A DNA stretch of 24,775 nt from a virus. Below, piece after piece: positions 1-24,775 of this stretch. Where the stretch lies: the IMG/VR virus record IMGVR_UViG_3300005782_000026, positions 1-24,775 of that record; one strand, 5' to 3'. A program made the position numbers and the translations under genes. Every line of letters starts with the position of its first letter. The stretch's first letter is position 1. Below the pieces are notes generated by a model. The model had not been told where the DNA came from, made no database searches, and worked only from the letters and a program-made list of their open reading frames with translations.

Positions 1-1692
1 GATATTAATATCGGAATAAACTTCAGCATCGATCCCTGTCATGTCGCCAGTTCTCACTACATCAATGATACCTGTTGCGGTCACTTGAGCAGTCGCCGAA
101 TAACCTATGTCAAGAGATACACCTTCAGCAGTCTGAGTAAATATCCCTGTGACTCCGGTTACATTTGCATCAGATTCAATAGTCCCCGTAGTAAAATCAC
201 CGTTAACATCAACACCACCAGTAAAACCAGCAAATGTTAAATTATCAGAAGTATTGATCGTTACAGTTCCCTGATCATTATCGCTTGCGATAAATGTGAT
301 TTGACCGGATGTTCCGCTGTTTGCACCCGTACTCATTGTAGAGGCAGCTACTACCGTTGCGTCGGAAGCAATCGTATTCCCTGTCAATGCGCCAACCACA
401 TCGGCATCGCCAGAAACGGTAAGATTATCACCAATCCCCACTTCTGAATTTGAATGTCCAATATCGACAGGACTGCCATCTGTACCAGTATTAATATCGA
501 TTCCGTTGGTTGTATTTGTGTTGTCCATAGTGAAAGTCGAAGTTGCATTAAAATCAAATGCAGTTCCATCGGCTGTAATTGTTCCGTCTATATCGGTATT
601 GTCCAGATTTGCTACAAGCTCAACGGCGAGATCACCAGTAACGCTTAGATTATCATTAACGGTTGTTTCTGAAGTTGTATGTCCGATAGATATTGGGCTC
701 CCACTTGTAACCGCATTTATCACAACACCATTACTTGTATTGGTATTATCAATTGTAACCGTAGTGGTGCTATTTACATCAAATGTAGTTCCGTCTGCGG
801 CGAATGTTCCATCTATATCTGTATTGTCAAGATTAGATGTCCCATCAACATACAAATCTAAAACAACGCCAAGTCCGCCGTCTGTCTGAATTGACCCAAC
901 CGTTGGACTGGTTGAATTGGTTGCATTAGAGATATCAATAGGATAGGCGGATGAATATTCTCCCTGTGCATCAGAAAGGGGGATATAAAAAGCAGTCGTA
1001 TTTACCAGAACTCTCAATGTATTATCGTACCATACATTGCCAGTCAAATCGTTTATATCGTCGAAATGGAAAATATAACCGTAATCCTCCCAATCAGCGG
1101 CAGCCGTAGTGTTACCCCAAAGCCCTGTCCGCATAAAAGCCATAGGTCTTGTGGTTGGGCTGGTAAGCGAGGAAAAATTTTCCGGCGCTTCAATCTCCAA
1201 ATCTATCGCATAATAAGCTCCGCCGCTGGGCGTTCTTGCCGGTAAATTTAACTCAGCACAAATCGCCGCAGCCATTCCGCCGCCAGCATCGCCAGTTGAT
1301 CCGGTACTATAATCGACACGTCCAACAATGCCATTGACCCACGATCCGGTTTGAACATCTGCAATAACTTTAGAATAAAAACCCTCTGAAATCGCACCTG
1401 CACCGGTTTGAGTTAAAGTAACGGTTGCTCCCACCTCAGTACCCGAAGTATTATCATTTGTTTGAACAACGGTGAACAAATCTTCGCTCGCATCATAAAG
1501 AACATAATTACCAGCAGTAGCGCCCCAGAATTTTACATCAGCACCGTTCGCACTTTCGCCGGTAACAAACCCCTGTTCCAATATAACATCGTTCCAAAAA
1601 TAAACAGGAACTTGAAATATCTGTTGTGCTGATATTGTTATGGGTAACAATACAGCTAACAACAGCATAATAAATAAACTATTTCTTCGCAT
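1..1692 (-). CDS. Repetitive fibre/appendage-like protein with signal peptide, C-terminus cut by window edge
   Basis: The frame is open from an ATG at 1692 to base 1 (564 codons, no stop), so the 3' end lies outside the window. An SD (GGAGGT) sits 7 nt before the ATG, which overlaps the end of the preceding gene by 14 nt. The first 24 residues look like a signal peptide: basic MRRN, a hydrophobic core (LFIMLLLAVLLPIT) and an ISA-QQ cleavage site. The rest is rich in T, S, G, D and N with almost no Lys or Cys, typical of beta-structured phage fibres. Two copies of a 75-residue unit starting NLDNTDIDGT lie back to back (period 225 nt, copies near 611-836 and 386-611). Position behind the capsid genes suggests a virion appendage or head fibre. 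A signal peptide is odd for a virion protein assembled in the cytoplasm; an exported adhesin-like product is the alternative. The family is not recognised with certainty. Confidence 0.8.
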   Translation of the reverse strand, partial: MRRNSLFIMLLLAVLLPITISAQQIFQVPVYFWNDVILEQGFVTGESANGADVKFWGATAGNYVLYDASEDLFTVVQTNDNTSGTEVGATVTLTQTGAGAISEGFYSKVIADVQTGSWVNGIVGRVDYSTGSTGDAGGGMAAAICAELNLPARTPSGGAYYAIDLEIEAPENFSSLTSPTTRPMAFMRTGLWGNTTAAADWEDYGYIFHFDDINDLTGNVWYDNTLRVLVNTTAFYIPLSDAQGEYSSAYPIDISNATNSTSPTVGSIQTDGGLGVVLDLYVDGTSNLDNTDIDGTFAADGTTFDVNSTTTVTIDNTNTSNGVVINAVTSGSPISIGHTTSETTVNDNLSVTGDLAVELVANLDNTDIDGTITADGTAFDFNATSTFTMDNTNTTNGIDINTGTDGSPVDIGHSNSEVGIGDNLTVSGDADVVGALTGNTIASDATVVAASTMSTGANSGTSGQITFIASDNDQGTVTINTSDNLTFAGFTGGVDVNGDFTTGTIESDANVTGVTGIFTQTAEGVSLDIGYSATAQVTATGIIDVVRTGDMTGIDAEVYSDINI

Positions 1693-1852
1693 CTTTTTTA
1701 CCTCCTTTTTTGGAAGTCTTATTCGCAGAGTCTTTGACAGGTTTTAAAATACCCATCTTCACAAGCTCAGACTCTGGCCTGGACAAATCAACAACTCCAC
1801 TTTCTATATGTTTCCTGTTGTGCTGAATATGTCCCAGTACTTGATATTTCAT
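1679..1852 (-). CDS. Small Lys-rich protein between capsid and fibre genes
   Basis: A 57-aa product beginning MKYQVLGHIQ and ending in a Lys-rich tail (KKGGKKDAKK). Start 1852 is chosen because CAGGAGGATGAACCG precedes it with GGAGG at good spacing. The frame extends upstream to a TTG at 1894 that would add MSLSRV..., resembling the capsid N-terminus (see findings). The middle (SRPESELVKMGILKPV) resembles short head-completion or accessory proteins that often follow capsid genes, but no family is recognised. It overlaps the next gene by 14 nt, suggesting translational coupling. Confidence 0.6.
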   Translation of the reverse strand: MKYQVLGHIQHNRKHIESGVVDLSRPESELVKMGILKPVKDSANKTSKKGGKKDAKK

Positions 1853-1920
1853 CGGTTCATCCTCCTGTTTGATCATAACTCTCGACAATGACAATTATAA
1901 TCCCTTAAATATTAAATCAT

Positions 1921-1954
1921 GTGGGGCTGGTACAAACCCCAAAACCAACCCCAC
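1921..1954 (-). terminator. Hairpin after the major capsid gene, possible attenuating terminator
   Basis: On the minus-strand RNA, GUGGGGUUGG pairs with CCAGCCCCAC over 10 bp with one G-U pair, enclosing a 14-nt loop. It lies 23 nt past the capsid stop. The G-U pair would be a C-A mismatch on the other strand, so the structure favours minus-strand RNA. No long U-tract follows (AUGAUUUAAUAUUU), so it may act as a weak terminator or mRNA stabiliser that keeps capsid expression above downstream genes. Confidence 0.5.
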
Positions 1955-1976
1955 AGATCCATCTTAGGGGCAAATA

Positions 1977-2939
1977 TTAAGATATAACCGTATTGAACAA
2001 ATAAGCACATTCAACATCCACAAGCTCTTCACTCTCATCGGCACGAATTTTAATGATCTGGCTTTCTCGATCATTATCATAATAGCTGAGCATTTCATGC
2101 CCTGCTCCGCCCTTTTTCGTAGTCGGAGTAAAACCCAGAGTCCGTGTCATGTTAGTAGGCTTCGGTTCAATATGAGCACCAATTACATTCTTTCCCCAAA
2201 TAGCCGCCAGAGTAATAGACTGACCTTCATCGGTTGTGATAACTAAAGGATAACCGACAAGAACCTTTTCAACACCAAAATAAGATGCGAGAAGTTCCGC
2301 AGTCATATTCTTGTTCGTGGTAGCCATTACATATTTAACACTTTCCAAAATCAATGGATGAAGTTGAAGTGCATCAAATACCTGATATCCCATGATAATC
2401 GTATTCATTTTCGTTGCGGTAGCAGCCCAAATTGACTGCCTCATGGTTTTAATATCTTCTTTGGGATTCGATGAGCTGGATGTATAAACATCCCATCGAT
2501 CATTTGAAGTAAGAGCAGAATAATTTGTTAAATATGTCCCGCTTTGAACTAAATTCGCAACCCTCTTTTCTCTTGCAACCATCCGGGCATCAACCAGAAA
2601 GCGAGATGTAATTTCTTCAACTGGCAACTCTCCCATGAATTCCTGGCGGATCGTATCATCGATACCATCCCACAAACTCCGATCTGTCAACTTGAATGTA
2701 CCATCGGTATCGAGATCGAATTCAATCTTGTTGCCCATTGTTGAAGGTGCTCGTTTATCTTCATAATTTCTGAAATTTTCTTTTGTAAATTTGCGATATC
2801 TCCCTGACCGTTTGCCGCCGGTATTCAAAAATGGCAATACTTGATTTGCAATAAAAGTATCCGGCCTGTTTGCATAAGCAACCATTAGCGTAGTCAGGTA
2901 GGGATCGACTTGTCTCATTTTCACACGTGATAAAGACAT
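1977..2939 (-). CDS. Major capsid protein (HK97-fold type)
   Basis: A 320-aa protein with an ATG start and GGAGGATT SD. It follows the order protease/scaffold, decoration protein, capsid, as in Mu-like and many siphophage head modules. It opens with an extended arm (VDPYLTTLMVAYANRPDTFI), has a central helical region around residues 105-135 (spine-helix-like) and a C-terminal beta-rich stretch with the ELLASYFGVEKVLVGYPLV segment, where capsids of the E/gpT type carry an 'AA-x-fgv-x-kVlVg' pattern. It has no Cys-rich or enzymatic motif. The HK97 fold is inferred from length, pattern and position. It is well separated from the next gene by a hairpin, consistent with high expression. Confidence 0.82.
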   Translation of the reverse strand: MSLSRVKMRQVDPYLTTLMVAYANRPDTFIANQVLPFLNTGGKRSGRYRKFTKENFRNYEDKRAPSTMGNKIEFDLDTDGTFKLTDRSLWDGIDDTIRQEFMGELPVEEITSRFLVDARMVAREKRVANLVQSGTYLTNYSALTSNDRWDVYTSSSSNPKEDIKTMRQSIWAATATKMNTIIMGYQVFDALQLHPLILESVKYVMATTNKNMTAELLASYFGVEKVLVGYPLVITTDEGQSITLAAIWGKNVIGAHIEPKPTNMTRTLGFTPTTKKGGAGHEMLSYYDNDRESQIIKIRADESEELVDVECAYLFNTVIS

Positions 2940-2955
2940 AATAATCCTCCTGACC

Positions 2956-3342
2956 CTATGCGGTCAAAGTGGGTGACATAGTAAGTAAGCACCCTATAAT
3001 ATCATTGTCATCGCCATCCTCTAAAGCGATACCGATAACAAACTGATTTGCTGTGTCATCTGTGATTATATAACCATCAGTGTCAACTACAAGCTGATCC
3101 ATTTCTGAAACAGCACCACCGAGTTTTACTCTGGTAAATCCAAAACCACGAACTCGCCCAACATCAGGATCAACATTGCCCTTAGGCTTATCCTGAAGAA
3201 TACCAATAATGGCATTCCCTTTTGTATGGGTAGTAGTCAAAACACCAGAGCTAACCTTCACACCCAGAAACTGGCTACCTGATAAATCACTCGTCACGGC
3301 AAAAGAGGCATCCTGTCCATAAGTAGATTTTGGTACTCCCAT
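2956..3342 (-). CDS. Capsid decoration/cement protein (DUF2190-like)
   Basis: A 128-aa small, Gly/Val/Thr-rich beta protein encoded directly upstream of the capsid gene, 16 nt apart. The pattern 'VSSGVLTTTHTKGNAIIGIL...GRVRGFGFTRVKLGGAVSEMDQ' fits the DUF2190/gpD-like capsid cement family: a parent-value-plus-trimer head-stabilising protein. The SD GGGAGG precedes the ATG. Role in the cell is binding to the expanded head. Identification is by pattern and gene order. Confidence 0.68.
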   Translation of the reverse strand: MGVPKSTYGQDASFAVTSDLSGSQFLGVKVSSGVLTTTHTKGNAIIGILQDKPKGNVDPDVGRVRGFGFTRVKLGGAVSEMDQLVVDTDGYIITDDTANQFVIGIALEDGDDNDIIGCLLTMSPTLTA

Positions 3343-3376
3343 GAGTAGCCTCCCTTTAATTAATAATTAAACCAGA

Positions 3377-5062
3377 CTATTCTTCGCCCATTCTTGATTC
3401 CTGATAGGCTTTGAGTAGTTCTGGATTTTCTTTGTCAACGAGAGCCTTCGCATCATCAAAACTGATTGCCTTTTCCGTAGCTTTCTCATTAATAGCATCG
3501 TTATAAATATTCGAAGGATCTTCGCCCTCTCCACCTGTTCCACCCGAACCTTGTTCCTCAAAACCGATCACTGGTTTGGCATCTTTCGCCCATTTCTCAA
3601 AACCATCCCGATCACGTAGCACCATACCGATAGTACTTTCTCTTTGTGCGGGAAGTATTTTACCTTCTTTTATAAGATTATCAACCAGATATTCGGCTTT
3701 TTCTTTTGCACGATCTTTTTCAATTTCGAGAAGTCTTTTCTCATTTTTCCCCATATTCTCGAATTCCTCATCGGTCAAAGTATGAGTTCCATCCGATCCA
3801 TCTTTGAGCTTTTTATTATCTGTTTCAAGAGACTTGATCTTCTCGGTAGCCTCTTTCAATTTGGTATCGGATTCCTCTTTACTCTTTTTGACCGTACTAT
3901 GCTCATCCGATAAAGTCTGGACAGCTTTTTCGATATCATCATCCTCTTTAAGTTTGAGGATTTCTCTCAATTTTTTCTCATCCATGATCTGTACCTCCAT
4001 TTCTGAATAATCACCGATCCCGGCTTTTCGAGCCGCAGTTATCAAAACTTTTTTCGCTTTTGATTTCTCTTCCGGCGTTAATTTGGTTTGATTCAAACTT
4101 GCAAGCGCATTCCTTAAATGAGGTAAATCCACTTTCTCGCTCGCGTCTTTATATGGTAAGAATCTCAATGTACGAGGCTTGGTTCCCCCCCCTTCATCTT
4201 TCTCGCCCCCTGACTTGATAAACGCAAAACTTGAATCGGGTAAATCATTAATAAATGCAGTAGTCCATTTAACAAAATCTTTAGCCTGTCCCGGCCCCGG
4301 CCTTTCAACTCTTCTCATTTGACCCCCGCATTTATCGCATTTTATATCATTACAATGCTCTTTAGAAGTAACCTTCCATCCGCATTTTATACATTCACAT
4401 TCGAAAGTCTGTTCCTGAAATATGACCCGGCTATCCTCAGTGAGAGCAAGAGCTAATTGGTTCTTTTTTAAAAAGGGGTAATTAGTCAACGCAAACCCCA
4501 AAAATGTAAATCCCCTCATCTTACCATTCTCATCTTTCCAATCCTCCTTAAACTCTGGGGAGATCCATAAAAATTCTTTTTTCTTTATATACTCTTTTGC
4601 TTTATCAGTCCATTCCACAATAGCTTTTACAACACCATCCTTTTTAAATACCTTTTTCAATATACCACTGTTTTTATTTTGTTCAGGATCAGTATTGGCG
4701 CCGGTTGGGTGATCATAATTACCAACAAGCACATTGTTACCTTTATCATCTTTTCGAGCCCCAATCCCATTATTGAAATTATTAATACCATTATCAATAT
4801 CTTTTTCCGTGATCTTAAATTTGCCGTATCTATAATGATCAAAACTCCCCGAATAAATAAAAGTAATTTCACTAAGATCAACTTCACTTAAAGCAATAAT
4901 CATTCTTGGCTCATTCATTTTCTCTTTTCGCCTCCATTGACTATAACATACAGCCGACCTTTGTTCAATGTCGGCATATTCAGATTTCATCAAATCATTA
5001 CTCATGCACCGATTGATAAAATCGCTTTCTTTCTCATTTGGGTTTGGTTTGGGTAGCGGCAT
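3377..5062 (-). CDS. Mu gpI-like prohead protease fused to zinc ribbon, DUF6582-like and scaffold regions
   Basis: A 561-aa multidomain protein. Residues about 1-45 hold a motif seen in phage head proteins (PKPNPNEKESDFINRCM... QRSAVCYSQW). Residues about 60-215 resemble the Mu I protease family: H118 in the DHP motif and S168 in WISPEF are the expected catalytic residues. Residues 224-245 form a CxxC-(14)-CxxC zinc ribbon. Residues about 298-350 (FLPYKDASEKVDLPHLRNAL) resemble DUF6582. From about 360 to 465 there is a charged coiled coil typical of assembly scaffolds. The product probably scaffolds the prohead and then cleaves it. ATG at 5062 has GGAG 6 nt upstream; a GTG at 5065 is the alternative and directly follows the portal stop. 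The protease, ribbon and DUF6582 arrangement in one chain is unusual. Confidence 0.82.
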   Translation of the reverse strand: MPLPKPNPNEKESDFINRCMSNDLMKSEYADIEQRSAVCYSQWRRKEKMNEPRMIIALSEVDLSEITFIYSGSFDHYRYGKFKITEKDIDNGINNFNNGIGARKDDKGNNVLVGNYDHPTGANTDPEQNKNSGILKKVFKKDGVVKAIVEWTDKAKEYIKKKEFLWISPEFKEDWKDENGKMRGFTFLGFALTNYPFLKKNQLALALTEDSRVIFQEQTFECECIKCGWKVTSKEHCNDIKCDKCGGQMRRVERPGPGQAKDFVKWTTAFINDLPDSSFAFIKSGGEKDEGGGTKPRTLRFLPYKDASEKVDLPHLRNALASLNQTKLTPEEKSKAKKVLITAARKAGIGDYSEMEVQIMDEKKLREILKLKEDDDIEKAVQTLSDEHSTVKKSKEESDTKLKEATEKIKSLETDNKKLKDGSDGTHTLTDEEFENMGKNEKRLLEIEKDRAKEKAEYLVDNLIKEGKILPAQRESTIGMVLRDRDGFEKWAKDAKPVIGFEEQGSGGTGGEGEDPSNIYNDAINEKATEKAISFDDAKALVDKENPELLKAYQESRMGEE

Positions 5063-5065
5063 CAC

Positions 5066-7153
5066 TCACTCCACAAAAATATTAATACCTCGACACGCAT
5101 CCCCACCCTCACAATTCCGGTAAGGACCCCCTGCGACCTTTGACCAAAGCGGATCATCAGTAGTAAATTCATTACCATCAATAGGACGACAAGCTCTGCA
5201 TATCTTATCATCCATAATCTCAGATCGGATAACTTTCTTAACGTCCTGCTTCATAGCCTCCGCAGATCGACCTATGCCAAACATCCCCCTTGCCTTCTCG
5301 ATCATCTCCCTTTTAAAAACTGTATTCTTTAAAGCCTCCATACTATCAGTTAATAAATCACTATTCACAAACCCCAGACTTTTCTGTCTCATCAATTCCT
5401 TACGCCATTCGTTATGTAAAATAGTAGTCAACGAAGCAACCGATAACTCAGCCCAGGGTACAGCGGCCTTTTTACTCTCCTGCTCATCCTCAATAATCGG
5501 CACGCCCGGCTCCTGCAATTTCGTAATCTTTTTCAATTCACTCTTGACAGTATCACGGCCATATTGATAAATGTCTTTCAATTTGCCTGAAATCTCCCTT
5601 GCCATCCGAGCCTTGCCAGATATCTTAATCTCGATAGTCTTTTTGGTAAAAGCTTTTAAAGAGAGCCTCCTATTCAACAGCCTGATTCCCTCCCTGGCCA
5701 ATTCCTTAGTCATAAAATTTCTATGCTTCTCAACAACCTCGATCAACTCTGCCTCAAAATCACGCATACTATTATCAATCTCTTTTAACCCGATCTTATT
5801 TTCTAATGATGTGAGAGTCCGCCAGTATCGTTCAGACATCTTCTTATAACTATGTTCATGAGTATTAACTTCCGGCTTAGTCTCTTTTGGCTTTTCTTTC
5901 TTTTCCTCAACCTCCGGTAAATCAAATTCCTCTCGTATATGAACCTCATCCTCCAGCCTCGGACATACAAATCCACTGTCAGCCAGATTCTTTAAATAGA
6001 TACTCACCTTCTCATAATCAATGTTAGCAATCTTTGAAAATTTTAATTTCGGGTATTGATCGACATTCGGGAAATTAAAACTCACAAGCTCTTTGATCAG
6101 TAAACGGCCTTCCATACCCTCATTAAAAATATCCTCGATATAATTCGCCGTAGATTGTAAAGACAAGAAAAAATTCTCTTTTAATTCATGGATAGATGCA
6201 CGTGAACCAAAATCAGTTTTACCTACATCCATAAATTGAGCCAAAATATTTGAACTGATTTCTGTATTATGGAATTTAATCGATGGTATAATATCGGTTA
6301 ATGATGATACTTTTAAATCAGCAAATTCAACATCCCAGCCATGAGGCTTAATAATATATGATTTTTCATGTGATCTTAATGTCTCACCAACTTTTTCACA
6401 AGCTTCAATATCCTCTGTTTTCGCATCCTCCGGGGGTGTAAATATAGGAATCCCCAGACCCTGCCTTTCATGTCTCATTGCATCTATACGGATCAATGTA
6501 TCTTTTATTTTCCAGTTCCGGTAAGCATTCCTGAGAATCGAAGTACCCGTCCAATTCCAGCCTTCTTGATTATTCGTAAACAATACAAGAAATTTATTAG
6601 GGATTGTAAATGTACCATAACTACCATCAGGCCTTGTAGCGAACTGTTCGACTTCTTTCAGAGTCCCATCATCATTCTGATTCCATCTCCTTATCGTTTT
6701 AGGTAGTCTCGGTGATATGTTTTTAATATAAATCTGACTGTCAACAACCTCATAAACTTTCTCGAATACATAAGCCCCAAACTGCAAATACTTGAGGATA
6801 TGTCTCAACAAATAATTCCAAGTAAAATTCCTATTCATGAATAAATTAACATTGATAAACTCTGCAATCTTCAAATCGATATTGTCCTGAGACGCTGGCT
6901 CTATCCGAGATGTAGAAGATAATATAGGCAACTCAACGGCCAGTAATGAAGCATTAACCTGAGCATCAGTACGTCTCATTTTATCAGCATTCTCAACAGC
7001 TTTGATATCTTTCCATTCAGCATTGAATTCCTCGCCTTGAATAAATCCACCGAAATTGGCCGTCCCGACCTCGCCTTTCGCTTTAGATGATCTTCTCTGT
7101 TCAGCGAGATTTCGTTGGACGAGCTTATCGATATAATTATCAAATATCTTCAA
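5066..7153 (-). CDS. Portal protein (Mu gp29/DUF935-like) fused to MuF-like minor head domain
   Basis: A 695-aa protein. The N-terminal two-thirds match the DUF935 portal layout: DAQVNASLLAVELPILSS near residue 62, FGAYVFEKVYEV near 130, and a C-terminal wing with ISSNILAQFMDVGKTDFGSRA near 310. After a Glu/Lys/Pro linker (about 425-445) comes a helical region ending in a MuF-type domain with C652, C655, C681 and C687 (ICRACRPIDG... CEGGDACRG), a probable metal-binding head-completion motif. The portal forms the dodecameric DNA channel; MuF domains act in head morphogenesis. Start is TTG at 7153 with AGGAGG 5-6 nt upstream, overlapping the terminase stop as TTGA. Confidence 0.88.
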   Translation of the reverse strand: MKIFDNYIDKLVQRNLAEQRRSSKAKGEVGTANFGGFIQGEEFNAEWKDIKAVENADKMRRTDAQVNASLLAVELPILSSTSRIEPASQDNIDLKIAEFINVNLFMNRNFTWNYLLRHILKYLQFGAYVFEKVYEVVDSQIYIKNISPRLPKTIRRWNQNDDGTLKEVEQFATRPDGSYGTFTIPNKFLVLFTNNQEGWNWTGTSILRNAYRNWKIKDTLIRIDAMRHERQGLGIPIFTPPEDAKTEDIEACEKVGETLRSHEKSYIIKPHGWDVEFADLKVSSLTDIIPSIKFHNTEISSNILAQFMDVGKTDFGSRASIHELKENFFLSLQSTANYIEDIFNEGMEGRLLIKELVSFNFPNVDQYPKLKFSKIANIDYEKVSIYLKNLADSGFVCPRLEDEVHIREEFDLPEVEEKKEKPKETKPEVNTHEHSYKKMSERYWRTLTSLENKIGLKEIDNSMRDFEAELIEVVEKHRNFMTKELAREGIRLLNRRLSLKAFTKKTIEIKISGKARMAREISGKLKDIYQYGRDTVKSELKKITKLQEPGVPIIEDEQESKKAAVPWAELSVASLTTILHNEWRKELMRQKSLGFVNSDLLTDSMEALKNTVFKREMIEKARGMFGIGRSAEAMKQDVKKVIRSEIMDDKICRACRPIDGNEFTTDDPLWSKVAGGPYRNCEGGDACRGINIFVE

Positions 7154-8475
7154 AAATCCTCCTGCATCAATCCAGCGGTTTCAAATGACTCGCTCCGCTT
7201 TCTATGCCTCTCAATATCAACCGTTTTTCTCATAGTGATATCGCCTACTGGCTTAAAGACTCTTGCGACTCCCCTTTCAAAAGCTTCCACTGCATGATCG
7301 TCTGCGCTCTTCAAATTCTCCCACGTAAGAGACTCCATCTCAGCAATCAGATTCGGGCAATTCTCTGATATCTCGATTTTTTCATCATCCAATTTCTGGT
7401 AAGCAAGCGGGTACCTGACTTCAAATTGAACCGGATTCTGTGATAAGATTATGCCATATTCGGACTTGAAATAATCAGCCGGGGTCGTCCCATCTTTTTC
7501 ATGCTGAAAAGCTCTGGGACAGGCAATAGTCTTTTTTATCAGACCCTCTATTCCCCACTTAGCACGGGTAGCCTTTACGGCCTGTCCGGCCTCATCCGGC
7601 TTACATCCTTTCTTGTAAAACTCATCGATGATCCTTAATATTCCATCTGATCCCATCCATCCCCACAACCAGACCATAGCGTTGGCATCAGAAAGACCGT
7701 AATCTTGAAACTCCCAATAAGTCCCAGGACGGCAAAGTTCCGTCTGTACTTGTTGTAAATTATCTTTTGAATACGAATGGATATGGACTCTTCTATTAAA
7801 GTTTGAGTAGAGCAATCCTTCATATCCTTCATGCTTCCCATTTAAAAACCTCGCCACCATTTGAGGCGGCCAGTTCTTTTCTTTTTCTTCATAATAATTC
7901 TCAGGCAGATTCGCTTTATTCCATCGAGGCAGGGGCTGAAAATATCTGTAAATAGAATTGCTCTGCGGTGAAATAAACTTTTGCCAGCACCAATTATGAC
8001 CCGCTGGATTAGCAGTCCCGAATCCTTTTAGCTCAATATTAGTTAATTTCAACCGACCCTCTAAAGTGTTCCAAACCTCAGCACTCCACATTTCCTCCAT
8101 CTGTTCAATCCAAAACCATCCCAGATTATAATTATTTAACTGCAAAACTCTACCAACTCGATCCATTCCACGCCAATAAATAGTAGACCCATTAGGTAAC
8201 TTATGTACGTGTTCACTCGATCTATAATACTGCTCCCAGGAAGGTAAAAAATCGTGGAACTGTTTCAGAGTCGTATCTCTATTATCACCCCAAGTCTTTC
8301 GCAAAACCATCCCTACATTTTTAGAAATCTTACTCAATCGATTCGCAAGTATTATAGCAGCTAATGTTTTGCCGTTTCCATACTCCCCAAAGAAGCCCCC
8401 GTACTTCCACGGGTCTACTGCAAAAGCATATTGCTCTTCGCATAAATCAATTTTTATTTCTTGCGGAACATCCAA
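7150..8475 (-). CDS. terL: Terminase large subunit
   Basis: A 441-aa ATPase/nuclease that packages DNA into the prohead. Walker A is GEYGNGKT (residues 30-37). The Walker B region is NLGWFWIEQMEE (117-128), with E124 a likely catalytic Glu. A coupling-type TANP motif lies at 154-157. The nuclease half has FQDYG (D258), IIDEF (D284) and a C-terminal DDHAVEAFERG (D392/D393), the expected metal-binding acids. The start must be TTG at 8475: an in-frame TAA lies two codons upstream and no other start precedes Walker A. It overlaps the small terminase by 29 nt, suggesting translational coupling. Confidence 0.95.
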   Translation of the reverse strand: MDVPQEIKIDLCEEQYAFAVDPWKYGGFFGEYGNGKTLAAIILANRLSKISKNVGMVLRKTWGDNRDTTLKQFHDFLPSWEQYYRSSEHVHKLPNGSTIYWRGMDRVGRVLQLNNYNLGWFWIEQMEEMWSAEVWNTLEGRLKLTNIELKGFGTANPAGHNWCWQKFISPQSNSIYRYFQPLPRWNKANLPENYYEEKEKNWPPQMVARFLNGKHEGYEGLLYSNFNRRVHIHSYSKDNLQQVQTELCRPGTYWEFQDYGLSDANAMVWLWGWMGSDGILRIIDEFYKKGCKPDEAGQAVKATRAKWGIEGLIKKTIACPRAFQHEKDGTTPADYFKSEYGIILSQNPVQFEVRYPLAYQKLDDEKIEISENCPNLIAEMESLTWENLKSADDHAVEAFERGVARVFKPVGDITMRKTVDIERHRKRSESFETAGLMQEDF

Positions 8476-8872
8476 TAATTACTACCCCATCTTCAAATTT
8501 ATGCTCAATTTCCTGCTTATCTGTCCATCCAAAATTCTTTAATGCAAAGATAGCACCCGCCGCATATCGACCATTTAGATTGTTCTCATAATGGCTTGCA
8601 ATAATCATTTTCGATCTTTTTATAGTGTAAGAAAATTCTTTCTTCTTTTCATAATCATAAAAAGATTGTCTTGACTCAAAACCACAGTAAAGACACAGCC
8701 CAGTAATAGTCATAGATTCATCTTTATTAAGCTGATTAAAATATTGCTCTATTTTTTTAATTAATTTTTCGGGGGTTTTATATTTAGGCGGCCTACCAGT
8801 AGAAGTTATACCCAATTTAAATAAATTTTTCTTTTTTTTCTTAGGTTTGCTTTTTTCCGAAGAAGCAGACAT
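8447..8872 (-). CDS. terS: Terminase small subunit (gp3-like DNA-packaging protein)
   Basis: A 141-aa DNA-recognition subunit of the packaging motor. A Lys-rich N-terminus (residues 8-15) is followed by a region typical of the gp3-type small terminases: TITGLCLYCGFESRQSFYDY, then a helical ring-forming segment and AAGAIFALKNFGWTDK. SD AAGGTG lies 4 nt before the ATG. It is the first gene after the strong promoter at 8905-8933 and overlaps the large subunit, as expected at the head of a packaging operon. Confidence 0.88.
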   Translation of the reverse strand: MSASSEKSKPKKKKKNLFKLGITSTGRPPKYKTPEKLIKKIEQYFNQLNKDESMTITGLCLYCGFESRQSFYDYEKKKEFSYTIKRSKMIIASHYENNLNGRYAAGAIFALKNFGWTDKQEIEHKFEDGVVIIGCSARNKN

Positions 8873-8904
8873 AATTCACCTTACATGAAACCATTCTACT
8901 CCAC

Positions 8905-8933
8905 AATATAGTAATTAAGTTTTGATATGTCAA
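8905..8933 (-). promoter_or_regulatory. Strong sigma-70-type promoter for the packaging/head operon
   Basis: On the minus strand, TTGACA (8933-8928), a 17-nt spacer and TATATT (8910-8905). This is a perfect -35 with a 5/6 -10 at ideal spacing, 33 nt before the small-terminase ATG. It divides the accessory/early region from the late genes. A weak hairpin (TTTGG/CCAAA, 8953-8968) lies just upstream and could end transcripts entering from the early side. Confidence 0.75.
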
Positions 8934-8977
8934 GAATTTTTTAAAATCAGTTTTTGGTATATTCCAAACTTTCTACC

Positions 8978-9199
8978 TCATTTTACATTCCCTTCCTTGA
9001 TTTCATTTCTATAAAACTTGATCCATGATTGTAATTGATGTTTATCCCCACCTACCAGATTGGTAGACTTAAATCTCTTCATAATTTCGTTTGTTTTTAA
9101 TCCCTCTCTTATTACATCAACAAAAAATCTTTTCCTTTGCTCTTTTTGAGCTTTTTTCAGATGATCAATTCTTTTGAATCTTCTTCCCCTTGCAATCAT
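8978..9199 (-). CDS. Small basic protein, unknown
   Basis: A 73-aa product rich in Lys and Arg. Residues about 22-45 (FFVDVIREGLKTNEIMKRF) could be a helix-turn-helix, and the C-terminal half (HQLQSWIKFYRNEI) is helical. It may bind DNA, but no family is recognised. Its ATG overlaps the stop of the upstream gene as ATGA (9196-9199). It is the last gene before the late promoter. Confidence 0.6.
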   Translation of the reverse strand: MIARGRRFKRIDHLKKAQKEQRKRFFVDVIREGLKTNEIMKRFKSTNLVGGDKHQLQSWIKFYRNEIKEGNVK

Positions 9200-9405
9200 T
9201 TTAAAAACTCTTTTGCTCTTACCAAATGAGCTACAGCATCTTCATCTTGATTGTTCCAAATATAGCTTATTGCTTTACCAATCTCATTTTTTGCACCTTC
9301 CATTTTTCTATCAATCGTACCAAGCCATTCTTCAACATTTGATATGGCCAAATAAGCAAGGAGATTTTTATCAATTTGCTTTTTTGTATATCGTATCATT
9401 TCCAT
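9196..9405 (-). CDS. Small helical protein, unknown
   Basis: A 69-aa all-helical product (QIDKNLLAYLAISNVEEWLG; EIGKAISYIWNNQDEDAVAHLVRAKEFLK). It has no Cys or membrane segment. It is coupled by ATGA overlap to the gene downstream and lies 3 nt after the exported-protein gene upstream. No family is recognised. Confidence 0.6.
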   Translation of the reverse strand: MEMIRYTKKQIDKNLLAYLAISNVEEWLGTIDRKMEGAKNEIGKAISYIWNNQDEDAVAHLVRAKEFLK

Positions 9406-9408
9406 AAT

Positions 9409-10194
9409 TTATTCCTTGTCGATTAATATGTTTACTGCTTTTGGGATTGCCTCTATCCTTACTGTTTTTTCTCCTGGGATAGCATATTTAAACTCTGTAT
9501 TTCCCAAAGCAGTTATGATTAATTCCTTGTCCCCACCACCCGAATTAAAATCAATCGATTCTGGATTAAACGTTTGCAATGTATCACATTGTCCCCCGAA
9601 ATAAACTTGCAAGCGACCAGTGGAACTAACCGTAATTCGATATGGGCTTGTGATAGTATTCAACAACATAATACTTATACTTGATCCTTGTGCTAACCAT
9701 CCCTGCCCATCTATTCCACTATGCCAACCGTCCACACTATTTCTAATATCCATAATGCGATATTCGGCGAACAGTAAACCTTCAGTAATAATGGTTGTAT
9801 CCGAGGGCGGTAAAGATGGAGAAACATCGCCTTCTCCATAAACTTTAACCCAAGCTGTATCGCTTGGTGCAGATTGAGCAGTTCTGTTTTTATACCTGGC
9901 CGTAACATAAAAACGTGTATCAAGTAATGCTTTTTCAATATAGGTCGAATCCTCTAAAGCAATCAATATCAGCCCAGTTGGTTGCGTCCATTTGTATAGA
10001 ATATATTCTACTTCTGATTTTATATTTTCTGTGTCAATGATGGTCAATATGTAATCTTTCCCATTTTCAATATTGTAGCTTGTTTCCTCTGCCTTTACTC
10101 GTCTGAAAAGAAGTAGCAACATAACAAAAAGAATAGCAATTATTAATAAAACATTAAACAAATTCTTTGCAGAAACTCTTTTAAAATTATTCAT
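9409..10194 (-). CDS. Membrane-anchored/exported protein with Fn3-like region, paralogue of 12986-13735
   Basis: A 261-aa product. Residues about 14-33 form one strong hydrophobic segment (LFNVLLIIAILFVMLLLLF) after a basic start, so it is an N-terminal anchor or uncleaved signal. The remainder should be outside the membrane. Residues about 35-120 look like a fibronectin-III/Ig-type fold ending in 'SDTAWVKVYG', followed by a Pro/Ser linker and a second beta domain with 'RLQVYFGGQCD' and 'ITALGNTEFKY'. The same order and motifs recur in the protein at 12986-13735. SD AGGAGGT is in place; the start overlaps the RHH gene by 8 nt. Function is unknown; a surface protein altering the infected cell (for example exclusion of other phages) is inference. 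Confidence 0.72.
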   Translation of the reverse strand: MNNFKRVSAKNLFNVLLIIAILFVMLLLLFRRVKAEETSYNIENGKDYILTIIDTENIKSEVEYILYKWTQPTGLILIALEDSTYIEKALLDTRFYVTARYKNRTAQSAPSDTAWVKVYGEGDVSPSLPPSDTTIITEGLLFAEYRIMDIRNSVDGWHSGIDGQGWLAQGSSISIMLLNTITSPYRITVSSTGRLQVYFGGQCDTLQTFNPESIDFNSGGGDKELIITALGNTEFKYAIPGEKTVRIEAIPKAVNILIDKE

Positions 10195-10417
10195 TTTCTA
10201 CCTCCTCATGTTCTGGATTAAGGGGCATTTGTTCTATATCATCACCCCATGTATTTATACATCTTGTTTGTTCATTTATTTTATCTCTACGCATTTGAAA
10301 ATCTAATGCACATTCTAAATATGACGTAAACGTCTGCTCTGTTTGTAGGCAATAATCCCTAATTAATTTAATTTTCTGTTGAGGCAATCTAACGTCTATT
10401 CGTTTTCGTGTGCACAT
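10187..10417 (-). CDS. Ribbon-helix-helix-like small protein
   Basis: A 76-aa product starting MCTRKRIDVRLPQQ. A short beta strand (RIDVRL) followed by two helices (QQKIKLIRDYCLQ and FTSYLECALDFQM) is the ribbon-helix-helix layout of Arc/MetJ-type regulators, with an acidic C-terminal tail (EHEEVENE). It may regulate the exported protein it overlaps. Start choice is uncertain: a TTG at 10429 adds four residues, and AAGG sits too close to that TTG and rather far from the ATG. A near-repeat TGTACACA/TGTGCACA covers the start and could be an operator. Confidence 0.6.
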   Translation of the reverse strand: MCTRKRIDVRLPQQKIKLIRDYCLQTEQTFTSYLECALDFQMRRDKINEQTRCINTWGDDIEQMPLNPEHEEVENE

Positions 10418-10498
10418 TTGTGTGTACAAGCCTTATATTTAATAATTATAAACATCTGTTATTATTGATCTGATTTTCTTAAACATGTTATCATCTTG

Positions 10499-10984
10499 TT
10501 ATCTTGATTTTTTGCCTCTCAACTTATTCTGTAATTTTTCTATTTTTAATTCAATATCCTGTACTTCGTTGTCATGTCTTAATTTACTGTGCTTTTTTCG
10601 ATTTTCAATATTTTCTGCTATTAATTCGCTTATTTTCTTGTTCCACATCCATTCCATATATTTTTTAATTTCCGCGCCATATTTGCTAAGACATTCTGGA
10701 CATACTTCAATCTTTTTGTGAATCTCAATATGCTGAAGTTTTATACTGTCTTTAATATACCCATATTGCATAGGCATCCATTGACCCATATTGTCAAAAT
10801 ATGAACTTTCAACTTCTCTGCGTTCTTGGATTGTTTTCCCACAAATATAGCACTCTGTTTCGTACAAAACCGTTTCAGGCATTTGATACACTTGAGCTAT
10901 ACTCGGCAAAAAACAAGATAACAAAATGATGAACACGGATGCCCACACCCACCGGCCAATGCTACTACGTTTCAAATTCTTCAC
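10499..10984 (-). CDS. Exported protein with CxxC...CxxC metal site and C-terminal coiled coil
   Basis: A 161-aa product with a GTG start and AAAGGA SD. Residues 1-30 form a signal peptide: basic KNLKRSSIGRW, a hydrophobic core, then SIA-QV; an LLSC stretch could alternatively be a poor lipobox. C45/C48 (CYIC) and C95/C98 (CPEC) would bind zinc or form disulphides. Residues about 105-155 are a charged coiled coil (ELIAENIENRKKHSKL, ELKIEKLQNKL). A zinc-ribbon pair on an exported protein is uncommon. It lies next to the other exported protein of this region. Function unknown. Confidence 0.68.
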   Translation of the reverse strand: MKNLKRSSIGRWVWASVFIILLSCFLPSIAQVYQMPETVLYETECYICGKTIQERREVESSYFDNMGQWMPMQYGYIKDSIKLQHIEIHKKIEVCPECLSKYGAEIKKYMEWMWNKKISELIAENIENRKKHSKLRHDNEVQDIELKIEKLQNKLRGKKSR

Positions 10985-11027
10985 AATCTTATTCCTTTCG
11001 TTTATTCGTTAAAATCTATCTTCTCCG

Positions 11028-11048
11028 CCTGCACCGGTTATTATAACC
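11028..11048. repeat. 21-bp repeat, copy 1 (non-coding)
   Basis: These 21 bases recur exactly at 11667-11687, and the match extends to 24 bases with one mismatch. The core GGTTATAATAACC is a palindrome on the minus strand. Copy 1 lies just past the stop of the Cys-rich gene. Confidence 0.8.
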
Positions 11049-11050
11049 CG

Positions 11051-11332
11051 TTATATGCTTTCGTGATTAACGCAACCATAATTTTCGCCTGTTATTAATT
11101 CTGCTCGATATTCACTACCATCGACAACGCATGCTCCTGTTATTTCTGGTCGTTGATAGAATAGCAATTTAGGGCTTTTACATCGTCTTACCTTGTGCCC
11201 AAATAAAGAGACTGCTTCATCTTCTGTCTCACATTGTTCGTAATCATCGCCTGGTTTGTATGGGAAAATAATTCTGTCATACTCATCTTGTTCATTTAGT
11301 AACCAATGTTTGCAGGTTTTGCAAGTTTTCAT
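11051..11332 (-). CDS. Small Cys-rich, probably zinc-binding phage protein
   Basis: A 93-aa product starting MKTCKTCKHWL. Start 11332 has AAGGAG 7 nt upstream; an in-frame ATG at 11374 has no such site and lies inside the attC-like hairpin. Five conserved-looking Cys (CKTC, C near 35, RRCKSPK, CVVDGSE, YGCVNH) fit the short zinc-binding proteins common in phage accessory regions. Function unknown. It is the last member of the cassette-like run, and its stop sits in GCATATAAC, the complement of the GTTATATGC at the start of its own segment. Confidence 0.65.
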   Translation of the reverse strand: MKTCKTCKHWLLNEQDEYDRIIFPYKPGDDYEQCETEDEAVSLFGHKVRRCKSPKLLFYQRPEITGACVVDGSEYRAELITGENYGCVNHESI

Positions 11333-11354
11333 TTTTTTCTCCTTATGTAATTCC

Positions 11355-11414
11355 GCATATAACAAAGTATTCAAGCCGATGCAAAAAGCGCACGGCTTAA
11401 TACAACCGTTAGCC
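11355..11414 (-). other. attC-like recombination site (element C)
   Basis: Sixty bases between the Lar-like and Cys-rich genes. In the gene direction it reads GGCTAAC ... GTTATATGC, close to the RYYYAAC...GTTRRRY ends of integron attC sites. The inner stem pairs GTATT with AATAC, AAGCCG with CGGCTT and TGC with GCA. Two bases stay unpaired on one side (C11372 and A11379), like attC extrahelical bases, with an AAAAA loop. The stop codon TAA of the upstream gene lies inside GGCTAAC, as is common in gene cassettes. There is no U-tract, so it is not an intrinsic terminator. Confidence 0.6.
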
Positions 11415-11741
11415 TGGCCTTGTATTCCATAATTTTATTAATTCTTCATCTGTTTTCCATGTACCCAATAAAGAACATCCACAATTACATTTAATTACAG
11501 GGTCGGTTGAACCTTGTCCAGATTGTTCTCTTGATATACTTAATTTATTATTATCACAAAATGGACAGGCTAACAATTGCGTCAACTCTGACGCCTTTGT
11601 CTGTGCGTTATTTTCGTCTTGTGCCATTTCTAAAGTCCTTTTAATTATTAAATTCCTGATACACCACCTGCACCGGTTATTATAACCGTCTTCTCCCAAC
11701 ATAACATCTAATATCTTTTTTTTAAATTTAGAATCTTTCAC
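11409..11741 (-). CDS. Lar-like restriction-alleviation zinc protein
   Basis: A 110-aa product from a GTG with GGAGG upstream. The C-terminal 55 residues match the Lar family layout: LLACPFCDNNKL, then VIKCNCG, then the closing LWNTRPG. Lar proteins of Rac-type prophages relieve type I restriction, so an anti-restriction role is plausible. The N-terminal 38 residues (with GYNNRCRWC) are not part of that family. An internal ATG at about 11627 with AAGGA upstream would give a 72-aa protein of normal Lar length. The repeat at 11667-11687 lies in the N-terminal part. Its stop codon lies within the attC-like element downstream. Confidence 0.68.
   Translation of the reverse strand: MKDSKFKKKILDVMLGEDGYNNRCRWCIRNLIIKRTLEMAQDENNAQTKASELTQLLACPFCDNNKLSISREQSGQGSTDPVIKCNCGCSLLGTWKTDEELIKLWNTRPG
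11667..11687. repeat. 21-bp repeat, copy 2 (coding)
   Basis: An exact copy of 11028-11048, here encoding GYNNRCR within the N-terminal extension of the Lar-like protein. The two copies are 639 bp apart in the same orientation and bracket one cassette-like unit. Confidence 0.8.
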
Positions 11742-11812
11742 AACCCACCTCCAACTTTTAATTTCCGTTCACCAGTTACGGCCATTCTCAACCTCACATC
11801 GTCCCGCCAATG

Positions 11813-11909
11813 GCTCCGCTGACCAGCCCAGAAGCCAGCCAACAAACCCCTGCAGCGTAATGTCGGGCATTCAGCCCGCCATACGCTGAGGGCAGCTATT
11901 ATGCGGAGC
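11813..11909 (-). other. GC-rich attC-like hairpin (element D)
   Basis: The 11742-11929 interval has no gene but is markedly more GC-rich than its surroundings. It folds as a long imperfect hairpin: GCTCCGC (11813) with GCGGAGC (11903), CCCT with AGGG, CAGCGTA with TACGCTG, and CGGGC with GCCCG around an ATTCA loop. G11852 is a single unpaired base between CCCT and CAGCGTA, again an attC-like feature. The conserved GTT/AAC ends are poor, so this would be a decayed or divergent member of the set. Confidence 0.42.
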
Positions 11910-11929
11910 TACTTTATTCATTAACAAAT

Positions 11930-12085
11930 CTACCGCCCTACCCATTTTTTAAGATGGTAAAATATTGCTGACCCTATCCAATTTCTTGCCTCTTCCATTT
12001 CTTCTAAATCCATTTTAGACCATAAAAATAAATCAATAATTCCTCCGACAATTAATATCATTATTATAGCTATTTCCCAATTCAT
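11930..12085 (-). CDS. 51-aa single-pass membrane peptide
   Basis: The product starts MNWEIAIIMILIVGGIIDLF and ends YHLKKWVGR. AAGGAGGATGGGAT gives a strong SD before the ATG at 12085. Residues 4-21 form one transmembrane helix, followed by an acidic then basic helix. It is shorter than 60 codons but well supported by its start site and its place between two attC-like elements. Function unknown. Confidence 0.62.
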   Translation of the reverse strand: MNWEIAIIMILIVGGIIDLFLWSKMDLEEMEEARNWIGSAIFYHLKKWVGR

Positions 12086-12153
12086 ATCCCATCCTCCTTA
12101 AATTTAAAATTTCATTCACAATCTAAATCCCTTCACACAGACCAACCGCTCCA

Positions 12154-12272
12154 CATAACGTCCGGCGTCACACCACCCACATAACCCACACGTCCACACG
12201 GAATCAAAAAAGTCAACACCAAAATCCACAACACCACATCCCTTTTGACTTTTTCGATCCGGTGACGTTAGC
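12154..12272 (-). other. Long attC-like recombination site (element A)
   Basis: About 119 bases at the 3' end of the DUF2695-like gene. Outer arms: TAACGTC/GACGTTA with CGG/CCG, a 2-nt bulge between. Inner arms: 12199-12216 against 12245-12261, 16 pairs around one unpaired A and one mismatch. In the gene direction it opens with GCTAAC and closes with GTTATG, the attC order. The coding region runs into the element and stops inside it, giving the gene an atypical Gly/Cys/Trp tail. Confidence 0.52.
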
Positions 12273-12521
12273 AATATTAAATAATATTTCACAGTCACAG
12301 TACCCCCCATTTTCCTCAAAGTATTGCAACGTTTTTTTAGTATTCACTTTGGGGAAATGTTTTTTCAAAATTGCAGTGGCAAATGATTTGTCTGTTCTGC
12401 CCTTACAATTCCAGATCGTTTCGCCCTTCTCGTTTTTCCTAAAATTACACCCTTCCTCCCCTTCGAGTAATTGACAAAATTTGTCGAAGTTAGGGTGTTT
12501 AGTATTCATAATTTCCTTCAT
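12213..12521 (-). CDS. DUF2695-like small protein
   Basis: A 102-aa product. 'FDKFCQLLEGEEGCNFRKNE... TLQYFEENGGYCDCEILFNI' follows the DUF2695 pattern, whose hallmark is the C-terminal GGyCDCEVl-N motif. The role of the family is unknown; it occurs in bacterial accessory regions. The last 15 residues (after NVTGSKK) are encoded by the attC-like element and are probably not part of the domain. AAAGGA precedes the first ATG; a second ATG four codons later also has AAGGA. Confidence 0.65.
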   Translation of the reverse strand: MKEIMNTKHPNFDKFCQLLEGEEGCNFRKNEKGETIWNCKGRTDKSFATAILKKHFPKVNTKKTLQYFEENGGYCDCEILFNIANVTGSKKSKGMWCCGFWC

Positions 12522-12600
12522 CGCTTTAATCCTTTCTATTTCGTTAATTTCTCACGGCGGCAAAACACCCGCTTCCAAAAGCCCACACAGCCACCCTGAG

Positions 12601-12660
12601 TAACCAAGTATCGCACGGGATGCAAAAAGATGCACCCGTGAATACCACCGTTCTTGGCTG
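12601..12660 (-). other. attC-like recombination site (element B)
   Basis: Sixty bases between the 82-aa gene and the DUF2695-like gene. Pairs: CCAAG/CTTGG, GTAT/ATAC, CACGGG/CCCGTG and TGCA/TGCA around an A-rich loop, with A12620 unpaired. It aligns base for base with element C in the unpaired and loop positions (TAAC.AAGTAT, GATGCAAAAAG, AATAC.ACCGTT). The stem bases differ but still pair. The 12522-12666 interval is otherwise non-coding. Confidence 0.58.
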
Positions 12661-12666
12661 GCGTAT

Positions 12667-12915
12667 TCATTTGGGTGAATCTTCATCCCTAACCCCAATA
12701 ACAATACGTCCTTTATCCGTTACATAGTATATAAAACCTTCAATCCATGACAAATCATGTTTAGTCATCATTTCATGCTTTACTAAATTCTCACAAGCGT
12801 CAAAATCATCTGATCCCTCTCCAGTATTATAATGATTCCTGGTTTCAGTATCGCTTCGATCTAAACCGAGAGAATGCTTAATTATGCTTACTTCGTGATC
12901 ATTCGGAACGTACAT
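12667..12915 (-). CDS. Hypothetical 82-aa protein, first cassette-like gene
   Basis: A neutral to acidic soluble protein (MYVPNDHEVSIIKHSLG... FIYYVTDKGRIVIGVRDED). AAAGGAGGTAGGGATT gives a strong SD. 'HNYN/HYNTGEGSDDFDACENLVKHEMM' may form a helical domain with two His and a Cys, but no family is recognised. It is followed directly by attC-like element B. Confidence 0.6.
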   Translation of the reverse strand: MYVPNDHEVSIIKHSLGLDRSDTETRNHYNTGEGSDDFDACENLVKHEMMTKHDLSWIEGFIYYVTDKGRIVIGVRDEDSPK

Positions 12916-12985
12916 AATCCCTACCTCCTTTATTTTAACTAATCTTAATATATCTCCAGCAGCTATTCATTCTTATTCTATCACC

Positions 12986-13735
12986 TCACTGAACCCAGAT
13001 ACTTGCAGGTGGGTATAATTCAACACTTGGCTCAACTTTGGTTATTCTCAAAATCCAATCTTCTTCACCATAGCGGAATTGAGTTCTTTCAATAGCCAAG
13101 ATGTGTAAAAGTCTTTCTCCTGCGTCTAAATTAAATTCCTGAACCACTGGCTGAAAGCGATTATCGTTAAACAAATTATAAGATTCTGCACCAAAAGATA
13201 AATCAATCTCACCTACAAAATAAATCTCTACCCGATAAACACCTCCGATAACTGAGAAACTTTTTGAAACAAAGTTAAGCGGGTCAAGAGTGCCTATGCC
13301 ATCTACTTGTTGTAAATTGCCTGTCCAATCAAGCATTGCAAAAACTCTGAACTGTACAGGGATATCCTCTGTCTCTGGTGGTATTGTCTCGCCTGTCATT
13401 TTCACATATACGGTATCGGAATTGCTTGATTTGTTGTTGTTTTGGTCAACTGATTGCACCCAATATGAGGCATCTTGAACGCAGACATATGGATTGCTCA
13501 AAGTATCTTGGACTTGGATTTCAGTAACTCCATTTTCCGTATATTCTGATACAATAAACTCAATTACTTCCTCATAAGGGATAAGCTCGCCGTCTTTTTC
13601 GTAGGCATTTAACCAGTAGATATGATAAGTTTCCCCTTGCTGTTTTTGAAAAGTTTGTGCATCAAGTTGTTTAGCAAAAGCAATCAATGCAATGGTTGCT
13701 CCTAACCAGACTAAAAATCTAATTATCTTTTTCAT
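12986..13735 (-). CDS. Exported protein with Fn3-like region, paralogue of 9409-10194
   Basis: A 249-aa product. Residues 1-26 are a signal peptide (MKKIIRFLVWLGATIALIAF, then cleavage near LDA-QT). Residues about 27-112 form an Fn3/Ig-like domain ending 'NSDTVYVKMTGE', then a Pro-rich linker and a second beta domain with 'YRVEIYFVGEID' and 'LLHILAIERTQFRYG'. This order and the closing motifs match the protein at 9409-10194 (SDTAWVKVYG, RLQVYFGGQCD, ITALGNTEFKY), but here the anchor is a cleavable signal. The ATG overlaps the upstream stop as ATGA with AAGGGG upstream. Function is unknown; host-envelope modification is inference. Confidence 0.7.
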   Translation of the reverse strand: MKKIIRFLVWLGATIALIAFAKQLDAQTFQKQQGETYHIYWLNAYEKDGELIPYEEVIEFIVSEYTENGVTEIQVQDTLSNPYVCVQDASYWVQSVDQNNNKSSNSDTVYVKMTGETIPPETEDIPVQFRVFAMLDWTGNLQQVDGIGTLDPLNFVSKSFSVIGGVYRVEIYFVGEIDLSFGAESYNLFNDNRFQPVVQEFNLDAGERLLHILAIERTQFRYGEEDWILRITKVEPSVELYPPASIWVQ

Positions 13736-13919
13736 TTTGTGTTCCCCTTCTGTTGTTTGGTGTCAATCAACCCCTCGCTAATAAAATCTTTCTCAATCTT
13801 CTGTCTTATGGCATGATCAATGACATCGTTTATATAAATATCCCCGCATTGAAATGTTGACTCTGCCGCACATAACGCTACGTATTCACCATTATAACTT
13901 TTCTAATTCTCATTGCCAT
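13732..13919 (-). pseudogene. Frameshifted small gene (or -1 frameshift gene)
   Basis: From an ATG at 13919 with AGGAGG upstream the frame reads MAMRIRK... and stops at TAG after 13 codons. The -1 frame, free of a start codon, carries on as YNGEYVALCAAESTFQCGD... to a TGA at 13732 that overlaps the next gene's ATG (ATGA). The coupled stop and sensible protein sequence suggest both parts were one gene of about 61 aa. The switch point falls near AGAAAAG, so either a one-base insertion broke it, or there is programmed -1 slippage, or a sequencing error. Confidence 0.45.
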
Positions 13920-13939
13920 TCTCCCGATCCTCCTGTTAA

Positions 13940-14113
13940 TCAACCCGTTTTTATAATTTTTATGAGTTCGTTTAACTGCTCTTTTGTTGGTTTTTTAAGT
14001 TTTCCACGCCAATTGCATTCCGTACACTCCCATATATATTTTAATTCTTTTCGAGTAGGGTCATCAACAAATGGTGGAGTAATCGTACCTTTACATTTCG
14101 GGCATACTCTCAT
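13940..14113 (-). CDS. 57-aa zinc-ribbon protein
   Basis: The product starts MRVCPKCKGTITPP and has CPKC (C4, C7) and CTEC (C30, C33), a four-Cys zinc ribbon, followed by WRGKLKKPTKEQLNEL. AAAGGAG lies upstream of the ATG. It is short but clear. Such ribbons may bind nucleic acid or act as adaptors; function unknown. Confidence 0.68.
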   Translation of the reverse strand: MRVCPKCKGTITPPFVDDPTRKELKYIWECTECNWRGKLKKPTKEQLNELIKIIKTG

Positions 14114-14144
14114 TTCTCTTTCTCTCCTTTCTCAAACAAAGTAG

Positions 14145-14166
14145 TGGGTGGGTTTTATACCACCCA
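14145..14166 (-). other. Intercistronic hairpin
   Basis: UGGGUGG pairs with CCACCCA over 7 bp around an 8-nt loop in the minus-strand RNA, just past the stop at 14170. The sequence after it (CUACUUUGUUUGAG) is only moderately U-rich, so termination would be weak; RNA processing or stability is as likely. Confidence 0.35.
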
Positions 14167-14169
14167 TAT

Positions 14170-14310
14170 TCATTTTGCCTTATTCGCAATAAGCGAAGAT
14201 GACACTGTTCCCAATAATCGGTTGAGCACATCCAAATACTGAATGTTTGGACTTTGGGCTTTCAATTGCTCACCAATCTTGGTGACGAGAGCTTTTTTCA
14301 ACTCTTCCAT
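14170..14310 (-). CDS. 46-aa helical protein, unknown
   Basis: The product starts MEELKKALVTKIGEQL and ends SLIANKAK. Start 14310 is chosen because AAGGAGGTATACA precedes it. The same frame reaches a GTG at 14397 with GGAGAGGGG upstream, which would add a hydrophobic 29-residue N-terminus (TILPVFFVRPIICWAV), so a membrane-anchored longer form is possible. No family recognised. Confidence 0.5.
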   Translation of the reverse strand: MEELKKALVTKIGEQLKAQSPNIQYLDVLNRLLGTVSSSLIANKAK

Positions 14311-14424
14311 TGTATACCTCCTTGTTTTAACTGCCCAACATATTATTGGTCTGACAAAAAACACGGGCAGTATTGTGTTAATTGTCCACTTCTTCACTTC
14401 CCCTCTCCTTTCTCTTGTTTGGTG

Positions 14425-14622
14425 TTAAAATTCTACCCAATTTATAAAACATGAATCTAAAGCCTCTACCGATAAATATCCTTTGTCATATTTACATTCT
14501 ACACATCGAGCAGTATCACCGTCATATCCAAGCCCGTCCTCGTCTGATGCTGTAAATATTTCAACTTCATCCCCACACTTAGGACAATTATCCCCTGGCC
14601 ACAATCTCCACTTTTTCTCCAT
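14425..14622 (-). CDS. 65-aa zinc-ribbon protein
   Basis: The product contains CPKCGDEVEIFTA (C13, C16) and CVECKYDKGY (C40, C43), a CxxC...CxxC ribbon with an acidic loop between (SDEDGLGYDGD). AGGAGGGATTGGTAGA precedes the ATG. It resembles the small 'Zn ribbon, restriction-alleviation-like' proteins of phage early operons but lacks the closing WN-R motif of Lar. Function unknown. Confidence 0.62.
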   Translation of the reverse strand: MEKKWRLWPGDNCPKCGDEVEIFTASDEDGLGYDGDTARCVECKYDKGYLSVEALDSCFINWVEF

Positions 14623-14646
14623 TCTACCAATCCCTCCTGTTTTGCT

Positions 14647-15183
14647 TCATATTCTTTTTGTAACATTATCTAATAATTTGTCAACCTTCCCAATTTGCTT
14701 TTTTTCTTGTCCGCTTAATTGTTTTCGCTGAACATGATTGATAAATTTAATTTGTTTAATAACTTGCGCTCTGGTTGCGGTTGAATTTGTGCCGTAAGCA
14801 ATTTCGGTCCCGAATCGATTAGCTGTCTCGAATAAATATCCTTTCCCGGCCTCTTCAAGTTTCATTTTGATAATCTCATATCCACACCCACCAAAACCTT
14901 CAAAGACAAAATTCTGACATAAATCATCAATCAGCCGATAATCTTCTTGTGCTTGTATTTCCAAATCTTCATCAGATTCCCCCCGGATTTCTGAAATAGT
15001 TGGGAAGAATTTCTTATGTCTCAAATGGTTCATCATACATTGGTCAATTTCTTGGAATGATAAGTCTTGAAGGCATCGAAAGTATATCTCTGTCTTTTCC
15101 GGTGATGGTTTTCCTTGTGGAGTAGCTTCGCCAACAGTATTTAACAATACAACAAACTTCTCATAATCAGTTTTTCTATTCAT
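14647..15183 (-). CDS. Helicase-loader-like replication protein
   Basis: A 178-aa product. The N-terminal half, 'YEKFVVLLNTVGEATPQGKPSPEKTEIYFRCLQDL... HLRHKKFFPTISEIRGE', matches the layout of SPP1 G39P/lambda P-type helicase loaders: a helical domain that scores how many targets need sampling, then a 'kfFPTisEI' motif. The C-terminal part is polar and Lys-rich. It overlaps the initiator-like gene upstream by 8 nt, as initiator and loader genes usually pair. It would deliver the host replicative helicase to the phage origin. Confidence 0.65.
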   Translation of the reverse strand: MNRKTDYEKFVVLLNTVGEATPQGKPSPEKTEIYFRCLQDLSFQEIDQCMMNHLRHKKFFPTISEIRGESDEDLEIQAQEDYRLIDDLCQNFVFEGFGGCGYEIIKMKLEEAGKGYLFETANRFGTEIAYGTNSTATRAQVIKQIKFINHVQRKQLSGQEKKQIGKVDKLLDNVTKRI

Positions 15184-15859
15184 CTTTATGCCCGTACTTT
15201 TTTATGGTTTGTTCTATATTGGACTCAAAAGAACTTTTACTCTTTCCCTTTAATGGAAATACGCCCTTCCAAGAGTTCATAATTGATTCATCTAAGATGG
15301 CAATAGCCATATTAATATCCCCATTAGACAGGTCGTTTAATTTAATAATTAATAGCTCCAACGCTCGATCAGTTAGTGGGGCTTTCATTTTTGTTCTCTG
15401 TTTTGAAAAATCCCTCAAGCAATTTTTTAATATTTCACTATTAAGATTTTGGGGTAGGATGGTTTTAAGTGATTGTGTTACATAAAAAATGTTCTCGCTA
15501 TCTTCTTCTTCATCTTCTTTATATTCTTCTTCTTCTTTATTATATAGGTTACAAGGCGAATTATCTTCTGTAACAACCTCAATAAATTCCTGTAACATTT
15601 GTATTGTCAAACTGATAGCACGTCTTTTATTATCAAACCCCTTGCGTTTTAAATAGTCAACATCAAATGGAATTGGTTTTTTTATTTGAAGTTCAAGCAT
15701 TATTAATGCAATAAATCGCCACCTATCTATTTCACACAACATTTCAAAGCCCGGCTCACCATTAATCATTTGAAAGTAAACCTTACACCATTTTAGATCC
15801 CGATCTTTATATCCAGGATGATACTTGTCTAATTTTTTTACATGAATAAAGTTTGTCAT
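15176..15859 (-). CDS. Phage replication-initiator/replisome-organiser-like protein
   Basis: A 227-aa product. The N-terminus 'FIHVKKLDKYHPGYKDRDLKWCKVYFQMI... DRWRFIALIMLELQIKKPIPFD' is the winged-helix-like opening seen in many phage replisome organisers. A low-complexity acidic linker (YNKEEEEYKEDEEEDSEN, residues about 105-122) leads to a C-terminal helical domain. Origins of such phages often lie within this gene; the AT-rich, repetitive linker DNA at about 15490-15545 (TTCTTC repeats on the plus strand) is a candidate. GGGAGAT precedes the ATG. Confidence 0.65.
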   Translation of the reverse strand: MTNFIHVKKLDKYHPGYKDRDLKWCKVYFQMINGEPGFEMLCEIDRWRFIALIMLELQIKKPIPFDVDYLKRKGFDNKRRAISLTIQMLQEFIEVVTEDNSPCNLYNKEEEEYKEDEEEDSENIFYVTQSLKTILPQNLNSEILKNCLRDFSKQRTKMKAPLTDRALELLIIKLNDLSNGDINMAIAILDESIMNSWKGVFPLKGKSKSSFESNIEQTIKKYGHKDE

Positions 15860-15862
15860 TCA

Positions 15863-16324
15863 TTATCTCCCTGCGTAAGCTTCTGCCTGTAAGTTTTTAG
15901 AAATGGTTTCCATCCTTTGTCTTGAATCCCAAAGATCCTGTCTTTCAATGTGGATCATTTCTCGTATAGATTTTACGCCCTCGTATCTTTTTCTTGCATC
16001 TTCTGATTGTTTAAATGAATAGGCTTTTCTACTTTCTCCGTCCGGGTAAGTATCTTTATGCTTGACCGCTTCAATGGTTGCCGTTGCTTTCTCACCCTCA
16101 TACCATCGTTTTGAATCTGTTTCGAGTTGTTGGATCTGTCCGTATATCTTTCCGATTGCCCGAACCCTCGCGGTTGATAGAACCATACATTTATTAACTT
16201 GACAAAATTCAACCATTTCACCTTCAGCTACTTCCCAAGTAGGCACTTCCCGGATCTCATTAAATTCATTTAAGAGCTTCGCCAGTATTTCATCGAATGT
16301 TTCAGGGGTTACTTTGATTAGCAT
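15863..16324 (-). CDS. Hypothetical helical protein in replication cluster
   Basis: A 153-aa soluble, helical protein with a charged C-terminal half (SEDARKRYEGVKSIREMIHI... RQRMETISKNLQAEAYAGR). One segment, 'WEVAEGEMVEFCQVNKCMVL', has two Cys. It overlaps the VRR-NUC gene by 23 nt and is followed after 3 nt by the initiator-like gene. It has GGAGTTTTTAA upstream. No family recognised; a replication accessory role is suggested only by position. Confidence 0.6.
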   Translation of the reverse strand: MLIKVTPETFDEILAKLLNEFNEIREVPTWEVAEGEMVEFCQVNKCMVLSTARVRAIGKIYGQIQQLETDSKRWYEGEKATATIEAVKHKDTYPDGESRKAYSFKQSEDARKRYEGVKSIREMIHIERQDLWDSRQRMETISKNLQAEAYAGR

Positions 16325-16757
16325 TTAAAAACTCCTCTACTTTCTCCACAAAATCATCAAGGCTTCGCACTACAAAATAATTCAGGTTTTTCATTCTGTT
16401 CTTTTGACCTTGCGTGAGTTCGCCTTGCTTGGTTTTCAGTTCAATGAATAATGCTCTGTTGTCTTTCTCGGATTTAGTTAATATTATAAAGTCAGGCCAT
16501 CCCTTGAGATACTTAGATGCCACATTCCTATTCCCCTGGAATGCTTGGTTGGGTATATGCAGGTAATCAATTTTACAGATTTCCAGCCATTCCTCGCATT
16601 GAGCTTGCAGGCGTGCTTCGTCTTTGTCAACAGGTTTGAAGTGCTGGTCATCAGTCATTGTGTTTCGAGTTGCCTTGCGTTTGGAATATTTCAAGCCTTC
16701 GGTCAGGTCAGACTTCTTGCGTTTCTTACGCTTCTCTGGTTTTGGAACGGCTGGCAT
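16302..16757 (-). CDS. VRR-NUC domain nuclease
   Basis: A 151-aa protein. After a Lys-rich N-terminus (residues 7-30), residues about 48-146 match the virus-type replication-repair nuclease family, a PD-(D/E)XK fold: Q53xxCEEWL, LKGWPDF (D89), LFIELKTK (E106, K108), and a Gln in QGQKN (Q116/Q118). The closing 'VVRSLDDFVEKVEEFL' is typical. These phage proteins act as stand-alone nucleases in recombination or branched-DNA processing. It sits upstream of the initiator-like gene in the early operon. Confidence 0.88.
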   Translation of the reverse strand: MPAVPKPEKRKKRKKSDLTEGLKYSKRKATRNTMTDDQHFKPVDKDEARLQAQCEEWLEICKIDYLHIPNQAFQGNRNVASKYLKGWPDFIILTKSEKDNRALFIELKTKQGELTQGQKNRMKNLNYFVVRSLDDFVEKVEEFLNANQSNP

Positions 16758-16767
16758 TTATTTTCCA

Positions 16768-16839
16768 TTAAAATAAATTACTCTTACATTTTCTAATTGG
16801 GGCTCTTGGGGTATAATCTTTAGCGAATTTTAATTTCAT
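16768..16839 (-). CDS. Possible 23-aa peptide
   Basis: MKLKFAKDYTPRAPIRKCK... follows the 49-aa gene by 3 nt and ends 10 nt before the VRR-NUC ATG. GGGAGAAATGAAAG lies upstream of the ATG. Nothing else supports it; it may only be intercistronic spacer. Confidence 0.28.
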   Translation of the reverse strand: MKLKFAKDYTPRAPIRKCKSNLF

Positions 16840-16842
16840 CTT

Positions 16843-16992
16843 TCATTTCTCCCACAAAACTATCGGTTCAATCTTAATGTTCTTTAAGCCTTTTCTCCAT
16901 TTCGTTAAAATCTTAATCCCTGCATCATCGGCACGTTTCTTGATTTGGTCATATCGTTCTTTTGTATATGCTGTTAATTCTTCATTGTTCAT
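16843..16992 (-). CDS. 49-aa basic protein, unknown
   Basis: The product starts MNNEELTAYTKERYDQ and ends KIEPIVLWEK. It is helical and basic, of the small early-protein type. GGAG lies 10 nt upstream of the ATG. It sits in the tightly packed early operon, between the small membrane protein and the VRR-NUC gene. No family recognised. Confidence 0.5.
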   Translation of the reverse strand: MNNEELTAYTKERYDQIKKRADDAGIKILTKWRKGLKNIKIEPIVLWEK

Positions 16993-17048
16993 CTTTTCAT
17001 TTCTCCACATAGCTTATTTCAAGTTCGCCTGTGATGTCTTTGAAAACA

Positions 17049-17186
17049 TCATAATTCTTTTTTATCAAACCAATAACCACCAATAATAGTACAAATTACT
17101 ACAGTGTCCCACGTGATAACATCATTAAATACCATAAGCACCAAAATAAATACCGATACTAAATATCGAATTAAATCTTTTGGCAT
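17049..17186 (-). CDS. 45-aa membrane protein, unknown
   Basis: MPKDLIRYLVSVFILVLMVF... with two short hydrophobic stretches (residues 8-21 and 26-38) ending WFDKKEL. Start 17186 is chosen because AGGAGGACACAAGTT precedes it. The frame runs upstream to 17312, but that would overlap the preceding gene by 82 nt. Function unknown. Confidence 0.55.
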   Translation of the reverse strand: MPKDLIRYLVSVFILVLMVFNDVITWDTVVICTIIGGYWFDKKEL

Positions 17187-17233
17187 AACTTGTGTCCTCC
17201 TGCAAAAGCTCTGAATTTTATCTCTCTCATCAT
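17171..17233 (-). pseudogene. YopX-like gene remnant
   Basis: Twenty codons beginning MMREIKFRAFAGGH, identical at the start to the conserved opening of YopX-domain phage proteins (MREIKFRAW...), then stopping. It overlaps the preceding stop (ATGA) and contains the SD for the 45-aa gene. It is most likely the 5' stub left by a deletion of a YopX gene, perhaps now serving as a translational leader. Confidence 0.4.
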
Positions 17234-17631
17234 TTTCTCCCAAAATATTTTTTATACTCTGGGTAATGTTTACAAATATAATCCACAAAATATGGCATAC
17301 AAGAATTATCAATTTTATAATCAGTCAATTGACGGATATCCGATATAAGCCAATTCATACTAATTGAAATAGACCCCATACAGATAGCTCTGCGAATTCT
17401 TTTTAATACTTCAGATCGAAAATCATTATCCCCAGATATTAATTTGTAAGCTGATCTTTTTATGGCGAGGCGTTTATTTCGTTTCTCTTTAATCCCCATC
17501 TTTATTTTATCGGCCCTTTTTTCTTTCCTAATAATGGGTTGACATTTTTTACAATACAAACAATTACCGTGAAGATCAGAAATATCACATCGGCAGCTAT
17601 TACAATATTTTGGTTTGTTGAGCTTTTTCAT
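17230..17631 (-). CDS. 133-aa protein with N-terminal zinc ribbon
   Basis: Residues 8-36 (KYCNSCRCDISDLHGNCLYC KKC split over CxxC and CxxCxxC) form a zinc-ribbon-like cluster of six or seven Cys. This is followed by a very basic helix (KEKRADKIKMGIKEKRNKRL) and a helical C-terminal domain ending HYPEYKKYFGRK. Nucleic-acid binding is likely. AGGAAATAATT precedes the ATG. No specific family recognised. Confidence 0.6.
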   Translation of the reverse strand: MKKLNKPKYCNSCRCDISDLHGNCLYCKKCQPIIRKEKRADKIKMGIKEKRNKRLAIKRSAYKLISGDNDFRSEVLKRIRRAICMGSISISMNWLISDIRQLTDYKIDNSCMPYFVDYICKHYPEYKKYFGRK

Positions 17632-17640
17632 AATTATTTC

Positions 17641-17739
17641 CTATTTATCCCGGTACAAAATAATAACGCCATTAGATACGTCCAAATCTGCGCCTACGCT
17701 AATATCTATCGTATAGCCATAGTTTATTATATCTATCAA
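17641..17739 (-). CDS. Possible 32-aa peptide
   Basis: TTG-started frame reading ...YGYTIDISVGADLDVSNGVIILYRDK, which looks like genuine protein sequence, but it lacks a convincing SD and follows two stop codons. It could be a fragment of a decayed gene. The rest of the 200-nt interval 17632-17831 holds only very short frames, including one in frame with the SSB-like gene past its stop. Confidence 0.25.
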   Translation of the reverse strand: MIDIINYGYTIDISVGADLDVSNGVIILYRDK

Positions 17740-17831
17740 TTATTAGCTTTAAATTAATCAGATTATTCACTCTTTAACGCTTCTTCAATTTCTTCTTTGG
17801 GATACTGAAGTTGACATGATTTATTCCTTTC

Positions 17832-18140
17832 TTAAAATGGTAAATCTTCCGGTTCGTCTGATTCAGGAATTCCCGGCTCTGGCGATACTTGTTTCTGTTG
17901 TTGACCACCACTTTTATTAAACTCTTTTATTCCACTCATTATAATTCTAATCGCCAACATCGCTACATCTCTCAAGTCTGGCAGAGTGAAATAATTCGAT
18001 TGTTTCCATTCACCGCTCTTTTTGTCTTTATAATTTTTTGTTATCGTAAAACTAAATGTCGGAGTCCCTTTATATTCTCCCTGCCATTTAGCAACTTTAA
18101 TACGTCCTAATGAATACTCTTTAATCGGTGGGTTTGCCAT
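17832..18140 (-). CDS. Single-stranded DNA-binding-like protein with DLPF tail
   Basis: A 102-aa product starting MANPPIKEYSLGRIKVAKWQ. Residues about 8-55 form a beta-rich OB-like region with aromatic residues (WQGEYKGTPTFSFTI, WKQSNYFTL). A Gln/Pro/Glu linker follows, then an acidic tip ending DEPEDLPF. That tip mimics the bacterial SSB tail (DDDIPF) that recruits replication and repair enzymes. It lies directly downstream of the RecB-like exonuclease, as SSB or annealing partners often do. Start 18140 has AAGGAG upstream; the longer frame to 18218 overlaps the exonuclease gene. Confidence 0.68.
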   Translation of the reverse strand: MANPPIKEYSLGRIKVAKWQGEYKGTPTFSFTITKNYKDKKSGEWKQSNYFTLPDLRDVAMLAIRIIMSGIKEFNKSGGQQQKQVSPEPGIPESDEPEDLPF

Positions 18141-18156
18141 ATTTCTTTTCTCCTTT

Positions 18157-19011
18157 TTAAAAACTGAAGTGTTGCCGAAAATCTGCTCTCTTGGCAAGAA
18201 ACTTTTTAAACTCTCCATCGATGTCCGTACAAACTGACGGACTCATACATCCAGTTTTATTCGCTGTTTTACCTACCGGACAAATTACTAACTGTTCAAT
18301 TTTCTTGTCCTTCATTTGGTCACTCATTGCATACGCCGCCAACTGCATGAAATTATGATCGCTTCCAGACTTGATATCTATGATCGATTCAATATCTTTG
18401 TACGTACCATCCCAATCATACGTGCCAGCATATTCGTGTTGAGTGCTATGTACTTGCTGTTCGCTTTTTCGGAGTTTGAAGTCCTCGCCATATTTTTCAA
18501 AGAATTTAATATGACTGCAATTCTCAACAGTCAATCCTTCGCTTCCTGTTGTCATCAAAACAACGTCTGCCGACATATCTTCCTTGGTAGCAAGATAATC
18601 AAGATCGACCCATTTATCTGTCCGCTTGTATATCTCGACCAGCCTATGAATGATATGTCCTCGTGCTCCATATTGAGCCAGTTGCACTTCCGATATTTTG
18701 TACCATTCTTTGTCCCATCCGATAATCGTTGTAACGCTTGGATATTCAAACTTACCAATCTGATACAACCTCATTCGTGGATATGCCATTTTAATCTCTG
18801 CGGCTTTGAGCCGATTGCGTTCCATCTCAAACTGTTCATCTACATATCTCTTTGCTATTGCTCCGGCTTTCCGAAGTGCTTCATCTGGATCTTCTCCCTC
18901 TATAAGATCAAATGATATTCTTGCTGTAAAGCCGGGTTTTGAATTTGCAAATGGTGCGTTCGGTAATGTTGCATTGAAAGTTGCTGACGTTTCCATGTTT
19001 GTAATTTTCAT
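18157..19011 (-). CDS. PD-(D/E)XK exonuclease, RecB/Cas4-like
   Basis: A 284-aa product. The nuclease core has PSVTTII (residues 91-97), RGHIIHRLVEIY (H119, H122), a Glu in RKSEQQV (E184), AGTYDWDG (D199, D201), IIDIKSG (D212, K214) and FMQLAAYA (Q223). These are the ordered motifs of the PDDEXK_1 family. Residues 1-75 form an extra N-terminal region rich in Ala/Asp/Glu. Two or three Cys near the C-terminus (C244, C255, C261) do not form a clear Fe-S motif. It probably resects dsDNA for recombination-dependent replication with the SSB-like protein downstream. AGGAG lies upstream of the ATG. Confidence 0.85.
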   Translation of the reverse strand: MKITNMETSATFNATLPNAPFANSKPGFTARISFDLIEGEDPDEALRKAGAIAKRYVDEQFEMERNRLKAAEIKMAYPRMRLYQIGKFEYPSVTTIIGWDKEWYKISEVQLAQYGARGHIIHRLVEIYKRTDKWVDLDYLATKEDMSADVVLMTTGSEGLTVENCSHIKFFEKYGEDFKLRKSEQQVHSTQHEYAGTYDWDGTYKDIESIIDIKSGSDHNFMQLAAYAMSDQMKDKKIEQLVICPVGKTANKTGCMSPSVCTDIDGEFKKFLAKRADFRQHFSF

Positions 19012-19015
19012 CTGT

Positions 19016-19255
19016 TCACTCTCCTATACCTAAATATTTCATTCTTGTATCACATATTATACAGACCGATTTATTATTTTTATCATGTCCTGAAAGTTCA
19101 TTTATTGGACGTTCAAATTTACAATGATCACAAACAAAATATTCTGTATGAAGTGTTGTATGGCATTTCTTATTTGTACAATTAAGCATTAGCTTATCTT
19201 CGCCATAAGGATCATATTGAATGCCAAGATATTTTGTATAAGTGTGGTTACACAT
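19016..19255 (-). CDS. 79-aa zinc-binding protein
   Basis: Eight Cys in pairs: C2, CTNKKC (C26, C31), CDHC (C42, C45), CIICD (C65, C68), plus His residues. It probably has two zinc sites, a treble-clef or double zinc ribbon. It starts inside the end of the preceding gene (8-nt overlap) and ends 5 nt before the exonuclease ATG, so it is part of the early operon. Function unknown. Confidence 0.62.
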   Translation of the reverse strand: MCNHTYTKYLGIQYDPYGEDKLMLNCTNKKCHTTLHTEYFVCDHCKFERPINELSGHDKNNKSVCIICDTRMKYLGIGE

Positions 19256-19412
19256 TATTAAGCTCTTGAATATCTAATTTTAATTGATAAGACATTCCAC
19301 AAGTGAAAGCTAATCGCATGGCTTGTTCATAAGTTAAAGATTCATAAAATTCTTTATTCTCTTGATAGAATTTCTGAAATGCTTTTTCATCTCTTTCTAA
19401 ATCATCTCGCAT
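19248..19412 (-). CDS. 54-aa acidic helical protein
   Basis: MRDDLERDEKAFQKFYQENK... AMRLAFTCGMSYQLKLDIQEL. It is amphipathic and helical with no known motif. It overlaps the next gene by 8 nt and is 10 nt from the previous gene, which supports it despite the length. Confidence 0.6.
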   Translation of the reverse strand: MRDDLERDEKAFQKFYQENKEFYESLTYEQAMRLAFTCGMSYQLKLDIQELNNV

Positions 19413-19422
19413 TACAATGCCT

Positions 19423-19674
19423 CTATATAATTACAAACCCTGAATACGATCCCCTGTTTAATTCTTTCCCGATCTCGCACATTGAATCCTGATGATCCAG
19501 ATCGGCTTCATCTTCTAATCCCTCTGGTTCAATATCTTCTGGTTGCCAGTAACCATGTATTCTGTTTTTTGTGTCAATATCCATTTGGTGTAATAACTCC
19601 ATTCTCTCGGCATCCTCAATCGCTTTTATTCGATTGATTTCTTTGCGCTCTTTCATGGTTATTTTTCTAAGCAT
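19423..19674 (-). CDS. 83-aa acidic protein, unknown
   Basis: A basic helical start (MLRKITMKERKEINRIKAIE) leads to an acidic centre (PEDIEPEGLEDEADLDHQD) and a hydrophobic end. AAGGAG is 11 nt before the ATG. An acidic, DNA-mimic-like centre is visible, but no anti-restriction family is recognised. Confidence 0.55.
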   Translation of the reverse strand: MLRKITMKERKEINRIKAIEDAERMELLHQMDIDTKNRIHGYWQPEDIEPEGLEDEADLDHQDSMCEIGKELNRGSYSGFVII

Positions 19675-19729
19675 GATTCACAGTTCTCCTTGACTAATTA
19701 TCTACGTTCAATATCAGCCGTAATGTCTT

Positions 19730-19903
19730 TCATTTGAACACGCCCTTATCTATTAAATCATCTCTTTGTCTATTCGAAAAAGCACCGACAACGGCCAGTA
19801 TTGTGAAGGTTGGGTCTGCTTTCATTTCTTTAAACCAATCAGCCGTTAGCCATAATTTTTTAATATAATGTCGATGTTTAAATTTTACATAGAAATGATT
19901 CAC
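19730..19903 (-). CDS. 57-aa protein, first gene of the replication operon
   Basis: GTG start with AAAGGG upstream. The product reads VNHFYVKFKHRHYIKKLWLTADWFKEMK... and ends DLIDKGVFK. Its C-terminal half, 'TFTILAVVGAFSNRQRDDLIDKG', looks like a small folded domain. Its stop overlaps (ATGA) an 11-codon frame, MKDITADIERR (19698-19733), that may only serve coupling. It lies 24 nt below the promoter at 19927-19955. Confidence 0.55.
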   Translation of the reverse strand: MNHFYVKFKHRHYIKKLWLTADWFKEMKADPTFTILAVVGAFSNRQRDDLIDKGVFK

Positions 19904-19926
19904 TATCGTGCCCTTTCTGTTTATCT

Positions 19927-19955
19927 ATAATAATATATTACAAATATCATACCAA
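19927..19955 (-). promoter_or_regulatory. Probable promoter of the replication operon
   Basis: TTGGTA (19955-19950), a 17-nt spacer and TATTAT (19932-19927). It has 4/6 and 5/6 matches at ideal spacing, upstream of the first early gene and downstream of a terminator-like sequence. A 10-bp palindrome TAATATATTA (19931-19940) overlaps the -10 and could be an operator. Confidence 0.5.
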
Positions 19956-20017
19956 AGTATAAGGACTATTTTTATTAAACTTACATAAATAAATGTATTG
20001 AAAAGGTATTACAAAAT

Positions 20018-20050
20018 GAAAAAATTTCCTACCTACCGGAAAATATTTCC
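20018..20050 (-). terminator. Possible terminator after the HTH unit
   Basis: The minus-strand RNA contains GGAAA-UAU-UUUCC and an alternative UUUCC/GGAAA pairing around GGUAGGUA, followed by UUUUUU. Stems are only 5 bp, so this is a weak call. It sits between the 89-aa gene and the next promoter. The GGAAAATATTTCC near-palindrome may instead bind a regulator. The 19904-20057 interval holds nothing else apart from the promoter. Confidence 0.35.
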
Positions 20051-20057
20051 TATTTAA

Positions 20058-20327
20058 CTATATACGAATGATCTTTATAAATTCCCATTTGATATGTTGA
20101 CCTACAGCAGAATTATCACCGAACAGACCAAACGTATATCGTCTATAACATTTTTCTTTGAAATGTTTTCTCATGTGTTTTTCAACTGATTTCATAGTAT
20201 GATTTTCAAAGACGCCAGTCCATTTATCCCATTTATTTATGTCCAGAGGGAAACATAAATTGTACCAATTAAACAATATCCTTACAGTATAACGGCGGTA
20301 TACTTTAGGGGATTCAAGGTCTTTCAT
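20058..20327 (-). CDS. 89-aa basic protein, unknown
   Basis: A basic, aromatic-rich product (YRRYTVRILFNWYNLCF, KWDKWTGVF, EKHMRKHFKEKCYRRYTFGL). It overlaps the HTH gene by 14 nt, so the two share an mRNA. The YRRYT motif occurs twice (residues 10-14 and 61-65), hinting at an internal repeat. No family recognised; a partner of the HTH regulator is possible. Confidence 0.55.
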   Translation of the reverse strand: MKDLESPKVYRRYTVRILFNWYNLCFPLDINKWDKWTGVFENHTMKSVEKHMRKHFKEKCYRRYTFGLFGDNSAVGQHIKWEFIKIIRI

Positions 20328-20487
20328 TTTGAAGATTTTTCATAATTCTGATAAAAACCTTAGAGGGCTTTGATCGATCATTTTCCCATCGATTTATAGT
20401 TGTTGTAGTAGTGCCTACAACATGAGCGAACTCAAATTGACTCTCGCCTCTCGAAAGTCTCAATGCTTTGATTTCTTCTGGTGTCAT
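20314..20487 (-). CDS. Xre-type HTH transcriptional regulator
   Basis: A 57-aa protein starting MTPEEIKALRLSRGESQ. Residues 3-45 match the short HTH_3 domains of the form 'MTPEEIKaLRe-lGlSQeeFA-llGvs-sTV-rWEnG-skPs': here GESQFEFAHVVGTTTTTIN then RWENDRSKPS. It is the first gene after the strong promoter at 20514-20542 with GGAGGT upstream. It most likely represses its own promoter and the early promoter at 19927-19955. Confidence 0.82.
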   Translation of the reverse strand: MTPEEIKALRLSRGESQFEFAHVVGTTTTTINRWENDRSKPSKVFIRIMKNLQNERP

Positions 20488-20513
20488 TTAATACCTCCAT
20501 AATTATATATAAC

Positions 20514-20542
20514 AATATACCAAATAATAACATAAAAGTCAA
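20514..20542 (-). promoter_or_regulatory. Strong promoter of the HTH regulator unit
   Basis: TTGACT (20542-20537), 17-nt spacer, TATATT (20519-20514). It has 5/6 matches in both boxes and lies 27 nt before the HTH ATG. A palindrome TTATATATAA (20503-20512) just below the -10 is a candidate operator for autoregulation. The -10 TATATT is the same as in the late promoter at 8905-8933. Confidence 0.75.
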
Positions 20543-20552
20543 TATATATTTT

Positions 20553-20591
20553 AATAAAAAAATCGCCCCACACTATCCATGCGAGGCGATT
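20553..20591 (-). terminator. Rho-independent terminator of the lysis/late unit
   Basis: The minus-strand RNA pairs AAUCGCCUCGCA with UGUGGGGCGAUU over 12 bp, including two G-U pairs that only form in this strand. The loop is 7 nt and a run of U follows. It lies 34 nt past the holin-like gene at 20625 and just before the next promoter, so it separates late from early transcription. Confidence 0.88.
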
Positions 20592-20624
20592 CCTTTTCGG
20601 TAAGACTTACGAGGCGGGAATAAT

Positions 20625-20960
20625 TTACGGTATATCTGCTACTGCTTTCCTAATTCCTACTATGCCAAGTACACCGCATAAGCTGTATATGATTTCAATA
20701 TCAATTGGCAATGTCATACCCAGACCATTTACAATCGATATCACAGCAACCAAACCGGCGGCGACATAAGTTTTCCATCCTTTGTTTCCTGATATTTTCT
20801 GAATAGCGGTACGGAAGAATCCCAAGCCCAGACCAGCCAAAACACCGAATACAGCTTCAGGAATCATCTTACCTGTCAAGACAGGAATAAGTACCAGACC
20901 CAAAAACAAAACAGCGATGATATAGGTTTTCTTTCCTTTTAAAAATTCGATGATATTCAT
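20625..20960 (-). CDS. Holin-like membrane protein, copy A
   Basis: A 111-aa product starting MNIIEFLKGKKTYIIAVLFL. It has three or four hydrophobic segments (about residues 12-30, 34-53, 70-90 and 92-105) separated by a conserved loop 'AIQKISGNKGWK'. It is clearly homologous to copy B at 21941-22297 (shared FLxGKKxYxIAxLF, LVLIPVLTG, AIQKxSGNKGW, LGIVGxRKAV). Placement after the endolysin suggests a holin-type role. Start 20960 has AAGGAG, and the longer frame to 21053 is an artefact of the adjoining gene remnant. Confidence 0.7.
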   Translation of the reverse strand: MNIIEFLKGKKTYIIAVLFLGLVLIPVLTGKMIPEAVFGVLAGLGLGFFRTAIQKISGNKGWKTYVAAGLVAVISIVNGLGMTLPIDIEIIYSLCGVLGIVGIRKAVADIP

Positions 20961-20961
20961 C

Positions 20962-21111
20962 TCAATTCTCCTTTCTGAAATGATTAATAATTTCACCGAT
21001 CCACTCGATGATAGTTTTAAAAATGATTTCCCATGATACTTTCCCCTCGCCATTAACTAATTTTTTTATACCATGACCAGCACCTACACCAGTAAAAGCA
21101 TATCCAATCCC
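20962..21111 (-). pseudogene. 3' remnant of the 22300-22707 gene
   Basis: The frame from about 21111 to a TGA at 20962 reads IGYAFTGVGAGHGIKKLVNG... and ends NHFRKEN. The intact gene reads IGYAFAGVGAAHGTKKLING... and ends NYFRKEN. Homology stops abruptly just after the shared AAAGCATATCCAATCCC, and no start codon or SD precedes it. It therefore is the tail of a duplicated gene, kept together with the holin-like copy A whose SD lies in its last codons. Confidence 0.8.
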
Positions 21112-21141
21112 ACGCGGTTTTGATGTTGTGTATGTGGAGTT

Positions 21142-21363
21142 TCATTCAACAAATCTCTTTTTAAGAACTTTATAATTTTTCTTGAACCACAATTCAGCCT
21201 CTAATGCTAAATGTGCAAGTACATCATTAGGTTTTGCTTTAGAAATTCTCAATACTGCAATTGCATCTTTTATGTTGATTGTATTGGGATCAAGATTGTA
21301 AATTATTTTAATACATTGATCTGAGTCATCAATATTTTTTCTTAATTTTGTTCTGACATTCAT
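21142..21363 (-). CDS. 73-aa basic protein in the inserted unit
   Basis: The product starts MNVRTKLRKNIDDSDQCIKI and continues with a helical stretch (DAIAVLRISKAKPNDVLAHLALEAELWFKKNY). GGGAGGGCTAAGAG lies before the ATG. It follows the 56-aa gene and shares its promoter. No family recognised. Confidence 0.58.
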   Translation of the reverse strand: MNVRTKLRKNIDDSDQCIKIIYNLDPNTINIKDAIAVLRISKAKPNDVLAHLALEAELWFKKNYKVLKKRFVE

Positions 21364-21383
21364 CTCTTAGCCCTCCCTCTTTC

Positions 21384-21554
21384 TTATAAAAACTCAGCCA
21401 TAATTTCATCTGCTGTTTCCTCTACAAAATTATCCGGCTGAAAAGTTGTTTCATCTGCCAGCCACTTGTCCACAAGAACGGAAATATCAAACTCTTCACT
21501 GACTTCGATACAGACGTGCATAATATTTGTTTTTTTATCTTTTGTGTGTGCCAT
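21384..21554 (-). CDS. 56-aa acidic protein with structured leader
   Basis: The product starts MAHTKDKKTNIMHVCIEVSE and is acidic in its C-terminal half (ADETTFQPDNFVEETADEIM). Start 21554 has GGGGAGGTTATA upstream. The frame extends to 21602 but that part is the hairpin region. It is the first gene of a two-gene insert between the two lysis-module copies, with its own promoter (21712-21740). It has the look of a phage moron: foreign position and independent transcription. Function unknown. Confidence 0.58.
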   Translation of the reverse strand: MAHTKDKKTNIMHVCIEVSEEFDISVLVDKWLADETTFQPDNFVEETADEIMAEFL

Positions 21555-21579
21555 TATAACCTCCCCTGTAAATAAACCA

Positions 21580-21649
21580 AGGGCAACCGCAATGGGAATC
21601 ACCCATTAAAATTAGGCACAAGGGGATGCCTGAAAGGATCGGTTGCCCT
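21580..21649 (-). ncRNA. Three-way-junction RNA structure in the leader
   Basis: In the minus-strand RNA a closing stem AGGGCAACCG (21649-21640)/CGGUUGCCCU (21589-21580) of 10 bp encloses two hairpins: AGGCA/UGCCU with an 8-nt loop and AAUGGG/CCCAUU with a 5-nt loop. It ends 13 nt before the GGGGAGG SD of the 56-aa gene and starts about 55 nt after the expected transcription start. It does not match tRNA, tmRNA or a riboswitch class I can name. A cis-regulator is likely; a DNA hairpin for recombination is the alternative. Confidence 0.5.
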
Positions 21650-21711
21650 CGTAAATTAGTTATAATGTTTTTTGTGGATTTCACTTAATCCCCTTGAATT
21701 TGATTGACTAC

Positions 21712-21740
21712 AACATAAGTAAACCCTCCTAAAATGTCAA
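21712..21740 (-). promoter_or_regulatory. Probable promoter of the inserted two-gene unit
   Basis: TTGACA (21740-21735), 17-nt spacer, TATGTT (21717-21712). The -35 is perfect and the -10 matches 4/6. It would produce a leader of about 150 nt before the 56-aa gene, holding the three-way junction. Confidence 0.52.
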
Positions 21741-21809
21741 GTGAGTAATTTAGGGACTAATATAAAATACCATAAGGGTTGCTTATGTTAATCAGATTTT
21801 AGGAATGAG

Positions 21810-21938
21810 CTATTTATTCTTAGCAATTCTAATGATTAATATGATAATACCAATTAGTCCGGCCAGGGAAAGACCTGTGATCAGTCCGACCCTTAGAGCT
21901 ATTCCAGCAATAATGTCTATGATTATTTCAAAATGACA
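21810..21938 (-). other. Open frame for a membrane segment, no start codon
   Basis: Forty-two codons read CHFEIIIDIIAGIALRVGLI..., with a long hydrophobic helix and a basic end (RIAKNK). This is good membrane-protein sequence, but no ATG, GTG or TTG precedes it, and the frame overlaps the end of holin-like copy B in the -1 frame. It may be an eroded gene or a frameshift extension of copy B. Confidence 0.3.
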
Positions 21939-21940
21939 GG

Positions 21941-22297
21941 TTATTTCATGTACGGCACTAAATCGCCTACCGCTTTTCTGGCTCCTACAATGCCGAGAAC
22001 GACACTCCCGCCGTATATCATTTCCAATATTTGAGGGGAAATAACTAAACCTACGCTGGTTGATACGGTTATGCCGACAACAACGACAACTGCTGCATAA
22101 CTTCGCCAGCCTTTATTGCCGGAGAGCTTTTGAATAGCTAACCGAATAAATCCGAACCCAATCGCACCAGCAACCGCAAATACTTTTTCTGGAACGATCT
22201 CGCCGGTCAAAACAGGAATTAGAACAAGTACCGCGAACAACAACGCAATGAGATAAGCTTTCTTTCCATTTAAAAATTCTTTGATTTTTTCAAACAT
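21941..22297 (-). CDS. Holin-like membrane protein, copy B
   Basis: A 118-aa product starting MFEKIKEFLNGKKAYLIALL. Hydrophobic segments lie at about residues 14-33, 38-55, 68-88 and 92-108, with the loop AIQKLSGNKGWRSY and a C-terminal ARKAVGDLVPYMK. AAGGAG is in place, formed by the last codons of the upstream gene. It is homologous to copy A but not to a named holin family. Its place in the lysis cassette makes holin the best guess. Confidence 0.7.
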   Translation of the reverse strand: MFEKIKEFLNGKKAYLIALLFAVLVLIPVLTGEIVPEKVFAVAGAIGFGFIRLAIQKLSGNKGWRSYAAVVVVVGITVSTSVGLVISPQILEMIYGGSVVLGIVGARKAVGDLVPYMK

Positions 22298-22299
22298 AA

Positions 22300-22707
22300 C
22301 TAATTCTCCTTCCTAAAATAATTGATGATATCACCGATAATTTCGATGATCTTTTTAAATATGATCTCCCAAGACACCTTCCCCTCTCCATTTATTAATT
22401 TCTTTGTTCCGTGAGCTGCACCAACTCCGGCAAAAGCATATCCAATCCCCTGAGCTAAAAGAGCCAATCCTCCGGTCAGTACAGTTTCTCCGGCTATAAC
22501 TGCAAGTCCTCCGATGATTAATTTCTTTCCATCGATCCATCCCCACACATCTCTTACCTTGACTTTCGCTCGATCAAAGATATTTACTTTATATTTTACT
22601 TTTTTTGTCGGTATTCTCGGAGGCGGTTCAATAATTTTACCAGCTTTCATATAGGGCAACCGAACTCTGACCCCTAATTCTTTGGCACTTTCAAGAAAAC
22701 TTTTCAT
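22300..22707 (-). CDS. Membrane protein of the lysis cassette, unknown
   Basis: A 135-aa product. A basic, Pro-rich N-terminal part (KIIEPPPRIPTKKVKYKV) is followed by one long or two short hydrophobic segments (about residues 61-98, IIGGLAVIAGETVLTGGLAL...) rich in Gly/Ala, and a C-terminal amphipathic helix. It overlaps the endolysin gene by 17 nt. Its 3' half is duplicated at 20962-21111. It may help membrane disruption alongside the holin-like protein. Confidence 0.65.
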   Translation of the reverse strand: MKSFLESAKELGVRVRLPYMKAGKIIEPPPRIPTKKVKYKVNIFDRAKVKVRDVWGWIDGKKLIIGGLAVIAGETVLTGGLALLAQGIGYAFAGVGAAHGTKKLINGEGKVSWEIIFKKIIEIIGDIINYFRKEN

Positions 22708-23215
22708 TTTTTAAATCATCCCTAAATTTATCTAAACTGAATAACATCCCCGGACAGGTCTTTGATGGATCATATTCCCTGTGACCTTTTACATCGTCTG
22801 GAGTTAAATTATATATTTTTAAAATCATATCAATAAACTTCACACCCAGATTCCACATTTCAACCGGAGGAGATACTAAATCATAATCACCTACAAAAAC
22901 AAACCCGAATGATTTATTATTCATATTTTTTGCCCTGCAATGCGCTCCCTTTTTCAGCCATGATCTGCCAAATAAAATCTGATATCTTTCATTAATTAAT
23001 TCAGATCCTGCATGATACCCAGTTTCATCCCAGGGAAGTTTTATATTGTGATTATTAATCCCCTGATCAATAGCGGCCATCGCCTCATCTTCTGAAATAA
23101 TATTTCCTTTATAAGCATAAGATTCGTGATATAATTGGATATCATCCCATGAGACGGTTTTTGAATCTTTTGTTTTAGAATAATGCAAAATGATTTTTTT
23201 TGGTTTTAAAATCAT
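22691..23215 (-). CDS. N-acetylmuramoyl-L-alanine amidase endolysin (Amidase_2/PGRP type)
   Basis: A 174-aa zinc amidase that cuts the bond between N-acetylmuramic acid and L-Ala in peptidoglycan. Zinc ligands fit H11 (IILHYS), H145 (VKGHREYDP) and C154 (KTCPG), as in T7 lysozyme. Supporting family motifs are DETGYHAG (66-70), KGAHCRAKNMN (90-100) and SFGFVFVGDYD. It has no signal peptide or cell-wall-binding domain, so release needs a holin, consistent with the neighbours. ATGA overlap with the upstream gene. Confidence 0.92.
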   Translation of the reverse strand: MILKPKKIILHYSKTKDSKTVSWDDIQLYHESYAYKGNIISEDEAMAAIDQGINNHNIKLPWDETGYHAGSELINERYQILFGRSWLKKGAHCRAKNMNNKSFGFVFVGDYDLVSPPVEMWNLGVKFIDMILKIYNLTPDDVKGHREYDPSKTCPGMLFSLDKFRDDLKNEKFS

Positions 23216-23424
23216 ATTAATCTTTTTATCAATAATGCTAATATAATACCCAGACCATCAAAAAACAAATCAATTAAATGATCCCATTTTTGCCAAAGAC
23301 CCGACTCAATCTGAGTCCCTTCAATAGTAATCCCCACTATAACAGCATAATCCCATCTAAAAAATGTTATTAAAAAACACAATCCGCAATGAGCAAACCA
23401 ATCGATTGGATGAGACATCTTCAT
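23212..23424 (-). CDS. 70-aa membrane protein, VanZ-like pattern
   Basis: Two or three hydrophobic segments with buried polar residues: HPIDWFAHCGLCFLITFF, then AVIVGITIEGTQIESG, then DHLIDLFFDGLGIILALLI. The order D-H...E...Q...D-H...D...G recalls VanZ-like and small phage membrane proteins. It overlaps the endolysin start (ATGA), so it belongs to the lysis cassette and is a second holin candidate. Confidence 0.6.
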   Translation of the reverse strand: MKMSHPIDWFAHCGLCFLITFFRWDYAVIVGITIEGTQIESGLWQKWDHLIDLFFDGLGIILALLIKRLI

Positions 23425-23428
23425 TTTA

Positions 23429-23785
23429 TTATTCCTTTGAATTCTGTTCTTTTATCGTATCTTGAACGGCTTTCTTGATTGCCTCGGCCTCCTCGATAGT
23501 AGTATCAGCATTGGCAGAATCAATGATCCTTAATATCCTTTTCAACAAAAAAGAATTCGCCGCTTGTTCGGCTTGCACATTTATTTCAAGAGAATCGATT
23601 CTCGCCTTGTTCGATTTTGAAGTTTTAACAGAATCCTTAACGGCATTATAGGCGTTTACCGAACCATATATCCCCCCTACAATCATAACGATCAATAATA
23701 GCCATGCGGTGATTGCTCTGGCATTCGGCTTATTAAGTTTCAATACAATTTTACCATTCCCGTCATGTTCAAGCGGAGTCTTCAT
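23429..23785 (-). CDS. Membrane-anchored coiled-coil protein, spanin/XhlA-like
   Basis: A 118-aa product. A short cytoplasmic N-terminus precedes one transmembrane helix (residues 25-45, ITAWLLLIVMIVGGIYGSV). The rest is a charged coiled coil (KDSVKTSKSNKARIDSLEIN... IEEAEAIKKAVQDTIKEQ). This layout fits inner-membrane spanins (Rz) or XhlA-type proteins; no lipoprotein partner is seen. AAGGA precedes the ATG. Confidence 0.58.
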   Translation of the reverse strand: MKTPLEHDGNGKIVLKLNKPNARAITAWLLLIVMIVGGIYGSVNAYNAVKDSVKTSKSNKARIDSLEINVQAEQAANSFLLKRILRIIDSANADTTIEEAEAIKKAVQDTIKEQNSKE

Positions 23786-23799
23786 AATTCATCCTTTCT

Positions 23800-24775
23800 T
23801 TAATCACAAGTTGTAGCCGGATTTATAAGAACAAAATTTGTCCCATCATACACCAACAAAGCCACTCCTGCTGCTACAATATCACTATTCGCTGGATCAG
23901 CCCCAGACACTGTTTTTATATTCTTAGCACCCAACCCATTCACATTCAATGTACATGCCCCAGTATTAGCTGTTGTAACCGTTAATGTAACCATCATACC
24001 TGTTGTATAAGCAGAAGCTGGAGGACCAAGTGTTAAAACATATACATCATCTGCTCCAACATTATCGTCTGCTCCGTGTTGTTCACCATATATTGGCACA
24101 TCTCTGTTAATATCAATAGCTCCTGAAACCGTACCGGTAAGATTGTTCCCTGATTTGTCATACCAAAAACCTGAAGCTATTCCATCTGGTTCATATTGAG
24201 CTACACAACCAATAGAATTACATTCTATTTCATCAAATAAAACAGTTTTTCCATCACTTACTGTACCAGCTACTATTTCAATTTGAACTTTATTATTCGT
24301 TTCAGTTGCAACCCATTCAACAGTAGCAATAGCAAAACCAGCGGCAACAGTAATACCTGTTCCATTTTCAATAACTGCATCCGCATTTGTTAGTGCATTG
24401 ATTCTCACTGTTGAACCTGCTCCAGTACCATCTTTTGCTAATACAGTTGCTCTATATTTTTTCCCAATAGTCAATGCAGCTTCATCTGTAAATGTAGCAG
24501 CATTCGCACCAGTTGTAACAGTATATGTATATTCAGTACCGTTATCAGTCAATGCACCATTTATATCTGTCCAGTTTGCAGTATCGTCATCACCACAATC
24601 ATCTGATGGAACGATTAATGTCTGACTTGCTCCCAGATATTTGTAAGGTATTGGAGCACCAGAGGATAAGGCTTTGACTTCATTATAAGTTAGATCATAA
24701 TTCCAAGCATAAAATTTCACCATAACAAGCTTCAAAAAGGAAGCATTTCCTCCACCGGAATGACTCTGACAACCA
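23800..24775 (-). CDS. Tail-fibre/receptor-binding protein with LamG end, 5' part cut by window edge
   Basis: The frame is open to the right edge (at least 324 codons); a TTG at 24735 is internal and has no convincing start context. The first visible residues, 'LVMVKFYAWNYDLTYNEVKALSSG', are the closing strand of a LamG/concanavalin-like domain. Next comes a carbohydrate-binding-like beta domain (about residues 40-175: NWTDINGALTDNGTEYTYTV... KVQIEIVAGTVSDGKTVLFD), then a C-terminal Gly/Thr/Asn-rich domain ending in a 'VLLVYDGTNFVLIN' strand typical of phage fibre tips. It sits before the lysis genes, as receptor-binding proteins often do. Host receptor unknown. Confidence 0.78.
   Translation of the reverse strand, partial: GCQSHSGGGNASFLKLVMVKFYAWNYDLTYNEVKALSSGAPIPYKYLGASQTLIVPSDDCGDDDTANWTDINGALTDNGTEYTYTVTTGANAATFTDEAALTIGKKYRATVLAKDGTGAGSTVRINALTNADAVIENGTGITVAAGFAIATVEWVATETNNKVQIEIVAGTVSDGKTVLFDEIECNSIGCVAQYEPDGIASGFWYDKSGNNLTGTVSGAIDINRDVPIYGEQHGADDNVGADDVYVLTLGPPASAYTTGMMVTLTVTTANTGACTLNVNGLGAKNIKTVSGADPANSDIVAAGVALLVYDGTNFVLINPATTCD

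Follow-up and report, generated by a model that had tools for sequence, protein, structure and literature searches.

Why a tailed phage should carry genes for several exported proteins between its replication and terminase genes, and what those proteins do in the infected cell, are the questions raised by this locus. The phage is known from environmental DNA alone, and the window analyzed here is the whole 24,775-base virus record, in which nearly all recognized genes lie on the minus strand. The reading order starts with a tail-fiber-like gene, followed by a lysis cluster (Rz-like, amidase, and holin-like genes) and a set of replication genes (exonuclease, SSB-like, resolvase-like, O-like initiator, and helicase loader). 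The region of interest comes next, and beyond it lie the small and large terminase, portal, head protease, scaffold-like, and major capsid genes. Three exported proteins, P0001, P0002, and P0003, take up 2,022 of the 5,774 nt (35%) from the helicase loader to the small terminase gene, a stretch that is "early" by map position only. A sequence-only reading had regarded so much envelope-directed coding as rare for a phage. Exported proteins are not unusual in this lineage, and a relative (L006/L009) encodes a membrane-anchored coiled-coil/FN3-like protein between its replication genes and terminase as well as several fiber-like proteins with signal peptides.

The explanation that we favor, with a probability of roughly 40%, combines duplicated envelope paralogues, cassettes exported from a leader, and exclusion of other phages. 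Its anatomical part is by far the firmest, and the sequence very probably describes an accessory region that is directed at the envelope and placed between replication and terminase genes, with the paralogues on either side of cassettes of integron type (Table 1). The evidence base consists of this window, two sister contigs (L003 and L004, the sole near-identical records), and one unrelated phage (L015); more distant relatives have the large terminase in common at 48-58%. Start codons of several small genes were picked by ribosome-site spacing. The coordinates, minus-strand placement, and reading frames first given for the exported proteins were all correct. Strong Shine-Dalgarno sites and signal peptides ending in AQ allowed no clear host assignment.

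Table 1. Paralogues, leader block, cassettes, and hairpins, in coordinates of the window.
Feature	Coordinates	Strand	Description
P0001	9409..10194	-	261 aa; N-terminal membrane helix (predicted) and two domains shared with P0002; downstream edge of cassette run, start overlapping the preceding frame 10187-10429
C3	10498..10922	-	Candidate cassette; mature part of P0003; inverted ends GTTATCTTG / CAAGATAAC
P0003	10499..10984	-	161 aa, GTG start; signal-like N-terminus from leader, mature part from cassette
Leader block	10920..11058	-	AAC box, 5' non-coding DNA, ribosome site, start codon, signal-peptide codons; ends at GTT crossover
C2	11050..11363	-	Candidate cassette; cysteine-rich 93-aa protein; ends GTTATATGC / GCATATAAC
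S1	11357..11416	-	attC-like hairpin between C1 and C2; z -2.6 and -3.6
C1	11408..11574	-	Candidate cassette; Lar-like zinc-ribbon domain; ends GTTAGCCTG / CAGGCTAAC
S3	11837..11903	-	attC-like hairpin, R'' box poor; z -3.6 and -3.8
S4	12179..12273	-	attC-like hairpin at end of DUF2695 gene; z -4.5 and -3.4
S2	12598..12656	-	attC-like hairpin after gene 12667-12915; z -3.7 and -2.4
P0002	12986..13735	-	249 aa; signal peptide (predicted) and two beta-rich domains; upstream edge of cassette run

The two larger exported proteins had been proposed as paralogues, and the alignments bear this out. BLASTP joins P0001 and P0002 at E 8e-11 (26% identity over 183 aa), and their mature parts score 124 against a mean of 32.5 and a maximum of 62 in 2,000 shuffles. 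Both domains contribute, with z 5.7 for domain 1 and z 12.8 for domain 2, values that none of the 2,000 shuffles reached in either case. A search of the whole record with P0001 returned P0001 itself and P0002 only, P0003 is unrelated to either, and a shuffle test found no mutual resemblance between domains 1 and 2 of one protein. On these scores P0001 and P0002 are true paralogues. The two-beta-domain layout originally described for them stands as homology over both domains, the beta content coming from strand-rich, low-confidence models. AlphaFold, given each paralogue aligned with the other (two sequences), reached a pLDDT of 44.6 and 40.8, and because these models are poor, the common fold that this check was meant to confirm is structurally unproven.

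The export predictions for P0001, P0002, and P0003 draw on hydropathy and signal motifs only. P0002 begins with a typical cleavable signal (FAKQLDAQ↓TF), as first described. The anchor described for P0001 is likely, its helix reaching a maximum Kyte-Doolittle value of 3.21 over 19 residues, and a possible cleavage site (VKA↓EE) is present as well. Because positive charges flank the helix on both sides, a membrane-anchored topology with the domains outside is a likely but uncertain reading. The third exported protein of the original description, P0003, does have a signal-like N-terminus, and its two CxxC pairs (C45xxC48 and C95xxC98) fall in the mature part. No cassette ends or hairpins were seen at P0001 or P0002, and the paralogues therefore look like flanking phage genes, not cassettes.

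By every protein search that we ran, P0001 and P0002 are an orphan family. Pfam, PHROGs, NCBIfam, PADLOC, and PDB held no convincing match to either protein, nor did isolated phages or plasmids, and a PDB search with both domain profiles gave nothing convincing. When IMG/VR was scanned with each protein alone and with a pair profile, only contigs of the same phage came back. GTDB genomes scanned with the pair profile and with a large-terminase profile gave nothing, in scans that rely on short exact peptides and that distant relatives can escape. No relative of the pair was found in the terminase relatives L005, L006, L010, and L011 (the last as an ORF list only). Assignment of the two proteins to unrelated families by profile search, the outcome named beforehand as refuting their kinship, did not occur; no family was assigned.

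The fn3 profile matched neither paralogue up to E 1, nor anything elsewhere in the record. The membrane-anchored coiled-coil protein of the relative L009 (168-728), however, ends in an FN3-like domain (marginal fn3 and fibronectin matches), and P0002 domain 1 resembles it over 36 residues (E 0.013, z 4.1, 8 of 2,000 shuffles). Because of this likeness, an FN3-like reading of domain 1 is reasonable but unconfirmed. Resemblance to phage FN3/Ig-like domains is limited to this one comparison; P0001 has no such similarity to the L009 protein, and domain 2 of the paralogues has no detectable relative. A further protein, at 9108-9905 of L015, also looks FN3-like, has a signal or anchor, and sits just before the terminase region of that unrelated phage; it was rejected as a relative of the paralogues (z 0.7).

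Between the paralogues, small genes of one orientation encode a DUF2695 protein, a 51-aa membrane protein, a protein with a Lar-like (restriction alleviation) domain, and a cysteine-rich protein. After the small genes come imperfect palindromes; as single strands these fold better than shuffled sequence (z -2.4 to -4.5), and S2 is 76% identical to S1 over 29 nt. The start of an integron cassette is a piece of an R' box, and its end is the complementary R'' box, which belongs to the cassette's own attC. Exact 9-nt inverted ends of the form GTT.../...AAC were searched for and delimit three consecutive cassettes, C1 to C3; at least three such pairs arose in 1 of 1,000 shuffles of the region. The ends of C3 form an inverted repeat of about 28 nt with one indel, and R'/R'' complementarity is weaker in the two cassettes upstream of the three. 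These attC-like hairpins and GTT/AAC ends lie between P0001 and P0002, in agreement with the earlier claim that the paralogues flank a cassette run. Because of the hairpins and the three consecutive pairs of cassette ends, the run is most likely an integrase-less cassette cluster of integron type. No integrase was recognized among the genes scanned, which cover part of the reading frames of a partial record. An attC scan requiring strict box complementarity missed sites of the S1 to S4 type and mostly returned other palindromes, and an Rfam search gave one match, sub-threshold and irrelevant.

Clusters of attC sites lacking an integrase (CALINs) occur in virulent phages (PMC9892861). The run resembles phage CALINs in its same-orientation small genes, each followed by an attC-like palindrome, with no integrase recognized (PMC9892861); at least two attC-like sites are present in the array (S1 to S4), as are complementary R'/R'' ends. 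It departs from them in two respects. Exported paralogues flank the array, and one of its junctions is a long non-palindromic block, carrying a start codon and a signal peptide, that is common to an unrelated phage.

That block, the leader, occupies the place of an attC site, with the AAC end of one cassette before it and the GTT start of another after it (11050 / 10922 in the window), and encodes a signal peptide of 22 residues, MKNLK.SSIGRWVWASVFII.L. It shows no imperfect hairpin when folded as an attC (z +0.9 in the window, -0.1 in L015), and the phage and plasmid collections contain no real match to the block or to its peptide. A search with P0003 gave one match outside the same phage, confined to the first 22 residues. 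At the nucleotide level the leader is 88.7% identical to L015 over about 140-150 nt (alignment 10919-11065, E 1e-49), and beyond it this part of a 52.5-kb phage contig has nothing detectable in common with the window. The L015 counterpart likewise has an AAC box before the block and a GTT after it, at 8063. Identity ends at GTTA, the integron-type crossover, and the 5' non-coding DNA of the leader is conserved as well as the signal codons. What follows the block in L015 is a protein of 109 aa with its lipobox (LVAAC↓SS) in the new part. The mature parts of this protein and of P0003 are unalignable, and each is bounded by inverted repeats that differ in sequence between the phages (about 28 nt in the window versus 13 nt in L015). 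On this comparison P0003 is a mosaic of a shared leader and a cassette-bounded mature part.

The sister contig L004 matches the window at 99.95% identity over 10.5 kb and diverges just inside C3, past which it holds the end of a different, third gene with the same stop position. Our reading, drawn from two phages and the 85 nt at one contig end (L004), is that exported cassettes have been swapped behind a shared signal-peptide leader, probably by integron-like site-specific recombination. The inverted repeats of about 28 nt on both sides of the mature part of P0003 would also suit an invertible segment that brings about phase variation. This very improbable alternative would place the same sequence, inverted, beside the repeat; L004 has a different sequence there, not an inverted one, and the reading was rejected because the inverted frame hits a stop (TGA) within the repeat. 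The cassettes and paralogues may instead be passive cargo from a host integron, in which case the leader would mark only host genes of one family, with the 5' end conserved and the mature part evolving fast. If both phages had drawn on one host source, the presence of the block in each, unrelated as they are, would be explained. Non-coding DNA conserved to the same degree as signal codons, the sharp stop of identity at GTTA, and unalignable mature parts with end repeats that match within each phage yet differ between phages all argue against it, and we consider it unlikely.

Exchange behind the leader would have a simple consequence. The element has its own start codon and signal peptide, and therefore any cassette landing in frame behind it would be translated from the leader start codon and become a secreted or membrane protein. 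The Lar-like gene (11408-11741, minus strand) resembles this arrangement: its frame opens before the crossover at 11574 is reached, and the Lar-like domain begins exactly at that crossover. Its N-terminal residues are encoded by upstream DNA with a small hairpin (GCGTCA-GAGT-TGACGC), and the 5' region of the gene matches the leader block over 24 nt at 96%. A bolder and rather doubtful extension is that the leader is a mobile element in the attC position that traps cassettes for export by means of the ribosome site, start codon, and signal peptide that it carries, allowing phages to shuffle exported proteins beside a fixed paralogue pair.

Translation across cassette junctions has precedents. 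In gcuF1-blaOXA-28 an in-frame cassette fusion is read through the junction (PMC3375312), and ORF-11 of attI1 is an element upstream of the first cassette that aids translation (PMC8876359). As in both, translation of the cassette gene here appears to start in, or to be coupled to, DNA upstream of the crossover; the gcuF1-blaOXA-28 fusion, however, displaces a signal peptide, whereas the upstream element here would supply one. We found no description of a cassette-junction element supplying a signal peptide in openly licensed papers. CALINs, in-frame cassette fusion, and upstream translation aids are all known. The prevailing view is that integron cassettes are self-contained genes. If our reading is true, a leader from which one cassette after another receives a signal peptide is a recombination route to exported proteins and shows one way in which phages vary what enters the host envelope.

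In the scenario that we favor, gene duplication would have produced the paralogue pair, cassettes would have entered between the copies, and the exported products would have their site of action beyond the infected cell's cytoplasmic membrane. Their most probable action would be to keep other phages out through a blocked receptor or blocked DNA entry. From location only, we tentatively put forward superinfection exclusion as the likeliest role, short of even odds; receptor masking and adhesion have been proposed as further candidates, and the orphan paralogues could have quite different roles. The lipoprotein Llp of phage T5 is reported to cause superinfection exclusion by acting on FhuA (PMC9586334). 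Like Llp, the proteins here are predicted to be exported or membrane-attached and are encoded outside the structural module; unlike that small protein, the paralogues are larger and have two domains, and the likeness is one of description, not of sequence comparison. A role of the orphan pair in phage-phage competition is directly testable by expression once the host is known.

Two other roles bear on the same evidence. The paralogues may be virion or adhesion proteins that place glycan-binding Ig/FN3-like domains on the particle or cell surface, the hydrophobic N-terminus serving assembly or anchoring. Fiber-like proteins of this lineage also bear signal peptides, beside the capsid gene and in the tail-fiber region, and Ig-like phage proteins are described as adhesins (PMC13370021). 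The paralogue genes, however, are set apart from the structural genes and neighbor accessory cassettes, and an N-terminal export signal is ill-suited to cytoplasmic assembly; we consider this role improbable. Less probable still is a part for the exported proteins in lysis, or in altering the envelope to allow release, instead of in phage exclusion. Lysis modules typically include periplasmic proteins with a membrane anchor, and this phage has duplicated lysis-related membrane genes, but it also has a separate lysis cluster (Rz-like, amidase, holin-like) at 20.6-23.8 kb.

Several minor observations were made along the way. Fiber-like proteins with signal peptides lie at 1-1692 (-) of the window, at 16176-16916 of L006, and at 12132-14528, 11325-11771, and 10616-11323 (-) of L009. 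Their N-terminal signals include SAQ↓Q, AFAQ, and VFAQ, and in both phages one of these proteins is encoded next to the capsid gene. Apparent virion fibers would not be expected to bear signal peptides. In the lysis region, the holin-like membrane proteins at 20625-21053 and 21941-22297 (-) are paralogues and a remnant of the neighboring gene is also repeated (21000-21100), which indicates that a block of this region was duplicated; the relative L009 has a single holin-like copy (8769-9086). A strong palindrome (GGGCAAC...GTTGCCC) at 21554-21673, upstream of a small gene, may be an attC-like site or a terminator. Finally, TTRACACCAAACAASAGAA is repeated at 13727-13766 and 14389-14428, just upstream of two genes that include P0002, and is possibly a shared regulatory element.

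Follow-up and report, generated by a model that had tools for sequence, protein, structure and literature searches.

Integrase-less attC clusters in phages and the present locus

Current work treats integrons as reservoirs of genes against phages. Clusters of attC sites lacking an integrase (CALINs) are also carried by phages: Qi et al. described 17 of them in 2023, along with phage attC sites that are functional (PMC9892861). In the CALINs of the virulent Tetrasphaera phage TJE1, Polaribacter phage P12002L and Pseudoalteromonas phage PH101, attC sites lie between small accessory genes and no integron integrase is found (PMC9892861). The TJE1 attC sites were shown experimentally to recombine with attI1, and divergent attC directions were noted in P12002L (PMC9892861).

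The locus described here likewise has attC sites between small accessory genes and no integron integrase. The window, i.e. the whole stretch of DNA that was analysed, is a linear virus record 24.8 kb long and comes from a tailed phage. Nearly all of its genes are on the minus strand, in the order major head protein, head maturation protease, portal, large terminase, accessory region, replication/recombination genes (helicase loader, O-like initiator and exonuclease) and endolysin. The accessory region, with the terminase/head module on one side and the replication module on the other, consists of an array of short genes with hairpins at their junctions, which we consider to be, quite probably, a small CALIN. 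As both CALINs and functional attC sites had already been reported from phages in 2023, the array is of a known kind; the remark in the first-pass annotation that integron cassettes in phages are rarely described is true but, with 17 clusters published, not new. Less usual in the window are the reversal of the entire set of sites, the Lar-like anti-restriction unit and the existence of a near-identical sister phage with a different border gene.

By the IntegronFinder 2 rule, a CALIN holds at least two nearby attC sites without an integron integrase (PMC9024848). The window contains two model-supported attC sites, and the tyrosine recombinase family PF00589 is absent from the whole record, in line with the annotators' statement that no integrase is seen, the contig being a fragment. 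A complete integron would also have an intI gene and an attI site, and neither was found near the window sites, which in this differ from the sites of class 1 integrons. No bacterial copy of the cassettes was found in the collections searched either. These negative results speak against the CALIN reading.

The four hairpins and their relation to attC

When the junction regions were folded as single-stranded DNA and compared with dinucleotide shuffles, the four imperfect hairpins that had been described between the short minus-strand genes proved to exist and to fold better than the shuffled sequences, with minus-strand z values of −2.1 for 11350-11420 (site 4), −3.2 for 12590-12670 (site 1), −3.2 for 12145-12270 (site 2) and −3.9 for 11808-11914 (site 3). 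We have also scanned the whole window without any model, taking all AAC...GTT pairs 40-125 bases apart and retaining only those hairpins that do not branch and whose unpaired flanks are short. The most stable hairpins of the 24.8 kb were, in this order, 12602-12652 (site 1), 11361-11410 (site 4) and 12183-12269 (site 2), which all fall at gene junctions inside a single stretch of 1.3 kb. An R″ box ending in AAC and an R′ box starting with GTT are indeed present in these three sites, as had been claimed, and are missing in site 3.

A covariance model (R1) was built from 17 plasmid-borne attC sites, all taken from class 1 integron cassette arrays (aadA, qacH, dfr and others). The variable loop of long attC sites was shortened for the alignment, and the model has 60 positions with the standard attC pairing. 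With all filters off, R1 returned exactly two significant matches in the window, both on the plus strand, namely 11357-11414 (site 4, 35.5 bits, E 3.9e-7) and 12598-12655 (site 1, 22.2 bits, E 0.0011); no other score exceeded 8.6 bits. Site 4 comprises an R″ box ATATAAC, extrahelical C and A bases six positions apart, a loop and an R′ box CGTTAGCC, and the boxes of site 1 are GAGTAAC (R″) and CGTTCTT (R′); the two sites share 76% identity over 29 nt. They resemble class 1 attC sites in their R″-L″-L′-R′ architecture, the extrahelical bases on one arm and the 60-nt size, but their stems are AT-richer and their R′ boxes (GTTAGCC, GTTCTTG) are less canonical.

These scores can be judged against several controls. 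In phage TJE1, R1 recovered three sites with 34.5, 26.2 and 22.2 bits, and plasmid attC sites held out of the training set scored 22.6-40.5 bits. The best score outside attC sites was 15.6 bits in the control phages TJE1 and P12002L (98 kb) and 14.4 bits in another 171 kb of loci, among them several attC-bearing plasmids. The only window matches of this independent class 1 model are thus sites 4 and 1, which score as high as the active sites of TJE1, and these two are integron attC sites.

Short 5′-arm patterns by themselves do arise by chance in phage coding DNA, and one could ask whether a GC-richer, hairpin-prone stretch has simply yielded attC look-alikes, the more so as the E-values behind the 22-bit site are rough. 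However, 19 phage loci carrying the 5′-arm pattern TATAACAAAG...CAAGCCGA, all of them coding DNA, gave no R1 match at E ≤ 1 in 155 kb, so that none of the look-alikes scores with the full model, and the two window matches, which are similar in sequence, share a strand and are separated by 1.24 kb. Such an origin is therefore highly improbable. Exact and degenerate attC patterns, run against viral and genome collections, likewise returned only coding-sequence coincidences besides the same phage.

Each hairpin also follows directly on a gene stop codon and is more stable than its shuffled versions, as would be true of terminators or 3′-end stabilizers of a moron operon with only a resemblance to attC. 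Against such RNA elements, which we hold to be improbable, stand the lack of a U-tract, the 0 family matches of an Rfam gathering scan of the window, and the specific attC model matches, whose R boxes and extrahelical bases lie on the opposite strand. A terminator, a riboswitch or a chance hairpin was rejected as the main explanation.

The other two sites are less clear-cut. Site 2 (12183-12269, plus strand), with a long stem, ranked third in the model-free scan and was not recovered by R1. Site 3 (11837-11905, plus strand) has an attC-like stem with a degenerate R′ box, in which CTATTATG replaces GTT..., and its R1 score of 6.3 bits is not significant. Both results count against reading the array as a CALIN. 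Site 3 is also the only clearly GC-rich site (0.58), so that the GC-rich junctions of the first-pass annotation hold there and fail for site 4 (0.41) and site 1 (0.48). Judged by sequence and geometry, the attC-type designation is firm for sites 4 and 1 and likely for site 2, with site 3 appearing as a degenerate relative that does not deserve full status.

Reversed sites and tightly packed units

In real attC sites, the extrahelical bases lie on one arm, with the T-N6-G arrangement on the folded bottom strand (PMC3053210). In our training set, the unpaired stem bases fall mainly on the top-strand 5′ arm, and the window sites show the same concentration when read on the plus strand, the numbers on the 5′ and 3′ arms being 2/0 in site 4 and 3/1 in each of sites 1, 2 and 3. 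The one-sided unpaired bases that had been described are therefore real. In site 4, the extrahelical C and A, six bases apart, correspond exactly to T-N6-G on the opposite strand; in site 1, the second base is present together with a 2x1 internal loop. From the strand of the model matches and the bulge arm, it follows that all four sites run on the plus strand, opposite to the genes. This reverses the earlier claim that they run in the gene direction, which relied on the AAC...GTT ends; that pattern is its own reverse complement and cannot decide the direction of a site.

In a canonical cassette, the ORF and its attC point the same way, whereas in the window the attC sites are on the plus strand and all neighbouring genes on the minus strand. 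That all six ORFs oppose the attC direction is unusual for cassettes and speaks against the CALIN interpretation. It also sets the window apart from TJE1, in which the attC sites run with the genes. In P12002L (L029), R1 gave a weak plus-strand match of 14.3 bits at 30005-30059, between two minus-strand methyltransferase genes, and this phage may have the same reversed layout as the window.

The units themselves are single genes, all on the minus strand. The 82-aa gene at 12667-12915 belongs to PHROG 13561 (E 2e-13), of unknown function. The ORF at 12213-12521 matches DUF2695 (PF10905, 34.3 bits against a cutoff of 25), and the gene at 11409-11741 encodes a Lar-like restriction alleviation protein (PF14354, 31.7 bits against a cutoff of 28.6; PHROG 599, E 1e-5); both family assignments of the first-pass annotation are hence correct. 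Between them, a 51-aa single-TM peptide is encoded at 11930-12085, with no family match for this ORF. The array is completed by a 93-aa cysteine-rich gene (11051-11332; no family or phage match) and a 161-aa accessory gene (10499-10984). A few bases short of site 2, at about 12276, the DUF2695 domain comes to an end, and the final 20 codons of its ORF run through the hairpin; the TAA stop of the Lar-like gene lies inside an R box of site 4, and the 93-aa gene stops within a GTTATATGC-like box. The two upstream stop codons said to fall inside the elements are thus those of the DUF2695 ORF in site 2 and of the Lar-like gene in site 4. With domain ends and stop codons abutting the R boxes, the packing is tight and fits cassette units.

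Similar loci are known among phage morons and anti-restriction genes of the Lar/Ral type, in which small counter-defence genes and genes of unknown function are placed between modules. Ordinary morons, however, are not separated by attC sites, and the window units are. BLAST of 10.8-13.4 kb against phage records gave no match. No DUF2695 cassette was found in the phages, plasmids and viral contigs searched, no copy of the 93-aa gene in phages, and the Lar-like gene occurred in viral contigs only in the same phage; nor was any array gene found beside attC elsewhere in the collections searched.

A 24-bp near-perfect direct repeat, CACCTGCACCGGTTATTATAACC on the plus strand, occurs at 11025-11048 and 11664-11687, 639 bp apart. 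It encodes GYNNRCR, with one copy inside the Lar-like ORF and the other just behind the 93-aa gene. An attC remnant was considered, but a gene fragment present in both places is the better reading; the repeat looks like a recombination scar or a gene remnant.

If the array is a CALIN, a working model can be proposed. Single-gene units, including DUF2695, Lar-like anti-restriction and short unknown proteins, would carry attC on the plus strand, and the integron integrase (IntI), of which there is none in the contig, would come from the host and act in trans. Folding of the recombinogenic strand by host IntI, and its cleavage at the G|TT of the R′ box, would lead to the insertion or removal of units, and phage transcripts on the minus strand would presumably express them against the usual attC-to-gene direction. 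We infer that the units were acquired through IntI; their exchange by the same enzyme is plausible, and the sites are possibly still usable by it. Only if IntI acts on these sites would the array behave like a cassette array.

Linkage to the phage and exchange at the left border

A separate contig (L003) is identical to window 1238-12144 and ends next to site 2. It contains site 4 with 100% identity, and it links sites 3 and 4 to the terminase, portal and capsid genes. The linkage of the attC sites to phage genes can be taken as shown.

A sister phage from another data set (L004) is 99.95% identical over window 1-10515 and then carries a different gene that ends at the same spot. The switch is abrupt and coincides with the 161-aa gene's stop codon, the two gene ends reading ...AAAAAATCTGAATAACAAG and ...AAAAAATCAAGATAACAAG; the new gene is seen over 85 bases only (L004 1-85). 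The junction between shared backbone and exchanged gene, 10505-10515 in the alignment, reads CTTGTTAT on the plus strand and contains a GTTAT box on that strand, where an exchange in the plus orientation would fall. As judged from this alignment, position 10515 of the window is an accessory-gene exchange site. No recognizable attC adjoins it, however, and since so little of the new gene is available, ordinary recombination is an equally possible cause.

A more distant relative (L066) shares the head module and has 58% TerL identity; over the 21 kb searched, it lacks attC sites as well as equivalents of the array genes. Together with the other border gene of L004, this indicates that the array is variable rather than conserved. 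The outcome that the first-pass annotation would have taken as a refutation, no model matches along with a conserved order in all relatives, is thus the opposite of what was obtained.

These data also bear on whether the sites still work. They could stem from a piece of a host integron that was once taken up and has been decaying since, with turnover due to ordinary phage recombination. Such fossil sites would still be attC, as in a CALIN, and would differ only in having lost their activity. We give this a little less than an even chance. The degeneration of sites 2 and 3, the former divergent and the latter without its box, agrees with decay, and the sole polymorphism seen, at 10515, lies away from any model-supported attC. 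On the other hand, site 4 is fully canonical down to its T-N6-G extrahelical bases, and attC sites of lytic phages can be active (PMC9892861).

At the other extreme, the array might swap host-takeover and counter-defence genes through its hosts' integron integrase, with antisense cassettes selected as phage transcription opposes the array, and the L004 gene would then be a recent swap; we regard this as rather unlikely. For a CALIN of the kind preferred here, attC-flanked phage genes, including the Lar-like one, suggest a reverse traffic in which phages may acquire cassettes and pass them on, and the reversed attC sites together with the L004 border gene offer a compact test case.

Several repeats are also found around the left border. 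A 23-nt inverted repeat (91% complementary) occupies 10490-10512 and 10908-10930, with one arm covering the polymorphic junction at the 3′ border of the exchanged 161-aa gene and the other inside that gene. Direct GTTAT repeats are present near 10460-10515 and might be read as attI-like. Elsewhere in the window, two similar small membrane proteins of the FLKGKKTYIIAVLFLGLVLIPVLTG type are encoded at 20625-21053 and 21941-22297, close to the endolysin, and probably represent a holin-like duplication.

Follow-up and report, generated by a model that had tools for sequence, protein, structure and literature searches.

A truncated gene copy and a second holin-like gene at the lysis/early boundary of an uncultured phage contig, a probable scar of recombination

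Junctions in the mosaic genomes of tailed phages are produced by illegitimate recombination followed by selection. Lysis cassettes with several small membrane proteins are described for other phages. In F1-cluster mycobacteriophages, two holin-like genes, LysF1a and LysF1b, are reported in the lysis cassette, their products having distinct topologies, with two transmembrane domains and one, respectively (PMC13056207). For phage P1, LydA, LydC and LydD are reported as small lysis membrane proteins (PMC9025707). The locus studied here resembles these cassettes in encoding at least two small membrane proteins next to the endolysin. It differs from the LysF1a/LysF1b pair as portrayed there, since its two proteins, H and H', are homologous and 54–55% identical.

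The DNA studied, hereafter called the window, is IMG/VR record IMGVR_UViG_3300005782_000026, one uncultured metagenome contig of 24,775 bases. Family searches revealed a terminase, a Mu-like portal and protease, and capsid genes. There is no tRNA in the whole window, and an explanation by a tRNA or integration site was rejected on this ground. A DNA search of annotated phages with the window gave no match, nor did a protein search with H, H', A or the amidase, and the terminase showed only about 21–26% identity to annotated phages, among 20 of the 57 matching records listed. The holin profile and the terminase found no relatives in bacterial genomes, and scans of viral_contigs with A, the amidase and Y found none. 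A terminase alignment led to IMGVR_UViG_3300018080_000309 (40.4 kb, terminase 58% identical), hereafter G001, whose capsid, protease, portal and terminase genes match those of the window. It was the sole syntenic relative compared. The features of the lysis/early region are collected in Table 1. The PADLOC matches of the HTH protein are of a generic HTH kind.

Table 1. Features of the lysis/early region, in window positions.
Feature	Position	Strand	Basis
Endolysin, Amidase_2 type, single copy	22691–23215	-	Pfam PF01510, E 3.5e-11; PHROG endolysin, E 2.9e-12
Gene A, 135 aa, membrane-hairpin-like, intact	22300–22707	-	ORF
Gene H, 118 aa, holin-like, copy 1	21941–22297	-	double-hairpin homologues in 4 other viral records
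Promoter-like TTGACA-17-TATGTT	21712–21740	-	sequence scan; alignment of 21645–21745 with G001 promoter/leader
Structured leader with closing stem	about 21560–21700	-	RNA fold; inverted-repeat search
Gene X, 56 aa, function unassigned	21384–21554	-	ORF with strong Shine-Dalgarno sequence
Gene Y, 73 aa, function unassigned	21142–21363	-	ORF
A', end of a second gene A (last 49 codons and stop), lacking the 5' part	20962–21111	-	homology to A
Gene H', 111 aa, holin-like, copy 2	20625–20960	-	55% to H; 56–58% to G001 holin
Intrinsic terminator behind H', stem of 18 pairs followed by a U-run	20556–20596	-	-24.4 kcal/mol
Second promoter-like site TTGACT-17-TATATT, before HTH gene	20514–20542	-	promoter-site scan
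HTH gene	20314–20487	-	family search

Upon comparison of the window with itself by blastn, the 3' 49 codons of A together with H were found to recur as A' and H', as the preliminary description had claimed. The off-diagonal match (22096–22449 against 20765–21111) shows 72.3% identity over 357 nt (E 7e-50), and its ungapped core D1, 148 nt at 80%, ranked first in a repeat search. The homology of H and H' reaches the end of both genes (60/110 identical, E 1e-37, protein comparison). A' agrees with the C-terminus of A in 41 of 49 residues, the first codon differences beginning only past 18 identical bases. What had been called a duplicated lysis module comprises the end of A and H, since the window has a single amidase gene and a single copy of the first 86 codons of A. 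The Shine-Dalgarno sequence of H' sits within the last codons of A'. H' and the holin of G001 are each followed immediately by a terminator, whereas immediately behind H no terminator was seen. Behind H, a start-less open frame of about 43 codons (21813–21941, minus strand) ends very hydrophobic and is possibly another gene remnant; tested as a third remnant, it had no relatives in the loci compared. The sole other sizeable self-match of the window (406–609 against 631–834) consists of two 204-nt direct repeats, 69% identical, at 406–834 inside the fibre-like gene 1–1692.

The N- and C-terminal halves of H match each other (hhalign probability 95–97%, E 3e-8 and 6e-10), and single-hairpin relatives of about 56–60 aa exist (L008, L009). 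In both copies, the holin-like protein consists of one hairpin unit that has been duplicated internally. Searches of Pfam, PHROG and NCBIfam gave nothing above cut-off for H, H', A, X and Y, so that no curated family supports the name holin; for the L003 and L018 relatives the PHROG holin matches are weak, with E values of 0.6 and 0.2, and a PDB sequence search gave matches at chance level only. AF2 models H' entirely as helices, five in number, with a mean pLDDT of 62.5, which is low, and the model was too weak for a fold search; that of A (pLDDT 44) was unusable. H and H' are small multi-TM proteins beside an endolysin, with the reservation that the H' model is of low confidence, and the holin-like genes have endolysins of the Amidase_2 or M15 type as neighbours in G001 and G002 as well as in the window. 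From their position, H and H' are putative holins.

For A', no ATG, GTG or TTG is available in frame from the stop codon of the gene before it up to the point where the homology begins. The second copy of A is indeed only a remnant, 49 codons plus stop, and in its present form A' is not a gene. Across the 49 codons, A and A' differ at 30 nucleotides with only 8 amino acid changes. A neutral simulation of 30 random changes (5000 trials) gave a mean of 20.4 amino acid changes and a minimum of 12, with no trial at 8 or fewer, and 72% of the simulations put a stop codon into A'. For A/A', dN is 0.096 and dS 1.41, with a bootstrap 97.5% limit of 0.29 for pN/pS; for H/H' these values are 0.325 and 1.64. 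Such near-synonymous divergence argues that A' was intact for most of the time in which the copies diverged and was broken late, unless it is still translated. Duplication and truncation were then not one event, the truncation being much later than the split of the copies; the break is dated in this way by a gene end that lacks a start codon and yet has diverged almost only at synonymous sites.

Translation of A' could persist by read-through of the UGA of Y, giving a Y-A' protein of 133 residues, the size of A, which would explain the conservation. Y and A' share a frame, with a single UGA and ten codons between them and 59 open codons after that UGA, and the constraint on A' is strong. However, two frames coincide by chance one time in three, 6 other genes among the 41 listed are followed by open extensions of 46–84 codons, and TGA is an ordinary stop that ends 18 of these 41; such a read-through is considered highly improbable. 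The same count led to rejection of UGA as a recoded sense codon.

The lysis region of G001 contains, in order, a coiled protein, an M15 endolysin, an A homologue, one holin, a terminator, a promoter and a GC-rich inverted repeat, beyond which lie small genes, an ERF recombinase and SSB. The A homologue, between endolysin and holin, was detected by BLASTP at E 0.001 over the C-terminal 57 aa. When window positions 21645–21745 were compared with pieces of G001 (318 chunks, both strands), the spot behind the G001 holin scored 189 and the next one 149; none of 1000 shuffles reached 189, their maximum being 147. With the longer query 21556–21745 this spot ranks second (207 versus 211), and with 21690–21745 alone it lies outside the top four. 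As the leader is homologous to the one after G001's single holin, the window promoter/leader is, with moderate confidence, native: it opens the early region and does not belong to an insert as its own promoter. TTGACTTTTATG, in the second promoter-like site of the window, also begins the G001 promoter after the holin terminator.

The G001 leader (L014 7335–7440, minus strand) has a stem at the same place as the leader stem of the window, and its loop CCCCTCC is, by eye, complementary to the Shine-Dalgarno sequence GGAGGGG. A second G001 hairpin (L014 4759–4830, minus strand), from GGGGCAACC to GGTTGCCCC with 50 nt between, immediately precedes the Shine-Dalgarno sequence of a gene for 56 aa, and its stem resembles the window's leader stem. 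The endolysin preceding the homologous A-H genes is of the Amidase_2 type in the window and an M15 peptidase in G001 (L014 8178–8582), which points to an endolysin swap.

Taken on its own, the promoter-like site at 21740–21712 is weak, 15 such sites being found in the region against 11.4 expected. The leader downstream is closed by a 10-bp stem, AGGGCAACCG (21640–21649) with CGGTTGCCCT (21580–21589), which is the window's only 9-bp perfect, G+C-containing inverted repeat at that spacing, own-loop pairing aside. Its loop ATCCCCTTG is a perfect 9-nt complement of 21688–21696, and the TCCCCT of the loop pairs with the Shine-Dalgarno sequence of X (21562–21567); the minimum-energy fold contains neither pairing. 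The leader looks like a candidate translational switch. In Rfam no match reached the gathering score in the window and those at the leader were at chance level, so a known RNA family was rejected.

The start of X, revised from 21602, is an ATG with a strong Shine-Dalgarno sequence. X has no relatives in the loci compared and no family match; Y has none in viral_contigs or in the loci compared, and its best hint, Pfam PyrI at 20.1 bits, is under the cut-off of 25. Both are absent from G001, which has other small genes at that place. The preliminary description had regarded X and Y as a moron with its own promoter, imported in one recombination of which the partial duplication was a by-product. 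The two small genes between the copies and the promoter-like site upstream of them stand, as does their lack of detectable relatives, but a promoter and a terminator of their own, as looked for in a moron, do not. The promoter/leader corresponds to the one that is native to the early region of G001, and X-Y has no terminator of its own, the first clear one past these genes being that behind H', with a weak terminator-like site (21011–20993) inside A'. Moreover, given the coding constraint on A', the copies have diverged far too much to have arisen as a by-product of that one event. A recombination is retained from this account, whose duplication reading is half right; the import of a moron is quite unlikely, and X and Y alone may still be of foreign origin.

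H' is 56–58% identical to the G001 holin, more than the 45–47% of H, and is as near to that holin as it is to H. All four relative-rate comparisons favour a faster H (21:9, 18:6, 18:12 and 16:10, two of them at p <0.05), as do sites where all four outgroups agree (7:0). In the ML tree the branches are 0.62 for H and 0.21 for H', and the grouping of the two is weak (bootstrap 64). An AU test of five placements rejected two, in which G001 pairs with a single copy, either H' or H, and retained three, among them H' with G001+L003 (p-AU 0.34), and H with H'. As both of these placements stand, H/H' do not discriminate between an old paralogue and an import.

A survey of nine whole records with holin profiles, which include possible fragments and some distant relatives, found one holin copy in six and two copies in none. 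The double-hairpin protein is encoded once in each of the four other records that have it (G001, G002, G003 and G007), the single-hairpin form once in G008 and in G009, and no copy was found by the profiles in G004–G006, short, terminase-side contigs. Relatives with two intact copies and no insert were thus not found among these fragmentary or distant records.

As expected of a tandem duplication, A and A' are mutually closest, far closer (41/49) than either is to gene A of G001 (15/44 for A, 14/44 for A'); H and H' are not, when set against G001. It is possible, at a clearly lower probability than an even chance, that A-H was duplicated in tandem within the lineage, that both copies stayed intact for long, and that promoter/leader and X-Y were later displaced into the second A, removing its 5' part. 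The closeness of A and A', the weak grouping of H and H' and the similar dS of both pairs are consistent with this. The leader would, however, have to be relocated from a place after H' into the space separating the copies, while in G001 it directly follows the one holin, and the survey found no relative carrying two intact copies.

The duplication is ordinary phage mosaicism, a routine product of recombination, and recombination between related phages is most likely; its signs here are the truncated gene copy, an endolysin type different from that of G001 and a gene order unlike that of G001. More specifically, there is about an even chance that the repeat is an out-of-register junction, with a related phage or an old second copy as donor. 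The locus would be a recombination scar at the boundary of the lysis and early modules. Its left part would consist of endolysin, A, H, early promoter/leader, X and Y, and the piece joined to it at about 21112–21141 would start within the donor's gene A and bring the 3' end A', H', terminator, promoter and early genes. A single crossover, as the simplest course of events, and this donor are inferred. The identities among A, A' and G001 speak against a junction with another phage in so far as the donor would have to be near, and a tandem copy of the same lineage would fit them too.

The same picture would arise if the assembly had fused two related phages from a single metagenome into a chimera. 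The junction occurs in a single viral record, and the near-identical contigs L004 and L005 cover only the left 12.1 kb and not the junction. Against this, the longest exact word common to the copies is 18 nt, the same 18-mer being the longest word common to the junction and the rest of the window. Shared words of 18 nt are short for joining contigs, and a chimera is regarded as very unlikely.

Under the out-of-register junction, A'-H'-terminator would be the piece out of place, behind an early leader and two small genes. A', having lost its start and first 86 codons, would now serve as the untranslated front of H' and supply its Shine-Dalgarno sequence, so that the break inside A' would spare H' expression. 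As H' keeps ribosome site and terminator, it is probably made with X and Y, judging from its position, from a leader-X-Y-H' transcript in which it comes last and which stops at 20556–20596, with late read-through in addition. The late operon would supply the second holin-like protein, H, which drifts faster. That an early H' behind a switchable leader and a late H evolving about three times faster form an emerging holin/antiholin timer is unlikely; if H' is early and H late, they would illustrate one route to a holin/antiholin pair.

A lone uncultured contig without close relatives settles no open question. The locus would be a clean case of phage mosaicism leaving two homologous lysis genes under different control, and two side points are worth keeping, namely that the leader has alternative pairings and that the holin is repeated internally. 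With G001, G002, G003 and G007 of IMG/VR the window has the same double-hairpin holin-like family in common, unlike them in its copy number; the endolysin adjoins gene A in G001 and is one gene away from the holin in G002. Like the mosaic junctions of tailed phages, the locus has a sharp intragenic boundary between modules and a truncated gene end beside an intact gene. Unlike at typical mosaic junctions, homologous genes lie on both sides, so that the scar resembles a duplication.
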